Assembly: GCA_029968055.1 (NCBI GenBank)
Contig: JASCNX010000001.1
Span: 1,426,001-1,490,000 of the forward strand
Origin: Xenophilus aerolatus
GTDB lineage: Bacteria; Pseudomonadota; Gammaproteobacteria; Burkholderiales; Burkholderiaceae_C
Direction of reading: 5' to 3'
Length of the DNA: 64,000 bases
Shown here: positions 1 through 64,000 of the stretch, one piece after another
Numbering within the stretch: position 1 is the stretch's first letter
Layout: each line of letters opens with the position of its first letter
The notes under the pieces: generated by a model
Database searches by the model: none
The model's input: only the letters and a program-made list of their open reading frames with translations
What the model was told of the DNA's origin: nothing
Position numbers and translations under genes: made by a program

Positions 1-649
1 GGTACAGCGAGGTCAGCATGAAGATCTCGCCGGCCAGCCCCACCAGGTACAGCAGCACCCCCGACACCCCGCTGAGCGACCAGCTGCGCCCGAACAGGTC
101 GACCTGCTCCTGCCCGATCAGCTGCAGCGCCCCCGACACCAGCGTGACCAGCAGCAGCCCGAAGCACAGGCACAGGATGTAGAGGTAGGGCATCACCACC
201 GAGACCAGCACATGCCGCCCGTGCGTCGCCTTGCGGTGGTGGAAGATCACCGCCATCGCGCTCTCCAGCACGGTGAACGCGAGCGAGCTGAAAAACACCA
301 TCGTGACCAGCAGCACCGGCCCCATGAGGTCGCGGTGGTCCAGGAAATTGGCCAGCTCGTGCACCATGGCGGCCGATTGGCCCGGCAGCAGCCAGCCCAG
401 GTAGCGGCCGATGGTGGACAGCAGCAGGTCCTGGGGGAGCACATGGGACAGCACGATCACCGACAGGATCAACAGCGGCACGATCGACAGCAGCGCGTAG
501 TACGCGACGGCGCCAGCCAGCAGCAGCCCCTGGTTGGCGCGGAACTCCTTGAACGCCTGCCACATGAAGCCCGGCGGGTTGCGCCAGAGCGTGGCCCCGT
601 CCGCGGCGGCGGGCGGGGGCGCATCGGTGGGCAGCAGGCGCTCGGGCAT
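1..649 (-). CDS. YihY/virulence factor BrkB family membrane protein (3' part outside window)
   Basis: This is an inner-membrane protein of the YihY/BrkB family (once misnamed RNase BN). The exact function is unknown; members are polytopic and linked loosely to envelope integrity or serum resistance. The reading frame starts at the ATG complementary to 647-649 (MPERLLPTDAPPP...) and stays open to the window edge, about 216 codons. After a Pro/Ala-rich start comes the typical segment FKEFRANQGLLLAGAVAYY, followed by LLSIVPLLILSVIVLSHVLP and further hydrophobic helices. The family is usually about 280-420 aa, so the C-terminal part is missing here. It diverges from dnaG with a gap of about 100 bp. 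The family call is firm; the role is not known. Confidence 0.85.
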   Translation of the reverse strand, partial: MPERLLPTDAPPPAAADGATLWRNPPGFMWQAFKEFRANQGLLLAGAVAYYALLSIVPLLILSVIVLSHVLPQDLLLSTIGRYLGWLLPGQSAAMVHELANFLDHRDLMGPVLLVTMVFFSSLAFTVLESAMAVIFHHRKATHGRHVLVSVVMPYLYILCLCFGLLLVTLVSGALQLIGQEQVDLFGRSWSLSGVSGVLLYLVGLAGEIFMLTSLY

Positions 650-750
650 GGTGTGGCGGCAGTATGCCGCCGGCCGGACGCCCGGCAGCGTAGGAGAGGC
701 TTGCGTATCATCGGCCGCTCCCCTGCCCCGCCTGCCCTGTACGCGCCGCC

Positions 751-2667
751 ATGGCGATCCCCCCCTCTTTCATCCAGGAGCTCATCGCCCGCGCCGACAT
801 CGTCGAGATCGTCGGCCGCTACGTGCAGCTCAAGAAGGGCGGCGCCAACTTCATGGGGCTGTGTCCCTTCCACGGCGAGAAGTCGCCCTCCTTCTCTGTC
901 AGCCCGACCAAGCAGTTCTACCACTGCTTCGGCTGCGGGGCGCACGGCAACGCCATCGGCTTCCTCATGGAGCACGGCGGCATGGGCTTTCGCGAGGCCG
1001 TGCAGGACCTGGCCGGCCAGTACGGCCTGGAGGTGCCCGAGGACGACGCCTCGCCCGCCGAGCGCGAACGCGCGGCAGCGCAGCGCCAGAAGCAGGCCAC
1101 GCTGAGCGATGTGCTGGAAAAGGCCGGCGAGGCCTACCGCAAGCTGCTTCGCCAGTCGCCGCGCGCGATCGGGTATTTCAAGGGCCGCGGGGTGTCGGGC
1201 GAAATCGCCAAGGCCTTCGGCCTGGGCTACGCACCCGAGGGCTGGCGCACCCTGGCCGGCGTCTTCCCCGACTACGCCGACCCGCTGCTGGCCGAAAGCG
1301 GCCTGGTCATCGTCGGCGAAGAGGGGGAGGACAAGCGCTACGACCGCTTCCGCGACCGGGTGATGTTCCCCATCCGCAACGTCAAGGGCGAGTGCATCGG
1401 CTTCGGCGGCCGGGTGCTGGGCGACGAGAAGCCCAAGTACCTCAACTCGCCCGAAACCCCGGTCTTCAGCAAGGGCCGCGAACTCTACGGCCTGTTCGAG
1501 GCCCGCACCGCGCTGCGCGACAAGGGCTACGCCCTGGTCACCGAGGGCTACATGGACGTGGTGGCGCTGGCCCAGCTGGGCTTCGCCAACGCCGTGGCCA
1601 CGCTGGGCACCGCCTGCACGCCGGAGCACGTGCAGAAGCTGTTCCGCTTCACCGACGCGGTGGTGTTCAGCTTCGACGGCGACGCCGCCGGCCGGCGCGC
1701 CGCGCGCAAGGCGCTGGACGCCGCCCTGCCCTTCGCCACCGACGTGCGCAGCGTCAAGTTCCTGTTCCTGCCGGCCGAGCACGACCCCGACAGCTTCATC
1801 CGCGAGCACGGCGCCGAGGCTTTCGCCCGCTTCGTGGCCGAGGCGACGCCGCTGTCGCGCTTCATGGTCGAAGCCGCCCGCGAAGGCTGCGACCTGGGCA
1901 CCGCCGAGGGCCGGGCCCACATGGCGGCCAACGCGCGGCCGCTGTGGAGTGCGCTGCCCGACGGCACGCTCAAGCGGCAGATGCTCGGCGAGCTGGCCGA
2001 ACTCATCCAGCTCGACAGCCGCGAGTTGGGCGGCCTGTGGGCCGCCGCACCGGCGCCGCGCACGGCGCCCCGCAGCGAAGAACGCCAACAGGGCGAGAGC
2101 TGGTCGGGCCCGGACGACGCAGCTTTCGAGTCCTTTTCGCCTCGGGATGGCCGCCGCGGCGCCCGCTCGCCGCGGCGCGGGCCGCCGCCGGCGCGCGGCC
2201 GGGCCCAGCCGCTCTCGCGCGCCGACCTCGCGGTGCGGCTGCTGCTGTCGCAGCCGGCCGAGTGGGACGCCCTGTCGCACGAACTGCACGCGCTGCTGTG
2301 CGAGCTGCCCGGCGAGCATGGCGAATTCTTCACCTGGTTCGACAGCCAGGTGCACGAACACGGCATCCAGCCGTGGGCGGCCTTGCGCGAAGGGCTGCGA
2401 GGCCTCAACTTCGAAGCGCTGGTCGACCGGCTCATGGCGCCGTCGGCCGCCGCCGGCCCCGATGCGGAGGCCGCTGCGTCCGCGGATGCGGCGGCCGAGC
2501 TGCGCAACGTGCTGGATTTCATGCTGGACGAGCACCTGAAGGCGCAGCAGACGGCGGTGCTCGCCACCGTGGGCAGCGACCCGCAGGCCCTGGAGCGCTA
2601 CAAGGCGCTGGAACGGCGCCGGCTGGAGCTGCGCCAGCGCCTGGCGCGCAGCCGCTACACCGGTTGA
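751..2667 (+). CDS. dnaG: DNA primase DnaG
   Basis: DnaG makes the RNA primers for chromosome replication and works with the replicative helicase DnaB. The 638-residue product has the family's normal length and order. An N-terminal CHC2 zinc finger has ligands C38, H41, C59 and C62. The catalytic core and TOPRIM domain follow, with the acidic signature EGYMD at about 265-269 and FDGDAAG at about 308-314. An Arg/Pro-rich linker near 450-490 leads to the C-terminal helicase-binding domain. The order dnaG-rpoD matches the conserved macromolecular-synthesis operon. The rpsU gene that often precedes dnaG is not adjacent here; a divergent BrkB-type gene is. rpoD follows after 356 bp with its own promoter-like signal, so the two genes need not be strictly co-transcribed. 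Confidence 0.97.
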   Translation: MAIPPSFIQELIARADIVEIVGRYVQLKKGGANFMGLCPFHGEKSPSFSVSPTKQFYHCFGCGAHGNAIGFLMEHGGMGFREAVQDLAGQYGLEVPEDDASPAERERAAAQRQKQATLSDVLEKAGEAYRKLLRQSPRAIGYFKGRGVSGEIAKAFGLGYAPEGWRTLAGVFPDYADPLLAESGLVIVGEEGEDKRYDRFRDRVMFPIRNVKGECIGFGGRVLGDEKPKYLNSPETPVFSKGRELYGLFEARTALRDKGYALVTEGYMDVVALAQLGFANAVATLGTACTPEHVQKLFRFTDAVVFSFDGDAAGRRAARKALDAALPFATDVRSVKFLFLPAEHDPDSFIREHGAEAFARFVAEATPLSRFMVEAAREGCDLGTAEGRAHMAANARPLWSALPDGTLKRQMLGELAELIQLDSRELGGLWAAAPAPRTAPRSEERQQGESWSGPDDAAFESFSPRDGRRGARSPRRGPPPARGRAQPLSRADLAVRLLLSQPAEWDALSHELHALLCELPGEHGEFFTWFDSQVHEHGIQPWAALREGLRGLNFEALVDRLMAPSAAAGPDAEAAASADAAAELRNVLDFMLDEHLKAQQTAVLATVGSDPQALERYKALERRRLELRQRLARSRYTG

Positions 2668-2692
2668 TGGACCCGGCGCGCCGTCAAGGTGC

Positions 2693-2718
2693 TTGAAAAA
2701 GCGGCATCGCGGTATAAT
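2693..2718 (+). promoter_or_regulatory. Candidate sigma-70 promoter of rpoD
   Basis: A perfect TATAAT sits at 2713-2718, just after the dnaG stop. TTGAAA at 2693-2698 could be the -35 box, but the spacer is only 14 bp, shorter than the usual 16-18, so the -35 assignment is weak. The position implies an rpoD mRNA leader of about 300 nt. The -10 match is seen directly; activity is inferred. Confidence 0.6.
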
Positions 2719-2822
2719 GTAAGGCTTCGCATCACGCGAATCAGGCAAGAGCGACAGCGGCACCTCCGGGCCGGCCCGGCATCCAAGAATGGATGCAGCA
2801 TCCCACCAGCAGGATCAGGGCC

Positions 2823-2846
2823 CCTTCCGTCCCCCGGGTCGGAAGG
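2823..2846 (+). other. Stable hairpin in the rpoD 5' leader
   Basis: CCTTCCG (2823-2829) pairs perfectly with CGGAAGG (2840-2846) around a 10-nt loop. It lies between the TATAAT box and the rpoD start, inside the predicted untranslated leader. Together with the second hairpin downstream it makes this leader unusually structured. No protein-coding frame with plausible composition explains the region. Confidence 0.5.
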
Positions 2847-2889
2847 ACCACCGCAAGGACCGCACACCAAATGTTCGCCCGCACATCTT

Positions 2890-2916
2890 GCCGCGGAAGA
2901 CGCCTTGCGGCTTTTT
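2890..2916 (+). terminator. Terminator-like hairpin plus U-tract upstream of rpoD (possible attenuator)
   Basis: GCCGC (2890-2894) pairs with GCGGC (2907-2911) and is followed at once by five T residues (2912-2916). The stem is short, so termination would be partial at best. It lies about 110 nt before the rpoD ATG and downstream of the candidate promoter. This is the arrangement of an attenuator, or of a weak terminator for dnaG read-through. Structure is seen; function is inferred. Confidence 0.4.
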
Positions 2917-3023
2917 GCCCGCCAGGAGCCTTCCGGCTATCGATTTCCGTCTGCCCCGCGCCGGGCTTTCGCCATCGGCGCCTGTGTTTCCGCTCGTCCG
3001 TCGTTCTTGATTCATGAGGTCTT

Positions 3024-5405
<2,382 letters not shown>

Positions 5406-5441
5406 GCGAACGCGCCGCCGCGCTGACGCGCTGACGGAACC

Positions 5442-5472
5442 GGCCGCTGCCTGCAAGGGCAGCGGCCTTTTT
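5442..5472 (+). terminator. Rho-independent terminator of rpoD
   Basis: GGCCGCTGCC (5442-5451) pairs perfectly over 10 bp with GGCAGCGGCC (5458-5467), with a 6-nt loop and TTTTT at 5468-5472. It lies 37 bp past the rpoD stop codon. Confidence 0.95.
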
Positions 5473-5527
5473 CATGGACGCGTTGCGAGAGAAATCGGTC
5501 GCCATCGCCCGGCTGGTAGGCGCCGCC

Positions 5528-5546
5528 AGCTATCAAAAAAGGAGCG
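5528..5546. repeat. Possible family-typical A-rich intergenic repeat fragment
   Basis: The 19-nt sequence AGCTATCAAAAAAGGAGCG stands out in a GC-rich gap between convergent rpoD and the AraC gene. Similar AGCTATCAAAA-type short sequences recur between genes in Comamonadaceae from memory, but only one copy is present here, so the call is tentative. Confidence 0.25.
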
Positions 5547-5571
5547 AGTGCCGAGCCGGTACACCGGGCGC

Positions 5572-6495
5572 TCAGGCGGGCGTGCCTTCGCCTGCTTCCA
5601 CCCAGGCGCCGGGCCTCAGCGCTGCCCGGTATTGGCCGGGCGTCATGCCGCGCGCGGCCCGGAAGCGACGCACCAGGTGGCTGGCACTCGCGTGGCCCGT
5701 GGCAGCGGCGATCTCGTCCAGCCGCAGCGCCATGCGTGCACGCAGCAGCGCGCACGCACGGTCGATGCGCCGCGCCGCCACCCAGGCATGCGGTGCGCAG
5801 CCGAAGGACACCCGGAAGGCGTGGGCGAAGTGGTGTTCGGACAGCGCGCAGAACGCGGCCATCTCGCCCACGGTGAGTGGCTCGGCAAGCCGGTCCTCGA
5901 TCCACGCCATCAGGCGCCGGCGCAGCACCGGCGCGAGGCCACCGCGCAGGCGTGTGCGCGATGGACGCTGGCCGTGGCGCACCAGCAGGTGCGCCAGGGT
6001 GGCGTGGCCCAGCTCGTTGGCGACCAGACGCTGGGTGTCGTCGGTCCAGTCGAGCGCCGCCAGTCGCGCGAAGGCCTGCGCGATGAAGGGCTCGTCGGCG
6101 AAGTTGAGTTCGGGCAGACGCACCTCGCGCGGCTCGCGGTCGAGCAGGCGCAGCGCCAGCGGCGCGAGTTGCTCCGGCGCAAAGTACAGGTGCACGAAAT
6201 GCTGCGGCGGGCCGACGATCCAGTCCACCGCGTGTTCGGCGGGCATCAGGCAGAGCTTGCCCGGCGCGCCGCGCACCTGGGGCGCATCGATCCGGAAGGT
6301 ACCTTGCCCGCCGCTCAGGTAGACCGAGAGCGTGTGGTGCGTCGGCCGGTAGCAGGAGGTGTCGAAGGCGTTGGACCACAGCGCCGCGCTCAGGCCATCG
6401 CCCAGGTCGGCGCGGCGATGCAAGCGCGCACGCGAATGCGAAAGCACGTCGAACACACTGCCGCCGAGGCGGCCTGGCTGGGAGGAAGAGGGCAT
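5572..6495 (-). CDS. AraC family transcriptional regulator
   Basis: This is a DNA-binding regulator with an N-terminal cupin-like sensing domain and a C-terminal pair of helix-turn-helix motifs. The N-terminal part (about 1-170) contains the cupin-like stretch HHTLSVYLSGGQGTFRIDAP. The C-terminal about 100 residues show the AraC pattern EPLTVGEMAAFCALSEHHFA, then LDEIAAATGHASASHLVRRF and R.ARGMTPGQYR. The ATG at 6495 (MPSSSQPG..., 307 aa) is preferred over an in-frame GTG 16 codons upstream, though neither has a clear ribosome site. It diverges from the EamA exporter starting at 6634, with about 140 bp between, so that exporter is the likely target. The inducer is unknown. Confidence 0.88.
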   Translation of the reverse strand: MPSSSQPGRLGGSVFDVLSHSRARLHRRADLGDGLSAALWSNAFDTSCYRPTHHTLSVYLSGGQGTFRIDAPQVRGAPGKLCLMPAEHAVDWIVGPPQHFVHLYFAPEQLAPLALRLLDREPREVRLPELNFADEPFIAQAFARLAALDWTDDTQRLVANELGHATLAHLLVRHGQRPSRTRLRGGLAPVLRRRLMAWIEDRLAEPLTVGEMAAFCALSEHHFAHAFRVSFGCAPHAWVAARRIDRACALLRARMALRLDEIAAATGHASASHLVRRFRAARGMTPGQYRAALRPGAWVEAGEGTPA

Positions 6496-6633
6496 GGGTA
6501 ACACGCGCACCGGATGGCGCACCCCGCACTCTAGCAACGCCACAGGACCGTGCCCACCGCCGCCCGCACCAACTCACCAAAACCGCAGAAACGTGCAATG
6601 GCGCGCCGCAAGGCGTTGCCACACTCGGCGCCC

Positions 6634-7515
6634 ATGACCGCCTTTCTCTATGCACTGACCGTCCTGCTCTGGGGCACGACCTGGATCGCCCTCAAGCTGC
6701 AACTCGGCCCGGTGCCGATCCCCTGGTCCATCGTCTGGCGTTTCGCGCTGGCCGCCCTCGTGCTGCTGCTGTGGCTCACCGCGTGCGGACGCCTGCGCCT
6801 GCTGCGGCGCGAGGCCTGGCCGCTGGTGGCCGCGCAGGGGCTGTGCCTCTTCTGCCTGAACTTCATCTGCTTCCTGAGCGCCAGCCGCACCATCCCGAGC
6901 GGCCTGGTCGCCGTCGTGTTCTCTACGGCGACGCTGTGGAACGCGCTGGGCGCACGCCTCTTCTTCCGGCGCGCCTTGACGCCCCGCATCCTCGGCGGTG
7001 GCGCGCTGGGCCTGGCCGGGCTGCTCGCGATGTTCTGGCCCGAGCTGGCGCGCCACGGCGCCGACGCGGGCACGCTGCACGGCCTGGCCTACGCACTCGC
7101 GGGCACGCTGTGCTTCTCGGCCGGCAACCTGCTGTCGGCGCGGCTGCAGGCGCTGGGCGAGCCACCTGCGCTCACCAACGCCTGGGGCATGGCCTGGGGC
7201 GCCCTGGTGCTGGCGGCCGGAACGCTGGCAATGGGAATCGCACCCGCCTTCGATCCCGCGCCGAGCTATGTGGGCGCCCTGCTCTACCTGGCGATCCCGG
7301 GGTCGGTGATCGGCTTCACCGCCTACCTGGAGCTGGTGGGCCGCATGGGACCGGAGCGCGCCGCGTACTGCACGGTGCTCTTTCCGCTGGTGGCGCTGGC
7401 GATCTCGTCGGTGGTGGAGGACTACCGCTGGAGCGCCGTCGCCATTGGCGGCCTGGCGCTCGTGATGGCGGGGAACGTGCTGGTCTTCAGCAAGCCGCGG
7501 GCGGCGGCGGCCTGA
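6634..7515 (+). CDS. EamA/DMT family transporter
   Basis: This is a drug/metabolite-transporter superfamily permease of about ten transmembrane helices, typically exporting amino acids, metabolites or toxic compounds. The 293-aa product begins MTAFLYALTVLLWGTTWIAL, the classic first-helix WGxxW signature. It shows two homologous five-helix halves, the second starting around LAYALAGTLCFSAGNLLSAR. Upstream in-frame ATGs at 6550 and 6598 would add a basic, non-hydrophobic tail, so 6634 is chosen. The divergent AraC gene suggests specific induction. Substrate cannot be told from sequence. Confidence 0.88.
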   Translation: MTAFLYALTVLLWGTTWIALKLQLGPVPIPWSIVWRFALAALVLLLWLTACGRLRLLRREAWPLVAAQGLCLFCLNFICFLSASRTIPSGLVAVVFSTATLWNALGARLFFRRALTPRILGGGALGLAGLLAMFWPELARHGADAGTLHGLAYALAGTLCFSAGNLLSARLQALGEPPALTNAWGMAWGALVLAAGTLAMGIAPAFDPAPSYVGALLYLAIPGSVIGFTAYLELVGRMGPERAAYCTVLFPLVALAISSVVEDYRWSAVAIGGLALVMAGNVLVFSKPRAAAA

Positions 7516-7521
7516 GGCCGG

Positions 7522-7910
7522 TCAGAGCGCCGCGAGGCCTTCGACCAGCGCATGCCGGCCCAGCGAACGCGTCTGCCCGTTCGCCCAGGCCAGCACATCG
7601 TAGCCATTGCTGTAGAGCACGGTGCCGTCGGCCGCCAGGTCGAAGTGCGCGACGTGCGAGGCGAGAACGCGCGGGCTCGTGCGGCGCCCCTCCTGCGCGA
7701 TGAGCTGCCTCGCCCAGCCGCAGGGGCATGAGCAGCGCGTCCTTCACGGCCGAGCGCCTGCGGTACGTAGGCCATGCCCAGCACCGGCACCTGCTGCCGA
7801 TGGAACAGGCGCACCTCGCGCTGTTCGTCGAGCAGGTAGCGGAACAGCCCGACGCTGCGGCCCACGCTCAGCACGTAGTACGGCGTGTTCGCGTCCGCTC
7901 CGCAAAAGTG
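7522..7910 (-). pseudogene. Frameshifted remnant of an unidentified (propeller-like) protein
   Basis: Three reading frames on the minus strand join into one plausible protein tail. First comes TPYYVLSVGRSVGLFRYLLDE... through VPVLGMAYVPQ. Next, in a shifted frame, comes VKDALLMPLRLG. Last, in a third frame, comes RQLIAQEGRRTSPRVL...HFDLAADGTVLYSNGYDVL, ending at the stop 7522-7524. No single frame keeps this composition, and no start codon with a ribosome site is seen, so the gene looks 5'-truncated with two frameshifts. The phrase pattern DLAADGTVLYSNG resembles a beta-propeller blade, but the family was not recognised. Neighbours on both sides are intact transporters. Confidence 0.55.
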
Positions 7911-7985
7911 TAAGAGGCCGCCTGGACGACAAGGCGCAACGCAACGCTCTGCTAGGCTCACGACCTTTTCGCCCAGACCACCCCC

Positions 7986-9218
7986 ATGAACCCCGATGCC
8001 GCCAAACTCTGGCAGAGCCCGCGCTGGGCCCTGGCCGCCCTGCTCGCAGTGCTCGGCATGCTGGGGCCCTTCTCGATCGACACCTACATCCCGGCCTTCT
8101 CGGGCATCCAGCAGTCGATCGGCGCCACGCCGGTGGAGATGCAGCAGACGCTGTCGGCCTACCTGTTCGGCTTCGCCTTCATGAACCTGTTCCACGGCGC
8201 GCTGTCGGACAGCTTCGGCCGCCGGCCGGTCGTGCTGATCGGGATCGCCGTGTTCACGCTCGCGTCGCTGGGCTGCGCGCTGTCGCAGACCATCGGGCAG
8301 CTCGTCTTCTTCCGCGCGCTGCAGGGGTTGTCGACCGGGGCGGGCATCGTGGTGTCGCGCGCCGTGATCCGCGACATGTTCCCGCCCGCCGAAGCGCAGA
8401 AGGTCATGAGCCAGGTGACGATCTACTTCGGCATCGCGCCGGCCATCGCGCCCATCGTCGGCGGCTTCCTCTTCGTGCACCTGGGCTGGCACAGCATCTT
8501 CTGGTTCCTGGTCGGCGTGGGCGTGGTGCTGCTGGTCGCCAACTGGAAGCTGCTGCCCGAGACGCTGCACGCCAGCGAGCGCCAACCCTTTCGCGCGCGC
8601 GACCTGATGCGCGGCTACTGGCAGCTGTGCTCCGACCCGCGCTTCCTGCTGCTGGCGCTGGCCAGCGGCGTGCCCTTCAACGGCATGTTCCTGTACGTGC
8701 TGTCGGCGCCGGCCTTCCTGGGCGACCACCTCAAGCTCGCGCCGACGCAGTTCTTCTGGTTCTTCCTGCTCACCATCGCCGGCATCATGGGGGGCGCGTG
8801 GTTCAGCGGGCGCAAGGCCGGCAAGGTGGCGCCCAAGCGCCAGATCCGGGACGGCTTCCTGATCATGCTGCTGACCTCGCTGGTCAACGTGGCGGCCAAC
8901 GCCCTCTTCGCGCCGCACCCGGCGTGGGCGCTGTGGCCCATCGCGGTGTTCGCCTTCGGCTGGGCGCTGATGGTGCCGGTGATCACGCTGCTGGTGCTCG
9001 ACCTGCACCCCGCCCGCCGGGGCATGGCCTCGTCGCTCCAGGCCGTGATCGGCTCGACGGCCAACGGCATCGTGGCGGGTGCCATCGCGCCGCTGGTGAT
9101 GCACTCGCCACTCGCGCTGGCGCTGACCTCGCTCCTGATGATGGGCGTCGGCCTGATCGCCTGGGCGTGGCTGCATCGGCGCTGGCCGGGCATCGGGCGC
9201 GTGGCCGAAGTCGCCTGA
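7986..9218 (+). CDS. Bcr/CflA family multidrug efflux MFS transporter
   Basis: This is a proton-driven exporter of the DHA1 (12-TMS) branch, related to bicyclomycin and chloramphenicol resistance pumps. The 410-aa product starts with a first helix LLAVLGMLGPFSIDTYIPAF, containing the family's D-T-Y-L/I-P signature. The loop 2-3 motif A follows as GALSDSFGRRPVVLIG, and motif C-like glycines occur in helix 5 (IYFGIAPAIAPIVGGFL). The length is usual for the family. It reads away from the pseudogene upstream. The native substrate is unknown; annotation as a drug exporter reflects the family only. Confidence 0.9.
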   Translation: MNPDAAKLWQSPRWALAALLAVLGMLGPFSIDTYIPAFSGIQQSIGATPVEMQQTLSAYLFGFAFMNLFHGALSDSFGRRPVVLIGIAVFTLASLGCALSQTIGQLVFFRALQGLSTGAGIVVSRAVIRDMFPPAEAQKVMSQVTIYFGIAPAIAPIVGGFLFVHLGWHSIFWFLVGVGVVLLVANWKLLPETLHASERQPFRARDLMRGYWQLCSDPRFLLLALASGVPFNGMFLYVLSAPAFLGDHLKLAPTQFFWFFLLTIAGIMGGAWFSGRKAGKVAPKRQIRDGFLIMLLTSLVNVAANALFAPHPAWALWPIAVFAFGWALMVPVITLLVLDLHPARRGMASSLQAVIGSTANGIVAGAIAPLVMHSPLALALTSLLMMGVGLIAWAWLHRRWPGIGRVAEVA

Positions 9219-9247
9219 CGCACCGACCTGCCGCGCCGCCCGCGTGC

Positions 9248-10192
9248 TCAGCGGCGCCGGCCGGGGTCGCCTCCCGTGACCGCCGGCATCGGAATGGCGT
9301 CGGGATCGGCAGCCGGCCTGGGCGCTGGCGCGGCTCCGTACGCCGGCGCCGGCGGCGCCTGGTAGCGCGGCCCCGGCCCGGCCACGACCGGCGGCCCGGC
9401 GTCGGAGTAATTCGGCGCCGAGGTGTTGGCGGCATCGCGGCCGGCTGGCGCCCAGGGGGCCGCGTCACCGTCGGCCGCTGCGGGTGCCGATGCACGGTTC
9501 GACGCCGAGACGCCCTGCTCGGCCGGCGTACGGCGCGGGCGTTCGGGCGGCGGTACACGGCGCGGCTCCTGCGTCTCGACGCGAGGCGCTGCGGGCGCCG
9601 CCGTCTCGACGCGCCGGGCCGGTGGCGGGGCCGGCGTGGGTCTGGATGAAGGCGCTGGCGAAACAGCAGCGGCTGGACGCGCAGGTGCGGGCGCGGGCGC
9701 AGGTGCAGGTGAAGGCGCAGCAGGCGGTGGCGGCGTCTGCGCCACCGGCGCAGGGGCCGGCGCCGGGGCGGGCAGCGGCTCGGCGGCGGGTGGACGTGCA
9801 GCGGGCGCCGAGCTTTCCGCGTCGTGCACCGGCGTCTGCGTCGGCCCCGTGTCGGTGCTCCACCAGTAGGCGCCGGCGGCGGCCAGCACGCCGAAGAAGC
9901 TCAGGGCCGCGATGATCCAGCCCGTGCGGGCCTCGCCACTGTCCACGCTTTCACGGGCGTCGCGGCGTCTGCGGCGCGCGGGCAGGTCGCGCACCGTCCG
10001 GTGCAGCGGCGCGGCATCCGCGTCGACCCGCAGGTCGTCCAGCGGCAGCGACGCCGGTGCCGCGCGGCCCGGCTCCAGCCTGCCGAAGGACGTGATGGCC
10101 GTGGGTTCGGCGCCCAGGCGGGCCGAGCATTGCGAACAGATGAGGGCGCCATCGCGGTTGCGGTGGCCGCATTGGGGACAGGGGGTCGCCAT
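9248..10192 (-). CDS. Zinc-ribbon, single-pass membrane protein with long Pro/Ala-rich tail
   Basis: The first 22 residues form a rubredoxin-like zinc ribbon: CPQCGHRNRDGALICSQC (two CxxC pairs). A basic stretch (LPARRRRRDARES) then precedes one transmembrane helix around residues 92-113 (TGWIIAALSFFGVLAAAGAYWW). The remaining about 200 residues are low-complexity Ala-Pro repeats with basic patches. By the positive-inside rule the zinc ribbon is cytoplasmic and the tail periplasmic. This architecture is common in unnamed proteobacterial proteins. No catalytic domain is visible and the function is unknown. It is convergent with the Bcr/CflA gene. Confidence 0.7.
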   Translation of the reverse strand: MATPCPQCGHRNRDGALICSQCSARLGAEPTAITSFGRLEPGRAAPASLPLDDLRVDADAAPLHRTVRDLPARRRRRDARESVDSGEARTGWIIAALSFFGVLAAAGAYWWSTDTGPTQTPVHDAESSAPAARPPAAEPLPAPAPAPAPVAQTPPPPAAPSPAPAPAPAPARPAAAVSPAPSSRPTPAPPPARRVETAAPAAPRVETQEPRRVPPPERPRRTPAEQGVSASNRASAPAAADGDAAPWAPAGRDAANTSAPNYSDAGPPVVAGPGPRYQAPPAPAYGAAPAPRPAADPDAIPMPAVTGGDPGRRR

Positions 10193-10293
10193 AGACCTCG
10201 GGAGTGAAAAACAGCCCCCGACTGTGCACCAACCGTGCCCGCGGGCTGTCGGTGCGCGGCTTCTTTACACATCGAGCGCGGTGCGCCGCCGAC

Positions 10294-11298
10294 TCACTCC
10301 AGCACGACGTTGGCCTTCTTCACCAGCGCCGCATAGCGCGCGGCCTCGCTGCGGAAGTACCTGGCTGCCTCGTCGGGCGTGGTGGGCTTGATGACATTGC
10401 CCTGCCTGGCCATTGCCTCGGCCACATCGGGCGCGGCAAAGGCCGCGACGATGGCGTCGTGCGCGCGCTTGACCTCGGCGGCCGGCAGCCTGGCCGGGCC
10501 GACGACGGCGAACCAGCCCTCGACGACGTAGTCGGGCAGGCCCTGCTCCGAGAGGGTGGGAATCTCCGGCGCGGCCGGCGACCGGGCCGGGCCGCAGACG
10601 CCGATGGCGCGCAGCGCCCCGCTCTTGATGTATTGCTGCACGGCCGGCAGCGCGACGACGCCGATCTCCACCTGCCCGCCCAGCATGTCGGTGACCATGG
10701 GGCCCGTGCCCTTGTAGGGGATGTGCCGCGCCTTCACGCCCGCCTGGTCCATGAACATCTCGCCCGCCAGGTGGATGATGGTGCCGTTGCCCGACGAGGC
10801 GTAGTTGTAGCCGTCGGGCTTGGCCTTGAGCAGCGCCACCAGTTCCTTCACGTTCTTCGCCGGCACCTTGGGGTTGACCAGCAGCACCAGCGGGGTCGCA
10901 CCGACCACGCTGATCGGCGTGAAGTCGGCGATCGCGTCGAAGGGCATCTTCCTGTAGACCGCCGGGTTGATGACGTGGTTGTTCGACACCATGCCCAGGG
11001 TCAGCCCGTCCGGCGCCGCCTTGGCCACCACGGCCGCGCCGGTGATGCCGCCCGCGCCCGGCAGGTTCTCGATCACCACCGGCTGGCCGAAGGCCTTGCC
11101 CAGCGCGGGCGACGCGGCGCGCGCGATGGTGTCGACGCCCGAGCCCGCACTGATGGGCAGCACGATGCGGATCGGCTTGTCGTTCTGCGCCCGGGCGATG
11201 CGCGGCAGGGCCGCGGCAGCGAGCGCGGCCGCGCCCAGTCCGAGGAGTTGCCGGCGCGGGAGGCCGGCAGCATGGCGGGTGCGATGGGGGGCGTTCAT
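10294..11298 (-). CDS. Bug family (tripartite tricarboxylate transporter) substrate-binding protein
   Basis: This 334-aa periplasmic receptor is of the TctC/Bug family, which binds carboxylated metabolites. Its N-terminus has a twin-arginine-like signal (LPRRQLLGLGAAALAAAALPRIARA). The mature domain shows the family hallmarks KPIRIVLPISAGSGVDTIAR, VIENLPGAGG, AKAAPDGLTLG and the VPYKG-type loop (HIPYKGTGPMVTDMLGGQV). GGAGACAAG lies just before ATG 11298. It is the last gene of a minus-strand operon after an HMG-CoA-lyase-like enzyme and a CoA-transferase. The ligand may therefore be the carboxylic acid those enzymes degrade, for example a branched dicarboxylate. No TctA/TctB membrane genes are nearby. 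Confidence 0.9.
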   Translation of the reverse strand: MNAPHRTRHAAGLPRRQLLGLGAAALAAAALPRIARAQNDKPIRIVLPISAGSGVDTIARAASPALGKAFGQPVVIENLPGAGGITGAAVVAKAAPDGLTLGMVSNNHVINPAVYRKMPFDAIADFTPISVVGATPLVLLVNPKVPAKNVKELVALLKAKPDGYNYASSGNGTIIHLAGEMFMDQAGVKARHIPYKGTGPMVTDMLGGQVEIGVVALPAVQQYIKSGALRAIGVCGPARSPAAPEIPTLSEQGLPDYVVEGWFAVVGPARLPAAEVKRAHDAIVAAFAAPDVAEAMARQGNVIKPTTPDEAARYFRSEAARYAALVKKANVVLE

Positions 11299-11351
11299 GG
11301 TCTTGTCTCCGTCTTCGTTGTGGTGGATCGATTCGCGCTCGGGGCGGCGCG

Positions 11352-12515
11352 TCAGGCGGCGGCTGGCAGGCGCAGGCCGGCCAGGATCTCGTCGGTGTGC
11401 TCGCCCACGCGCGGCAGCGCGCGGCGCACGCCGGGGCGGCGGCCGTTCAGCAGCAGGGGCAGCAGCACGGCTTCGCTCTGGCCGCCCTCCTCGTTCTGCA
11501 TCGGCACCAGGCCGCCGCTCTGGCGCAGGTGCGGGTCGTCCATGAGTTGGTCGGGCCGCACGATGGGCGCATAGGGGATGCCCGCAGCCTCGAGCTTCGG
11601 CGTCAGCTCGGCCACGCGATGGTTCGACAGGATGGCGCCCAGGCGCTGCAGCAGTTGCGGCCGCACCGCCACGCGCCGGGCGTTGTCGGCCAACTGGGGG
11701 TCGGCCGCCAGTTCGGGCGCCTCCAGCACCCGGCACAGGGTCAGGAACTGCTTGTCGCTCACGGCGCCGATGAAGAGCTGCTCGCCGCCCGCGAGCGTGA
11801 ACACGTCGTACACGCTCCAGGCCGACACGCGCGAGGGCATGGGCGGCGGCGCCTCGCCGGTCATCGCGAACTGCTGCATGTGCTGCGAGCTCAGGAACAC
11901 GCAGTTCTCGAACAGCGCGCTCTGCACCTCCTGCCCGCGGCCGGTGCGGTCGCGCTCGCGCAGCGCCGCCAGGATGCCGATGGCGCCGAACATGCCGCCC
12001 ATGATGTCGTTGACCGAGGTGCCGGCGCGCAGCGGCCGGCCTTCGGGGCCCGTCATGTACGACAGGCCGCCCATCATCTGCACCACCTCGTCGAGCGCCA
12101 GGCGCTTCTCGTAGGGGCCGGGCAGGAAGCCCTTGTGCGAGGCGTACACGAGGCGCGGCGCCTCGCGGCTGAGCGCCTCGTAGTCCAGCCCGCGCTCGCG
12201 CATCAGGCCGGGGCGGAAGTTCTCGATCACCACGTCGCACTGGCGCGCGAGCTCGGCCGCGGTGGCCGCACCCTCGTCGGACGCGATGTCGATGACGACG
12301 CTCTTCTTGTTGCGGTTGAAGCTGCGGAAGAAGCCGATGCCCAGGCCCGGCAGGCGGCGCGTCCTGTCGCCGCCGGGCGGCTCGACCTTGATGACCTCGG
12401 CGCCCAGGTCGGCCAGGATCATCCCGCAGGTCGGGCCCATCACCATGTGGGTGAACTCGAGCACGCGGACGCCGGCCAAGGGGAGGCTGTCGGGTGGGGT
12501 GGTGTCTTCGGTCAT
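11352..12515 (-). CDS. CaiB/BaiF family (class III) CoA-transferase
   Basis: Class III enzymes move CoA between carboxylic acids. The 387-aa protein has the expected length and motifs. These are LAGVRVLEFTHMVMGPTCGMILADLGAEVIKVEPPGGDRTR at the start, FNRNKKSVVIDI, and ENFRPGLM.RGLDYEAL containing the region of the catalytic Asp. Downstream come a glycine-rich GPYEKR and the family C-terminal half. It lies between a lyase gene (38 bp upstream) and a Bug receptor (53 bp downstream) in one operon. This suggests that an imported acid is first activated to its CoA thioester and then cleaved by the lyase. The actual acid is not determined. Confidence 0.92.
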   Translation of the reverse strand: MTEDTTPPDSLPLAGVRVLEFTHMVMGPTCGMILADLGAEVIKVEPPGGDRTRRLPGLGIGFFRSFNRNKKSVVIDIASDEGAATAAELARQCDVVIENFRPGLMRERGLDYEALSREAPRLVYASHKGFLPGPYEKRLALDEVVQMMGGLSYMTGPEGRPLRAGTSVNDIMGGMFGAIGILAALRERDRTGRGQEVQSALFENCVFLSSQHMQQFAMTGEAPPPMPSRVSAWSVYDVFTLAGGEQLFIGAVSDKQFLTLCRVLEAPELAADPQLADNARRVAVRPQLLQRLGAILSNHRVAELTPKLEAAGIPYAPIVRPDQLMDDPHLRQSGGLVPMQNEEGGQSEAVLLPLLLNGRRPGVRRALPRVGEHTDEILAGLRLPAAA

Positions 12516-12553
12516 GGGATCTCGTTCGAAAGGTTCTGAAAACGGCCGGGGAC

Positions 12554-13522
12554 TCAGGTCGGCACCGCTTCGGCCGCCGCCGCAAAGGTCTTCGGCAGGC
12601 CCGCACGCCACAGCGTGCCGTGCAGCGTCTCGCCCGCGAGCCAGCCGGCCACGCGCTGGCGCAGCGCCAGCAGCGCGCCGATGTCCAGGCCGGTGGCGAT
12701 GCCCATGCTGCCCAGCATGTAGGCCAGGTCTTCGGTCGACACGTTGCCGCTCGCACCCGGCGCATGCGGGCAGCCACCGATGCCGGCCAGGCAGGCGTCG
12801 AAGCGGGTCACGCCGACCTCGAGCGCGGCGTACACGTTCGCCAGGCCCAGCCCGCGCGTGTCGTGGAAGTGCCCGCACCAGAAGCGCTCGGCCGCGATGC
12901 GGGTCGCGCGCTCGAAGAGGCCGCGCACCATCGCCGGATCGGCGTAGCCGACCGTGTCGGCCAGGCTGACCCGGTCGGCGCCGGCATCGAGCAGCGCCTG
13001 CATCAGGCGCAGAACCTCGTCGGCGTCGACCTCGCCCTGCAGCGTGCAGCCGAAGGCCGTGCCCACGCCGCCCTCGATCAGCGTGCGGCTGCCGGCGGCG
13101 TCGCGCGCGGCGCGGATGCGCGCCACCTCGGCCACCACCTCGTCGGGCGTCTTGCGCAGGTTGGCCAGGCTGTGGGCATGGCTGGCCGACAGCGGCACGA
13201 TCATCAGGTCGGCCCCGGCGGCAATGGCGCCTTGCGCGCCCCGCAGGTTCGGCACCAGCACCGAGACGAACAGCCCCGGCAGCGTCTTCGCGAAGGCGAC
13301 CAACTCGGCCGTGTCCGCGAGCTGCGGCAGCAGGCGCGCCGGCACGAAGGAGCCGACCTCGATCTCGCGCTGGCCGGCCGCATGGGCGGCACGGATCCAT
13401 TCGCGCTTGTGCTCGGTGGCGAGCACGGTGGCAATGCTCTGCAGGCCGTCGCGCAGGCCGACTTCGCGCACCACGGCGCTGTGTGGCAGCGCGCGGGCGG
13501 CGGGCGGTGGGGGGGTGGTCAT
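12554..13522 (-). CDS. Hydroxymethylglutaryl-CoA lyase-family enzyme
   Basis: This is a DRE-TIM metallolyase superfamily member that splits 3-hydroxy-3-methylglutaryl-CoA or a related beta-hydroxy-acyl-CoA by retro-Claisen cleavage. The 322-aa TIM-barrel protein keeps the expected residues: REVGLRDGLQ near the N-terminus (metal-binding Asp), GHFHDTRGLGLAN with the HxH metal ligands, and GIGGCPHAPGASGN with the catalytic cysteine loop. It is the first gene of the operon with a CoA-transferase and a Bug receptor, divergent from a LysR regulator. In such clusters the substrate may be HMG-CoA, citramalyl-CoA or another branched acid; the sequence does not decide this. Confidence 0.9.
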   Translation of the reverse strand: MTTPPPPAARALPHSAVVREVGLRDGLQSIATVLATEHKREWIRAAHAAGQREIEVGSFVPARLLPQLADTAELVAFAKTLPGLFVSVLVPNLRGAQGAIAAGADLMIVPLSASHAHSLANLRKTPDEVVAEVARIRAARDAAGSRTLIEGGVGTAFGCTLQGEVDADEVLRLMQALLDAGADRVSLADTVGYADPAMVRGLFERATRIAAERFWCGHFHDTRGLGLANVYAALEVGVTRFDACLAGIGGCPHAPGASGNVSTEDLAYMLGSMGIATGLDIGALLALRQRVAGWLAGETLHGTLWRAGLPKTFAAAAEAVPT

Positions 13523-13618
13523 GGCTGCTTGTCTCCCGGGTCACCGTGCGGTGCCTCGATGGGTGCACTGTAGGCATGCCCGATTGCTTGCAAAAGCGCT
13601 AATCTGGCAGGTCCAACA

Positions 13619-13631
13619 TTCCGAAATGGAA
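13619..13631. promoter_or_regulatory. Candidate operator between the lyase operon and the LysR gene
   Basis: TTCC (13619-13622) and GGAA (13628-13631) form a small inverted repeat within the A/T-richer stretch just before the LysR start codon at 13636. LysR regulators usually bind such sites in divergent promoters. The arms are short, so this is a weak call. Confidence 0.25.
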
Positions 13632-13635
13632 CGTC

Positions 13636-14619
13636 ATGCGCGACCTGGACCTCACCAGCCTGCGGCTCTTCGTGGCGGTCTGCGAGACCCGCAACATCGC
13701 CCGCGCGGGCGAGCAGCAGCACATCGTGGCCTCCGCCATCAGCAAGCGGCTGGCGCAGCTCGAAAGCACCGTGGGCGCCCAGCTCTTCGAGCGCGGGCGC
13801 CGCGGCGTGGTGCCGACGCCGGCCGGCGAGATCCTGCTGGAGCACGCGCGCGGCATGCTGGCCGGTGCCGACCGGGTGGCGCGCGACATGGCCGCGTACG
13901 GGCGCGGCGTGAAGGGGCTGGTGCGCATGCTGGCCACCGTGTCGACCATGGCCGAGTTCCTGCCGGACGACATCGCGCGCTTCCTGCAGGTGCCCGAGCA
14001 CCGCGAGATCCGCGTCGACATCGAGGAGGCGCTCAGCCGCGACCTGGTGCGCGCCATCCGCGAAGGCTCGGCCGGCCTGGGCGTGTGCTGGGATGCGGCC
14101 GACCTCGAAGGCTTGCAGACGCGCAGCTACCGGCACGACCAGCTCGCAATCATCACGCCGCCCGGCCATGCGCTCGCGCAGCGCCGTCAATGCCGCTTCG
14201 AGGACACGCTCGCCGACGAACACATCGGCCTGCCCGGCACCACGGCCGTCCACAGCCTGCTGGCGCGTGCCGCCGCCATCGTGGGGCGGCCGCTGCACTA
14301 CCGCGCCGTGGTCTCCACCTTCGATGCCTCGCTGCGCTGCGTGCGCGCGGGGCTGGGCATCGCCGTGATGCCACGCGAGGTGGCCGAGCCGCTGGCGTCG
14401 AGCTTCCAGGTCGAGGTGGTGCCGCTGTCCGATCCGTGGGCGCAGCGCCGGCTCGTGATCTGCTTTCGCGACCAGGCCGCACTGTCGCCGGCCGCGCGGC
14501 TGCTGGTGGAGCACCTGGAAGCGGCCGGGCAGGCCGCGGCGGCACCACCGCCCGCGCCGGCCCGGCGCATCGCCACCCGCGGCGGCGCACAAAGAAAAAC
14601 CCGCCGAAGCGGGTCGTGA
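13636..14619 (+). CDS. LysR family transcriptional regulator
   Basis: This is a typical LysR activator with an N-terminal winged helix (LTSLRLFVAVCETRNIARAGEQQHIVASAISKRLAQLESTVGAQLFERGRRG). An inducer-binding domain of the periplasmic-binding-protein type follows. The 327 residues exceed the common 295-310 by a Pro/Ala/Arg-rich C-terminal tail. The codons of that tail also contain the minus-strand terminator described at 14591-14614. It diverges from the lyase/CoA-transferase/Bug operon and most likely controls it, with a metabolite of that acid as co-inducer. Confidence 0.92.
   Translation: MRDLDLTSLRLFVAVCETRNIARAGEQQHIVASAISKRLAQLESTVGAQLFERGRRGVVPTPAGEILLEHARGMLAGADRVARDMAAYGRGVKGLVRMLATVSTMAEFLPDDIARFLQVPEHREIRVDIEEALSRDLVRAIREGSAGLGVCWDAADLEGLQTRSYRHDQLAIITPPGHALAQRRQCRFEDTLADEHIGLPGTTAVHSLLARAAAIVGRPLHYRAVVSTFDASLRCVRAGLGIAVMPREVAEPLASSFQVEVVPLSDPWAQRRLVICFRDQAALSPAARLLVEHLEAAGQAAAAPPPAPARRIATRGGAQRKTRRSGS
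14591..14614 (-). terminator. Rho-independent terminator (minus strand), inside the LysR 3' end
   Basis: Read on the minus strand, ACCCGC-TTCG-GCGGGT forms a perfect 6-bp stem with a UUCG tetraloop, followed by TTTTT and more T-rich sequence (complement of 14591-14599). It terminates transcription of the small His-rich gene while being part of the last coding codons of lysR on the other strand. Confidence 0.8.
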
Positions 14620-14638
14620 CGAGCGTGCCGGGTGCTTG

Positions 14639-14794
14639 TCAGCGCACCCAATGGCACACGCGGTGGTGGTGCCGGTCGATCTTGCAGACCTTGTGGGGCT
14701 TGCGATGGTGCGGCGCCGCCGAAGCGATGGACGGGGCGAGCAGCGAGGCGCCGAAGAGGACGCCGAGTGCGAGAGCGAGATGCCTGGTCTTCAT
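14639..14794 (-). CDS. Small secreted His-rich peptide (HHHH-motif type)
   Basis: A 51-aa product begins MKTRHLALALGVLFGASLLA and continues PSIASA, a clear Sec signal peptide with an AxA-type site near residue 27. The mature peptide is about 24 residues, rich in His, Lys and Cys: APHHRKPHKVC, then KIDRHHHRVCHWVR. Two cysteines and eight histidines suggest metal binding or an oxidised loop. Tiny proteins with such a His cluster occur in Comamonadaceae; no function is established. A strong terminator follows, supporting a real transcript. It is transcribed alone, convergent with lysR. Confidence 0.7.
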   Translation of the reverse strand: MKTRHLALALGVLFGASLLAPSIASAAPHHRKPHKVCKIDRHHHRVCHWVR

Positions 14795-14978
14795 GGTGTT
14801 CTTTCGAGCAGTGGTGGAACGAGGGGCCCTGATGCGCGAGGTGCGCTCCTGCTGAACGGAGAGCCTCGCCGCGCGGATGACAAGACAAACCCGGGCTCAC
14901 GGCCACCTAAGAAAGACGGCCGCCCGGCCGTGGCGCACGAGCCGCGGGCCTGGGCAGCAGCGGCATCGACAGCGTCGC

Positions 14979-15683
14979 TCAGCGCGCCACGCCCAGCAGC
15001 CGGTCGAGCACCTCGGGCTGTGCGGCCAGTGCGTCCGCGCGGTCGCGGTGCACCACGGCGCCGTGGTCGAGCACCACCGCCTCGTCCGAGATCGCGAGGA
15101 TCGCCTGCGGATGCTGCTCCACGATGATGGCCGCCAGGCCCTCGTCCTGCGTGATGCGGCGGATGGCGCGCAGCAGCTCCTCCACGATGATCGGCGCCAG
15201 GCCCTCGAGCGGCTCGTCCAGCAGCAGCAGGCGCGGGTTGACCACCAGCGCGCGCGCCACGGCGAGCATCTGCTGTTCGCCGCCCGACAGCTGCGTGCCG
15301 AGGTTGCCCTTGCGTTCGGCCAGGCGCGGGAACATCTCGTAGGCGCGCGCGGGCGTCCAGCGCCCGGCGCGCGCCACGGCCGTGAGGTTCTCGTGCACGG
15401 TGAGCGACTTGAAGATGTTGCGCTCCTGCGGCACCCAGCCGATGCCGGCCGCGGCGCGCTGGTGCGGCGCCAGGCGGTCGAGCCGCGCACCGCCCAGCGT
15501 GATCGTGCCGCCGTGCTGGCGCGTCGCGCCGGCCAGCGTGTTGATGAGCGTGGTCTTGCCGGTGCCGTTGCGGCCCAGCAGCGCCAGGGTCTGGCCTTCG
15601 GCGACGGTGAGCGACACGCCGTCGATCACCACGGCCTCGCCGTAGCCGGCGCGCAATTGTTCGACGCGCAGCAAATCAGCCAT
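14979..15683 (-). CDS. livF: Branched-chain amino acid type ABC transporter ATPase LivF
   Basis: This is one of the two ATPases of a HAAT-type uptake system. The 234-aa protein has Walker [10 protein letters not shown], signature [15 protein letters not shown], Walker [14 protein letters not shown] and the H-loop VEQHP, as expected for LivF. Its start overlaps the end of livG by 8 bp (15676-15683), so the two are translationally coupled. In this family the system may carry amino acids, urea, or aromatic acids. Nothing adjacent fixes the substrate, although vanAB lie just beyond livK. Confidence 0.93.
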
Positions 15684-16464
15684 GGCTCGCCTCCCGCGGC
15701 GCTGAAGCCGCTTCCGTGCCGTGGCCCAGGTACACCTCGCGCACGCGCGGGTCGGCAGCGATGGCCTCGGGATCGCCCTCGGTGAGCAGGGTGCCGTTGA
15801 CCAGCACCGTCATGCGGTCGGCGAAGGCGAAGACCAGGTCCATATCGTGTTCGATCAGCAGCACCGAGACGTCGGCCGGCAGCGCGGCCACGGTCTGCAG
15901 CAGTTCCTCGCGCTCGCCGGCCGGCACGCCGGCCACCGGCTCGTCGAGCAGCAGCACCTTGGGCTCGCAGGCCAGCGCGATCGCGATCTCCAGCAGCCGG
16001 CGCTTGCCGTAGGCCAGGTGCTGCACGCGCTGCTGCGCCACGTCGGCGAGGTGGAATTGCTCGAGCAGTTCGCCTGCACGGTCCGCCACGGATTTCGTCG
16101 CACCCAGCGCCCGCCACCATTGCCCGGACAGGCCTTTCTGCTGCGAAACGACGAGCGCCAGCGTCTCCAGCGGCGTCATCGAATCGAAGAGCTGGTTGAT
16201 CTGGAAGGTGCGCACCAGGCCCCGCGCCACGCGCCGGTGCGGCGCCAGCTGGGTGATGTTCTCGCCCATCAGCGCGATGCGGCCTGCCGTGGGCACGAGC
16301 ACGCCGGTGAGCAGGTTGATCAGCGTGGTCTTGCCCGCGCCGTTGGGGCCGATCAGCGCATGGCGCGCGCCGCGGCGCAGTTGCAGCGACACGTCGTTCG
16401 TCGCGGTGATGCCGCCGAATCGCATCACCAGGCCGTCGGCCTGCAGGACGGTGTCCGCGCTCAT
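15676..16464 (-). CDS. livG: Branched-chain amino acid type ABC transporter ATPase LivG
   Basis: This is the second ATPase of the system, 262 aa, starting [19 protein letters not shown]. Walker A is [14 protein letters not shown]. The signature is the degenerate LivG form [15 protein letters not shown]. Walker B is [15 protein letters not shown] (AGV replacing the common AGL), and the switch His is in [11 protein letters not shown]. The ATG (16462-16464) overlaps the livM stop by 4 bp (16461-16464). The gene order livH-M-G-F is canonical. Confidence 0.93.
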
Positions 16465-17510
16465 GCCGGCTTCCTCCCGAACCAGGTCCGTGGCCGAAGC
16501 AGCCGGTCGCGGCCGACGAGCACCAGCAGCACGAGGATGAGGCCGATCCAGAACATCCAGTACTGCGGCGTGACGGCCGACAGCCAGTCCTGCAGCAGCT
16601 TGAAGACGATCGCGCCGGCCACGCCGCCGTAGAGCCAGCCCACACCGCCGATGACCAGCATCAGCAGCACGTCGGCCGAGCGGTCGAAGGCCAGCACGTC
16701 GAGCGAGGCGAAGCCGGTGGTCTGCGCCAGCAGGGCGCCGGCGGCCCCCGCGACGGCCGCCGCGATGGTGTAGATGGTGACCATGCGTGCCGCCACCGGC
16801 ACGCCGATGGCCATGGCGCGCAGCCGGTTGTCGCGGATCGCCTTGAGCGTGGCGCCGAAGGGCGATTGCACGAGGCGTCGCATCAGCAGGAAGAGCACGA
16901 GCACCACCGTGAGCGAATACCAGGCCGCGGTCCGCCCGAACAGGTCGAACTCGAACAGCCCCAGCACCGGCCCCATCACCACGCCCTGCAGCCCGTCGGC
17001 GCCGCCGGTGAGCCAGTCGAGCTTGTTGGCCAGTTCGAGCAGCAGCAGCGCCGTGCCCAGCGTGACCATGAGCCGCGTGAGGTCGGTGCCGCGCAGGATG
17101 GTGACGCTGGCCACCGCGCCCAGCAGCGCGCACAGCACGATGGCGACCGCCAGCCCGACGGTCGGGTCGGGCATGACCAGCTTGGCGAACAGCGCCGCCG
17201 CGTAGGCACCGAAGCCGAAGAAGGCCGCATGGCCCAGCGAGACGATGCCGGTGTAGCCGAGGATGAGGTCGAGCGACATCGCGAACAGCGCGACGATCGC
17301 GATCTCGTTGATCATCAGCGAGTGCGAGGGCGTGACCAGCGGCAGCGCGAAGGCGCCGGCCCACAGCACGAACTCCCACCAGCGCCAGCGCGCCTTCTGC
17401 AGCAGAGGCTTCTGCCAATCCGTGACATGGCCCCCAGGGCCAGGCTTCGCCTCGCCCGCCCCTCGAGGGGAGCCGGAAAACTTGGGGCGGCCCGGCGTTT
17501 TCCCGCTCAT
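16461..17510 (-). CDS. livM: Branched-chain amino acid type ABC transporter permease LivM
   Basis: This is an inner-membrane permease of about ten helices, 349 aa, with the family motif [24 protein letters not shown] and the C-terminal EAA-like region [16 protein letters not shown]. The ATG at 17510 overlaps the livH stop (ATGA). The first about 28 residues are unusual: Gly/Pro/Lys-rich and not membrane-like ([20 protein letters not shown]). Their DNA looks like a GC-rich intergenic repeat, with a CCTCGAGG palindrome, that was read into the protein. Translation could instead start at the GTG of [10 protein letters not shown]. Fold and role are secure; the start is not. Confidence 0.9.
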
Positions 17511-18379
17511 CGCGCCCCCTTGCGGGTGAACAGCCCCTGCGGCCGCCACATCAGGATCAGGATCATCAGCAGGTAGACCGTGAAGGCGCCCATCTTCGGG
17601 ATGTAGTACTTGCCGGCCACGTCGGCGATGCCCAGCAGCAGCGCCGCCAGCAGCGGCCCGGTGATGGACGAGGTGCCGCCCACCGAGACCACGATGAGGA
17701 AATAGATCATGTACTTGAGCGGGAAGGTCGGGTCCAGCCCCAGGATCTCGGCGCCCAGTGCGCCGCCCAGCCCGGCCAGCCCCGAGCCCACGGCGAAGGT
17801 AAGCAGGAACACGACGTTGACGTTGATGCCCAGGCCCGAGGCCACGCGCGGATCGTCGACCGCGGCGCGCAGCCGGCTGCCGAAGCGCGTGCGCGCCAGG
17901 ATGAACTGCAGCACCACCGTGAGCACCGCGCACACCGCGATGATGAAGAGCCGGTAGTGCCCCATGCCCAGCAGCAGCGCGCCGTCGCCGATCTCGGTGC
18001 GCCCGCGCAGCCACTCGGGCAACTGGATGTTCTGCTGCGAGGAGCCGACGAAGTAGTCCAGCCCCGCCACCGCCATGAAGGCCAGCCCGATCGAGAACAG
18101 CACCTGGTCCAGGTGCGGCTTGCCGTACATGGGCCGGTAGAGCGTGCGCTCCAGCAGCGCACCGATCAGCGCCACGCCCACGAAAGCCAGCGGCAGGCAG
18201 GCCAGGAAGGGCAGCCCGGCCTTCTGCATCGCGAACACCGTGATGTACCCGCCCGCCATGGCAAAGGCCCCGTGCGCCAGGTTGATGAAATTCATCAGCC
18301 CCAGCGTCACGGCCAGGCCGACCGCGAGCACGAAAAGCAGCATGCCGTAGGCGATGCCGTCGAAAAGAATGGTGAGCAT
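17507..18379 (-). CDS. livH: Branched-chain amino acid type ABC transporter permease LivH
   Basis: This is the partner permease, 290 aa, starting [41 protein letters not shown], which is the family's diagnostic N-terminus. About eight transmembrane helices and the cytoplasmic loop [17 protein letters not shown] (EAA-like) are visible. It is separated from the upstream binding protein gene livK by a 139-bp gap filled by a large inverted repeat. Downstream it is coupled to livM by ATGA overlap. Confidence 0.93.
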
Positions 18380-18394
18380 GTTGAATGCGGACTA

Positions 18395-18502
18395 CCGGAC
18401 GCAGAGGACGCAAAGGTTTCGCAGAGGACGCAAAAGGAAACCAAGAACTCTTTGGCTGTCCTTTCGCGTCCTCTGCGTAGTTTCTGCGTCCTCTGCGTCC
18501 GG
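18395..18502. repeat. Large nested inverted repeat (GCAGAGGACGCAAAG type) between livK and livH
   Basis: CCGGACGCAGAGGACGCA (18395-18412) is an exact 18-bp inverted copy of 18485-18502. Inside it, CGCAGAGGACGCAAAAGG (18420-18437) pairs with CCTTTCGCGTCCTCTGCG (18460-18477) with one G:U-type mismatch. The unit GCAGAGGACGC thus occurs twice in each orientation, giving a hairpin of about 108 nt with a loop near 18438-18459. Similar GCAGAGGACGCAAAGG elements are scattered between genes in many proteobacteria. In this place it could stabilise the livK message or reduce read-through into the permease genes. Confidence 0.85.
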
Positions 18503-18518
18503 GAGCCCGATCCCGTAT

Positions 18519-19706
18519 TTACTTCGCCTTGCCGGGATCCTTGACCGCCTTGAGCACGTCGAACTCGACGTTGTAGAGCTTGCCGTCCTTCTTCTCGACC
18601 TTGCGCAGGTACACGTCCTGCACGATGTCGCGGGTCTGGGCGTCGATGAGGACCTGGCCGCGCGGGCTTTCGAAGACCTGGCCCTTCATCTTGTCGAGCA
18701 GCGCCTGGCCGTCGCCCTTGCCGCCGGTGGCCTTCAGGGCCTCGTAGATGATGCGCATGCCGTCGTAGCCGCCCACCGCCATGAAGTTCGGGCGCATGCC
18801 CTTGTTGGCCTTCTCGAAGGCCTCGACGAACTTCTTGTTCAGGGCCGAGGGGTGTGCGGCGGAGTAGTGGTGCGTGGTGACCACGCCCAGCGCGCCCTCG
18901 CCCATGTCGTTGAGCTGGTCGTCGTCGGTCACGTCGCCGGTGGCGATGAGCTTGATGCCCGCCTTGTCCAGGCCGCGCTCGAGGAACTGCTTCATCACCG
19001 CCGCGCCGGCGCCCGAGGGCACGAAGACGAAGAGCGCATCGGGCTTGGCGTCGCGCACCTTCTGCAGGAAGGGCGCGAAGTCCGGGTTGCGCAGCGGCAC
19101 GCGCAGCTTGTCGACCACCTTGCCGCCGTTGAGCGCGAAGCGTTCGGTGAAGAACTTCTCGGCGTCGTTGCCCGGGCCGTAGTCGGCCACCAGCGTGACC
19201 ACCGACTTGATGCCGTTCTTGGGCGCCCAGTCGCCCATCGCGACCGACACCTGCGGCAGCGTGAAGCTCGAGCGCACGATGAAGGGCGAGGCCTCGGTGA
19301 TGCTCGACGTGGCGGCGGCCATGACGACCTGCGGCACCTTGGCCTGCGTGGCCAGCGGGGCCGCGGCCAGCGCGGCCGGCGTGACGCCGAAGCCGGCGAT
19401 GACGTTGACCTTGTCGTTGACGATGAGCTCCTGCGCCAGCCTCTTGGTCACGTCGGGCGTGGCCACGTCGTCCTTGACGATCAGCTCGACCTTGCGGCCG
19501 GCCACGGTGTCGCCGTTCTGCGCCATGTACAGGCGCGCTGCCGCCTCGATCTGGCGGCCGGTGGAGGCCTGCTGGCCGGTCATGGGCAGGATCAGGCCGA
19601 TCTTGAACGGGCCGCTCGCCTGGGCCATCGCGGGCAGCGATGCTGCGGCGCTGGCCAGCGCGATGGCGCCGAGGCCGGCGAATTGGAGAAAGGGGCGACG
19701 CTGCAT
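18519..19706 (-). CDS. livK: Branched-chain amino acid type ABC transporter substrate-binding protein
   Basis: This periplasmic type-I binding protein has 395 aa from ATG 19706. The start is supported by AAGGAGA 8 nt upstream; a longer in-frame start would bury that site. The N-terminus has a twin-arginine-like signal (MQRRPFLQFAGLGAIALASA) with cleavage near AMA-QA. The mature protein follows the Peripla_BP_6 pattern, with FKIGLILPMTGQQASTGRQIEAAARLYM near its start and a two-lobed fold. It is the first gene of the livKHMGF operon. Homologues of this length bind branched amino acids or aromatic acids; the position next to the vanillate genes makes an aromatic acid possible. Confidence 0.92.
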   Translation of the reverse strand: MQRRPFLQFAGLGAIALASAAASLPAMAQASGPFKIGLILPMTGQQASTGRQIEAAARLYMAQNGDTVAGRKVELIVKDDVATPDVTKRLAQELIVNDKVNVIAGFGVTPAALAAAPLATQAKVPQVVMAAATSSITEASPFIVRSSFTLPQVSVAMGDWAPKNGIKSVVTLVADYGPGNDAEKFFTERFALNGGKVVDKLRVPLRNPDFAPFLQKVRDAKPDALFVFVPSGAGAAVMKQFLERGLDKAGIKLIATGDVTDDDQLNDMGEGALGVVTTHHYSAAHPSALNKKFVEAFEKANKGMRPNFMAVGGYDGMRIIYEALKATGGKGDGQALLDKMKGQVFESPRGQVLIDAQTRDIVQDVYLRKVEKKDGKLYNVEFDVLKAVKDPGKAK

Positions 19707-19868
19707 GCGGGTGTCTCCTTGGGACGGGTCGATTCGAAAGCGAAATATTGTGGTCAATCGCCGCGGCGCGTCCGCGGGGGCAAACCCGGGAAACCATGGC
19801 GTGCCGGCAGCCAGTGCGCGATGAAGCGAACGGCTGCGCGATCATCGCGCAGCGGCCGGCGGCGTGCC

Positions 19869-20624
19869 TCAGCCATGGCGGCGGATCAGTTGCACGCCGG
19901 GCAGCGCGCCGCCGCCATCGCCGCGCACCGCATCGCGAAGGTTGCGCTGCGCGATGCGGCTGTGCTCGCGCATCAGCGCCTCGGCGCGGGCGCCCTCGCG
20001 GGCGGCAATGGCCTCCAGCACGCGGCGGTGCTGGTCCTGGGCCACGTAGAACATGTCGCGCGAGCGCGGCGAATGCGCCTGCACCACGACGAAGGCCGAG
20101 GGCGAGGCGAAGGGCTGGCGCACGGCGCGGTCGAGCTCGCGCGAAAGCACGCGGCTGTCGGCCATGCGGCCCAGCAATGCGTGGAAGCGCCCGTTGGCCT
20201 GCACGTAGCGCGAGAACTCGGCGTCGTCCAGCTGCGGCCGCGCCAGGGCGGCATCGATCTCGGCCAGCACGGCCTCGGCCTCGGCCATCAGGGCGGAGGG
20301 CACGCCCCGCTCCGCGGCCAGGCGCGCCATCAGGCCTTCCAGCGTGCCGCGCAGCTCGATGGCGTCGGCCACCTCGCGCTCGGAGAACGAGCGGACCGCG
20401 AAGCCGCCGTGCGGCAGCGCCTCGAGCAGGCCCTCCTGCTCCAGCTTGACCAGCGCCGCGCGGATCGGGGTGCGCGAGATGCCGAGCTTCTCCACGATGG
20501 CCACCTCGCCGACGCGGTCGCCCGGCGCCAGCTCTCCGGCCAACACCATCTCGCGCAGCTGCAGCTGCGCACGCAGGGCTTGCGAGCTTCCTTCCGGCAG
20601 CGGCGTGGGGTCGACGGGGGGCAT
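19869..20624 (-). CDS. GntR family (FCD domain) repressor of the van genes
   Basis: This is a FadR-subfamily regulator of 251 aa with an N-terminal winged helix (VGEVAIVEKLGISRTPIRAALVKLEQEGLLEALPHGGFAVRSFSE). An all-helical FCD effector domain follows, with the metal/ligand-type residues EFSRYVQANGRFHALLGRMADS and QHRRVLEAIAAREGARAEALMREH. It diverges from vanA, the arrangement of VanR in many proteobacteria. Two identical TGTATACA palindromes lie between the two genes. ATG 20624 (MPPVDPTPLPEG) is chosen because an ATG 39 nt upstream would place an operator inside the coding region. The expected inducer is vanillate. Confidence 0.88.
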   Translation of the reverse strand: MPPVDPTPLPEGSSQALRAQLQLREMVLAGELAPGDRVGEVAIVEKLGISRTPIRAALVKLEQEGLLEALPHGGFAVRSFSEREVADAIELRGTLEGLMARLAAERGVPSALMAEAEAVLAEIDAALARPQLDDAEFSRYVQANGRFHALLGRMADSRVLSRELDRAVRQPFASPSAFVVVQAHSPRSRDMFYVAQDQHRRVLEAIAAREGARAEALMREHSRIAQRNLRDAVRGDGGGALPGVQLIRRHG

Positions 20625-20639
20625 GCGACGGAGTCTAAA

Positions 20640-20647
20640 TGTATACA
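20640..20647. promoter_or_regulatory. GntR/VanR operator 1
   Basis: The perfect palindrome TGTATACA lies 16 bp upstream of the regulator's start and is part of AAATGTATACA. The same 11-mer recurs in inverted orientation at operator 2. It sits where it would cover the regulator's own promoter. Confidence 0.65.
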
Positions 20648-20713
20648 GTGCTCGATCAGTCATGCGATTTGATGCTCGTTTACCCTGATATATCGGCCAT
20701 TTGGCCCCATCGA

Positions 20714-20721
20714 TGTATACA
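20714..20721. promoter_or_regulatory. GntR/VanR operator 2
   Basis: A second TGTATACA, extended to TGTATACATTT, lies 52 bp upstream of the vanA ATG. Its centre is 74 bp from that of operator 1, close to seven helical turns. Binding to both could loop or co-repress the divergent promoters. Confidence 0.65.
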
Positions 20722-20772
20722 TTTTTGGGTCGCGTTTCGATAATCACGTCTCCATCCCGAAGAGCCCACACG

Positions 20773-21828
20773 ATGTTTCCCAAGAACACCTGGTACGTCG
20801 CCTGCACCCCCGACGAAATCGACGACAAGCCGCTGGGCCGCACCATTTGCGGCGAGGCGATGGTCTTCTACCGCGGCCGAGACGGCCGGGCCGTGGCGCT
20901 GGAAGACTTCTGCCCGCACCGCGGCGCGCCCCTCTCGCTCGGCGAGGTGTGCGACGGCCAGCTGGTGTGCGGCTACCACGGCCTGGTCATGGGCGAGGAA
21001 GGCAAGACCGTAGCCATGCCCGGCCAGCGCGTGCAGGCCTTCCCCTGCATCAAGCGCTTCGCGGTGGTCGAGCGCCACGGCTTCGTCTGGGTGTGGCCCG
21101 GCGACCAGCAGCAGGCCGACCCGGCCAAGATCCATGCGCTCGAATGGGCCGAGAACCCGGAGTGGGCCTACGGCGGCGGCCTGTACCACATCCAGGCCGA
21201 CTACCGGCTCATGATCGACAACCTGATGGACCTCACCCACGAGACCTACGTCCACAGCACCAGCATCGGCCAGAAGGAGATCGACGAGACCCCCGTCAAC
21301 ACCAAGACCGAGGGCGAGCAGGTGGTGACCAGCCGCTTCATGGACAACGTGATGGCCCCGCCCTTCTGGCGCGCCAACCTGCGCGGCAACGGCCTGCCCG
21401 ACGACCAGCCGGTGGACCGCTGGCAGGTCTGCCGCTTCACCCCGCCGAGCCACGTGATGATCGAGGTCGGCGTGGCGCTGGCCGGACACGGCGGCTACCA
21501 CGCGCCCAAGGACAAGAAGGTCTATTCGATCGTGGTGGACTTCATCACGCCCGAGACCGAGACCTCGCACTGGTACTTCTGGGGCATGGCGCGCAACTTC
21601 AACGTGAAGGACAAGGCGCTCACCGCGCAGATCCGCGAGAACCAGGGCAAGGTGTTTGCCGAAGACACGGCCGTGCTCGAAGCGCAGCAGCGCTCGCTGC
21701 TGGCCCACCCCGGCCGGCGCCTGCTGATGCTCAACATCGACGCCGGCGGCGTGCAGTCGCGCCGCGTGATCGACCGCATCCTGGCGGCCGAGCGCGCCAC
21801 CCAGCCCGCGGCGGAGGCCACGGCATGA
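20773..21828 (+). CDS. vanA: Vanillate O-demethylase oxygenase subunit VanA
   Basis: This Rieske non-heme iron oxygenase removes the methyl group of vanillate as formaldehyde, giving protocatechuate. The 351-aa protein (normal length) has the [2Fe-2S] ligands C47-x-H49 (FCPHRGAPLS) and C66-x2-H69 (VCGYHG). The mononuclear iron site lies in DNLMDLTHETYVHSTSIG (D, H, H). The N-terminus MFPKNTWYVACTPDEI is typical of VanA. vanB follows with ATGA overlap. Two GntR-type operators precede it. Related enzymes act on other methoxybenzoates, so veratrate- or syringate-type substrates are possible, but the VanR-VanAB layout favours vanillate. Confidence 0.93.
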   Translation: MFPKNTWYVACTPDEIDDKPLGRTICGEAMVFYRGRDGRAVALEDFCPHRGAPLSLGEVCDGQLVCGYHGLVMGEEGKTVAMPGQRVQAFPCIKRFAVVERHGFVWVWPGDQQQADPAKIHALEWAENPEWAYGGGLYHIQADYRLMIDNLMDLTHETYVHSTSIGQKEIDETPVNTKTEGEQVVTSRFMDNVMAPPFWRANLRGNGLPDDQPVDRWQVCRFTPPSHVMIEVGVALAGHGGYHAPKDKKVYSIVVDFITPETETSHWYFWGMARNFNVKDKALTAQIRENQGKVFAEDTAVLEAQQRSLLAHPGRRLLMLNIDAGGVQSRRVIDRILAAERATQPAAEATA

Positions 21829-22790
21829 CGATCGAGGTGCGCGTTCGCCGCAAGCGCGAAGTGGCCGAGGGCATCTGCGCCTTCGAGCTCGAGCGTGCGG
21901 ACGGCGGCGCCCTGCCCGCCTTCGGTGCCGGCTCGCACATCGACGTGCACGTGCCCGGCGGGCCGGTGCGGCAGTATTCCCTGAGCAACATCCACGGCGC
22001 GGACCCGGCCTCGCGCGGGCACTACCGCATCGCCGTGCTGCGCGAGCCCGCGTCGCGCGGCGGCTCGGCAGGCATGCACGAGAAGGTGAACGAAGGCGAC
22101 CTGCTGACCATCGGCGGGCCGCGCAACCACTTCCCGCTGCACGACGCGCCGCGCAGCCTGCTGCTGGCCGGCGGCATCGGCGTCACGCCCATCCTGTGCA
22201 TGGCCCAGCGGCTGGCTGCATGGGGCGCCGATTTCGAGATGCACTACTGCACCCGCTCGGCGGCCCGCACGGCCTTCCGTGACGAGATCGCAAGCAGCCC
22301 CTTTGCCGACAACGTGCACTTCCACCACGACGATGGCGACGACGCGCAGAAGCTGCGTGCGGCCGAGCTGCTGGCCCATCCCGAGCCGGGCACCCAGGTC
22401 TACGTCTGCGGCCCGGGCGGCTTCATCGACCACGTGATGGGCGTCGCCAAGGCCCAGGGCTGGCCGGCGAACCAGCTGCACACCGAGTACTTCACCGCCG
22501 CCGCGCAGGACACCTCGGGCGACCAGCCCTTCCAGGTCAAGCTCACCAGCAGCGGGCAGACCTACGCCGTGCCCAAGGACCGCAGCGTGGTCGAGACCCT
22601 GCGTGCCCACGGCGTGGAGGTGATGACCGCCTGCGAGCAGGGCGTGTGCGGCACCTGCCTCACGCGCGTGCTCGAGGGCACGCCGGACCACCGCGACGTC
22701 TACCTCACCGACGAGGAGAAGGCCGCGGGCGACCAGTTCCTGCCCTGCTGCTCGCGCGCGAAGACGCCGCTGCTGGTGCTGGACCTCTGA
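21825..22790 (+). CDS. vanB: Vanillate O-demethylase reductase subunit VanB
   Basis: This is the electron-transfer partner of VanA, a class IA reductase passing NADH electrons through FMN and a plant-type ferredoxin. Within 321 aa the domains are in order: FMN-binding barrel with RQYSLSN (50-55), NAD-binding domain with GGIGVTPIL (116-124) and VYVCGPGGF (193-200), and a C-terminal [2Fe-2S] domain. The cluster cysteines are C270, C275, C278 and C308 (ACEQGVCGTC...CC). The start codon overlaps the vanA stop (ATGA), so the two subunits are coupled. Confidence 0.95.
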   Translation: MTIEVRVRRKREVAEGICAFELERADGGALPAFGAGSHIDVHVPGGPVRQYSLSNIHGADPASRGHYRIAVLREPASRGGSAGMHEKVNEGDLLTIGGPRNHFPLHDAPRSLLLAGGIGVTPILCMAQRLAAWGADFEMHYCTRSAARTAFRDEIASSPFADNVHFHHDDGDDAQKLRAAELLAHPEPGTQVYVCGPGGFIDHVMGVAKAQGWPANQLHTEYFTAAAQDTSGDQPFQVKLTSSGQTYAVPKDRSVVETLRAHGVEVMTACEQGVCGTCLTRVLEGTPDHRDVYLTDEEKAAGDQFLPCCSRAKTPLLVLDL

Positions 22791-22796
22791 CGCCGC

Positions 22797-22820
22797 GCGG
22801 CAGGCTGCGCAGCCTGCCGC
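22797..22820. other. Perfect 24-bp palindrome after vanB
   Basis: GCGGCAGGCTGC followed directly by its reverse complement makes an uninterrupted 24-bp palindrome six bases after the vanB stop. There is no T-tract, so it is not a standard terminator. It may be a hairpin that protects the vanAB message from 3' decay, or a dyad recognised by a protein. Confidence 0.6.
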
Positions 22821-22912
22821 CAGCGCCGCAATCCAGTTACATTCAAGAATCAATTTGCGCCGCGCCCCGCCGGGCCGACGGCGTGTTCATCGCATCCCAA
22901 GGAGACCCGTTC

Positions 22913-24022
22913 ATGCAGCTCCCCGCCCGCTACGACCACGTCGGCAGCTTCCTGCGTCCCAAGTACCTGCTCGAGGCCCGCGAGCAGAAGGCCCGCGGCG
23001 AGATCACGCCCGAGCAACTGCGCACGGTGGAAGACAAGGCCATCACCGAGATCGTGAAGTTCCAGGAGGACATCGGCCTCAAGAGCATCACCGACGGCGA
23101 GTTCCGCCGCACCTACTTCCACATCGACTTCCTCGAGCAGCTCGGCGGCGTCAAGACGGACATCCCCGTCACCATCCGCAAGCCCGACGGCACCGAGGAG
23201 CTCGCACCGCCCGTGATGCGCGTCGTCGACAAGGTCACGCACGCGAAGAACATCCAGCTCGCCGACTTCGAGTACCTCAAGAGCCAGGTCTCGGCCGGCC
23301 ACACGCCCAAGGTGACCATTCCCTCGCCCACGATGCTGCACTTCCGCGGCGGGCGGGCGGGCATCAGCAAGCAGGCGTACCCCGAGCTCGACCCGGCCTT
23401 CTACGACGACGTGGCCCAGGCCTATGGCGACGAGTTGCGCTCCCTGGCCGCCGCCGGCTGCACCTACGTGCAGATGGACGACACCAACCTCGCCTACCTG
23501 TGCGACGAGAAGATGCGCGAGGCGGCCCGCCAGCGCGGCGACGACCCGAACGAACTGCCGCACCGCTACGCGCAGTTCATCAACAAGGTCGTGGCGCAGA
23601 AGCCGGCCGGCATGCTGCTGGCGATGCACCTGTGCCGCGGCAACTTCAAGAGCACGCACGCGGCGGCCGGCAACTACGAGCCGGTGGCCGAGGCGCTGCT
23701 CAAGGAGATGAACCTCGACGCGTACTTCATGGAGTACGACGATGCACGCTCGGGCGACTTCAAGCCGCTGCGCTACCTGGCGCCGGGCAAGACGGTGGTG
23801 CTGGGCCTGGTGACCACCAAGTTCGGCCAGATGGAAGACAAGGACGAGCTCAAGCGCCGCATCGACGAGGCCGCCAAGTACGCCTCGCTCGACCAGCTGG
23901 CACTGTCGCCGCAGTGCGGCTTCTCCAGCACCGTGCACGGCAACAACATCGCGGTGGAGGCGCAGCGTTCCAAGCTGCGCCTGGTGGTCGAGACGGCGCA
24001 GGAGGTGTGGGGCAGCGCCTGA
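22913..24022 (+). CDS. Stand-alone MetE C-terminal domain (cobalamin-independent methyltransferase family)
   Basis: This 369-aa protein matches only the catalytic half of cobalamin-independent methionine synthase (full MetE is about 750 aa). The zinc ligands are all present: H239 and C241 in LAMHLCRGN, E274 in YFMEYDD, and C335 in LSPQCGFSS. The active-site Asp is in YVQMDDTN. The start is set by AAGGAGA 7 nt before ATG 22913. Members of this short family use corrinoid proteins or small methyl donors, or act in methylotrophic or demethylation settings. Its position right after vanAB, which releases a one-carbon unit, is suggestive, but VanAB yields formaldehyde rather than a methyl group. The methyl donor is unknown. 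Confidence 0.85.
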   Translation: MQLPARYDHVGSFLRPKYLLEAREQKARGEITPEQLRTVEDKAITEIVKFQEDIGLKSITDGEFRRTYFHIDFLEQLGGVKTDIPVTIRKPDGTEELAPPVMRVVDKVTHAKNIQLADFEYLKSQVSAGHTPKVTIPSPTMLHFRGGRAGISKQAYPELDPAFYDDVAQAYGDELRSLAAAGCTYVQMDDTNLAYLCDEKMREAARQRGDDPNELPHRYAQFINKVVAQKPAGMLLAMHLCRGNFKSTHAAAGNYEPVAEALLKEMNLDAYFMEYDDARSGDFKPLRYLAPGKTVVLGLVTTKFGQMEDKDELKRRIDEAAKYASLDQLALSPQCGFSSTVHGNNIAVEAQRSKLRLVVETAQEVWGSA

Positions 24023-24047
24023 CCCACGTCCGGCACCGCGTGCCCAG

Positions 24048-24080
24048 GGCGCCCGAGCTGCAAGGCCGGGCGCCTTTTTT
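24048..24080 (+). terminator. Rho-independent terminator after the MetE-like gene
   Basis: GGCGCCCG (24048-24055) pairs perfectly with CGGGCGCC (24067-24074), followed by six T residues (24075-24080). It closes the vanAB-metE-like transcription unit. Confidence 0.92.
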
Positions 24081-24142
24081 CTCAGCGCGCGGGAAGGATT
24101 CGGGGCAGCAGATGCCCATGGATGTGCGAAGCTCCGCCACCG

Positions 24143-25516
24143 ATGCTCCATTCCTTCGCGCCCTGGCTGCCCAGCGTTTCCCAGCACTTCCTGGTGGTGG
24201 CCATCGCGCTGCTGGTCTACGTGCTGACCACGCGCGCCCGGCGCGAGCAGCGGGCGCCGACCAGCGCCATCGCCTGGGTGCTGGGCATGCTGCTGATGCC
24301 CTACCTCGCGCTGCCGGCCTACCTGGTCTTCGGCCAGCGCAAGCTCCGGCCGGCAGGCGTGCCCCGACCACCCCGCGCCGCGCCGGCCGGCCACTGGGCG
24401 GCCGAGCTGGTCGACAGCTTCGGCCTGGCCGCGCCCAGCCGCTGCGCGATTCACCTGCATCCCGACGGCACGGCCGCGCGCGATGCGCTGTGGACGGTCA
24501 TCGACGGCGCGCAGCGTTCGCTGGACGTGTGCACCTTCATCATCGGCGACGACGAGATCGGGCAGGAAGTGGTGCGCCGCCTGGCCGCACGCGCGCGCCA
24601 GGGCGTGCGGGTGCGGGTGCTGCTCGACGGCTTCGGTGCGCTGTCGCTGCCGCGCCGCTACTTCGACACGCTGCGCGAGGCGGGCGGCCACGTGAGCGTG
24701 TTCCGGCCGCTGTTCAGCCTGCGGCGCACCGGGCCGCGCAACCTGCGCAACCACCGCAAGTTCACCATTGCCGACGACCGCTGGCTGTGGAGCGGCGGCC
24801 GCAACCTGGCCGGCGAGTACTTCACCGGCAACGCCGCCCACCCGGTGCCGTGGCGCGACCTGTCCTTCGACATCCGCGGCGACGTGGCCGCCGCCGCGGC
24901 GCGCCAGTTCGAGCACGACTGGGCCTCGGTGCGGCGCACGGCGGCGCGCGTCGTGCCGCCGCAGCCACCGGTGCACGAAGGGCAGCTCGCCCAGTTCCTG
25001 CCCAGCGGGCCCGACCAGACCGAGGACACGGCGCAGGCGCTGCTCGTCGACGCGTGCTTCCGCGCCGAGCACCGCATCCTCGCCATCACCCCGTACTTCG
25101 TGCCGGGCGACAGCCTGCGCGATGCGCTGCGCCTGGCGGCCCGGCGCGGCGTGCAGGTGACCGTCGCCGTGCCGCAGCAGTCCAACCACCGGCTGGCCGA
25201 CTTCGTGCGCAGCCGCGCCATGCGCGACCTGGCGCGCGCCGGCGTGGCCTTCCGCATGCTGCCCTTCATGGCCCATGCCAAGGCGGTGGTGGTCGACCAC
25301 GACCTGGCGATGTGCGGCTCGATCAACCTCGACCTGCGCAGCCTGCTGCTGAACCACGAGGCGGCCGTCGTCTTCTACGGCACCGAGCAGGTCGACTGGC
25401 TCAGCGGCTGGATCGAGACCACCGCCTCCGCCGGGGACACCTACCGCGCCCGCCAGCCCGGCCTGGTGCGCGACCTGGCCGAAGGGCTGCTGCTCACGCT
25501 GGCCTTCCAGCTCTGA
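24143..25516 (+). CDS. Phospholipase D-like cardiolipin synthase
   Basis: This is a membrane-anchored PLD-superfamily phosphatidyltransferase, probably making cardiolipin from phosphatidylglycerol. The 457-aa protein has two N-terminal hydrophobic helices (FLVVAIALLVYVLTT and AWVLGMLLMPYLALPAYLVFG), as in ClsA-type enzymes. Two HKD motifs follow: HRKFTIADD starting near H204 and HAKAVVVDHDLAMCGSINLD starting near H378. The family usually has HxKx4Dx6GG/S, which both copies satisfy. ATG 24143 (MLHSFAPW) is preferred to an upstream ATG at 24122. The gene is single, convergent with the ROK-like gene. Confidence 0.88.
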   Translation: MLHSFAPWLPSVSQHFLVVAIALLVYVLTTRARREQRAPTSAIAWVLGMLLMPYLALPAYLVFGQRKLRPAGVPRPPRAAPAGHWAAELVDSFGLAAPSRCAIHLHPDGTAARDALWTVIDGAQRSLDVCTFIIGDDEIGQEVVRRLAARARQGVRVRVLLDGFGALSLPRRYFDTLREAGGHVSVFRPLFSLRRTGPRNLRNHRKFTIADDRWLWSGGRNLAGEYFTGNAAHPVPWRDLSFDIRGDVAAAAARQFEHDWASVRRTAARVVPPQPPVHEGQLAQFLPSGPDQTEDTAQALLVDACFRAEHRILAITPYFVPGDSLRDALRLAARRGVQVTVAVPQQSNHRLADFVRSRAMRDLARAGVAFRMLPFMAHAKAVVVDHDLAMCGSINLDLRSLLLNHEAAVVFYGTEQVDWLSGWIETTASAGDTYRARQPGLVRDLAEGLLLTLAFQL

Positions 25517-25517
25517 G

Positions 25518-25552
25518 CCGCGCCGGCCTCACTCGGCCGCCGGCCGGCGCGG
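25518..25552. terminator. Hairpin between convergent genes
   Basis: CCGCGCCGGCC (25518-25528) pairs perfectly with GGCCGGCGCGG (25542-25552). It spans the 3' ends of the PLD gene and the ROK-like gene, overlapping the latter's last codons. No T-tract is present, so any termination role is uncertain. Confidence 0.45.
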
Positions 25553-26668
25553 GGTGGTGTTGAGGTAGCTCGCGTTGCCCAGCCCGGTGCCGATGGTCAG
25601 CACCGCCCAGCGCTTGACGTCGCGCATGAAGGGCACCTCGCTCAGGCCCTGCACCACGGCGTCGTTGTGCATCAGGACCTGGGTCGCGTCCTGGCCGATC
25701 ACGGACATCTTCTCGCGCAGCGCCGTCGGCAGGTGGAAAGTGTCGGCCGCCCAGTTGCCGGGCAGGTTCTGCGCGCCGCGGGCGATGGTGCCGTCGGAAC
25801 GGATCAGGCCCGGGCAGGCGATGCCCACGAAGGGCGCGAGGCGCAGGCCCTCGCGCTCGGCCCACACCACCATGTCGGCCAGCATGGCGACCAGCCCGTC
25901 GACCAGCCCGGTGCGGCTGGGCTCGTCGTCCGCGTGGCGCCACTTGGTGCGCCGCACGACCTTGGCGCGCGACAGGTCCTCGGCCTTGTCGCGGCGGAAC
26001 TTCACGATGCCGCAGCGCACGTTGGTGCCGCCGATGTCCAGCGCGAGCAGCGCGTCGTGGTGCTCGATGAAGTGCGGCGGCGCCAGGTGCACCCAGCCGA
26101 TCAGGCCGCCGTCGTCGACCTCGTGGCGCAGGCGTCCCAGCTCCACCGGCAGCTCGGCGGCATGGCACAGCGCCGCCGCCTCCAGGATCGCGCGTTCGCC
26201 CACGTCGCTCTCGGGAAAGCCGCCGCCGACCACGATGCGCTGGATGCCGTGCCAGGCCTTCTGGCGCATGAAGCGCTGGATCACCTGGGCGAGCTCGACC
26301 GCGAACTCCTCGATGGCACCGTGCAGGATGTCGCTGGCCTCGGCGTTCATCTTGCCGCGCAGCGCGCGGTCCAGCGTCTTCTTGGTCAGCGCGGCCGAAG
26401 GCAGGTTGCCCAGCGGGTCCTTGCGGCCCTTGTCGCGATGGCGCTTGCGCCAGGCGTCGACGAGCTGGCGGAAGGCCGTCTGGCTGGCCCGGTCGCCGAT
26501 GAAGCCGTGGTCGTCCTGCACCTCCAGGTTGTAGCTGGTGATCCGCACCTCGGCGAGCTCGGTCACGCCATGGTGGGCGCCGACGATGCTGGGCGCGGGT
26601 GCCTTGCGCGGGCGCTTGCGGGGTGTCGACGACGGGGCTGTCTTGGAGGGGGTCTTGCGTGTGGCCAT
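25529..26668 (-). CDS. ROK-like kinase with apparently circularly permuted motif order
   Basis: This 379-aa protein belongs to the ASKHA/ROK sugar-kinase superfamily by its motifs: phosphate-1 loop ALDIGGTNVRCGIVKF (209-224), ROK-type IACPGLIRSDGTI (283-295) with NLPGNW (301-306), acidic MHNDAVVQG (333-341) and TIGTGLGNA (358-366). In usual ROK proteins DIGGT is near residue 10 and a GGG adenosine motif closes the protein. Here the GGG-like segment RIVVGGGFPESDVGERAI occurs first (144-161) and DIGGT starts at 211, while the protein ends just after GTGLGNA. This is the order expected from circular permutation. The first 25 residues are Lys/Pro/Arg-rich. The ROK zinc-binding CxC motif is absent. 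Substrate is unknown. Confidence 0.75.
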   Translation of the reverse strand: MATRKTPSKTAPSSTPRKRPRKAPAPSIVGAHHGVTELAEVRITSYNLEVQDDHGFIGDRASQTAFRQLVDAWRKRHRDKGRKDPLGNLPSAALTKKTLDRALRGKMNAEASDILHGAIEEFAVELAQVIQRFMRQKAWHGIQRIVVGGGFPESDVGERAILEAAALCHAAELPVELGRLRHEVDDGGLIGWVHLAPPHFIEHHDALLALDIGGTNVRCGIVKFRRDKAEDLSRAKVVRRTKWRHADDEPSRTGLVDGLVAMLADMVVWAEREGLRLAPFVGIACPGLIRSDGTIARGAQNLPGNWAADTFHLPTALREKMSVIGQDATQVLMHNDAVVQGLSEVPFMRDVKRWAVLTIGTGLGNASYLNTTPRRPAAE

Positions 26669-26820
26669 GAAGAAGTGAAGGTCACGGGGTGGACGGGCGA
26701 AAGCACGCCTTGGACCTGAGCATGCCTGCGACCCGCAGCTCGCCCTGCGGGGCGGCAGGACCGCAACTCATCGGCGTGGCGCACCTGCGGATGTAGGAAG
26801 GCCGGCTATAAACTGGCCCG

Positions 26821-28404
26821 ATGCCGATCCTCTCGCGGCCCTGGCGGCCGGGCGTCCTGCCCCCCGAGTCCGCGCGCGCGCTCAAGCGCGCCCTCACCCT
26901 GCCGATGCTGCTGGCCCTGCTCCTGCTCATCCTGGCCCGCGGCGCGTGGGCCGCCGACGAGGGCACGCTGCGCATCGGCTCCAAACGCTTCACCGAGTCG
27001 TACATCCTGGCCGAAGTGCTGGCGCAGACGGCCGCGCCGCAGCTCTCGCAAGCCCCCGTGGTGCGCCAGGGGCTGGGCAACACGGCCATCGTCTACGAGG
27101 CGCTGAAGAGCGGCGGCATCGACCTCTACGCCGAGTACACCGGCACCATCGCGCTGGAGATCCTCAAGAGCTCGCAACCCTTGTCGCGCGACGCGATGCA
27201 GGCCGCGCTGCAGCCGCTGGGCCTGGGCATCGCGATCCCGCTGGGCTTCAACGACGGCTATGCCTTCGCCATGCGCGCCGACGAGGCCAGGCGCCTGGGC
27301 GTGCGCTCGCTGAGCGACCTGGCCCGTCACCCGGAGCTCAAGCTCGGCCTGTCGAACGAATTCATCGGCCGCGCCGACGGCTGGCGCGGCGTGGCGGCGC
27401 GCTACGGCCTGCCTCAGTCACCCACCGGCCTGGACCACGGCATCGCCTACGACGCCATCGCGGCGAAGCAGGTGGACGTGATCGACATCTACACCACCGA
27501 CGCCAAGATCGACCACCTGGGCCTCACGGTGCTCGAGGACGACCGCGGCTACTTCCCGCGCTACGACGCGGTGGTGCTGTACCGGCTCGACGTGCCGCAG
27601 CGGTTGCCGCAGGCCTGGGCTGCGCTGCGCAAGCTCGAAGGCCGCATCGACGAGCACGCCATGATCGGCATGAACGCACGCGCCGAGCTGCAGGGCACGG
27701 GCTTTGCCACCATCGCGCGCGACTTCCTTTCGGGCGGCGGCCAGGGCGCGAGCGGCGGTGCGGCCGCGGGCTTCATGGCCAAGCTCTTCGGGCCCGACCT
27801 GCCGCGGCTCGCGCGCCAGCACCTCGTGCTGGTGGCCGTCTCGGTGGGCGTGGCCACGCTCGTCGGTGTGCCCCTGGCGGTGTGGGTGTTCCCGCACCTG
27901 CGTCTGCGCGCCCTGGTGCTGGGCGCCACCGGGCTGCTGCAGACCGTGCCGTCCCTCGCGCTGCTGGCGGTGCTGATCTCGCTGCTCGGCGCCATCGGCA
28001 CGCTGCCGGCGCTCATCGCGCTCACGCTGTACTCGCTGCTGCCGATCATGCGCAATGCCGTCACCGGCCTGGCCGAGGTGCCGGTGGGCGTGAAGCAGGC
28101 CGGCACGGCACTAGGCATGACCGGCGCACAGAACCTGCGGCTGGTGCAGTTGCCGCTGGCGCTGCCCACGCTGCTGGCAGGGATCCGCACCGCCAGCACC
28201 ATCGCCATCGGCACCGCCACCATCGCGGCGTTCATCGGCGCGGGCGGCTTCGGCGAGCGCATCGTGACCGGCCTCGCGCTCAACGACCGCGCGCTGCTGC
28301 TGGCAGGCGCCGTGCCCGCCGCCGTGCTGGCGCTGGCGAGCGAGGCGCTGTTCGAGCTGCTGGAGTGGCTGCTTCGCCGCCGCCAGCGCGCTGCGGCCGC
28401 ATGA
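26821..28404 (+). CDS. Osmoprotectant (glycine betaine/choline type) binding protein fused to its permease
   Basis: The 527-aa product joins an OpuAC-type binding domain (about 40-310) to an ABC permease domain (about 330-520). The binding domain begins after a hydrophobic signal/anchor (LPMLLALLLLILARGAWA) with TLRIGSKRFTESYILAEVL and includes the ligand-loop pattern DLYAEYTGT. The permease has about five helices and the EAA-type loop EVPVGVKQAGTALGMTGAQNLRLVQLPLALP. No ATPase (OpuCA/ProV) gene adjoins, so it must be elsewhere. The binding domain precedes the permease, opposite to many known fusions. It overlaps the next gene by ATGA. TATAAA lies only 8 bp before ATG 26821; a leaderless message or a later start is possible. 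Confidence 0.87.
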   Translation: MPILSRPWRPGVLPPESARALKRALTLPMLLALLLLILARGAWAADEGTLRIGSKRFTESYILAEVLAQTAAPQLSQAPVVRQGLGNTAIVYEALKSGGIDLYAEYTGTIALEILKSSQPLSRDAMQAALQPLGLGIAIPLGFNDGYAFAMRADEARRLGVRSLSDLARHPELKLGLSNEFIGRADGWRGVAARYGLPQSPTGLDHGIAYDAIAAKQVDVIDIYTTDAKIDHLGLTVLEDDRGYFPRYDAVVLYRLDVPQRLPQAWAALRKLEGRIDEHAMIGMNARAELQGTGFATIARDFLSGGGQGASGGAAAGFMAKLFGPDLPRLARQHLVLVAVSVGVATLVGVPLAVWVFPHLRLRALVLGATGLLQTVPSLALLAVLISLLGAIGTLPALIALTLYSLLPIMRNAVTGLAEVPVGVKQAGTALGMTGAQNLRLVQLPLALPTLLAGIRTASTIAIGTATIAAFIGAGGFGERIVTGLALNDRALLLAGAVPAAVLALASEALFELLEWLLRRRQRAAAA

Positions 28405-29333
28405 CGCTGCGGCCCGGTGGTTCGAGCATGGGCGTGCAAGCCGTCGACCGCCGGAGCCTCGCGATGGATGCCCCAACCACGTCGACAGTCGATGCGCTGA
28501 CCGAGATCAACCTGGCCGACCTGCTCGACTCGATCGGCCTCGCGCGTCTCCAGCGCACGCCGCTGCGCCACCTGTTCCGGCCGGCCGCGCGCCGCTTCGC
28601 GCGCACGGCGGCCGAGTTCGATGCGCGCGTGCAGCGGGACGGACTCGCGCAAGGCAGCGACTGGCTGGTGCGCCAGATGACCACGGGCCTGCAGGTGAGC
28701 GGCCGGTCGCAGGTGCCCGCGCGGGGGCCGGTCGTCGTGCTGTCGAACCATCCGGGCATGACCGACACGGTGTCGCTCTTCTCGGCCCTCGCATCGCGGC
28801 CCGACCTGCGCGTCATGGCGCTCGACCGCCCCTTCCTGCGCGCCCTGCCCCATGTCGCGCCGGAGCTGATCTTCCTGCCCGACGACGCCGCCGGCCTGGC
28901 CGCCGCGCTGCGCGCCGGCGCGCGGCATCTGAAGGCCGGTGGCGCACTGCTGACCTTTCCCGCGGGCGAGATCGAGCCCGACCCGGCCGCCTTCGGCACG
29001 GCGCGCGCCATCGATTCGCTGCGCCACTGGACGGACAGCTACGCGCTCTTCGCGCGGCTGGTGCCGCACACGGTGTTCGTGCCGGCCCTGGTGAGCGGGG
29101 TCATCTCGCCCGACGCCCAACGCCACCCGCTCACGCGCCTGCGCCGCACGCCGCGCGACCGGGAGAAGATGGCCGCAGCGCTTCAGATCGCGTTCGCGCG
29201 CTACCGCGACCTTCAAGCCCGCGTGTGCTTCGGCGCTGCGCAGCCGGGCAGCGCGCAAGGCGCCCGGGCCCTGAGCGAAGGCATCGCGGCGCAGATGCGC
29301 CGGATGATCCTCGCCCCCGCTTGCGCCGGCTGA
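28401..29333 (+). CDS. PlsC-type 1-acylglycerol-3-phosphate acyltransferase family protein
   Basis: This 310-aa acyltransferase-family protein keeps the catalytic HX4D motif in VVVLSNHPGMTDTVSLFSAL and the later LLTFPAGEIEPDPAAF (EGT/PEG-like block III). Members acylate lysophosphatidate or related phospholipids at the inner membrane. No strong transmembrane helix is present, and the N-terminal about 90 residues are of unknown type. ATG 28401 overlaps the transporter stop (ATGA); an alternative ATG at 28464 (MDAPTTST) would remove 21 residues. Coupling to an osmoprotectant transporter is odd; a link through membrane stress is only a guess. Confidence 0.8.
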   Translation: MTLRPGGSSMGVQAVDRRSLAMDAPTTSTVDALTEINLADLLDSIGLARLQRTPLRHLFRPAARRFARTAAEFDARVQRDGLAQGSDWLVRQMTTGLQVSGRSQVPARGPVVVLSNHPGMTDTVSLFSALASRPDLRVMALDRPFLRALPHVAPELIFLPDDAAGLAAALRAGARHLKAGGALLTFPAGEIEPDPAAFGTARAIDSLRHWTDSYALFARLVPHTVFVPALVSGVISPDAQRHPLTRLRRTPRDREKMAAALQIAFARYRDLQARVCFGAAQPGSAQGARALSEGIAAQMRRMILAPACAG

Positions 29334-29490
29334 CCGCAGCTCGGCCGGGCACTGTACGAGAAGGCCGCGCCGCCCAAGCGCTTCGTGCTCGTCGACGGCG
29401 CGGTGCATGAAAAGGCCGACGTGCTGGTGAACAGGCTTACCGCGAGGCGCTGCGCGCGCTGCTCGGCATCGGCGGTCGAGGCGCCCGCCC
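29334..29490 (+). pseudogene. C-terminal remnant of an alpha/beta hydrolase, frameshifted
   Basis: Directly after the acyltransferase stop the same strand encodes GRALYEKAAPPKRFVLVDG followed by AVHEKADVL. After a one-base shift near 29430 it continues QAYREALRALLGIG. This is the typical C-terminus of a dienelactone-hydrolase-like alpha/beta hydrolase, including the position of the catalytic His (GAVHE). No start codon or upstream half remains. Likely a decayed gene. Confidence 0.6.
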
Positions 29491-29537
29491 CGGCACCGCA
29501 AGCGCACGCGCGGGCTTGCCTGCCGACACCACGCCGT

Positions 29538-30749
29538 TCAGCCCGGCGTTCCGGCCAGGCCGCGTCGCACGACCGGCCGCGTCCTTGCCAACAGCGCCAG
29601 CAGTGCGCATGCCACGGTGATCACGCCCTGAAAGCGCCACGCCGAATCGAAGCCCCACTCGGTCGCGATCTTGGTGAACAGCGGCGGGATCAGCGCACCG
29701 CCGATCGCCACGATGCTCAGCATCAGGCCGATGGCCGTGGGCACGTCGGACAGATGCAGGCCGCTGTCCGCCTCGCCGGGAATCGAGACCCAGGGGACGA
29801 ACGCCACGATCAGCCCCACCCCCACGACCGCCGCCGCGATCTGCAGCCCGAGCAGGTTCAGGTGCGGGATCAGGAAGAACATCGCGCCTTCGGCGAAACA
29901 GGCGATCAGGAAGGTCGGCAGCCGCCCGAACACGCGATCGGTGAGCCAGCCGCCGATGACACCGCCGAAGATGCCGCCGAAGAACAGGATGGCGCCGATC
30001 GCCTCACCCGCCGAAGGCGCAACCTTCAGGCGCTCCTGCGCGTAGGCGCCGAGCAGGTTCGCTGCGCTGAAGTAGCTGCCGTACGCCCCGAGCAGCGCAA
30101 TACCCATGATCCACAGCATCCGGTTGCCGAAGATCCGGCGCAGGGAATCCTTGTCGAGGTTGTGTCCCTCGATGACGTCCTCCCCCGCCTTCGGGGGCGT
30201 GGGAAAGAAAGCCAGCAGGAAGACCAGCGAGGCCACCCCCACACCGGCACCGACGAGCAGGGCCTGGCGCCAACCGAAGGCCTCGACCACGATGCCCCAG
30301 CCGTACAGGCCGGCAGCGGCGGCGACGGTGAAGCCCACGCCCTGGATGATGCCGTTCGCGGTCGCCAGCTCCTTGCCGCGGAACCAGGCGGCAGTCAGGC
30401 CGACCGCACTGCCCATGGTCACGGCGCCGCCGGTGCCGCACAGCAGGCGGCCGATCAGCAGCAGCTCGTACGACGGTGCCCAGCCGCTCATCGCCGCGCC
30501 GAGGGTCTGCACGACGACGCCGAAGATCATGCCGGCCCGCATGCCGAAGCGCTCGGCGAACCATCCGGCCGGGATGTGCGCGATGCCGTAGCCGGCGATG
30601 AACGTGCCGGCGATGACCCCGACCTGGGTGAACGACAGCTTCATGTCGTTCACGATGCCGCCGAAGGCCGGCACGACGCTGAACCAGTTCAGCGGGAACT
30701 GCAGGAAGGCGATGAAGATGACTGCCAGAGCCGACCATCTGTTTTTCAT
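29538..30749 (-). CDS. MFS transporter, probably for an aromatic acid
   Basis: A 12-helix major facilitator of 403 aa, with a motif A-like loop PAGWFAERFGMRAGMIFG and a hydrophobic first helix starting MKNRWSALAVIFIAF. It is the last gene of a minus-strand operon after a VOC dioxygenase, a flavin-dependent monooxygenase and a flavin reductase, so uptake of the aromatic substrate of that pathway is likely. It resembles anion:cation-symporter and CynX/NimT-like carriers, but the exact subfamily is uncertain. Confidence 0.82.
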   Translation of the reverse strand: MKNRWSALAVIFIAFLQFPLNWFSVVPAFGGIVNDMKLSFTQVGVIAGTFIAGYGIAHIPAGWFAERFGMRAGMIFGVVVQTLGAAMSGWAPSYELLLIGRLLCGTGGAVTMGSAVGLTAAWFRGKELATANGIIQGVGFTVAAAAGLYGWGIVVEAFGWRQALLVGAGVGVASLVFLLAFFPTPPKAGEDVIEGHNLDKDSLRRIFGNRMLWIMGIALLGAYGSYFSAANLLGAYAQERLKVAPSAGEAIGAILFFGGIFGGVIGGWLTDRVFGRLPTFLIACFAEGAMFFLIPHLNLLGLQIAAAVVGVGLIVAFVPWVSIPGEADSGLHLSDVPTAIGLMLSIVAIGGALIPPLFTKIATEWGFDSAWRFQGVITVACALLALLARTRPVVRRGLAGTPG

Positions 30750-30802
30750 TTCGACCTCGATCCGTGGGTGTTGAGTGTTGGAGGAACGGGGACCGCGCCC
30801 GG

Positions 30803-31372
30803 TCAGGAGCGTTCGTCGTTGGGGTGGGTGGGGAAGCCGTAGAGCCTGTTCCAGTACAGGAGCGGCCGCTTGTCATTCGTGCTCAGGCGCGTGACCGCCG
30901 CGATGAAGAGGCGATGCGTGCCCGCATCGGTGGCCGAGACCACCGAGCACTCGGCGGACATCGCGCCGCCGGACATCGAGGGTTCGCGCCCTTCGCCCTG
31001 GTCGAGCCATTCCACGCAGGAGAAGTCGTAGGCCTCCCCCGTCTTCGGGCGGCCGGCAAAGCAGTCGGCGATGTGGGCCTGGTCGTCGGACAGCATGTGC
31101 ACGCCGAAGACGCCGCTCTCGGTCATCGCGGTGCACATGCGGCTGTTGCGGTTGATGCACACGGAGATCAGGGGCGGATCGGCAGAGACCGACAGGAACG
31201 AGCTGATGGTCAATGCCATGCGCTGTCCATCGCCGTGCGTGGTCAGGACGCACACCGGCGACGCGGTCTGCCGCATCGCCGAGAGGAAACTGTCGCGCGA
31301 GACGGGTTGCGCGAGCTCGGGCACCGCGGTCGTGCGGGCCGGGTGGGGGCGCGCTGCTTCGATCATGGTCAT
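30803..31372 (-). CDS. Flavin reductase component of a two-component monooxygenase
   Basis: This 189-aa protein is of the HpaC/HsaB flavin reductase fold: SRDSFLSAMRQTASPVCVLTT, LTISSFLSVSADPPLISVCINRNSRMC, and a C-terminal RPLLYWNRLYGF. It uses NAD(P)H to make reduced flavin that diffuses to the oxygenase. The oxygenase gene lies immediately upstream (13-bp gap), which supports pairing. A 53-bp gap separates it from the MFS gene. Confidence 0.9.
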   Translation of the reverse strand: MTMIEAARPHPARTTAVPELAQPVSRDSFLSAMRQTASPVCVLTTHGDGQRMALTISSFLSVSADPPLISVCINRNSRMCTAMTESGVFGVHMLSDDQAHIADCFAGRPKTGEAYDFSCVEWLDQGEGREPSMSGGAMSAECSVVSATDAGTHRLFIAAVTRLSTNDKRPLLYWNRLYGFPTHPNDERS

Positions 31373-31385
31373 GCTCCTTGTCGTC

Positions 31386-32594
31386 TCAGTCGTCCAGGGC
31401 GTCGACGCCGCTGGGCAGGCCCAGGAGCACGCGGCCGTAGGTCGAAGCGTTCACGTCCCAGTTCTGGGTGATGTGGCGGTTGGCCACCGTCATGTCGGAC
31501 ACGCAGCGCGCGATCGGATTGCGTTCGTAGATCACGCCGCCGCCACCGGCTTCGAGCACCAGGTTGACGGCCGAAGAGGCCAGCCGCCCGGCGTAGGTCG
31601 CCATCGCGCGCCAGCGGGTTCGGTCTTCCACCGTGCTCACCCCGCCACGGCGGTACAGCGTCTCGATCTCGGCGAGCGTCGAATAGACCAGCTGCCGCGC
31701 CGACAGCACGGCGGCCCGGGCCTCGGCCACCTTGACCTGCTGCGTGGTGAAGCCCGACACGTTGCTGCCCGACATCGTGGAGGCGCGCTTGCGCGCGTTC
31801 TCGATGTAGTAGTCCACCGCCGCCTCTGCCACGCCGAGCGCGGCGCAGCCGATGAAGCAGCCGAACATCGCGTACGGCGGCGCCCGGTATTGCCAGCCCT
31901 TGTTGACCTTGGACCCCGGACTGCGGCCATGCCCCTTGAGGTCGTGCATGCTCACGGCCCGATGCGCGGGCACGAAGGCATCCTTGAGCGCGCAGTCCTG
32001 GCTCGACGAGCCCTGCAGGCCGATCGTGTACCAGGTGTCGAGGATCTCCACCTCGCCCCTGGGGAGCACGAAGTGCATCTCCTCGGCCTTGCCGTCGGCA
32101 TCGACGACGTCGCCGGTGAAGATGATCCAGTCGGCGATCTCCGAGCCACTGACGAACGGCCACCGGCCCGACAGGCTGTAGCCGCCCTCGACCTTCCTGG
32201 CCTTGCCGATGCCGGGGATCAGGATGCCCGAGACCAGGGCGTCGGGCATCTCGCCCCAGATCTCGTCCTGCGCCTGCTCGGGCCAGTTGGCCAGCATCAT
32301 GTTGTGCTGGATGTTCTGCGCCATGATCCACGCGGTCGAGCCGCAGCCGCGGCCCACGGCACGCAGGATGTCGGCGCCCTCGGTGAGGGCGCCTTCCGCG
32401 CCACCATAGCGCCTGGGCTGCCACAGGCGGGCGATGCCCGTGTCCTTCAGGCGCTGGCGCACCGACTCGGGCGGCCGGCGCAGTGCGTTGGTTTCCTGGG
32501 CCTTCTCACGCAAGAAGGGGATCATGGCCTCGGCGGCAGCAACCAGATCGGCGCTGTCCAGGGCGTTCACGGGTGGGTTCACGACGGCTTCCAT
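31386..32594 (-). CDS. Flavin-dependent monooxygenase oxygenase component (acyl-CoA dehydrogenase fold)
   Basis: This 402-aa protein has the acyl-CoA-dehydrogenase fold used by two-component hydroxylases such as HsaA and p-hydroxyphenylacetate hydroxylase C2. Visible blocks are RLWQPRRYGGAEGALTEG, GRGCGSTAWIMAQNIQHNMM, the middle beta domain (GGYSLSGRWPFVSGSEIADW) and the C-terminal helical domain with VLEAGGGGVIYERNPIARC..DM.VANRHITQNWD. The acyl-CoA dehydrogenase catalytic Glu is not evident, as in hydroxylases. With the reductase downstream and a ring-cleavage type VOC protein upstream, it probably ortho-hydroxylates a phenol to a catechol. The substrate is unknown. Confidence 0.87.
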   Translation of the reverse strand: MEAVVNPPVNALDSADLVAAAEAMIPFLREKAQETNALRRPPESVRQRLKDTGIARLWQPRRYGGAEGALTEGADILRAVGRGCGSTAWIMAQNIQHNMMLANWPEQAQDEIWGEMPDALVSGILIPGIGKARKVEGGYSLSGRWPFVSGSEIADWIIFTGDVVDADGKAEEMHFVLPRGEVEILDTWYTIGLQGSSSQDCALKDAFVPAHRAVSMHDLKGHGRSPGSKVNKGWQYRAPPYAMFGCFIGCAALGVAEAAVDYYIENARKRASTMSGSNVSGFTTQQVKVAEARAAVLSARQLVYSTLAEIETLYRRGGVSTVEDRTRWRAMATYAGRLASSAVNLVLEAGGGGVIYERNPIARCVSDMTVANRHITQNWDVNASTYGRVLLGLPSGVDALDD

Positions 32595-32636
32595 GGCTTT
32601 TTCCTGATCGAAAGGTGACGGTGGGATGGGGGCGGC

Positions 32637-33131
32637 CTACTGGTGCGTGCGGCACGGGTCGGCGGTGGCGGACATCTGCAACTCCTGCGTCGGCGCCGGC
32701 ACCTTCCTGGCTTCGACGGCGGGGAAGTTCAGCTCGATCGTCAACCCCGAGGGGTCGACGAAGAACAGCTGGCGAAGGCCCAGGCCCGGCAGGGTGCGGT
32801 CGCGGTACGCGACCCCGGCACGCGCCAGCCGATCGCGGAACTCGTCGACGCCGCTGGCCATGAAGGCCAAGTGATCCAGCGCGCCGGTGCCCGCGTCGGG
32901 CGTGCCCCGCTCGCCGAGGTAATCGGCCAGGCCGCTGCCCTCCCCGCCCGTGCCGATCAGGTGGACCACACCGTAGTCGGCGTCGTCGCCGCCCTGATAG
33001 AGCCACAGGCCGGGGAAGTCCAATGGCGGCCTGTAGCCGACCCGGAAGCCGAGGATGTCGACGTAGAAGCGCCGGGACGCATCGAGGTCCGCGGTTCGCA
33101 CGGAGTAATGGGCAAGTTTCCGAACTGGCAT
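32637..33131 (-). CDS. VOC family protein, likely small extradiol-type dioxygenase
   Basis: This 164-aa vicinal-oxygen-chelate protein has the H-H-E metal triad in the expected places: LAHYSVRTADLDASRRFY (His), ALDHLAFMA (His) and LTIELNF (Glu). It is about half the length of two-domain type I extradiol dioxygenases, so it would act as a dimer like other single-module VOC enzymes. ATG 33131 (MPVRKLAHY) is better than the upstream in-frame TTG. It is the first gene of the operon and its promoter region carries the TetR-type sites. An alternative is a glyoxalase- or isomerase-type VOC enzyme. Confidence 0.83.
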   Translation of the reverse strand: MPVRKLAHYSVRTADLDASRRFYVDILGFRVGYRPPLDFPGLWLYQGGDDADYGVVHLIGTGGEGSGLADYLGERGTPDAGTGALDHLAFMASGVDEFRDRLARAGVAYRDRTLPGLGLRQLFFVDPSGLTIELNFPAVEARKVPAPTQELQMSATADPCRTHQ

Positions 33132-33145
33132 AGATTCCAATAATG

Positions 33146-33160
33146 ATCAATTGATAAATA
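33146..33160. promoter_or_regulatory. Candidate TetR operator near the VOC gene
   Basis: ATCAATTGAT (33146-33155) is a perfect 10-bp palindrome, overlapping TTGATAAATA (33151-33160). It sits 14 bp before the VOC start codon on the minus strand, a good place to block the catabolic operon. TTGATAAATA reappears at the second site. Confidence 0.55.
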
Positions 33161-33254
33161 ACGCGTCGAGCCTTTGCACTCCATCAGTGCATCTCGCTTG
33201 CGCCGCTGCACCAACCGGGTTCCGCATCCACCCAAACAGGGAAGAATCCCCAAG

Positions 33255-33272
33255 ATTTATCGTTTGATAAAT
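33255..33272. promoter_or_regulatory. Candidate TetR operator between the two divergent units
   Basis: ATTTATC (33255-33261) and GATAAAT (33266-33272) form a perfect 7-bp inverted repeat around GTTT. It shares TTGATAAATA with the site at 33151-33160. The site lies in an otherwise gene-free 358-bp gap (33132-33489) between the catabolic operon and the TetR gene. The rest of that gap, about 33273-33489, shows no gene. Confidence 0.6.
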
Positions 33273-33489
33273 AGTAGTACGCATGCGGCGTGCCAGCAAG
33301 CCGTTGCGCTTGGGGGGAAACCCTTGGCCGAGACGGGGTGGGCAGCGACCGTCGACACCTGCCGCTCGAGCGATCGCCGGCGCCGAAGGTCGAGCACGGC
33401 GGGCTCGCCGCGGCGGCGCTCTAAACTGACTTCTTTGCCCAACACCGCCTTCGCTCCCCCTTGGGACAGACGGCGATCCCCGGACCGAC

Positions 33490-34269
33490 ATGAAATCCAT
33501 CGACGGCGCCCCCAGCGGCAGCAAACGCGAGCGCAGGCAGCCGGCCGCGTCGCCGGCGCCGGCCCGCCCCGCGACCCAGCGCCTGTCGAAGGAAGCGCGC
33601 GAACAGCAGATCGTGCAGAAGGCGATCCAGCTCTTCGCCGAGCGGGGCTTCCAGGTCAGCACGCACGAGATCGCGCGGGCGCTGGGCATCACCCAACCGC
33701 TGCTGTACAACTACTTTCCCACCAAGGAGGCGCTGGTCGATCGCGTCTACGACGAGGTCTTCGTGCGCAAGTGGGACCCGATGTGGGAAGAGTGGCTGTC
33801 GGACGAATCGAAGTCGCTGGCCGAGCGGCTCAAGCACTACCTCAAGGACTACGCGCAGTACATCCTGCGCAGCGACTGGATCCGCATCTTCATCTCGGCC
33901 GGGCTGACGCGGCAGGGCATCAACCAGCGCTACATCGCGCGGCTGCGGGAGCACCACTTCAAGGTGATCGCGCGCGAGATGCGCAAGGCCTACGACATCC
34001 CCGAGCCCTCGAACGAGGAGGAACTCGAGGAAGAGCTCGAGCTCATCTGGTCGATGCATTCGGGCGTGTTCTACATCGGCATGCGCAAGTGGGTCTATGC
34101 GCTGAGCATTCCCAAGAACCTGGACCGCATCATCGACATGCGGGTCGACGCCTTCCTCCTCGGCGCGCCGGCGGTGCTGAGGCAGGCGCGCATCGCGAGC
34201 GCGCCGCGGGGGGCCGCCACGCCCGGGCAGCGCGCGGTCCTCGCGCGTTCGGGCACCGGTTCACGCTAG
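33490..34269 (+). CDS. TetR family regulator of the aromatic monooxygenase operon
   Basis: This 259-aa protein has a TetR DNA-binding domain at about 33-80: EQQIVQKAIQLFAERGFQVSTHEIARALGITQPLLYNYFPTKEALV. A ligand domain follows with DWIRIFISAGLTRQG and an acidic stretch NEEELEEELELIW. It carries a 30-residue Arg/Pro/Ala-rich N-terminal tail and a similar C-terminal tail, both longer than usual. It diverges from the flavin-monooxygenase operon, with two matching operator candidates between. It most likely represses that operon until the aromatic substrate or its ring-cleavage product binds. Confidence 0.9.
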   Translation: MKSIDGAPSGSKRERRQPAASPAPARPATQRLSKEAREQQIVQKAIQLFAERGFQVSTHEIARALGITQPLLYNYFPTKEALVDRVYDEVFVRKWDPMWEEWLSDESKSLAERLKHYLKDYAQYILRSDWIRIFISAGLTRQGINQRYIARLREHHFKVIAREMRKAYDIPEPSNEEELEEELELIWSMHSGVFYIGMRKWVYALSIPKNLDRIIDMRVDAFLLGAPAVLRQARIASAPRGAATPGQRAVLARSGTGSR

Positions 34270-34293
34270 GCCCGGTCCGCGGCCGGGCGGACG

Positions 34294-34653
34294 CTATCCC
34301 AGCCCTGGCACGAGGCGAGCCGTGACGATCCAGAACGGCAGCGACAGGAGCATCGCCCGCCAGAACGGCCACCGCCAGCCACGCCACGCGAGGAACAGCA
34401 GCGCGATCGCCAGCAAGGGGTTGCCGAACATCCCGGCCAGCAGCAGGAAGGTGAGGAAGCCGACCATGGCGACCGCTCCCGCAAGCCATGGCCACAGCGC
34501 GTCGAGGTTCACCCACGACGACGTGACGAGGACCTCGCACGCTCCCATGAGCGTGACGACCGCGACGAACACCCGGCGGCCCTTCGACACGCGGGCCGCG
34601 CCGCCGACGGATGGGCCGTCGCCTGCCATGACGGGGCCGGAATCTGTCTTCAC
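34294..34653 (-). CDS. Small membrane protein of unknown function
   Basis: This 119-aa product has about three to four hydrophobic helices (RVFVAVVTLMGACEVLV, WLAGAVAMVGFLTFLLLAGMFG, LLAIALLFLAWRGW, PFWRAMLLSLPFWIVTA). The GTG start overlaps the preceding gene's stop (GTGA, 34650-34653), so the pair is translationally coupled. An alternative ATG lies at 34629. No family was recognised. It is convergent with the TetR gene. Confidence 0.6.
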   Translation of the reverse strand: MKTDSGPVMAGDGPSVGGAARVSKGRRVFVAVVTLMGACEVLVTSSWVNLDALWPWLAGAVAMVGFLTFLLLAGMFGNPLLAIALLFLAWRGWRWPFWRAMLLSLPFWIVTARLVPGLG

Positions 34654-35111
34654 GGCGCGTCGCGCAAGGCGGCCGCCGAAGGCGCGAGCGGCAGCTCGGC
34701 CGGCAGGCATTGCAGCACGGCACGGGCCACCGCGCGGTCGGCAAGCACGACGTGCAACTGCTCGCCCGGAGCGACGAAGATCAGGCGCACACCCTGCAGC
34801 AGCGACTTGCGCGCGTCGACCCGCTCGAAGTCGTCGAAGCGACGCTCGCTGAGCTTGAACACCTTGACCCGCAGGCCGGCGGGCGTGATCCAGAGCCTGG
34901 GCGACATGCTGTTGTGCGAGCCGCCGAAGGTGCGGCGCCACATGAGCTTCGACACCGGCACGACGAGGTCGCCGTTCGGGTCGGGCCGCAGCGACGCCGC
35001 CGCTCGCATCGGGCCCCAGTCGGCCACGGGCCGCAGCCCGCGCCGCAGGAGCAGAACGATCATCGCCACCACCAGCAGCGGCACGGCCTCCAGCCAGTCC
35101 GAGGCGCTCAT
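34650..35111 (-). CDS. Small membrane-anchored protein of unknown function
   Basis: This 153-aa protein has one N-terminal transmembrane helix (WLEAVPLLVVAMIVLLLRRGL) and a soluble domain rich in beta-type segments (DLVVPVSKLMWRRTFGGSHNSMSPRLWITPAGLRVKVFK...). The soluble part could be a PH-like or similar small beta domain, but no family is recognised. It is coupled to the next membrane gene by GTGA overlap. The pair probably forms a small two-gene unit; about 220 bp upstream, to 35335, shows no gene. Confidence 0.6.
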   Translation of the reverse strand: MSASDWLEAVPLLVVAMIVLLLRRGLRPVADWGPMRAAASLRPDPNGDLVVPVSKLMWRRTFGGSHNSMSPRLWITPAGLRVKVFKLSERRFDDFERVDARKSLLQGVRLIFVAPGEQLHVVLADRAVARAVLQCLPAELPLAPSAAALRDAP

Positions 35112-35335
35112 GGGCTGGCCGGGCTGCGGGCCGCATCGACCGGCGCGCGGCGTGGCGCACGGGCAATGAGGGCGAAAGCGAAGGAAGGATGCATCGATGG
35201 CCGGGCAGGACGAGCGATCGATTCTCCCGAAGCGCAGCCGCGTGCGAAGAGGCTGTTCGGCCTATGCCCAAGCGCCAGTCGCGCCGCTGCGCGCAGTGAC
35301 GCAGGCGCCGTGAAGCGCCTGCAACCCGCGCGCCG

Positions 35336-36133
35336 TCAGGGGGCCAGTGCCGCCAGCGCGTCCATGACCTGGGTCGTGCCCAGGATGCTGTTGTGGGTCA
35401 CCCCTTCCACCGGCTCGAAGCGCGCCGTCGCACCGCGCGCGGCGGCCGCCGCGACATACGCCTGCGCGAGGCGCGGCGTGGTGTTGTCGTCCGCAGTGCC
35501 CGTGAGGGCGAGCACGCTGACCCGCGGATCGACGCTCGATGCCCACTGCAGCGGGTCTTCGCTGCGCGGCCACCAACTGCGGCGCGCACGCCAGGCGCGC
35601 AGGTCGCAGGGGCACGACAGCAGCAGCGCCGCGTCGGCGATGTCGGGCCGTTGGCCGAGCAGGATCGCCACCGTGGCGGCGCCGCCGGAATGGCCTACCA
35701 GCACGGTGCGCTGCGGCTTCCAGTGCGCGCGCAGCCGCTGGACCGCGTCGCCGACGATGGCCATGTTGGCGCGGGTGTAGTGGTCGCTGCGGTCGTGCAG
35801 CTCACCGCCCGAGGTGCGGCCTTCCACGTCGCCATATCCGGGCCGCCACAAGGCCACGGCGACGGTGCCCGGACCCAGGCGCTGCGCCGCCTCGCGCGCG
35901 GGCCGGATGTGCGAGGTCGCGGGTCCGCCGCCCGAGTGGTCGCCATGCAGCCACACGACCAGCGTGCGCGGCGCCTCGCCGGAGGCCGCGCCGAAGGTCT
36001 GGACGACGACGCACTCGCCGTTGCCGCTCACGCGGGTGGTGAAGTCCTCGCCCTGGCACTCGGCGGACCGGGCCGGGCCCGCCGCGGCGAGGCCCAGGAG
36101 CAGGATGTGGATCAGGACGATCAGGCGCTGCAT
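35336..36133 (-). CDS. Secreted alpha/beta hydrolase
   Basis: This 265-aa protein starts at ATG 36133 (MQRLIVLIHILLLGLAAAGPARSA), a clear signal peptide, so it is periplasmic. The alpha/beta-hydrolase core is visible: oxyanion-region LVVWLHGDHSGGG, nucleophile elbow LVGHSGGAATV (Ser), acid in ALTGTADDNTTP and His in GVTHNSILGT. Two cysteine pairs (AECQGEDF...NGECVV and LSCPCDLR) suggest disulfides. It is 19 bp downstream of a flavodoxin-like reductase gene. The substrate (ester, amide or peptide) is unknown. Confidence 0.82.
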   Translation of the reverse strand: MQRLIVLIHILLLGLAAAGPARSAECQGEDFTTRVSGNGECVVVQTFGAASGEAPRTLVVWLHGDHSGGGPATSHIRPAREAAQRLGPGTVAVALWRPGYGDVEGRTSGGELHDRSDHYTRANMAIVGDAVQRLRAHWKPQRTVLVGHSGGAATVAILLGQRPDIADAALLLSCPCDLRAWRARRSWWPRSEDPLQWASSVDPRVSVLALTGTADDNTTPRLAQAYVAAAAARGATARFEPVEGVTHNSILGTTQVMDALAALAP

Positions 36134-36152
36134 CGTGAGCTCTCCTGCGTCG

Positions 36153-36743
36153 TCAGTACGGCGGCGCCTGGGTCGCGCGCTGCACGCGGGCCGCGTTCGT
36201 CCACCAGGCCAGGTCGTCGGCCCAGCGCGGGAAGGCGCGCGCGAGGCTCGCGCCCGCATCGCCGGTGGGCTCGCCCTGCGCGTCGAGCGTCTGCGAGATC
36301 GGGCCCACGGCCAGCGTGCTGGAGACGACGACCATGCCCATCTCCGACAGGATCGAGTGCCAGGCAGTGCCCGCACGCACGCCCGAGAATCGGCCGGCCG
36401 AGTAGCTGGCGATGGCGGCGGGCCGCCAGAACCACTCCTCGAGAAAGTGGTCGGTGAGGTTCTTCAGGCCCGGCTGCACGCCCCAGTTGTATTCGCCGGT
36501 GACAAAGACGAAGGCGTCGGCCGCGCGGATCTTGCCGGCCAGCGTTTCCAGCGCCTCGGGCGCCTGGCCCTTCGGGTGTTCCTTGTACATGCGGTCGAGC
36601 ATCGGCAGGCCGACCGCCTTGGCGTCGATGAAGTCGACGTTCGCGCCGCGGGCGCGCAGGCCCTTGACGATGAAGTCCGCGAGGCGGATGCCCATGCGGT
36701 CGGACCGGTACGAGCCGTAGAAGACGAGGATGTTGTCGGGCAT
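36153..36743 (-). CDS. NADPH-dependent FMN reductase (flavodoxin-like)
   Basis: This 196-aa flavodoxin-fold oxidoreductase is of the NADPH-FMN reductase/ChrR/ArsH group. The FMN phosphate loop is VFYGSYRSDRMGIRLADFI and the second flavin-binding segment is FVTGEYNWGVQPGLKNLTDHF. ATG 36743 has AAGGAGCC just upstream. Such enzymes reduce FMN, quinones or metal ions. It precedes the secreted hydrolase and follows the IclR gene on the same strand; a clear common pathway is not apparent. Confidence 0.85.
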   Translation of the reverse strand: MPDNILVFYGSYRSDRMGIRLADFIVKGLRARGANVDFIDAKAVGLPMLDRMYKEHPKGQAPEALETLAGKIRAADAFVFVTGEYNWGVQPGLKNLTDHFLEEWFWRPAAIASYSAGRFSGVRAGTAWHSILSEMGMVVVSSTLAVGPISQTLDAQGEPTGDAGASLARAFPRWADDLAWWTNAARVQRATQAPPY

Positions 36744-36788
36744 GGAAGGCTCCTTGGCGATTCGGCCCGCCATCATCTCAGCCCGCGC

Positions 36789-37592
36789 TCATCGGCGCTT
36801 GGCGCGTTCGCGTTCGGCCCACTGCTGTCCCATCTGGCGCGCGTGGCGCTCCATGGCCTGCACCAGCCGCGGCACCCGTTCGTCGGGCAGGCGGTCCCTG
36901 ATGGCGGTGACGGCGAGGCCGGCCAGCACGGTGCCCTGGGGATGGCGCACCGGGACGGCCAGGGCGCGCGTGCCGGGGACGATGCCGGCGGGCGCGTAGG
37001 CATAGCCACGGCGCTGCAGGACGCGCAGGCGCTGGCGCAGCTCGTCCGGCTCGATGCGCAGCGCGCGCAGCCGGCGCACGTTGCGCTGGATGGTGGCCGC
37101 GCGTTCCTCTTCCGGCAGGCTGCCCAGCAGCACGAGGCCGCTCACGCCCACGCCGAGCGGCCGCCGCGCACCCACCTCGATCGACAGCACCTTCACGGCG
37201 TAGCTGCCCGGATGCCGTGCCAGGCACACCGAGTCGTCACCGTTGCGGATGGTGAGGAAGCAGGTCTCGCCTTCGGACTCGGCCAGGGCCTGCAGGTGCG
37301 GCGCCGCCACCGCGCGAAGGGGAAAGCCGGCCGAGCGGGCCAGGCCCATCAGCGAGACCTCGCCGCCGATCAGGTAGCGGCGCGTGGCCGCGTCCTGCTC
37401 CACGGCCCCTTCCTCCGCCAGGACCTGCAGGAGCCGATGCACCGTGGCGCGGTTCAGGTCGGTGGCCTGGGCCACGTCGAGCAGGCGCACGCCATGCTCC
37501 TGCCCCGCCGCCACGATGCGCAGCACCGCCAGGGCGCGTCGCACCGACTGCGCACCGGCGGTCGGTGCGGACTCGGCGGCAGCATCGGCCAT
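36789..37592 (-). CDS. IclR family transcriptional regulator
   Basis: This 267-aa regulator has an N-terminal winged helix (SVRRALAVLRIVAAGQEHGVRLLDVAQATDLNRATVHRLLQVLAEEGAVEQD) and a C-terminal effector domain with the IclR pattern GETCFLTIRNGDDSVCLARHPGSY. It follows the flavin-reductase gene by 20 bp on the same strand. The divergent Bug-RidA-amidohydrolase-Hpa gene set starts 0.8 kb away, with a GTCCA/TGGAC dyad between. IclR proteins often control such aromatic lower pathways, sometimes as activators. Confidence 0.9.
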   Translation of the reverse strand: MADAAAESAPTAGAQSVRRALAVLRIVAAGQEHGVRLLDVAQATDLNRATVHRLLQVLAEEGAVEQDAATRRYLIGGEVSLMGLARSAGFPLRAVAAPHLQALAESEGETCFLTIRNGDDSVCLARHPGSYAVKVLSIEVGARRPLGVGVSGLVLLGSLPEEERAATIQRNVRRLRALRIEPDELRQRLRVLQRRGYAYAPAGIVPGTRALAVPVRHPQGTVLAGLAVTAIRDRLPDERVPRLVQAMERHARQMGQQWAERERAKRR

Positions 37593-37612
37593 CGACGACA
37601 CGGCCGGACGGA

Positions 37613-38230
37613 TCAGACCACCGACTTGGCCGTCTGCTGCATGCGCCGCAGCGTGACGATGCGCCCCAGCGTCGCGTAGTTGGGCCCGCCGATGCGGCAC
37701 ACCGGATCGAGCGCCAGCGTCTCGACCTTGCCGTCGTGCATCAGTCCGTCGCGCAGGTGGAAGCGCGTGACCTCGCCGACGATGAACTCCGCGCCGGTGT
37801 CGCCGAAGGGGATGACCTGCGACAGCCGGCACTCCATGGCCACCGGCGCATCGCGCAGGCGGGGCACCGCCACGGTCTCGCTCGGGACGGTCGCCAGACC
37901 CAGCAGCTCGGCCTCGCTCACGTCCTCGGGATGCTCCTCGCTGCTTTCGTGGATCGCGTTCAGCTGCGACGAATCGCCGATGTGCACCACGTATTCGCCG
38001 CGGCTGTGGATGTGGGCGCCGGTGTCCTTGCGGCGCCCGGCCTTGCGTCCGATGTTCACGCCCAGCATCGGCGGCTTGTTCGACACGAAGGTGAAGCACG
38101 AGAAGGGCGCGAGGTTGACGACGCCGCCGGGCGACAGCGTGCTGATCCACGCGATCGGCCGCGGCACCACCAAACCGCTGAGGAGGCGATAGGTGGCTTC
38201 GGGCGTGAGGGTGTGCGGTTCGATCTGCAT
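37613..38230 (-). CDS. Flavin reductase-like domain protein
   Basis: This 205-aa FMN-binding split-barrel protein (YqjZ/DIM6-NTAB type) starts MQIEPHTLTPEATYRLLSGLVVPRPIAWISTL, with LAPFSCFTFVSNKPPMLGVNI as the flavin-binding part. These proteins reduce flavin or act directly on aromatic substrates. It lies divergent from the Bug-led catabolic operon and is followed by the IclR gene. It may supply reduced flavin to a monooxygenase encoded elsewhere, or act in the same pathway. The ATG at 38230 is chosen; one three codons earlier is possible. Confidence 0.82.
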   Translation of the reverse strand: MQIEPHTLTPEATYRLLSGLVVPRPIAWISTLSPGGVVNLAPFSCFTFVSNKPPMLGVNIGRKAGRRKDTGAHIHSRGEYVVHIGDSSQLNAIHESSEEHPEDVSEAELLGLATVPSETVAVPRLRDAPVAMECRLSQVIPFGDTGAEFIVGEVTRFHLRDGLMHDGKVETLALDPVCRIGGPNYATLGRIVTLRRMQQTAKSVV

Positions 38231-38275
38231 GGTCCGCATTGTGGACGCGACCGCGCAAAGGCGCGATGCATGAAA

Positions 38276-38290
38276 GTCCACATCATGGAC
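38276..38290. promoter_or_regulatory. Candidate IclR operator in the divergent promoter
   Basis: GTCCA (38276-38280) and TGGAC (38286-38290) form a 5-bp inverted repeat around CATCA. A second dyad, TTTGGCCAAA (38293-38302), adjoins. They sit between the flavin-reductase/iclR unit and the Bug-led operon. Arm length and spacing suit an IclR-type dimer site. Confidence 0.45.
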
Positions 38291-38386
38291 CTTTTGGCCA
38301 AACTGGCATTGCGGGCGACGGGCCCCTGTTCCTACAGTGGTGGCATTGCGAACGCTGCACCAGCAGCCCAACGGAGACACATTCAC

Positions 38387-39376
38387 ATGCATCGATTCAA
38401 GGCCCTCGGCCTGGCCGCGACCGTCGGCTTCGGCCTCCTGCTTGCCACCCACACCGCACAGGCACAAAACCCCGCCGCCTGGCCCGACAAGCCCGTTCGC
38501 CTCGTGCTGCCCTACCCGCCCGGCGGCAACGTCGACGGCGCGGCCCGCATCATCAGCGACCAGCTGCAGGCCATCTTCAAGCAGCCCTTCCTGGTCGACA
38601 ACAAGCCGGGCGCGGGCGGCCTGATCGCGGGCGAATTCGTCGCCAAGGCCGCGCCGGACGGCTACACCTTCTTCATGGGCGCGAACGGGCCCATCCTCTT
38701 CTCGCCCACCATCTTCAAGCGCGACGCGTACGACTGGCGGCGCGACTTCGTGCCGGTGAGCTCGGTGTCGTTCACGCCGCTGGTGCTGCAGGTCAACCCC
38801 TCCACGCCCTACAAGACCATCGGCGAGCTGATCGAGGCCGGCAAGAAGCCGGGCAACAAGCTCACCATGGCGTCGCCCGGTGCCGGGACGCAGAACCACC
38901 TGGTGAGCGAGTACCTGCAGCGCGAGAGCGGCGCCCACTGGACCACAGTGCACTACAAGGGCAATGCGCCGGCCACGACCGACCTGCTGGGCGGGCAGGT
39001 GATCTTCAACTTCGACCAGGTGTCGGTGGCCCAGCCCTTCATCCAGCAGGGCCGCACCCGGCCGCTGGCCGTGACCTCGCCGCAGCGGCTGCCGCAGCTG
39101 CCCGACGTGCCCACGCTGCAGGAGGCCGGCTTCAAGGACTTCAGCACCGAGACCTTCACCGGCATCCTCGCGCCCAAGGGCACGCCCGACGCCATCGTGC
39201 AGAAGCTCTCGCAGGCGCTGCAGAAGATCCTGGCCGACAAGGCCGTGCAGGAACGCTTCAACGTGCTGGGCTCGCAGGCCCGCGCCATGACGCCCGCCGA
39301 ATTCACCCAGTTCCTCGACAAGGAAGACAAGCGATGGATCCCCATCATCAAGCAGGCCAACATCACGGCGCAGTGA
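38387..39376 (+). CDS. Bug family substrate-binding protein (first gene of an aromatic lower-pathway operon)
   Basis: This 329-aa periplasmic receptor starts MHRFKALGLAATVGFGLLLA with a Sec signal ending near AQAQ. Hallmarks are KPVRLVLPYPPGGNVDGAAR, VDNKPGAGGLIAGEFVAKAAPDGYTF and VHYKGNAPATTDLLGGQV. The stop overlaps the next gene's GTG (GTGA), so it is co-translated with RidA and the Hpa-type enzymes. This points to a carboxylated aromatic or muconate-like ligand. No TctAB permease is present. Confidence 0.92.
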   Translation: MHRFKALGLAATVGFGLLLATHTAQAQNPAAWPDKPVRLVLPYPPGGNVDGAARIISDQLQAIFKQPFLVDNKPGAGGLIAGEFVAKAAPDGYTFFMGANGPILFSPTIFKRDAYDWRRDFVPVSSVSFTPLVLQVNPSTPYKTIGELIEAGKKPGNKLTMASPGAGTQNHLVSEYLQRESGAHWTTVHYKGNAPATTDLLGGQVIFNFDQVSVAQPFIQQGRTRPLAVTSPQRLPQLPDVPTLQEAGFKDFSTETFTGILAPKGTPDAIVQKLSQALQKILADKAVQERFNVLGSQARAMTPAEFTQFLDKEDKRWIPIIKQANITAQ

Positions 39377-39780
39377 CGCTCACCCGCGCCGCGCCCGCCG
39401 GCCGCACGGCCGTCTACGTGGGCGGCTTCGGCCACAAGAACCCGATTCCCGCGGCCTGCCGCATCGGCCCGCTGGTCGAAAGCGGCAGCGTGCTGGGCAC
39501 CGACCCGGCCACCGGCCAGATCGCCGAGGGCATCGAGGCCCAGTGCCGCCACATGCTGGACAACCTGCGTCGCATCGTCGAGGCGGCCGGTGGCAGCACG
39601 GCGGACGTGGTCAAGGTCACCGTGTGGATGAAGGACCGCAGCCAGCGCCCGGCCCTCAACGTGCCCTGGCTGGAGATGTTCCCCGACGCCGCCACGCGCC
39701 CCGCGCGCCACGCCATCCACGCACCCGAGCTCGACATGGGCAAGCTCATCGAGTGCGTGTTCACCGCCTACATCGCCTGA
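39373..39780 (+). CDS. RidA family enamine/imine deaminase
   Basis: This 135-aa YjgF/YER057c/UK114 protein keeps the C-terminal family motif DVVKVTVWMKDRSQ and ends with the IECVFTAYIA strand. Classical RidA hydrolyses reactive enamines/imines, and some relatives are 2-aminomuconate deaminases. The GTG start (39373) overlaps the Bug stop. The substrate-binding Arg of canonical RidA near residue 105 appears as RHAIHAPELDM rather than the usual RxxV, so specificity may differ. In this operon it could remove an amino group as ammonia from a ring-cleavage product. Confidence 0.85.
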   Translation: MTLTRAAPAGRTAVYVGGFGHKNPIPAACRIGPLVESGSVLGTDPATGQIAEGIEAQCRHMLDNLRRIVEAAGGSTADVVKVTVWMKDRSQRPALNVPWLEMFPDAATRPARHAIHAPELDMGKLIECVFTAYIA

Positions 39781-39797
39781 CTCGCCCGACTGCCGCC

Positions 39798-40700
39798 ATG
39801 CCCGACTACCTTCCCTTCGATCCCCATCCGCGCGCGCCGGCCAAGCCGCTGCCGCCGCTGGCCTGCGACAGCCAGTTCCACGTCTTCGGCCCGCCCGAGC
39901 GCTACCCGGTGCGCCCCGGCGCCGCCTACGAGATGCCCACCGCCACCTGGCAGGTGGCGCAGCGCCTGCATGCCACGCTGGGCATCCAGCGCGGCGTGAT
40001 CGTGCAGGCCACCACCTATGGCGCCGATCACCAGGTGGTGCTCGATGCGCTGGCCGGCCTCAACGGCGACGGGCCGCGCCGCTACATGGGCTGCGCCAAC
40101 GCGGCGGTGCTGATCGAGCGCGAGGACGCCTACCTGCAGCAGTTGCACGACGCCGGCGTGCGCGGCGCCCGCTTCACCCGCGGCGGCCTGGGCATCAGCT
40201 TCGGCCCGGCCGAGATGGACCGCGCCCTGGGCCGCGTGCGCGAGCTGGGCTGGTACGTGAAGGTGCAGCCCGAGCCCAAGGGCGTGGCCGAGCAGATGCA
40301 GGCCTTCGCCCACCTGGACGTGCCCGTGCTGGTGGACCACATGGGCCGCGCCGACCCCGCCGCCGGCGAGGCCGATGCCAGCCTGCGCTGCCTGCTGGAC
40401 CTGTTCCAGCGCGGCAACTTCTGGGTGATGCTGTCGCTCTCCGAAAAGCTGTCGCACAGCGGCGAGCCTTGGGACGACGTGGTGCCGCTGGCGCGCCGCC
40501 TGATCGACGCCGCGCCGGACCGCTGCGTGTGGGGCAGCGACTGGCCGCATCCCATCTCGCTCAAGCAGCCGCCCAACGAGGGTGCGCTGGTCGACCTGCT
40601 CATGCGCTTCGCGCCCGACGAGGCCATGCTGCGCCGAATCCTGGTGGACAACGCCGCCGCCTTCTTCGGCTTCGATGCCCACGCGGAGGTGGCCGCATGA
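39798..40700 (+). CDS. Amidohydrolase/lactonase family protein (LigI/2-pyrone dicarboxylate lactonase-like)
   Basis: This 300-aa TIM-barrel protein is of the amidohydrolase_2 family (COG3618-like). It has DSQFHVFGPPERYPVRPGAAYEM near the start, VLVDHMGRADP mid-way and CVWGSDWPHP near the end, the last including the conserved Asp. In the first motif the usual HxH is QxH (SQFH), as if one metal/active-site His is replaced, consistent with metal-independent lactonases. Homologues open 2-pyrone-4,6-dicarboxylate or sugar lactones. It is followed by an FAH-family gene with ATGA overlap, so it likely opens a lactone or ring in the same pathway. Confidence 0.82.
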   Translation: MPDYLPFDPHPRAPAKPLPPLACDSQFHVFGPPERYPVRPGAAYEMPTATWQVAQRLHATLGIQRGVIVQATTYGADHQVVLDALAGLNGDGPRRYMGCANAAVLIEREDAYLQQLHDAGVRGARFTRGGLGISFGPAEMDRALGRVRELGWYVKVQPEPKGVAEQMQAFAHLDVPVLVDHMGRADPAAGEADASLRCLLDLFQRGNFWVMLSLSEKLSHSGEPWDDVVPLARRLIDAAPDRCVWGSDWPHPISLKQPPNEGALVDLLMRFAPDEAMLRRILVDNAAAFFGFDAHAEVAA

Positions 40701-41569
40701 AGCTGCTGAGCTTTACCCACCAGGGCCGCACAGGCTGGGGCGCCCTCGATGCGTCCGGCCAGGGCGTCGTGGACCTGGGCCGGCGCCTGCCCGCCATCGC
40801 CGGCGTGCGCGACCTGCTGGCCGGCGGCGAGGCCGCCCTGGCGCAGGCCCGCGAGGCCTGGGCCGGCGCCAGCGCCGACCATGCGCTGGCCGACGTGCAG
40901 CTGGACCTGCCGGTGCGCGAGCCGCGGGTCTTCTGCATCGGCGTCAACTACGCGCACCGCAACGCCGAGTACAAGGACGGCAGCGACCTGCCGCGCTACC
41001 CGAGCATCTTCATGCGGGTGCCCGACTCCTTCACCGGCCACGGCCAAGCCCTGTTGCAGCCGGCCGAGTCGCAGCAGCTGGACTACGAAGGCGAGATCGG
41101 CATCGTGATCGGCCAGGGCGGCCGGCGCATCCCGCGCGAATCGGCGCTGGCGCACATCGGCGGCCTGACCTGCATCAACGAGGGCACCATCCGCGACTGG
41201 GTGCACCATGCCAAGTTCAACGTCACGCAGGGCAAGAACTGGTTCCGCTCGGGCGCCATCGGCCCCTGGCTGGTCACGGCCGACGAATACCCGGCCGGCT
41301 TCGGCAACCTGCGCGTGCAGACCCGCGTGAACGGCGAGGCGCGGCAGGACGACACGACCGAGCACCTGATGTTCGACTTCGCGTACCTGGTGCACTACCT
41401 GTCGACCTTCACGCCCCTGCTGCCCGGCGACGTGATCGCGACCGGCACGCCCATCGGCGCCGGCATCCGCTTCGACCCGCCGCGCTTCCTGCAGCCGGGC
41501 GACGTGGTGGAGGTCAAGGTCACCGGCGTCGGCGTGCTGCGAAACGTGGTGGAGGCCGAGCCGCGATGA
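40697..41569 (+). CDS. Fumarylacetoacetate hydrolase family enzyme (isomerase/decarboxylase of meta-cleavage type)
   Basis: This 290-aa protein has the FAH fold with metal ligands in LDYEGEIGIVIGQGGRRI (ExE) and a D further on (INEGTIRDW). It continues KFNVTQGKNWFRSGAIGPWLVTADEY and TGTPIGAGIRFDPP. In the 4-hydroxyphenylacetate route such enzymes isomerise or decarboxylate the semialdehyde-derived acid before HpaH. Canonical HpaG is a two-domain protein of about 430 aa; this one is single-domain. It sits between the amidohydrolase and HpaH with ATGA overlap on both sides. Confidence 0.88.
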   Translation: MKLLSFTHQGRTGWGALDASGQGVVDLGRRLPAIAGVRDLLAGGEAALAQAREAWAGASADHALADVQLDLPVREPRVFCIGVNYAHRNAEYKDGSDLPRYPSIFMRVPDSFTGHGQALLQPAESQQLDYEGEIGIVIGQGGRRIPRESALAHIGGLTCINEGTIRDWVHHAKFNVTQGKNWFRSGAIGPWLVTADEYPAGFGNLRVQTRVNGEARQDDTTEHLMFDFAYLVHYLSTFTPLLPGDVIATGTPIGAGIRFDPPRFLQPGDVVEVKVTGVGVLRNVVEAEPR

Positions 41570-42384
41570 GCACCACCCTCAGCCCCGAGGCCTGCCGCGA
41601 GGCCGCCGAGCGCCTCGACGAAGCCGAGCGCAGCCGCGTGCCCTGCGGCCAGCTCTCGCTCGCCCACCCGGGCATGACCACGGACGACGCCTATGCCATC
41701 CAGGCCGCCTGGATGGCGCTCAAGCAGCAGGCCGGCCGCACCGTGAAAGGCCACAAGATCGGCCTCACTTCCAAGGCCATGCAGCGTGCCGTGCGCATCG
41801 ACGAGCCCGACTTCGGCGTGCTGCTGGACGACATGTTCTACCGCGATGGCGCCACCATTCCGGCCGGGCGCTTCCTGCAGCTCAAGGTCGAGGCCGAGCT
41901 GGCCTTCATCCTCGCCAAGCCGCTTTCGGGGCCCGACTGCACGCTCTTCGACGTGCTGGACGCCACCGCCTACGTGGTGCCGGCGCTGGAGATCCTGGAC
42001 GCGCGCATCCAGCGCGTGGACCCGGCCACCGGCCGCACCCGCACCGTGCTGGACACCATCGCCGACAACGCGGCCAATGCCGCCATCGTGCTGGGCGGGC
42101 GGCCCTTCCGGCCCGACGCATTGAACATCGACATGCGCCGCATCGGCGCCATCGTCAGCCGCAACGGCGAGGTGGAAGAGACCGGCCTGGCCGCCGGCGT
42201 GCTCAACCATCCGGGCCACGGCATCGCCTGGCTGGCCAACCGGCTGCACCGGCACGGCGTGACGCTGGCCGCGGGCGAGGTGGTGCTGGCAGGTTCCTTC
42301 ATCCGGCCCATCGACGTGGCGCAGGGCGACACCATCGTGGCCGACTACGGCGACTTCGGCAGCGTGGCCTGCCACTTCGGCTGA
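41566..42384 (+). CDS. hpaH: 2-oxo-hept-4-ene-1,7-dioate hydratase (HpaH) family
   Basis: This is a hydratase of the MhpD/HpaH family that adds water to a 2-hydroxy-dienoate. The 272-aa product shows [45 protein letters not shown]-type metal glutamates ([17 protein letters not shown]) and [17 protein letters not shown]. Both length and motifs are as expected. It lies between the FAH gene (ATGA overlap) and HpaI (10-bp gap), the canonical order for homoprotocatechuate degradation, although the upper pathway genes are not the hpa set. Confidence 0.9.
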
Positions 42385-42394
42385 GGACCTTGCG

Positions 42395-43216
42395 ATGGCT
42401 TTGCTTGCGAATGCTTTCAAGAAGGCTCTAACCGAAGGCCGGCCGCAGATCGGCGTCTGGTCCACCCTGCCCTCGCCCTACGTGAGCGAGCTGGTGGCCG
42501 GCGCCGGCTTCGACTGGATGCTGCTGGACACCGAGCACACGCCCAGCGACGTGCCGCTGATGCTGCAGCAGCTCCAGGCCGTGGCGGCGGCCCGGCCGGC
42601 CGCCGGCTGCGCGCCCTGCGCCCCGGTGGTGCGGCCCGCGTGGAACGACCCGGTGCTCATCAAGCGCTACCTGGACGTGGGCGCGCAGAGCCTGCTGCTG
42701 CCCTTCGTGCAGAACGCCGACGAGGCCCGCGCCGCCGTCGCCGCCACCCGCTATGCGCCGGCCGGCCTGCGCGGCATGGGCGGCTCCATGCGCGCCAGCA
42801 ACTTCGGCCGCACCGCCGACTATGTGGCCCGTGCGCAGGAAGAACTGTGCGTGCTGGTGCAGGTGGAGACGCGCGAGGCGCTGGGCCAGATCGAGGCCAT
42901 CGCCGCGGTCGAGGGCGTGGACGGCATCTTCATCGGCCCGGCCGACCTGTCGGCCAGCATGGGCCATGCCGGCAACCCCCGCCACCCCGAGGTGGACGCC
43001 GCCATCGACGACGCCATTCGCCGCATCCGCGCCGCGGGCAAGGCGCCGGGCATCCTCATGGCGGACCAAGGGCGCGCTCGCGAATGCCTGGCGCTGGGCG
43101 CGCTCTTCGTGGCCGTGGCCATGGACCTGGTGGCACTGCGCAACGCGCTGGACACGAGCGCCGCGGGCTTTCGCCCACAGCGCGGCGCGGCCGGCGCGCC
43201 GGGCGGCAGCTACTGA
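42395..43216 (+). CDS. hpaI: 4-hydroxy-2-oxoheptane-1,7-dioate aldolase (HpaI) family
   Basis: This is a class II (metal-dependent) pyruvate aldolase of the HpcH/HpaI family, splitting a 4-hydroxy-2-oxo diacid into pyruvate and a semialdehyde. The 273-aa protein has [32 protein letters not shown], the metal-site [16 protein letters not shown] and [14 protein letters not shown] short Cys/Pro-rich insert ([14 protein letters not shown]) near residue 67 is unusual. It ends the operon; a convergent gene follows 40 bp later. Confidence 0.92.
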
Positions 43217-43255
43217 TCGGCAACCGCAGCGCTGCGCGCGGGCAGACAGGCCCGG

Positions 43256-43648
43256 TCAGCGCAGCTGCGCTTCGATCGCCGCCTTGTCGATGACGGAGTG
43301 CACCTGGGCAATGCGGCCGTCACGCCAGGTGTAGAACACGTTCTCGGTGAAGTCGACGCTGCGGCCGTTCACGTCCAGGCCCATGAAGCGCCCGGCCGGC
43401 GTGCACCGGAAGCGCAGGCGCGCCGCGAGCTGGGGCGGCTCGCACGCCAGCAGCTCGATCGCGAAGCGCAGGTCCGGGATGTCGCGCACATCCTGCTCGA
43501 GCATCGCGCGGTAGCCCGCCAGGCCCAGCGGCCGGCCGTTGTGCACGGCGTCCTCGGCGACGAACTCGCCGAGGGCGGACCAGTCACGCCGGTTCAGGAC
43601 GTCGATGTAGCGGCGGTAGCGGTGGGTGAGTTCGGTGCTGGAGGTCAT
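43256..43648 (-). CDS. SnoaL-like (NTF2-fold) protein
   Basis: This 130-aa protein has the NTF2-like fold of the SnoaL/ester-cyclase group: YRRYIDVLNRRDWSALGEFVAEDAVHNG, LAGYRAMLEQDVRDIPDLRFAIEL and FTENVFYTWRDGRIAQVHSVIDKAAIEAQL. Such proteins act as isomerases, cyclases or dehydratases on small ketones, or only bind ligands. It is the last gene, 22 bp after the aldehyde dehydrogenase, of the aldarate operon, but no pathway step for it is evident. Confidence 0.8.
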   Translation of the reverse strand: MTSSTELTHRYRRYIDVLNRRDWSALGEFVAEDAVHNGRPLGLAGYRAMLEQDVRDIPDLRFAIELLACEPPQLAARLRFRCTPAGRFMGLDVNGRSVDFTENVFYTWRDGRIAQVHSVIDKAAIEAQLR

Positions 43649-43669
43649 GCCCCAGCATAGGCCCGAAGC

Positions 43670-45106
43670 TCAGGCCAGCGTGTACGCCGTCTTCACCGTG
43701 GTGAAGAACTCCTGCGCGTAGTGGCCCTGCTCGCGCGGCCCGTAGCTGCTGCCCTTGCGCCCGCCGAAGGGCACGTGGTAGTCCACGCCCGCCGTCGGCA
43801 GGTTGACCATGACCATGCCGGCCTGGCTGTGGCGCTTGAAGTGGGTGGCGTACTTCAGGCTGGTGGTGGCGATGCCGGCCGAGAGGCCGAATTCGGTGTC
43901 GTTGGCGGTGGCCAGTGCTTCCTCGTAGTCCTTCACGCGGATCACGCTGGCGACGGGGCCGAAAATCTCCTCGCGGTTGATGCGCATGGCCTTGTCGCTC
44001 TCGCTGAACAGCGCGGGCGCCATGTAGTAGCCCTCGGTGCCCAGCTGCAGCCGCTCGCCGCCCGCGGCCAGCGTGGCGCCCTCGCCCTTGCCGATCTCGA
44101 TGTAGCTCAGGTCCTGCTCGAGCTGGCTCTGGCTCGACACGGGGCCGATGTCGGTGCCCTGCACCAGCGCATCGCCCACGGTGATCTTCGCCATGCGTGC
44201 CTTCATCGCCTCGATGAACTTCGGGTAGATGCCCTGGGTCACGATGAGGCGGCTCGACGCGGTGCAGCGCTGGCCCGTGGAATAGAAGGCGCTCTGCACC
44301 GACAGCTCCACCGCCTGTGCGAGGTCGGCGTCGTCCAGCACCACCTGCGGGTTCTTGCCGCCCATCTCCAGCTGCACCTTCTTGCCCGACTTCACGCACT
44401 CCAGCGCGATGCCCCTGCCCACACCGGTGGAGCCGGTGAAGCTGATGGCATGGATGCCGGCATGGCCGACCAGTGCGTTGCCGATCACGCTGCCGCGGCC
44501 CATCACGAGGTTGAACACGCCCGCGGGGATGCCCGAGCGGCTGATGATCTCGGCCAGCGCCCAGGCGCAACCGGGCACCAGGTCGGCCGGCTTGAGCACC
44601 ACGCAGTTGCCGAAGGCGAGCGCAGGCGCGATCTTCCAGGCCGGGATGGCGATGGGGAAGTTCCACGGCGTGATGAGGCCGACCACGCCGACCGGCTCGC
44701 GCGTGATCTCGACGCCGATGCCGGGGCGCACCGAGGGCAGCGTCTCGCCCGCCAGGCGCAGGCATTCGCCGGCGAAGAACTTGAAGATGTGGCCGGCCCG
44801 CGTGGCCTCGCCGATGCCTTCGGCCTGGGTCTTGCCCTCTTCGCGCGCGAGCAGCGTCCCCAGTTCTTCCTTGCGGGCCAGGATCTCGGTGCCGATCTTG
44901 TCCAGCGCGTCCGAGCGCGCCTGCACGCTGCCGGTAGACCAGGCCGGAAAGGCCGCCGTGGCCGCGGCCACAGCCGCATCGACCTGGGCCGCGTCGCCCT
45001 GCGTGTACTCGCCCAGCACGTCCGCCAGGTTGCTGGGGTTGACGTTGGGGCTGTAGCTCTGGCCGGCCAGCCATTCGCCGTTGATGAGGTTGTCGAACTG
45101 CTTCAT
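43670..45106 (-). CDS. 2-oxoglutarate semialdehyde (2,5-dioxovalerate) dehydrogenase
   Basis: This is an NAD(P)-dependent aldehyde dehydrogenase of 478 aa (start ATG 45106 with AAGGAA upstream). Key residues are the Rossmann/active-site FTGSTGVGRGIA, catalytic Glu in QLEMGGKNP and nucleophile Cys in GQRCTASSRL. It belongs to the ketoglutarate-semialdehyde-dehydrogenase branch by context. The two upstream genes encode glucarate dehydratase and 5-keto-4-deoxyglucarate dehydratase, whose product is 2,5-dioxovalerate. Oxidation gives 2-oxoglutarate for the TCA cycle. Succinate semialdehyde from the neighbouring HpaI pathway would be an alternative substrate. Confidence 0.9.
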   Translation of the reverse strand: MKQFDNLINGEWLAGQSYSPNVNPSNLADVLGEYTQGDAAQVDAAVAAATAAFPAWSTGSVQARSDALDKIGTEILARKEELGTLLAREEGKTQAEGIGEATRAGHIFKFFAGECLRLAGETLPSVRPGIGVEITREPVGVVGLITPWNFPIAIPAWKIAPALAFGNCVVLKPADLVPGCAWALAEIISRSGIPAGVFNLVMGRGSVIGNALVGHAGIHAISFTGSTGVGRGIALECVKSGKKVQLEMGGKNPQVVLDDADLAQAVELSVQSAFYSTGQRCTASSRLIVTQGIYPKFIEAMKARMAKITVGDALVQGTDIGPVSSQSQLEQDLSYIEIGKGEGATLAAGGERLQLGTEGYYMAPALFSESDKAMRINREEIFGPVASVIRVKDYEEALATANDTEFGLSAGIATTSLKYATHFKRHSQAGMVMVNLPTAGVDYHVPFGGRKGSSYGPREQGHYAQEFFTTVKTAYTLA

Positions 45107-45195
45107 CGAAATTCCTTGGATGTCTTGAGGGCGCAGCGATTGTCCGGCAGGCGTGCGCAGCGCGCAGCAGACAACGATGGCCGAAAACACGGTCT

Positions 45196-46545
45196 TCAGC
45201 GCACCAGGCAGGGCCTCTTGGGGTCGAACTTCCAGCCCGGGACGAGGTATTGCATCGCCACCGCGTCATCGCGAGCGCCCAGGCCGTGCTGCAGGTACAG
45301 CCGGTGCGCCTTCTCGACCTCGCCCATGTCGAGCTCGACGCCCAGGCCCGGTTTCTTCGGCACCTGCACGTAGCCGCCCTCGATCCTCAGCGGCTCCTTG
45401 GTCAGGCGCTGGCCGTCCTGCCAGATCCAGTGCGTGTCGATGGCCGTGACCTTGCCCGGCGCGGCGGCGCCGACGTGCGTGAACATCGCCAACGAAACAT
45501 CGAAGTGGTTGTTGGAGTGCGACCCCCAGGTGAGCCCGAAGGCCTGGCACAGCTGCGCCACGCGCACCGAGCCGGCCAGGGTCCAGAAGTGCGGGTCGGC
45601 CAGCGGGATGTCGACCGACTGCAGCGACAGTGCATGCGCCATCTCGCGCCAGTCGGTCGCGATCATGTTGGTGGCGGTGGGCAGGCCCGTGGCGCGGCGG
45701 AATTCGGCCATCACCTCGCGGCCGGAGAAGACGCCTTCGGCACCGCACGGATCCTCGGCGTACGCGACCACACCGCGCATGCGCTCGCCCAGCCGGATCG
45801 CGTCCTTCAGCAGCCAGCCGCCGTTGGGGTCGAGCGTGACGCGCGCCTCGGGAAAGCGCTCGTGCAGCGCCGTGACGGCGTCGACCTCCTCGTCGCCGCG
45901 CAGCACGCCGCCCTTGAGCTTGAAGTCCTGGAAGCCGTAGCGGGCCTGCGCCGCCTCGACGAGCTTCACGATCGCCTCGGGCGTGAGCGCGACCTCGTGC
46001 CGCAGGCGCAACCAGTCGTCGTCGGCGCCGGGCTCCTCGCGGTAGGCCAGGTCGGTCTTGCGGCGGTCGCCCACGTAGAACAGGTAGCCGAGCATCTGCA
46101 CCGCGTCGCGCTGCTGGCCCTCGCCGAGCAGGGCCGCCACGGGCACCTCCAGGTGCTGGCCGAGCAGGTCGAGCAGCGCCGATTCGACAGCCGTCACCGC
46201 ATGGATCGTCACCCGCAGATCGAAGGTCTGCAGCCCGCGACCGTCGCTGTCGCGGGCCGCGAACTCGGCGCGCATGGCATTGAGCACCGCGAGGTGCTGG
46301 CCGATGGGCTGGCCGACGACCAGCGTGCGCGCGTCCTCCAGGGTCTGGCGGATCTTCTCGCCACCGGGCACCTCGCCGACGCCGGTGTGGCCGGCACTGT
46401 CGGTGAGGATGAGCAGGTTGCGCGTGAAGAAGGGGCCGTGCGCGCCGCTCAGGTTGAGCAGCATGTCGTCGTGGCCGGCCACGGGCACGACGCGCAGTTC
46501 GGTGACGACGGGCGTGCCGCGCACGGCCTCGGCGGCGACGCTCAT
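45196..46545 (-). CDS. gudD: Glucarate dehydratase
   Basis: This enolase-superfamily dehydratase converts D-glucarate to 5-keto-4-deoxy-D-glucarate. The 449-aa protein retains the KxK base ([10 protein letters not shown]), metal ligands D (TLDPNGGW) and E (YAEDPCG), an Asn in [10 protein letters not shown] and the His in [10 protein letters not shown]. These match GudD. Its start overlaps the kdgD stop (ATGA). It pairs logically with GarD at 54.2 kb, so both glucarate and galactarate can be used. Confidence 0.95.
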
Positions 46546-47459
46546 TGCGGGCCGAGCTGCGCGATCAGGGCCGCCAGCTCTTCGGACTCGCCGGCGCTGA
46601 GGTCCGACAGCGGCGGGCGCACCGGCCCGGCGCCATGGCCGACGATCGCCGCGCCGGCCTTGACGATGCTCACGGCGTAGCCCTGCTTCTTGTTGCGGAT
46701 GTCCAGGTACGGCATGAAGAAGTTCTTCAGCAGCTGGTGCTGGGTCTTCTGGTCGTCATCGCGCACCGCTTCGTAGAACTTCATCGCGGTCTTCGGGATG
46801 AAGTTGAAGACCGCCGACGAGTACACCGGCGTGCCCAGCGCCTTGTAGGCCGCGGCATAGACCTCGGCCGTGGGCAGGCCGCCCAGGTAGCTGAAGCGGT
46901 CGCCCATCTTCTGGTAGACCGAGACCATGGCCTCGATGTCGCCCACGCCGTCCTTGAAGCCGACGAGGTTGGGGCAGGCCTCCGCCAGGCGGGCCAGCGT
47001 GTCGGGCTTGTAGCGGGCCTGCGCGCGGTTGTAGATGATCACGCCGAAGTCGACGCTGTCGCAGATCGCCTTGACGTGGTGGAACAGGCCGTCCTGGCCG
47101 GCCTCGGTGAGGTAGTGCGGCATCAGCAGGATGCCGTGCGCGCCGGCCTTCTCGGCCGCCTGCGCGTAGGCGATGGTCTGGCGCGTCGGGCCGCCGGCAC
47201 CGGCAATGATGGGCACCGTGCCGCGGCACACGTCCACCGCCGTCCGGATGATCTCGGGGTACTCCTCGGGCGTGAGCGAGAAGAACTCGCCCGTGCCGCC
47301 GGCCGCGAAGAGCGCGCTCGCGCCGTAGGGCCCGAGCCATTCGAGCCGCTTGACGTAGCCGGCACGGTCGAAGTCGCCATTCGCATCGAAGTCCGTCACG
47401 GGGAAGGACAGCAGGCCGGAGCCCATGATGGACTTGAGTTCTTGGGGGGTGAAGCTCAT
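46542..47459 (-). CDS. kdgD: 5-dehydro-4-deoxyglucarate dehydratase
   Basis: This is a DapA/NAL-superfamily enzyme that dehydrates and decarboxylates 5-keto-4-deoxyglucarate to 2,5-dioxovalerate, CO2 and water. The 305-aa protein has [18 protein letters not shown], the Tyr region [11 protein letters not shown] and the Schiff-base Lys in [13 protein letters not shown]. All are typical of KdgD. It is the second enzyme of the operon, coupled to gudD by ATGA. A REP-like repeat separates it from the upstream Bug gene. Confidence 0.95.
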
Positions 47460-47508
47460 GGTGGGGGTGCAGTGAAGGATTGAATGAGAGCCAGGGACCG
47501 GTCACGCC

Positions 47509-47546
47509 GAGCCTGTCAAAGCACCGCGCAGGGCTTCGACAGGCTC
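47509..47546. repeat. REP-like inverted repeat (CTTCGACAGGCTCAGCCCGAACGG type)
   Basis: GAGCCTGTC (47509-47517) pairs perfectly with GACAGGCTC (47538-47546), loop 20 nt, and the right arm continues AGCCCGAACGGG. This sequence is a widespread intergenic repeat in proteobacteria. It lies in the short gap between the Bug gene and kdgD and may act as an mRNA stabiliser or partial terminator between them. Confidence 0.8.
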
Positions 47547-47591
47547 AGCCCGAACGGGTGTCTGGTGCTTGGGGAGTGGACGCATGAGCAG

Positions 47592-48569
47592 TCACTCGAT
47601 GCGGATGTCGGCGTCTTTCACGACCTTGGCCCAGCGCGCGCGTTCCTTGTCGAAGAACTGCTCCTCCTCGGCCGGGGCCATGGTCACGACCTCGGCGCCC
47701 TGCCCGGCCAGGCGCGAACGGATGTCGGCCGAGCGGATGACGGCGACCAGCTCACGGTTCAGGCGCTGCACGACGGCGTCGGGCGTGCCGCGCGGCGCCT
47801 TCACGCCCTGCCAGGTGCCGGACTCGAAGCCGGGCACGCCCTGCTCGGCGATGGTGGGCACGCTGCCGACCAGCGGCATGCGCGTGCCCTTCGACACCGC
47901 CAGCAGCTTGAGCTTGCCCGACTGCACGTGCGGGTAGGTGGCGAGCATGCCGTTCATCAACACCTGGGTCTGGCCGGCGACGGTGTCCTGCACCGACTGC
48001 ACGCCGCCCTTGTACGGCACGTAGACCCACTTGGCGCCCGTGGCCCGCTCCACGGCCACGCCGGCGAGGTGCGGGGCGCTGCCGGTGGCGGTCACGGCGA
48101 AGTTCAAGTCGCTCGTCTTCGACAGCGCCACCAGCTCCTTCAAGGTGTTGGCCTTGACCGAGGGATGCACCACCAGCAGGTGCGGCGAATACGCCAGCAT
48201 CGTGACGCCGCGCAGGTCCTTCGAGGGGTCGAAGGGCAGCTTGGTGTAGACCGAGGGGCTGATGGCCAGCGCGCCGACGTCGCACAGCAGCAGCGTGTAG
48301 CCGTCGGGCGCCGCCTTGGCCACCAGGTCGGCGCCGAGATTGCCGTTGGCGCCCGGCTTGTTGTCGACGATGACCGACACCTTGAGGGCCTCCGACAGCG
48401 GCTGGCTGATCGAGCGGGCAATGATGTCCGACGAACCGCCCGGCGGGTACGGCACGACGATGCGGATCGGCTTGCTGGGCTGCCAGGCATCGGCGGCGCG
48501 GGCAGGCGCGTGGACCAGGGCGGCGGCGCCCAGGGCGCCGGTGACGAAGGTGCGTCGGTTCAGGCTCAT
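47592..48569 (-). CDS. Bug family substrate-binding protein of the aldarate cluster
   Basis: This 325-aa receptor has start MSLNRRTFVTGALGAAALVHAPARA, a twin-arginine-like signal. Hallmarks: KPIRIVVPYPPGGSSDIIAR, VDNKPGANGNLGADLVAKAAPDGYTLL and VPYKGGVQSVQDTVAGQT. A longer frame upstream is ignored because the signal would be internal. It precedes kdgD-gudD and has a GntR-type operator in its promoter, so glucarate, galactarate or a related acid is the likely ligand. This family normally needs TctAB, which is absent; a TRAP system is encoded at 51-54 kb instead. Confidence 0.9.
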   Translation of the reverse strand: MSLNRRTFVTGALGAAALVHAPARAADAWQPSKPIRIVVPYPPGGSSDIIARSISQPLSEALKVSVIVDNKPGANGNLGADLVAKAAPDGYTLLLCDVGALAISPSVYTKLPFDPSKDLRGVTMLAYSPHLLVVHPSVKANTLKELVALSKTSDLNFAVTATGSAPHLAGVAVERATGAKWVYVPYKGGVQSVQDTVAGQTQVLMNGMLATYPHVQSGKLKLLAVSKGTRMPLVGSVPTIAEQGVPGFESGTWQGVKAPRGTPDAVVQRLNRELVAVIRSADIRSRLAGQGAEVVTMAPAEEEQFFDKERARWAKVVKDADIRIE

Positions 48570-48629
48570 CCGTGTGTCTCCAGGATTGGTGAGCGGCGGC
48601 CGCCTTGGAAGGTCGACGGCGCGGCTCGG

Positions 48630-48658
48630 TTGTCTGATGTCGTACGTCATCGTACAAC
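48630..48658. promoter_or_regulatory. Candidate GntR operator upstream of the Bug-kdgD-gudD operon
   Basis: On the minus strand GTTGTACGA (complement of 48650-48658) is followed by a CGTACG core (48641-48646) and an ACAAC-type half (GTTGT read on the plus strand at 48629-48633). The 9-mer GTTGTACGA is identical to that at 49600-49608. The position suits repression of the aldarate operon. Confidence 0.5.
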
Positions 48659-48714
48659 TGAAGACGACCCAGAGGCAAGAAGATCCACCCTACCCCGTCC
48701 GCTCGGAAGGGTGT

Positions 48715-49575
48715 TCAGGCGGCCTGCGTGCCGGTGCCGCCGGCCGGGGCAAGGGGCCCATCGGCGGCGTCGCGCTGGGCCGCCTCCTGCGCCAGGCGCA
48801 AGCGCTCGCGGCTGTTCGTCAGGTGGATGCGCATGGCCGCCCGTGCCGAGTCGGGATCGCGGCGCGCGATGGCGGCGTAGATCTCCTCGTGCTCGCGATT
48901 GACGCGGCTGAGGTATTCGCCGCGGCGGTCGTGGTTGCGGATGGCATTGACCCGGGTGCGCGGGATGATCGTCGTGCCCAGGTGGGTCATGATGTCCGCG
49001 AAATACGGGTTGCCCGTGGCCTGCGCGATCTGCAGGTGGAAGCGGAAGTCGGGCGACACGGTGTCGCCGGCGATGGTCACGTTGCGCTCGAAGTCGTCGA
49101 GGGCCTGGCGCATCGCCTGCAGGTTTTCCTCCGAGCGGCGCAGCGCCGCCAGGCCGGCCGACTCGGTCTCCAGGCTGATGCGCAGTTCGAGCACCGCCAG
49201 CACGTCGACCGTGGCGGCGATGTCGGAAGGCTCGAGACGGAACATGCCCGCCGCGCGCGGCTGCAGCACGAAGGTGCCGACGCCATGGTGCGTCTCGACC
49301 AGCCCCGCCGCCTGCAGCTTGGACAGGGCCTCGCGCACGACGGTGCGGCTCACGCCGTAGCTTTGCATGATGGCCGATTCGGTCGGCAGCTTGTCGCCCG
49401 GGCGCAGCTGCTGGCTGCGGATCTTGTCGCCGAGGTCGTCGACCAGTCCGTGCGCCAGGCCGCGGCCGCGCCGGCGCACGAACCCGTGCGTCGCGGCCGG
49501 GCCCGACGGGGCCGCTGACTGACCCGCGGCGGAAGCCTCCGCCCCTGCCGATGACCCCGTTGACACGCTAGACAT
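48715..49575 (-). CDS. GntR family (FCD) regulator of hexuronate/aldarate genes
   Basis: This 286-aa FadR-subfamily repressor has a winged helix at about 40-100: LVDDLGDKIRSQQLRPGDKLPTESAIMQSYGVSRTVVREALSKLQAAGLVETHHGVGTFVL. The FCD effector domain has the metal-type residues DFRFHLQIAQATGNPYF and EHEEIYAAIARRD. A 30-residue Ser/Ala-rich N-terminal tail precedes the DNA-binding part. It diverges from uronate dehydrogenase and lies upstream of the aldarate operon. Operator candidates with GTTGTACGA occur at both promoters. A uronate or aldarate is the expected inducer, as for ExuR/UxuR-type regulators. Confidence 0.92.
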   Translation of the reverse strand: MSSVSTGSSAGAEASAAGQSAAPSGPAATHGFVRRRGRGLAHGLVDDLGDKIRSQQLRPGDKLPTESAIMQSYGVSRTVVREALSKLQAAGLVETHHGVGTFVLQPRAAGMFRLEPSDIAATVDVLAVLELRISLETESAGLAALRRSEENLQAMRQALDDFERNVTIAGDTVSPDFRFHLQIAQATGNPYFADIMTHLGTTIIPRTRVNAIRNHDRRGEYLSRVNREHEEIYAAIARRDPDSARAAMRIHLTNSRERLRLAQEAAQRDAADGPLAPAGGTGTQAA

Positions 49576-49599
49576 CGGCTGATCATAATCCCGGCCAGA

Positions 49600-49612
49600 G
49601 TTGTACGACAAC
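49600..49612. promoter_or_regulatory. GntR operator in the gntR/udh divergent promoter
   Basis: GTTGT-ACG-ACAAC (49600-49612) is a perfect 5-bp-arm palindrome, typical of FadR-subfamily operators. It lies in the 70-bp gap between the regulator and uronate dehydrogenase, so one bound dimer could control both. Confidence 0.65.
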
Positions 49613-49645
49613 CGATAACTTATGACCATCGAAAGGTCTGGAGAC

Positions 49646-50479
49646 ATGTCCGAGCGTTCTGCCGATTCGCCCGCCCGGCCGCAGCTGGGCCGCCTGCTGC
49701 TCACCGGCGCTGCCGGGGGCCTGGGAAAGGTACTGCGCGAGCGCCTGGCGCCCCTCGCCCGCACGATGCGCGTGTCCGACATCGCGGCGCTCGGCGACGC
49801 ACGGGGCGCGCACGAGGAAGTCGTGCCCTGCGACCTGGCCGACAAGCAGGCCGTCGACGCCCTGCTCGCCGGCTGCGATGCCGTCGTTCATCTGGGCGGT
49901 GTGTCGGTGGAGCGTCCCTTCGAGGAGATCCTCGAGGCCAACATCAAGGGCGTCTTCCATGTGTACGAAGGCGCCCGGCGCCACGGCGTGAGGCGCGTGG
50001 TGTTCGCCAGCTCGAACCACGTGATCGGCTTCCACCGGCAGAGCGAGCGCATCGATGCCACCGCGCAGCGCCGGCCCGATGGCTACTACGGCCTGTCGAA
50101 GTCCTTCGGCGAGGACATGGCGCAGTTCTACTTCGACCGCCACGGCATCGAGACGGTGAGCATCCGCATCGGCTCCTCCTTCCCGGAGCCGGTCAACCGC
50201 CGGATGATGAGCACCTGGCTCAGCTACGACGACCTGACCCAGCTCGTCGAGAAGGCCCTGTTCACGCCGGACGTGAAGCACACGGTCGTCTACGGCGCAT
50301 CCGCCAACCGCGACCTCTGGTGGGACAACCGCGCCGCGGCGCACCTGGGCTTCGTGCCCAAGGACAGCTCGGAGCCCTTCCGCGCCAAGGTCGAGGCCCA
50401 GCCGCCGGTGCCCGCGAACGACCCGAACGCGATCTACCAGGGCGGCGCGTTCACGGCGCAGGGCCCCTTCGGCGACTGA
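49646..50479 (+). CDS. udh: Uronate dehydrogenase (SDR family)
   Basis: This NAD-dependent short-chain dehydrogenase oxidises D-galacturonate or D-glucuronate to the aldaro-lactone. The 277-aa product from ATG 49646 has the glycine motif LLTGAAGGLG, DLADKQAV, FASSNHVIGFHRQ (Ser/Asn) and the catalytic YYGLSKSFGED (Tyr, Lys). The C-terminal half SIRIGSSFPEPVNRRMMSTWL matches Udh. An earlier in-frame ATG at 49622 lacks a ribosome site, while AAAGG lies 9 nt before 49646. It starts the operon with the lactonase, TRAP genes and GarD. Confidence 0.93.
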   Translation: MSERSADSPARPQLGRLLLTGAAGGLGKVLRERLAPLARTMRVSDIAALGDARGAHEEVVPCDLADKQAVDALLAGCDAVVHLGGVSVERPFEEILEANIKGVFHVYEGARRHGVRRVVFASSNHVIGFHRQSERIDATAQRRPDGYYGLSKSFGEDMAQFYFDRHGIETVSIRIGSSFPEPVNRRMMSTWLSYDDLTQLVEKALFTPDVKHTVVYGASANRDLWWDNRAAAHLGFVPKDSSEPFRAKVEAQPPVPANDPNAIYQGGAFTAQGPFGD

Positions 50480-50498
50480 CTCCCCGACGGCGCCGGAC

Positions 50499-51401
50499 AT
50501 GACACAGCCCCCGGTCGAACTGGTCGTCGATGCCCGCTGCGGCACCGGCGAGAGCCCGGTCTGGTCGATGGCCGAGCAGGCCCTGTACTGGGTCGACATT
50601 CCGGGCCGCGTGCTGCACCGCTGGTCCGCCGAGGGCCACACGCAATGGGCCACGGCCGAGATGCCGGCCTGCATCGCGCCGCGCGCGGGCCGACCGGGCG
50701 AGTGGCTGGCGGGCATGGAAAGCGGGCTGTTCACGCTCGCGGGCCTCGGCACCCTGGGCGGCACCCCGCTGCAGGCCGAGCGCGTCGCCGGCGTGGCGCA
50801 CGCGCGCACCGGCATGCGCTTCAACGACGGCCGCTGCGACCGCCAGGGGCGCTTCTGGGCCGGCACCATGCTGATGGACATGGCGGCCGCGGCGCGCGTG
50901 GGCGTGCTCTACCGCCACGACACGCTGAAGGGCGAGCCGGCAGCGGTGCTCGACGACCTGATCGTGCCCAACGGCCTGGGCTTCAGCCCCGACGGCCGCA
51001 CCATGTACCTCTCGGACTCGCATCCCTCGGTGCAGACCGTCTGGGCCTTCGACTACGACCCCGACAGCGGCACCCCGTCCGGGCGCCGCGTATTCGTCGA
51101 CATGACCGCCCTGCCCGGCCGCCCCGACGGCGCCGCGGTGGATGCCGACGGCTGCTACTGGATCTGCGGCAACGACGCCGGCCTGGTGCACCGCTTCACG
51201 CCCGACGGGCGGCTCGACCGGTCGGTGCCGGTGCCGGTGAAGAAGCCGGCCATGTGCGCCTTCGGCGGGCGGCAGCTCGACACGCTGTTCGTCACCTCCA
51301 TCCGCCCCGCCGGCGACCTGTCGGACCAGCCGCTGGCCGGCGGCCTGTTCGCCTTGCGCCCCGGCACGCAGGGGCTGCCCGAACCGGCGTTCGCTGGCTG
51401 A
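50499..51401 (+). CDS. SMP-30/gluconolactonase family aldaro-lactonase
   Basis: This six-bladed propeller metal-dependent lactonase has 300 aa. Metal-site residues are visible: Glu in GTGESPVW, Asn in [11 protein letters not shown] and Asp in [34 protein letters not shown] is the family hallmark. In Udh operons this enzyme opens the galactaro- or glucaro-1,5-lactone made by uronate dehydrogenase. It follows udh by 19 bp and precedes the TRAP genes. Confidence 0.92.
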
Positions 51402-51462
51402 GGCGCCGCGCATTCTTCACCCCGAATCACAACACCATCCACCACAAAGACGAGGAAGACAG

Positions 51463-52437
51463 ATGAAGACGTTCAGGTTCAAGGCCCTGCTGCTCGCCAT
51501 GGCCGCCGGCACGATGGCCCTCGCGGCCCAGGCCACCGAGTTCCGCTCGGCCGACATCCACCCCGACGACTACCCCACGGTGACGGCGGTGAAGTTCATG
51601 GGCGAGCGCCTCAAGCAGCTCTCGGGCGGCAAGCACAGCATCAAGGTGTTCAACAACAGCGCCCTGGGCAGCGAGAAGGACACGATCGAGCAGGCCAAGA
51701 TCGGCGCGCTGCAGATGGTGCGCGTGAACATCGCGCCCATGAACAACATCTGCGCCGAGACGCAGGTGCCGACCATGCCCTTCCTGTTCCGCTCGGTCGA
51801 CCACCTGCACAAGGTGCTGGACGGCCCCATCGGCGAGGACATCCTCAAGAGCTGCGAGAAGCAGGGCTTCATCGGCCTGGCGTTCTACGACAGCGGCGCC
51901 CGCTCGATCTACACCGCCAAGAAGCCGGTGCGCAGCCTGGCCGACGTCAAGGGCCTGAAGATCCGCGTGCAGCAGTCCGACCTGTGGGTGGCGCTGGTCG
52001 AGGCCATGGGCGGCAACGCCACGCCGATGCCCTTCGGCGAGGTCTACACGGCCCTGAAGACCGGCCTGGTCGACGCGGCCGAGAACAACTACCCGTCGTA
52101 CGAGAGCTCGCGCCACTTCGAGGTGGCCAAGTACTTCAGCAAGACCGAGCACTCGATGGCGCCGGAGATGCTGCTGTTCTCCAAGCGCGCCTGGGACCGC
52201 CTCTCGCCCGAGGAACAGGGCTGGGTCCGCCAGGCGGCCAAGGAATCGGTGCCCTACATGCGCAAGCAGTGGGCCGAACGCGAGGCCAAGTCGCTGGCGG
52301 CGGTGAAGGCCGGCGGCGCCGAGATCATCGAGATCGACAAGAAGCCCTTCGAGGCCGCGATGAAGCCGGTGTACGACAAGTTCATCACCGACGCGAAGCT
52401 CAAGGACCTGGTCAAGCGGGTGCAGGAGACGCAGTAA
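51463..52437 (+). CDS. TRAP transporter substrate-binding protein (DctP)
   Basis: This 324-aa periplasmic receptor of the DctP family has an N-terminal signal [43 protein letters not shown] and the conserved Arg-containing [47 protein letters not shown] follow. The Arg binds the carboxylate of the ligand. In this operon the ligand is probably a hexuronate or aldarate. The ribosome site GAGGAA precedes ATG 51463. Confidence 0.93.
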
Positions 52438-52458
52438 CGCGCCGGCCCCTTCGATCCC

Positions 52459-52947
52459 ATGTACACCCGCCTCTGCCGCACGCTCGCGCGTGCCTGCATG
52501 GTGCTGGGCATCGCCGGCCTCGTCGCAGTGATCTGCGCCGTGAGCTGGCAGGTGTTCGGCCGCTACATCCTCAACAGCACGCCCACCTGGGCCGAGAGCC
52601 TGGCGCTGCTGCTGGTGCTCTACGTCACCATGTGCGGCGTGGCCGTCGGCGTGCGCGACGCCGGGCACATCGGCCTCGAGTCCTTCCTCGTGCTCGCCCC
52701 CGACTGGCTGCGCCTGAAGATGGAATACCTGATCCACGGCCTGGTGCTGCTCTTCGGCGCGGCGATGGCGTGGAACTGCGCCTACCTCGCCGATTCGGTG
52801 TGGGACTACCGGCTGCCGACGCTCTTCATCTCGGAGGGCTGGAAGTACGTGCCGCCGGCCTTCGCGGGCGTGCTGATCGTGCTGTTCTCGATCGAACACA
52901 TCGTCGCGCTCGCCCAAGGGCGCGAAGTCGAACCGTCCTGGACCTGA
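52459..52947 (+). CDS. TRAP transporter small permease (DctQ)
   Basis: This 162-aa four-helix membrane subunit keeps the family features [27 protein letters not shown] and [19 protein letters not shown]. It pairs with the large permease, 3 bp downstream. It completes the Na+- or H+-coupled uptake system with DctP and DctM. Confidence 0.93.
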
Positions 52948-52950
52948 TCG

Positions 52951-54246
52951 ATGACCGGCGCACTCCTGATTCTTTGCCTGTCCTTCACGCTCCTGCTGCT
53001 GCTGGGCGTGCCGGTCGCGTTCTCCATCGGCCTGTCGGCCCTGGCGACGCTGCTCTACGAGGGCCTGCCGCTGGCGGTGGGCTTCCAGCAGATGATGTCC
53101 GGGATGGGGATCTTCTCGTTCCTCGCGATCCCCTTCTTCATCTTCGCGGGCGAGCTGATGCTGTACGGCGGCATCGCCGACCGCATCGTCAACTTCGCCA
53201 ACGCGCTGGTGGGCCACGTGCGCGGCGGCCTGGGCATGAGCAACGTGGTGGCCTGCACGCTGTTCGGCGGGGTCTCGGGCTCGCCGGTGGCCGACGTGTC
53301 GGCCATGGGCGCCGTGATGATCCCGATGATGAAGAAGGAAGGCTATGCGGCCGACTACGCCGTCAACGTGACGACGCACGCCGCGCTGGTGGGCGCGTTG
53401 ATGCCCACGAGCCACAACCTGATCATCTATTCGCTCGCGGCGGGCGGCAAGGTGTCGATCGCGGCGCTGATCCTCGCGGCGCTGGTGCCGGCCTTCATCC
53501 TCACGCTGTGCAACCTGGCGGCGGCCTACTTCGTGGCGGTGAAGCGCGGCTACCCGGCCGGCCGCTTTCCGGGCTGGCACATCGTGGCGCGTTCCTTCGC
53601 CGCGTCGCTGCCGGGGCTCTTCATCGTGGTGCTGATCCTCGGCGGCATCCTGTCGGGCGTGTTCACGGCGACCGAGTCGGCGGCGGTGGCGGTGCTCTAC
53701 GCGCTCGCGCTCACGGTGCTGGTGTACCGCACGCTCACGTGGCAGCACTTCGTCAAGGCCGCCGCCAAGGCCGTGCGCACCACCGGCGTGATCCTGCTGC
53801 TGATCGGCATCTCCGGCACCTTCGGCTACCTCATCAGCCTCTATGGCGTCGCGGAGCTGACCGGCAAGATGCTGTCGGAGGTGTCGACCACGCCGTGGGT
53901 GATCTTCCTGCTCATCAACGTGATTCTGTTCGTGCTCGGGACCTTCCTCGACATGGCCGCGACCATCCTGCTGTGCACGCCGATCTTCCTGCCCATTGCG
54001 CAGCAGTACGGCATGACCTCCGTGCAGTTCGGCATCCTGATGCTCATCAACTGCGCGCTGGGCCTGAACACGCCGCCCGTGGGCACGACGCAGTTCGTGG
54101 GCTGTGCCATCGGCGGGGTGTCGGTGGGCGAGGTGATGCGCACCATCTGGCCCTTCTACGGCGCGCTGATCCTGGCGCTGGGCCTGGTCACCTTCGTGCC
54201 GCAATTCAGCCTGTGGCTGCCCGGCATGTTCATGGTCGTGCGATGA
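52951..54246 (+). CDS. TRAP transporter large permease (DctM)
   Basis: This 431-aa twelve-helix subunit is the DctM transport protein. Motifs include [70 protein letters not shown] and the C-terminal [16 protein letters not shown]. It ends with an ATGA overlap to garD, so the sugar-acid importer and the dehydratase are made together. Confidence 0.95.
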
Positions 54247-55820
54247 CGCGCCCGCCACACACCATCCGCATGCATGCGGCGGACAACGTCGCCATCGTGG
54301 CCAACGATGGCGGCCTGCCCGCCGGCACGGTGCTGGCGGATGGGCTGGTGCTGCTCGACAAGGTGCCGCAGGCGCACAAGGTGGCGCTGGTCGACATCCC
54401 CGAAGGCAGCGCGGTGCGGCGCTACGGCGTGCCGATCGGCTACGCGGTCCAGTCCATCCCCGCCGGCAGCTGGGTGCACGAGCGCCTGCTGCACATGCCC
54501 GATGCACGCGAACTCGACGGCCTGCCGATCGCCACGACGAAGCCGCCCGCGCAGGAGCCGCTCACCGGCCACACCTTCGAGGGCTACCGCAACCCCGACG
54601 GCTCGGTGGGCACGCGAAACATTCTGGCCATCACGCAGACCGTGCAGTGCGTGGCCGGCGTGACCGACTTCGCGGTGCGGCGCATCAAGGCCGAGCTGCT
54701 GCCGCGCTACCCGAACGTGGACGACGTGGTCGCGCTGGCGCACACCTATGGCTGCGGCGTGGCCATCGACGCGCCCGACGCGGCCATCCCGATCCGCACG
54801 CTGCGCAACATCAGCCTGAACCCCAACTTCGGCGGCGAGGTGATGGTGGTGAGCCTGGGCTGCGAGAAGCTGCAGCCCGAGCGGCTGCTGCCGCCGGGGT
54901 CGATTCCGCTGGTCGACGAGCGCAACGTCGCCGACGTGGGCGCCAGCGCCGACGCCGCGCTCGACGTGGTCTGCCTGCAGGACGACGCCCATGTGGGCTT
55001 CATGTCGATGGTCGATTCGATCCTGCGCCAGGCCGAGCAGCACCTCGAGCGTTTGAACGCCCGGCGGCGCGAAACCGTGCCCGCCAGCGAACTCGTCGTG
55101 GGCGTGCAATGCGGCGGCAGCGACGCCTTCAGCGGCGTGACCGCCAACCCGGCGGTGGGCTTCTGCACCGACCTGCTGGTGCGCGCCGGCGCCACCGTGA
55201 TGTTCAGCGAGGTGACCGAAGTGCGCGACGGCATCGATCAGTTGACCTCGCGCGCGAGCACGCCCGGGGTGGCGCAGGCCATGATCGGGCAGATGGCCTG
55301 GTACGACGCCTACCTGGCCCGCGGCCGCGTGGACCGCAGCGCCAACACCACCCCAGGCAACAAGAAGGGCGGCCTGTCGAACATCGTCGAGAAGGCGATG
55401 GGCTCGATCGTGAAGTCGGGCAGCGCCGCGATCTCGGGCGTCGTGGCGCCGGGCGAGAAGGCGAGGCACAAGGGCCTGCTCTATGCCGCCACGCCCGCCT
55501 CCGACTTCATCTGCGGCACGCTGCAGCTGGCCGCGGGCATGAACCTGCATGTGTTCACCACCGGCCGCGGCACGCCCTACGGGCTGGCCGAGGTGCCCGT
55601 CATCAAGGTGGCCACGCGCAGCGACCTGGCGCGCCGGTGGCACGACCTGATGGACGTGAACGCCGGCCGCATCGCCGACGGCGAAGCCGGCATCGAGGAC
55701 GTGGGCTGGGAACTCTTCCACCTGATGCTCGACGTAGCCAGCGGCCGCAGGAAGACCTGGGCCGAGCGGTGGAAGCTGCACAACGCCCTGGTGCTGTTCA
55801 ACCCGGCGCCGGTGACCTGA
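54243..55820 (+). CDS. garD: Galactarate dehydratase (GarD/UxaA family)
   Basis: This 525-aa enzyme dehydrates galactarate to 5-keto-4-deoxy-D-glucarate. It has an N-terminal SAF domain (about 1-90, [19 protein letters not shown]...VHERLL) and the UxaA-type catalytic part: [56 protein letters not shown] and [20 protein letters not shown]. Conserved Cys and His residues bind iron. The product joins the gudD-kdgD branch. An alternative specificity is altronate, but context and the 525-aa form favour galactarate. Confidence 0.9.
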
Positions 55821-55863
55821 ACCGCCGTGCGCCCCTGACTCGACCACAACGGAGACAAGACCC

Positions 55864-56838
55864 ATGAACTCGACGAACCCCCGGCGCCGCCTGGCGCTGG
55901 CCGCCACGGCCGCTCTGGCATTGGCCATCGGCGTGCCGGCCGCGGCGCAGTCCGACTTCCCGAACAAGCCCATCGAGCTGGTCGTGCCCTACCAGCCGGG
56001 CGGCGGCACCGACGCGCTGGCGCGCGCCTTCGCCGATGCCAGCCGCAAGTTCATCAGCCAGAGCATCGTGGTGGTGAACAAGCCCGGCGCCGGCGGTGCC
56101 ATCGGCTGGCAGGAGGTCATCAATTCCAGGCCCGACGGCTACAGGCTGGCGGTGCTGACCGTCGAGCTGCTCACGCTGCCGCACCTGGGCCTGGCCAAGT
56201 TCAAGTACGACGACTTCCAGCCCATCGCGCAGCTCAATGCCGACCCCGCGGCCATCACCGTGAAGGCCGAGTCCCCGTGGAACACGATCGAGGAGTTCCT
56301 GGCCGACGCGAAGAAGAAGCCCGAGAGCATGCGCGTGGGCAACTCGGGCAACGGCTCGATCTGGCACCTGGCCGCCGCGGCGCTGGAGGACAAGACCGGC
56401 ACCAAGTTCAACCACATCCCCTTCCAGGGCGCGGCGCCCGCGGTGCTGGCGCTGATGGGCGGCCACATCGAGGCCGTGGCGGTGAGCCCTGCCGAGGTCA
56501 CGACCTACGTGCAGGCCGGCAAGCTCAAGACCCTGATGGTGATGGCCGACAAGCGCGTGAAGGGCTTCGAGCAGGTGCCGACGGCCAAGGAGAAGGGCAT
56601 CGACCTGTCGATCGGCACCTGGCGCGGCCTGGGCGCGCCGAAGAACACGCCGCCCGAGGTGATGGCCAAGCTGCGCGACCTGGCCGCCAGGACGGCCGCC
56701 GAGCCTGCCATGCACGAGGTGATGGACAAGCAGAACCTGGGCTACGTCTACACCGACGGCGCGGCCTTCAAGGAGACGCTGGCCAAGGACGACGCCTATT
56801 TCAAGGGCCTCATCACCAAGCTGAACCTCAAGCCCTGA
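55864..56838 (+). CDS. Bug family substrate-binding protein
   Basis: This 324-aa receptor has signal NPRRRLALAATAALALAIGVPAAAQ and hallmarks KPIELVVPYQPGGGTDALARAF, VVNKPGAGGAIGWQEVINSRPDGYRL and IPFQGAAPAVLALMGGH (IPFQG in place of the usual VPYKG). GGAGACAAG lies before the ATG. It follows garD by 43 bp and may belong to the uronate operon, as a second receptor. The ligand is not determined. Confidence 0.9.
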   Translation: MNSTNPRRRLALAATAALALAIGVPAAAQSDFPNKPIELVVPYQPGGGTDALARAFADASRKFISQSIVVVNKPGAGGAIGWQEVINSRPDGYRLAVLTVELLTLPHLGLAKFKYDDFQPIAQLNADPAAITVKAESPWNTIEEFLADAKKKPESMRVGNSGNGSIWHLAAAALEDKTGTKFNHIPFQGAAPAVLALMGGHIEAVAVSPAEVTTYVQAGKLKTLMVMADKRVKGFEQVPTAKEKGIDLSIGTWRGLGAPKNTPPEVMAKLRDLAARTAAEPAMHEVMDKQNLGYVYTDGAAFKETLAKDDAYFKGLITKLNLKP

Positions 56839-56884
56839 GCGGCTTTCCCTTCTTCCGCAGAAGCACACGAAAACAGAGCGGCCC

Positions 56885-56912
56885 GCGCCCGCCGCAGCCG
56901 TGGTGCGGGCGC
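56885..56912 (+). terminator. Hairpin between two Bug genes
   Basis: GCGCCCGC (56885-56892) pairs perfectly with GCGGGCGC (56905-56912); only TTCC follows, so termination would be weak. It may end the uronate operon partially before the last Bug gene. Confidence 0.4.
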
Positions 56913-56945
56913 TTCCATTCACGAGACCGAGACAGGAGACTTTCC

Positions 56946-57941
56946 ATGCAACGCCGCCGCCTCTTTGAACGCGCGCTCGCCACCCTGGCCGCCAGCGCGC
57001 TGCCCGCCCTGCCCGCCTTCGCCCAGGGCCGGTGGCCGACCGGCAAGGCGATCACGTACCTCGTGCCCTTCCCGGCCGGCGGCACGACCGACGTGCTGGG
57101 CCGCCTGATCGCGCAGAAGCTCGGCACGGTGCTGGGCACCAGCGTCGTGATCGACAACAAGGGCGGTGCCGGCGGCAGCGTGGGCTCGGAGATCGCCTCG
57201 CGTGCGGCGCCCGACGGCTACACCCTGCTGGGCGGCACCGTGAGCTCGCACGCGATCAACGTGAGCCTGTACCCCAAGATCGGCTACGACCCGCTCACCT
57301 CCTTCGCGCCGGTCACGCTGATCGGCACCAACCCCACGGTGCTGGTGGTGCCGGCCAGCAGCCCCTGGAAGACGCTCAAGGACGTGGTCGACGCGAGCAG
57401 GGCCAAGGCGGGCGGGCTGTCGTCCGCCTCGGCCGGCATCGGCACCTCGCAGCACCTGTCGCTGGAGCTGCTGGCCTACAAGTCGGGCGTGAAGTTCAAC
57501 CACGTGCCGTACAAGGGCAGCGGCCCGGCGATCCAGGACGTGATCGGCGGCCAGGTGGACATGATGTTCGACACCACCGTGGTCGCCGCGCCCCACATCG
57601 CCAGCGGCAAGCTGCGGGCCATCGCCGTCACCTCGCCCAGGCGGCTGGAGTCGTTGCCCGACGTGCCGACGGTGGCGGAATCGGGCGTGCCGGGCCTCGC
57701 GGACTATTCGGTGCTGTCGTGGCAGGCGATCTTCGTGCCGGCCGGCACGCCGGCGCCGGTGGTGGACCGCCTGCACAAGGAGGTCCGCGCCATCCTCGCC
57801 CAGCCCGAGATGCAGGAGCGGCTCAAGAGCTTCGGCATGCAGCCGGCCGACATGACGACGGCGGAGATCGCGGCCTTCCAGAAGGCCGAGGTGGCGAAAT
57901 GGGCGCAGGTGATCAAGGCGGCGAACATCAAGCCCGAATAG
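56946..57941 (+). CDS. Bug family substrate-binding protein
   Basis: This 331-aa receptor starts MQRRRLFERALATLAASALPALPAFAQ with a twin-arginine-like signal. Core motifs are AITYLVPFPAGGTTDVLGRLIAQKL, VIDNKGGAGGSVGSEIASRAAPDGYTLLGG and VPYKGSGPAIQDVIGGQVDMMFD. CAGGAGAC lies before ATG 56946. It resembles canonical Bug proteins more than its upstream neighbour. It is separated from that gene by 107 bp containing a hairpin, so it could be independently expressed. Confidence 0.92.
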   Translation: MQRRRLFERALATLAASALPALPAFAQGRWPTGKAITYLVPFPAGGTTDVLGRLIAQKLGTVLGTSVVIDNKGGAGGSVGSEIASRAAPDGYTLLGGTVSSHAINVSLYPKIGYDPLTSFAPVTLIGTNPTVLVVPASSPWKTLKDVVDASRAKAGGLSSASAGIGTSQHLSLELLAYKSGVKFNHVPYKGSGPAIQDVIGGQVDMMFDTTVVAAPHIASGKLRAIAVTSPRRLESLPDVPTVAESGVPGLADYSVLSWQAIFVPAGTPAPVVDRLHKEVRAILAQPEMQERLKSFGMQPADMTTAEIAAFQKAEVAKWAQVIKAANIKPE

Positions 57942-58264
57942 GCCGCCTCCGGCGCGCCCGGCGACGAGGCGCCTCGCCCCGGCAAGGTGCATTCCGGGCC
58001 GGCCCGGGGCCTGCGGGCAGCGCCGTGCACGAAGCTGGGCACCAATGTGTTCAAGCTCCGGCGGCGGGTGCCGATAACTGGGACTGGAGCGCCACCGCCG
58101 GCGTCCGGTCCTGCCTGCCGTCCCGCGCCCGGAACGGCGGCGGCCGGAGCCTGGCCGGGGCGACCGACCATGACCACCGACGCGCCCCTCCCGCCCGCCT
58201 GCCGCACGGCACCCCCATCTCCCGGGCGGCCGCGCGCGGCTGCGCCCGTGCATGGAGGGCTGCC
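57942..58264. other. Gene-free gap with GC-rich palindromes
   Basis: This 323-bp gap holds no convincing gene; a 33-codon frame starting MTTDAPLPPAC has no ribosome site and no recognisable features. Two perfect palindromes lie near the Bug end: CGAGGCGCCTCG (57965-57976) and CCGGGCCGGCCCGG (57994-58007). They may form hairpins ending the upstream transcript. No clear promoter for the following gene was seen. Confidence 0.5.
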
Positions 58265-61200
58265 ATGACCGCGCTCCCTTCGGGCCGCCGCGCCCTGGCG
58301 ACCCTCTACGGGGTGGCAACCCTGTTCATGTTGGCCGTGGCCCTGGCGGCGGGTGCGCTCTCTGCCGAAATGCGCCACCGCGCCCTCGAGAACGCCGGCG
58401 GCCAGGTGGCGCGACAGGTGGCCGCCGCACAGGCCGCGGTCGATCGCAGCCTGCGCCGCGCCGATTCGCTGCTGGCCGACATGGCGGCCCGTGCCGACGG
58501 CGCCAGCCTCGCGCAGGCCCTGGGCACCGCCGACCGCGACGCGGCCAATGCCCAGCTGCGCCATCAGGTCGGCCACGATCCGATGGTCCGCCAGCTGGCC
58601 TACGTGGACGAGGACCTGCGCGTCCTCGCCGCCTCCAACCAGCGCGCGCGGGGCCAGCCCATCGAGCTGCCGGCCGGATTCGCGCAGCGGCTGCACACCC
58701 AGGCCGACGCGAGCCTCGCCGTCGGCATGTCGGCGAGCGCCCCCGACGGCGTGCCCACGGCGATCCATCTCGGGCGGCGGGTCGTCCTGGCCGACGGCCG
58801 TGAACTGCTGGCGGTGGCCGAGGTGCCGCTCGGCGCGCTGGCCCGGCTGCTGGAGGAAGGCGCCGACCTCCCGGGGCTGGAAGTGACCCTGGAGGCCGCC
58901 GACGGCACGCTGCTGGCGGGCCTGCCCGAAGGCGACGGGCGGACCGAGCGGCCGGCGGCTGCGGCGCCCGAGCGCGCCGTGGCCGACGGCATGGCGCACC
59001 TCGCGGCCTCCCGCCTGGGCGGGCATGCCGCCGTGGTCGCCGCGCGGCCGGCCTTCCATCGCCAGCTGGTGGTGACGGCCAGCCTGCCGCAGGCGCAGGT
59101 GCTGGCCGTCTGGAAGCGCGACCGGCTGGCGGTGGCGGCCGGCGCGGCGGGCTTCCTCGCGATGATCCTCGCCGCGGCCGTGTTCTCGCACGTGCAGCTG
59201 CGGCGGCAGCGCCGCAACCGCCAGATCATCCTGCAGTCCAAGCTCAACCTGGACCAGGCCCTCGAATCGATGGTGGACGGGCTGGTGCTGCTCGATCCGC
59301 GCGACCGCGTCCTGGCCTGGAACCGTCGCTTCGTCGAGCTGTTCCCCTGGGTCGAGCCGACGATCGCACCGCAGACGCCGTTCCGGCAGCTGATCGAGAT
59401 GACGCTCGAGCACCTGCGCGGCCACGGCCTGGACGTGAGCCAGAACGCCTGGCTGGGCGGCGACCTGCGGCGCACGCGCAGCGTCCAGGACGAGCAGGAG
59501 CTCACCCTGCCGGGCGGACGCAGCATCCTCGCCGTCAAGAGTCCGATGCCGGACGGCGGCATCGTCTGCGTGTTTCGCGACACCACGGAGCGGCGCCAGC
59601 ACATCGCCGACGTCGTGAAGGGCAAGGCCCAATTGCAGGCCACGCTCGATGCCCTGCCCGACCAGCTGCTCGAGGTGGGGCTGGACGGCCGGTGCTTCGA
59701 CTTCCACTGTCCGCCCGGCGTCGCGTCGGGGCTGCTGGTCGACCAGCCCGTGGGGCTGACGCTGGCCGAAGTGCTGCCGCCGGACGGCAACACCGAGGTG
59801 ATGGCCGCACTGCGCGAGGCGTACGTGGCCGGCCGCTGCACCGGACGCCAGTTCGAGCGCCGCGCCTCGCAGGGCACGAGCTGGTTCGAGGCGTCCGTGT
59901 CGCGCAAGCCGGTGGGGGAAGGCACCGACGCCCGCTTCATCGTCATCCTGCGCAACATCACCGAGACCAAGACCGCCACGCAGGAGATCGAGCATCTCGC
60001 CTTCTACGACGCGCTCACCGGCCTGCCGAACCGGCGCCTGCTGCTGCACCGGCTGCAGGGCTGCGTCGACAACAACGCCCGGCATCAGCGGCAGGGCGCC
60101 CTGCTCTTCCTGGACATCGACGACTTCAAGCGCCTGAACGACGCCCACGGCCAGGCGGTCGGCGACGACATGCTGCGGCAGGTCGCCGCCCGGCTGCAGG
60201 GCGTGCTGCGCGAGGGCGGCATGCTCGCGCGGCTGGCCGGCGACGAGTTCGTGCTGATGCTCGAGAACCTGAGCCACGACCACGCCCTGGCCATGGTCCA
60301 GGCCCGGGCCCTGGCGGACAACGCGCTGGCCCGCATGGCCGAGCCCTTCCGGCTGGCGCGCATCGAATACCACAGCACCTGCAGCATCGGCGTGTGCGTG
60401 TTCGACGGTGGACGGCGCTCGATCGAGGACCTGCTCAAGCAGGCCGACATCGCCATGTACTACGCCAAGCTGGGCGGCGGCCATGCGGTGCGGGTCTTCG
60501 AGCCGGCGATGAAGACGACCGTGACCGCGCGCGCCGCGCTGGACAGCGAGCTCCACGTCGCGCTGAAGAAGCGGCAGTTCGTGCTGCACTACCAGCCGCA
60601 GGTGAACCACCTCGGCCGGGTGGTCGGTGCCGAGGCGCTCATCCGCTGGAACCACCCGGTGCGCGGCATGGTGCCGCCGGCCGGGTTCATCGAACCGGCC
60701 GAACAGACCGGCCTGATCGTGCCGATCGGCCTGTGGGCCCTCGAAGAGGCCTGCGGCCAGCTCGAACGCTGGGGGCACGATGCGCGCTATGCGCATCTGA
60801 CGCTGTCGGTGAACGTGAGCGCCCGGCAGTTCCGCAAGGACGACTTCGCCGAGGAGGTCCGGCAGGTGCTGATCCGCACGGGCTGCCAGCCCTCGCGCCT
60901 GAAACTAGAATTGACCGAAAGCCTGCTGCACGACCAAGTGACCGAGACCATCAGCAAGATGAAGTCGCTCGCCGCCATCGGCATCCGCTTCTCGATGGAC
61001 GATTTCGGCATCGGCTTCTCGTCGCTGTCGTACATGGCGCAGCTGCCGCTGCACCAGCTCAAGGTCGACAAGTTCTTCGTGCAGGGCATCGGCCAGAACC
61101 CCAAGATCGAGCTGATCGTCCAGACCATCCTGGGCATGGCCGCGAACCTCGACCTCGAAGTGGTGGCCGAAGGGGTGGAAACGGAAGGCCAGCTGGTCTT

Positions 61201-61315
61201 CCTGCAGGCCCACGGATGCAAGGTCAGCCAGGGCTACTACTTCGGCCGGCCGGAGGCGCTGTCCGACTTCGAGCATCGGCTCAAGGAGCCGGCCCCGGGG
61301 GTCGCGCGTGGCTGA
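58265..61315 (+). CDS. Membrane PAS-GGDEF-EAL protein (c-di-GMP phosphodiesterase, degenerate AGDEF)
   Basis: This 1016-aa protein has two transmembrane helices (near residues 12-35 and about 285-305) flanking a periplasmic sensor. Two PAS-type segments follow (SMVDGLVLLDPRDRVLAWNRRF and ALPDQLLEVGLDGRCFDFH), then a GGDEF and an EAL domain. The GGDEF signature is AGDEF (658-662) and the inhibitory RxxD is absent (REGGMLARLAGDEF), so cyclase activity is doubtful. The EAL site is complete: E790-A-L, NVSARQF, LELTESLL, MDDFGIGF, KVDKFFV and AEGVET, so phosphodiesterase activity is expected. It overlaps the next GGDEF gene by 8 bp, a likely opposing pair. Confidence 0.92.
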   Translation: MTALPSGRRALATLYGVATLFMLAVALAAGALSAEMRHRALENAGGQVARQVAAAQAAVDRSLRRADSLLADMAARADGASLAQALGTADRDAANAQLRHQVGHDPMVRQLAYVDEDLRVLAASNQRARGQPIELPAGFAQRLHTQADASLAVGMSASAPDGVPTAIHLGRRVVLADGRELLAVAEVPLGALARLLEEGADLPGLEVTLEAADGTLLAGLPEGDGRTERPAAAAPERAVADGMAHLAASRLGGHAAVVAARPAFHRQLVVTASLPQAQVLAVWKRDRLAVAAGAAGFLAMILAAAVFSHVQLRRQRRNRQIILQSKLNLDQALESMVDGLVLLDPRDRVLAWNRRFVELFPWVEPTIAPQTPFRQLIEMTLEHLRGHGLDVSQNAWLGGDLRRTRSVQDEQELTLPGGRSILAVKSPMPDGGIVCVFRDTTERRQHIADVVKGKAQLQATLDALPDQLLEVGLDGRCFDFHCPPGVASGLLVDQPVGLTLAEVLPPDGNTEVMAALREAYVAGRCTGRQFERRASQGTSWFEASVSRKPVGEGTDARFIVILRNITETKTATQEIEHLAFYDALTGLPNRRLLLHRLQGCVDNNARHQRQGALLFLDIDDFKRLNDAHGQAVGDDMLRQVAARLQGVLREGGMLARLAGDEFVLMLENLSHDHALAMVQARALADNALARMAEPFRLARIEYHSTCSIGVCVFDGGRRSIEDLLKQADIAMYYAKLGGGHAVRVFEPAMKTTVTARAALDSELHVALKKRQFVLHYQPQVNHLGRVVGAEALIRWNHPVRGMVPPAGFIEPAEQTGLIVPIGLWALEEACGQLERWGHDARYAHLTLSVNVSARQFRKDDFAEEVRQVLIRTGCQPSRLKLELTESLLHDQVTETISKMKSLAAIGIRFSMDDFGIGFSSLSYMAQLPLHQLKVDKFFVQGIGQNPKIELIVQTILGMAANLDLEVVAEGVETEGQLVFLQAHGCKVSQGYYFGRPEALSDFEHRLKEPAPGVARG

Positions 61316-63107
61316 ACCGGCAGACACCCCGCAAGACGCCCCGGGCGCCCTGGCCACGCTGTCGGTCATGGCGCAGATGCTCGATGGCCTGTCGGTGGCC
61401 CTGTGCGCCTTCGACACGCAGGACCGCACGCTGCTGTGGAACCGCAGCTTCGTGCGCTACTTCCCCGAGCACGCCCGCCACGTGCACGTGGGCGAACCCT
61501 ATGCCGACAACCTGCGCCGCTTCTACCGGGAACGGCTCGATGCGAGCGAGCAGCCGGCGCTCGAGCGCTATGTGCAGGCGGGCATCGAGCGCCACCGCAC
61601 CCAGCAGGCGCCCTTCTCCTTCGAGCACCGGGGCCGGCGCCTGAGCGTGTCGTCGCTGGCGCTGCCCGACGGCACGCGGGTGCGCATGTGGCGCGAGGAC
61701 GTGCCGCCGCCAGCCGCCCCGGCCCCCCGTGCCGCCGCCGCGAGCGTCGCCGCCGCGCCGGTGCCCATGGAAGCGTCGCTGCTCGACCACGTGGCCGACG
61801 GCGTCAGCGTGATCGACGCCGGCACCACCATCGTCTGGACCAACGAGGCCTTCCTGGCCATGTACGGGTTCGAGAGCCGGGAGGATGCCCTGGGCCTGAG
61901 CTTCGCGGCCGCCTACGGGCACAGCTGGCGGGTGGAAGGCGAACGGTCGCAGGCGTCGCGGATGGACGACGGGCTCAGCGTGCTGCGCGACCAGCTGCGC
62001 TTCCCGGGGGCCGCCTTCGAGCTCGCGTTGCCGGGCGACCGCTGGTGCCGGGTCATCGCCCGCGCCGGCCCGCAGGGGCGCCACGTCCTGGTGCACGTGG
62101 ACATCACCCTGCTCAAGCGCCAGCAGCACGAGCTGCTGGCCGCCGAGGCGCGGGCCAGGGAGAGCGAGGCCCAGCTGAACCGCAAGTCCAGCATGCTGGA
62201 GCTCACGCTGGAGCGGATGGACCAGGGCCTGATGATGGTGAACGCCGACGGTGTGGTCGAGCTGTGCAATCGGCGCGCCATGGAGCTGCTCGACCTGCCC
62301 GAAGCACTGATGGCGTCGCGCCCGAGCTTCCAGCGCGTGCTGCAGCACCAGCTCGACCGCCGCGAGTTCGACCGCGCCGACCCGGCGGTGATGGGCTTCA
62401 TCAGCGCAGGCGGCATCCTGGACAGTCCGCACAGCTACGAGCGCGAGCGTCCGGACGGGCGGGTGATCGAGGTCCGGAGCGTGCCGCTGGACGGCGGCGG
62501 GCTGGTGCGCACCTACACCGACATCTCCCAGCGGCGGGAGCAGGAGCGGCGCATCCGCTTCCTGGCACGCCACGACGGTCTGACGGGGCTGATCAACCGC
62601 GAGGTCTTCATGGAGCAGCTCGGCGAGGCGATGGCCGCGGCCAGCGCCATCGCCGGCGGACCCAGCGTCTGCTTTCTCGACCTGGACCGCTTCAAGAGCA
62701 TCAACGACTGCCACGGCCACGCCGTCGGCGACCAGGTGCTGATCGAGGCGGCATCGCGCATGGGCGCCGTGGTTCGCGACCGCGGCGTCGTGGCGCGCCT
62801 GGGCGGCGACGAGTTCGGCGTGCTGCTCGGCGCGACGGTGAACGCGCGCGCCGTGGCGCAGCAACTCATGGACGCCTTCCGCGCCACCGACTGGCTGCAG
62901 GCCGGCGCGGTCCACGACGTGGCGGTCTCGATCGGCGTTGCCACCTTTCCCAGCGGCGGCAGCGACGCGCATTCGCTGCTGCGCTCGGCCGACGCGGCGA
63001 TGTACCTGGCCAAGGCCACCGGCGACGGGCGCGGCGGCGTGCGCGTGTTCGGGACCAGCACGATCCCGGCGCTCACCACGGATTTCCACCCGCAGGCGCT
63101 TCCCTGA
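61308..63107 (+). CDS. PAS-GGDEF diguanylate cyclase
   Basis: This 599-aa cytoplasmic protein has about three PAS-like segments (MLDGLSVALCAFDTQDRTLLWNRSF, LLDHVADGVSVIDAGTTIVWTNEAF and RMDQGLMMVNADGVVELCNRRAMEL). They are joined by coiled-coil-like stretches (KRQQHELLAAEARARESEAQL) to a C-terminal GGDEF domain. The signature ARLGGDEF (499-503) is intact and FLDLDRFKSINDCHGHAVGD provides the metal Asp, so cyclase activity is expected. The RxxD product-inhibition site is missing (RDRGVVARLGGDEF). The start is GTG at 61308, overlapping the EAL gene's stop (8 bp), so a matched c-di-GMP-making and -degrading pair is produced. Confidence 0.92.
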   Translation: MAEPADTPQDAPGALATLSVMAQMLDGLSVALCAFDTQDRTLLWNRSFVRYFPEHARHVHVGEPYADNLRRFYRERLDASEQPALERYVQAGIERHRTQQAPFSFEHRGRRLSVSSLALPDGTRVRMWREDVPPPAAPAPRAAAASVAAAPVPMEASLLDHVADGVSVIDAGTTIVWTNEAFLAMYGFESREDALGLSFAAAYGHSWRVEGERSQASRMDDGLSVLRDQLRFPGAAFELALPGDRWCRVIARAGPQGRHVLVHVDITLLKRQQHELLAAEARARESEAQLNRKSSMLELTLERMDQGLMMVNADGVVELCNRRAMELLDLPEALMASRPSFQRVLQHQLDRREFDRADPAVMGFISAGGILDSPHSYERERPDGRVIEVRSVPLDGGGLVRTYTDISQRREQERRIRFLARHDGLTGLINREVFMEQLGEAMAAASAIAGGPSVCFLDLDRFKSINDCHGHAVGDQVLIEAASRMGAVVRDRGVVARLGGDEFGVLLGATVNARAVAQQLMDAFRATDWLQAGAVHDVAVSIGVATFPSGGSDAHSLLRSADAAMYLAKATGDGRGGVRVFGTSTIPALTTDFHPQALP

Positions 63108-63241
63108 CCGCGCCCGGCCGGCCGCTCGGGATGCGGCTGGTGGACGGACCGGCCTGCCCCGCATCGACGCCGTGCTGCCGGCCACATGGATGCCGGGACG
63201 TGGGTGCAAACCAACATCCAGGGTCGCCGGACTCGTCAAGT

Positions 63242-63268
63242 TTGACAATTGTTAATTATCATTATCCG
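63242..63268 (+). promoter_or_regulatory. Promoter region with Fur-box-like sequence upstream of the response regulator
   Basis: TTGACA (63242-63247) is a perfect -35 box in an A/T-rich island of a GC-rich region. Immediately downstream, the complement reads GATAATGATAAT (RC of 63255-63266), identical to two thirds of the Fur consensus; over 19 bp 14 match. A -10 is not clear; TATCCG (63263-63268) is 15 bp away. Iron-dependent repression of the following gene is a possibility. The rest of the 306-bp gap (63108-63413) shows nothing else. Confidence 0.5.
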
Positions 63269-63413
63269 AAATACACACCCTTTGCAGCGTCGGCCCCCGC
63301 CGGCGCGACCCCGGCGAAATCAACGTGCCTTCCCGCCAGCCCAGCCGAGCATCCCCTGCCTCCCGTCCAAGTCGGATCGCCCTGCGCCGCTGCGCCATTG
63401 CAGGGGGCGGTCC

Positions 63414-64000
63414 GTGATCCATGTCATCACCTGCGACGAGCACGGCATCGTGCGGCGCGGCATCCGGGACGTGCTGTCCGAAGCGGTCGACATCCGCGTG
63501 ACGGGCGAAGCCGCCGACGCGGCCGAGCTCAAGGACCTGCTGCGTTCCACCCCCTGCGATGTGCTAATCCTCGAGCTGGCCCTGTCCGGCCGCGGCGGCC
63601 TGGACCTGCTGGCCGGCCTGGCGGACAGCGCCGCCCAGGTGAAGGTGCTGGTCTTCTCGATGCACGCGGAGCGGGACTATGCGATCCGCTGCCTGCGCGC
63701 GGGCGCCTACGGCTTCCTGAGCAAGACGAGCGATCCGCGGCGGCTGATCGCCGCCGTGCGCTCGGTGGCGCGGGGCCAGAAGCACGTCACGCGCGAACTG
63801 GCGCAGGTGCTGGCCGACAACATCGCCAAGCCGGCGTCGGAGGAAGCGCCGCACCACGCGCTGTCCGACCGCGAGATGCAGACGCTGGTGCGCATTGCCT
63901 CGGGCAAGCGCCTGTCCGAGATCGCCGACGAGTTCATGCTCAGCCCCAAGACCGTGAGCGTGTACCGCACGCGGGTGCGGGAAAAGCTCAACCTCCCGAC
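63414..64000 (+). CDS. NarL/FixJ-type response regulator with Glu at the phospho-acceptor position (3' end outside window)
   Basis: The reading frame begins at GTG 63414 with GGGGGC upstream (VIHVITCDEHGIVRRGIRDVL) and stays open to the window edge, 195 codons. A receiver domain (1-120) is followed by a LuxR-type helix-turn-helix (LSDREMQTLVRIASGKRLSEIADEFMLSPKTVSVYRTRVREKL). Acidic pocket D8/E9, the S in VLVFSMHAE and K in GFLSKTSDP are present. The phospho-acceptor, normally Asp in VLLLDLSLPG, is Glu-54 here (DVLILELALSG). The protein may be locked in an active-like form or be regulated without phosphorylation. Most of the HTH is included; the last residues are missing. Confidence 0.9.
   Translation, partial: MIHVITCDEHGIVRRGIRDVLSEAVDIRVTGEAADAAELKDLLRSTPCDVLILELALSGRGGLDLLAGLADSAAQVKVLVFSMHAERDYAIRCLRAGAYGFLSKTSDPRRLIAAVRSVARGQKHVTRELAQVLADNIAKPASEEAPHHALSDREMQTLVRIASGKRLSEIADEFMLSPKTVSVYRTRVREKLNLP

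Follow-up and report, generated by a model that had tools for sequence, protein, structure and literature searches.

The permuted gene and its genomic surroundings

The 64,000-nucleotide stretch of Xenophilus aerolatus DNA that was analysed (referred to below as the window) carries on its reverse strand an open reading frame with an ATG start (positions 25529-26668) that encodes a protein of 379 amino acids. On the basis of this reading frame, its Pfam match to the ROK family and an alignment of its homologues, we annotate the whole gene as that of a circularly permuted ROK-type kinase. The Pfam profile of the ROK family (PF00480) matches residues 208-373 to profile positions 2-144 of 294, with a score of 38.4 bits (the cut-off is 22.9), and the front half taken alone has no Pfam match above its cut-off. 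A first-pass annotation of the window had pointed to a motif order that is rotated relative to that of usual ROK proteins, and both this order and the individual motif positions are borne out exactly by the reading frame. The adenosine-type GGG motif, with its three glycines beginning at residue 148, lies within RIVVGGGFPES (residues 144-154; positions 26207-26239, reverse strand), the phosphate-1 motif DIGGTNVR follows from residue 211, NDA starts at residue 335, and GTGLGNA occupies residues 360-366, with GTGLG itself at 360-364, after which only 15 residues are left to the C-terminus.

The Lys/Pro-rich N-terminus to which the same annotation drew attention is present as well. Residues 1-30 (26579-26668, reverse strand) form a basic, proline-rich and variable tail that is predicted to be disordered, with pLDDT values below 50 in the AlphaFold2 model. 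This tail is not a family-wide trait, since in three annotated rhizobial homologues merely 9-17 residues precede the conserved part, which starts at residue 31-33 of the window protein. The permuted protein is also not the sole ROK-type protein of its genome, because a six-frame PF00480 search of this genome, which did not list the permuted gene, returned three other genes that span the profile.

The gene is flanked by a divergently oriented gene for an OpuAC substrate-binding domain fused to an ABC permease (osmoprotectant transport; 26821-28404, forward strand) and by a convergently oriented gene for a PLD-domain, cardiolipin synthase-like protein (24122-25516, forward strand), both assigned through Pfam. 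Many loci from Comamonadaceae share this arrangement. When neighbouring genes, called by a simple rule based on GC content by codon position, were clustered, the OpuAC-permease cluster was present somewhere in 55 of the 84 loci and the PLD-domain cluster in 44. Elsewhere, the family gene is found next to a trehalose phosphatase gene (one Rhizobium record and one further genome), a peptidase gene of the NAGGN system (one Sinorhizobium record), or genes for an FGGY kinase and a DUF2934 protein (another genome); in Bradyrhizobium algeriense (L091) and several other genomes it adjoins what we take to be rplU or rplU-rpmA, and the remaining loci have unrelated neighbours. Several of these neighbours are osmolyte genes. 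Membership in a general-stress regulon is nevertheless unsupported: the neighbours differ, and the consensus motif of the EcfG type has a strict match in only one of the 31 placeable upstream stretches (35 loci listed, some duplicated). We therefore draw no functional conclusion from the neighbours. Further away in the window, at 20701-21828 and about 21828-22790, are look-alikes of a Rieske-type oxygenase and its reductase, perhaps a vanillate demethylase pair, with a gene for a GntR-like regulator (19869-20846) on the opposite strand.

A family of permuted genes in soil and plant-associated bacteria

The gene is one of a whole family whose members are carried by bacteria living in soil or in association with plants. 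Homologues were found in every one of the 14 further genomes from the genus, in two of 21 additional ones from the family, in none of 24 from the order, and in 22 of the 398 genomes sampled across the phylum. Searches of genome contigs gave 400 related stretches, of which the best 80 were retained, and homologues were present in 206 plasmid records, 111 of them from Rhizobium and 79 from Sinorhizobium. Where 20 matches of the plasmid homologues were listed, 17 carried the name 'ROK family protein' and three had no listed gene; a second set of 30 matches comprised 14 genes named ROK, one 'hypothetical protein', one remnant, 13 places without a listed gene and one unannotated record. No internal stop codons interrupt the gene at 17 places in related genomes, nor at 24 places in the phylum sample, and at all 18 family places that were located separately by each half of the protein, the front and back halves share one reading frame.

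The family alignment (A1) holds 107 distinct proteins (125 before the removal of duplicates), distinct meaning no more than non-identical, and most of them come from Comamonadaceae. The succession of GGG, D[IL]GG[TS] and GTGxG is kept in 105 of these 107 homologues, and the two exceptions (L054 and L119) fail on the regular expression only, since D211, G213 and G214 are retained in every member. Between 7 and 55 residues (median 13) follow GTGxG in all 107 proteins, compared with 159-183 in the 29 of 30 canonical ROK proteins that have this motif; the canonical set used here and below consists of 30 ROK proteins among the best PF00480 matches, one from the genome of the window and 29 from others in the phylum. 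A tree of 55 thinned rows, rooted at its midpoint for drawing only, falls into two main groups: the named members of the first are mostly alphaproteobacteria, together with one gammaproteobacterial metagenome-assembled genome, and those of the second are mostly Comamonadaceae.

The independent occurrence of the gene in so many genomes bears on the possibility that its architecture is an artefact of the gene model or of the assembly, that is, a chimera, a frameshift or a truncated neighbour. Nothing beyond the unusual motif order speaks for such an artefact, and the 400 contig stretches, the 206 plasmid records, the lack of internal stops and the conserved order refute it; we regard its probability as negligible.

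Some deviating copies were encountered in the same surveys. Two genomes of the phylum sample (G257 and G273) each contain two full copies of the permuted gene (L175, L176, L177, L178). In G257, a frame of 97 amino acids on contig C151 aligns over 30 residues with the beginning of the front-half profile (167219-167308), approximately 3.6 kb from the full copy near L175. A remnant-like back half lies on a plasmid of Bradyrhizobium barranii (L188:3001-3417), mostly between small annotated genes, and matches at 36% over residues 234-376. Five further places (G063:C101, G118:C5, G074:C4, G114:C9 and G110:C12:280929) match PF00480 on its first half only (profile positions 2-163 at most) within open frames of 395-467 amino acids; these could be repressors that have diverged, or ROK proteins altered in some other way.

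Profile evidence for a circular permutation

The comparison of the family with canonical ROK proteins was carried out with hhalign, using a family profile built from the 107 sequences (Neff 2.5); the E-values given here refer to a single pair of profiles. Two matches cross each other. Residues 205-371 align with canonical positions 4-145 (E 1.5e-6), and residues 86-197 (26078-26413, reverse strand), the counterpart of the C-terminal part of ROK proteins, align with canonical positions 193-296 (E 9.4e-5, or 3.9e-5 with the front half alone), the GGG of the front half being in register. The gap that separates the two matches, residues 198-204 (26057-26077, reverse strand), marks the putative point at which the old termini were joined, C-terminus to N-terminus. 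Scored separately against the canonical ROK profile, the front half reaches 39.2 and the back half 52.7, and 30 unrelated decoy profiles built from neighbouring genes reach at most 19.9 and 20.7, respectively.

When the family profile is rotated to start at residue 205, the two matches merge into a single collinear one of 281 columns that covers positions 6-296 of 297 with a score of 65.0. The corresponding scores are 51.9 for the natural order, 51.8 for a front half with shuffled columns and 51.5 for a reversed front half (one shuffle each). A scan of the cut point in steps of six residues gave scores of 59.8-65.9 for all 11 cuts between 151 and 211, against 51.9 for the natural order; among the scan rows listed (17 of 58 plus the natural order), 277-283 columns were aligned only at cuts 199, 205 and 211. 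In the control scan of canonical against canonical proteins the peak is at cut 0, i.e., without any rotation. The choice of canonical sequences influences the gain in score: when the canonical set was split, one half gave 71.6 for the rotated and 57.0 for the natural profile, and the other 36.7 and 36.8, that is, no gain, with the rotated profile aligning about 280 columns of both subsets.

With HMMER, rotation raises the scores only a little. Rotation of the window protein itself turns its PF00480 match into one stretch that covers profile positions 2-291 of 294 at 40.5 bits, a gain of 2.1 bits over the 38.4 bits of the natural order, and shuffling of the front half in the rotated protein reduces the match to 2-144 and 30.9 bits. 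The homologues L108 and L118 gain 0.1 and 0.2 bits, respectively, and both still match in two stretches. With a HMMER profile of the 30 canonical sequences, the rotated protein scores higher than the natural one in 76 of 107 cases, with a small median gain of 0.3 bits, and in 105 of 107 cases a rotated protein scores higher with its true front half than after this half has been shuffled. When the rotated protein was compared with the PDB by phmmer, its match to polyphosphate/ATP-glucomannokinase 1woq still covered the first part only and was no longer than before, and the front-half profile found no ROK protein in the PDB by sequence.

Predicted structure and the probable location of the cut

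An AlphaFold2 model of the protein, computed from an alignment of 20 rows, has a pLDDT of 82 and a pTM of 0.78. Residues 205-352 (25613-26056, reverse strand) correspond to the canonical N-lobe, as judged by Pfam, by hhalign and by the order of the predicted strands and helices, and contain the first RNase H-like unit: the elements between 206 and 342 run bbbababa (adjacent helices counted as one), which is the order given for the RNase H-like core in the text of PMC1079889. The remaining elements are a strand (41-46), helices, a strand (144-149), a helix, a strand (176-179) and further helices in the front half, and two strands (353-359 and 366-370) that follow unit 1. A second bbbababa unit is obtained from the predicted elements only when 353-370 is read ahead of 41-203. 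This second unit is thus complete only with the chain closed into a ring, which places the cut between its second and third strands, and strand 41-46 is taken as the third strand of the C-lobe sheet in the model.

The cut predicted from the model differs from the one originally envisaged, in which the entire C-terminal lobe had been moved to the front and the lobes met at residues 205/206. The permutation as such stands, on the strength of the crossing matches, the effect of rotation, the order kept throughout the family and the model, but a clean swap of the lobes does not. Residues 353-371 (25556-25612, reverse strand), the GTGLG hairpin with its predicted strands 353-359 and 366-370, which falls within the back-half hhalign match, represent C-lobe strands 1 and 2 and have stayed at the back of the protein, at its new C-terminus; the proposed lobe boundary is therefore wrong, and the model places the cut inside the C-lobe.

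Among the 50 rows listed by Foldseek for the full model, none exceeds a TMq of 0.32. Tandem hexokinases I and II take the first eight places (373-444 columns, rmsd 31-37 Å), and the single ROK proteins in this list align over 133-179 columns. Tandem hexokinases contain the order C-lobe then N-lobe within their tandem pair, but they differ from the window protein in that each chain consists of two complete kinases and the single unit is not permuted. We read their rows as the probable trace of a C-lobe that runs into an N-lobe. This reading is indirect: the Foldseek output comes without aligned ranges, and two other groups are aligned in plain order too, in both cases with a TMq of 0.30 or less, namely exopolyphosphatases over 286-316 columns (rmsd 8.5-9.9 Å) and MreB over 294-321 columns (rmsd 15.6-17.1 Å). 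The front half folded alone has a pLDDT of 70 and retrieved nothing at an E-value of 0.001 or better with Foldseek; the ROK rows 3mcp and 3vgk have a TMq of 0.39 with E-values of 0.74 and 2.2. Such a poor fold would fit a modelled lobe that lacks two strands of its sheet, and we do not count it as positive evidence.

These properties of the front half are also what one would expect if half a ROK kinase, consisting of the N-lobe and the GTGLG hairpin, had acquired, by fusion, an N-terminal domain of unrelated origin whose GGG sequence is coincidental: the front half has no above-cut-off Pfam match, no sequence relative in the PDB and no significant fold match of its own. Against such a fusion stand the match of the front-half profile to the canonical C-terminal part, about twice the score of the best decoy and with GGG in register, the nearly complete coverage of the rotated Pfam match, and a predicted strand order that completes a second RNase H-like unit. 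We hence consider the fusion highly improbable, and the protein very probably is a natural circular permutant of a ROK-type sugar kinase of the actin/hexokinase fold.

Active site, missing motifs and possible function

The residues of the motifs are invariant. D211, G213, G214, N216 and R218 of DIGGTNVR (211-218; 26015-26038), H334, N335 and D336 of HNDA (334-337; 25658-25669), G360, T361, G362 and G364 of the GTGLG hairpin, and G148-150 of the GGG motif are identical in 107/107 family members (all on the reverse strand), which suggests strong selection on the ATP site and the catalytic base. The roles of these motifs are assigned according to established knowledge of ASKHA kinases. In the folded protein, two RNase H-like lobes would still enclose ATP between them, with D211xGG and GTGLG contacting the phosphates, GGG 148-150 holding the adenosine, and D336 serving, by analogy with ROK kinases, as the catalytic base.

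Two motifs of canonical ROK proteins are missing. The sugar-binding motif ExGH and the zinc motif CxCG, the latter marking the ROK signature region, each occur in 29 of the 30 canonical proteins and in 0/107 family members, and the canonical stretch that carries both (146-192) has no confident counterpart in the family profile according to hhalign. Residues 31-85 of the window protein (26414-26578, reverse strand), located directly after the new N-terminus, likewise have no confident profile counterpart, and by conservation and predicted structure they stand in the place of this stretch. They are well conserved in their own right, with H33, F56, G58 and F66 in 107/107 members and D59 in 106. 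Since residues 31-85 are located where the sugar-binding and zinc region belongs, a specificity other than that of canonical ROK kinases is to be expected, and we infer that the substrate pocket was rebuilt at the site of the permutation. Our reading by analogy is that of an active ATP-dependent kinase of altered specificity, whose substrate is probably a sugar or a sugar-like alcohol that would be phosphorylated with ATP; because ExGH and CxCG are absent, the substrate and even the activity itself are proposed by inference.

The loss of both motifs throughout the family would also suit a permuted protein that is no longer a kinase but a sensor or regulator of ROK descent, with a nucleotide or a sugar bound as its ligand and not turned over. 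In favour of this, some ROK proteins are repressors, and no neighbouring gene is common to the lineages examined. The full retention of D336, of D211, G213 and G214, of GTGLG and of GGG argues against it, as does the lack of a helix-turn-helix domain among the Pfam matches; on balance, we regard a pure sensor as unlikely, and we favour a permuted kinase.

A narrower proposal on its substrate would be that of a permuted polyphosphate/ATP glucokinase, a special case of the ROK permutant that shares part of its probability. In a single-sequence search, the solved structure closest to the back half is that of the polyphosphate/ATP-glucomannokinase 1woq (E 7.6e-4), and the polyphosphate glucokinase model NF045942 is the top NCBIfam row. 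However, both are unpermuted, the window protein scores 24.4 bits against the NF045942 cut-off of 250 and thus falls far below that family, and the profile of alignment A1 places nine other chains above 1woq. This assignment is, in our view, still less likely than that of a sensor.

Relationship to known kinases and proposed origin

The family resembles the ROK family (PF00480; e.g., glucokinase, N-acetylmannosamine kinase and allose kinase) in its DxGGT, PG, ND, GTGxG and adenosine GGG motifs and, once rotated, in its collinearity across nearly the whole profile. It differs in that its C-terminal part comes first, in the missing ExGH and CxCG motifs, and in residues 31-85, for which no confident counterpart was seen. 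By its profiles, the family would descend from ROK kinases, and it may be expected to work like them. It should, however, not be filed as an ordinary member of the ROK family, since it departs from it in the order of its parts and in two sequence motifs.

Usually, permuted proteins arise through duplication of a gene, fusion of the copies and loss of the outer parts. For the family described here, the most likely course is that an ancestral ROK gene was duplicated in tandem and fused, after which the leading part of copy one and the trailing part of copy two would have been lost. The new ends would then lie in the loop between C-lobe strands 2 and 3, and the old ends would have been joined near residues 198-204. 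Each half was also searched for separately in 299 genomes of a single phylum, with at most 11 or 12 candidates per genome scored, and neither a duplicated nor an unpermuted intermediate was seen. The front-half profile (A3) detected the 18 family places and the 30-residue match in the 97-amino-acid frame described above. The back-half profile (A4) detected the same 18 places with E-values below 1e-66. Beyond these it gave only 21 weak hits, in open frames of 205-413 amino acids (19.4-23.6 bits, E 8e-5 to 1e-3), and five of them are also matched by PF00480.

A permuted ROK or hexokinase-fold kinase was not found described in the portion of the open-licence literature that was covered. The kinase cores within one fold group may, according to PMC1079889, be related to each other by circular permutation; in its main text neither 'ROK' nor 'circularly permuted' appears, and its two passages on permutation name no case of the hexokinase fold. 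We tentatively propose, as a possibility that falls somewhat short of an even chance, that this family is the first naturally occurring circular permutant among ASKHA kinases to be described, and that its new N-terminus has replaced the sugar-binding zinc region so that the protein acts on a substrate that no known ROK kinase uses.

Implications

For the annotation of genomes, the existence of this family means that some rhizobial and Variovorax-like genes that bear the label 'ROK family protein' encode proteins without the ROK sugar-binding motifs, so that assignments as glucokinase may be wrong there. If the permuted proteins are functional, a widely inherited permutation would imply that the two-lobed sugar-kinase fold tolerates re-wiring of its hinge, its ATP site and the order of its RNase H-like halves. 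The family would then offer a natural experiment on the folding and closure of ASKHA enzymes.
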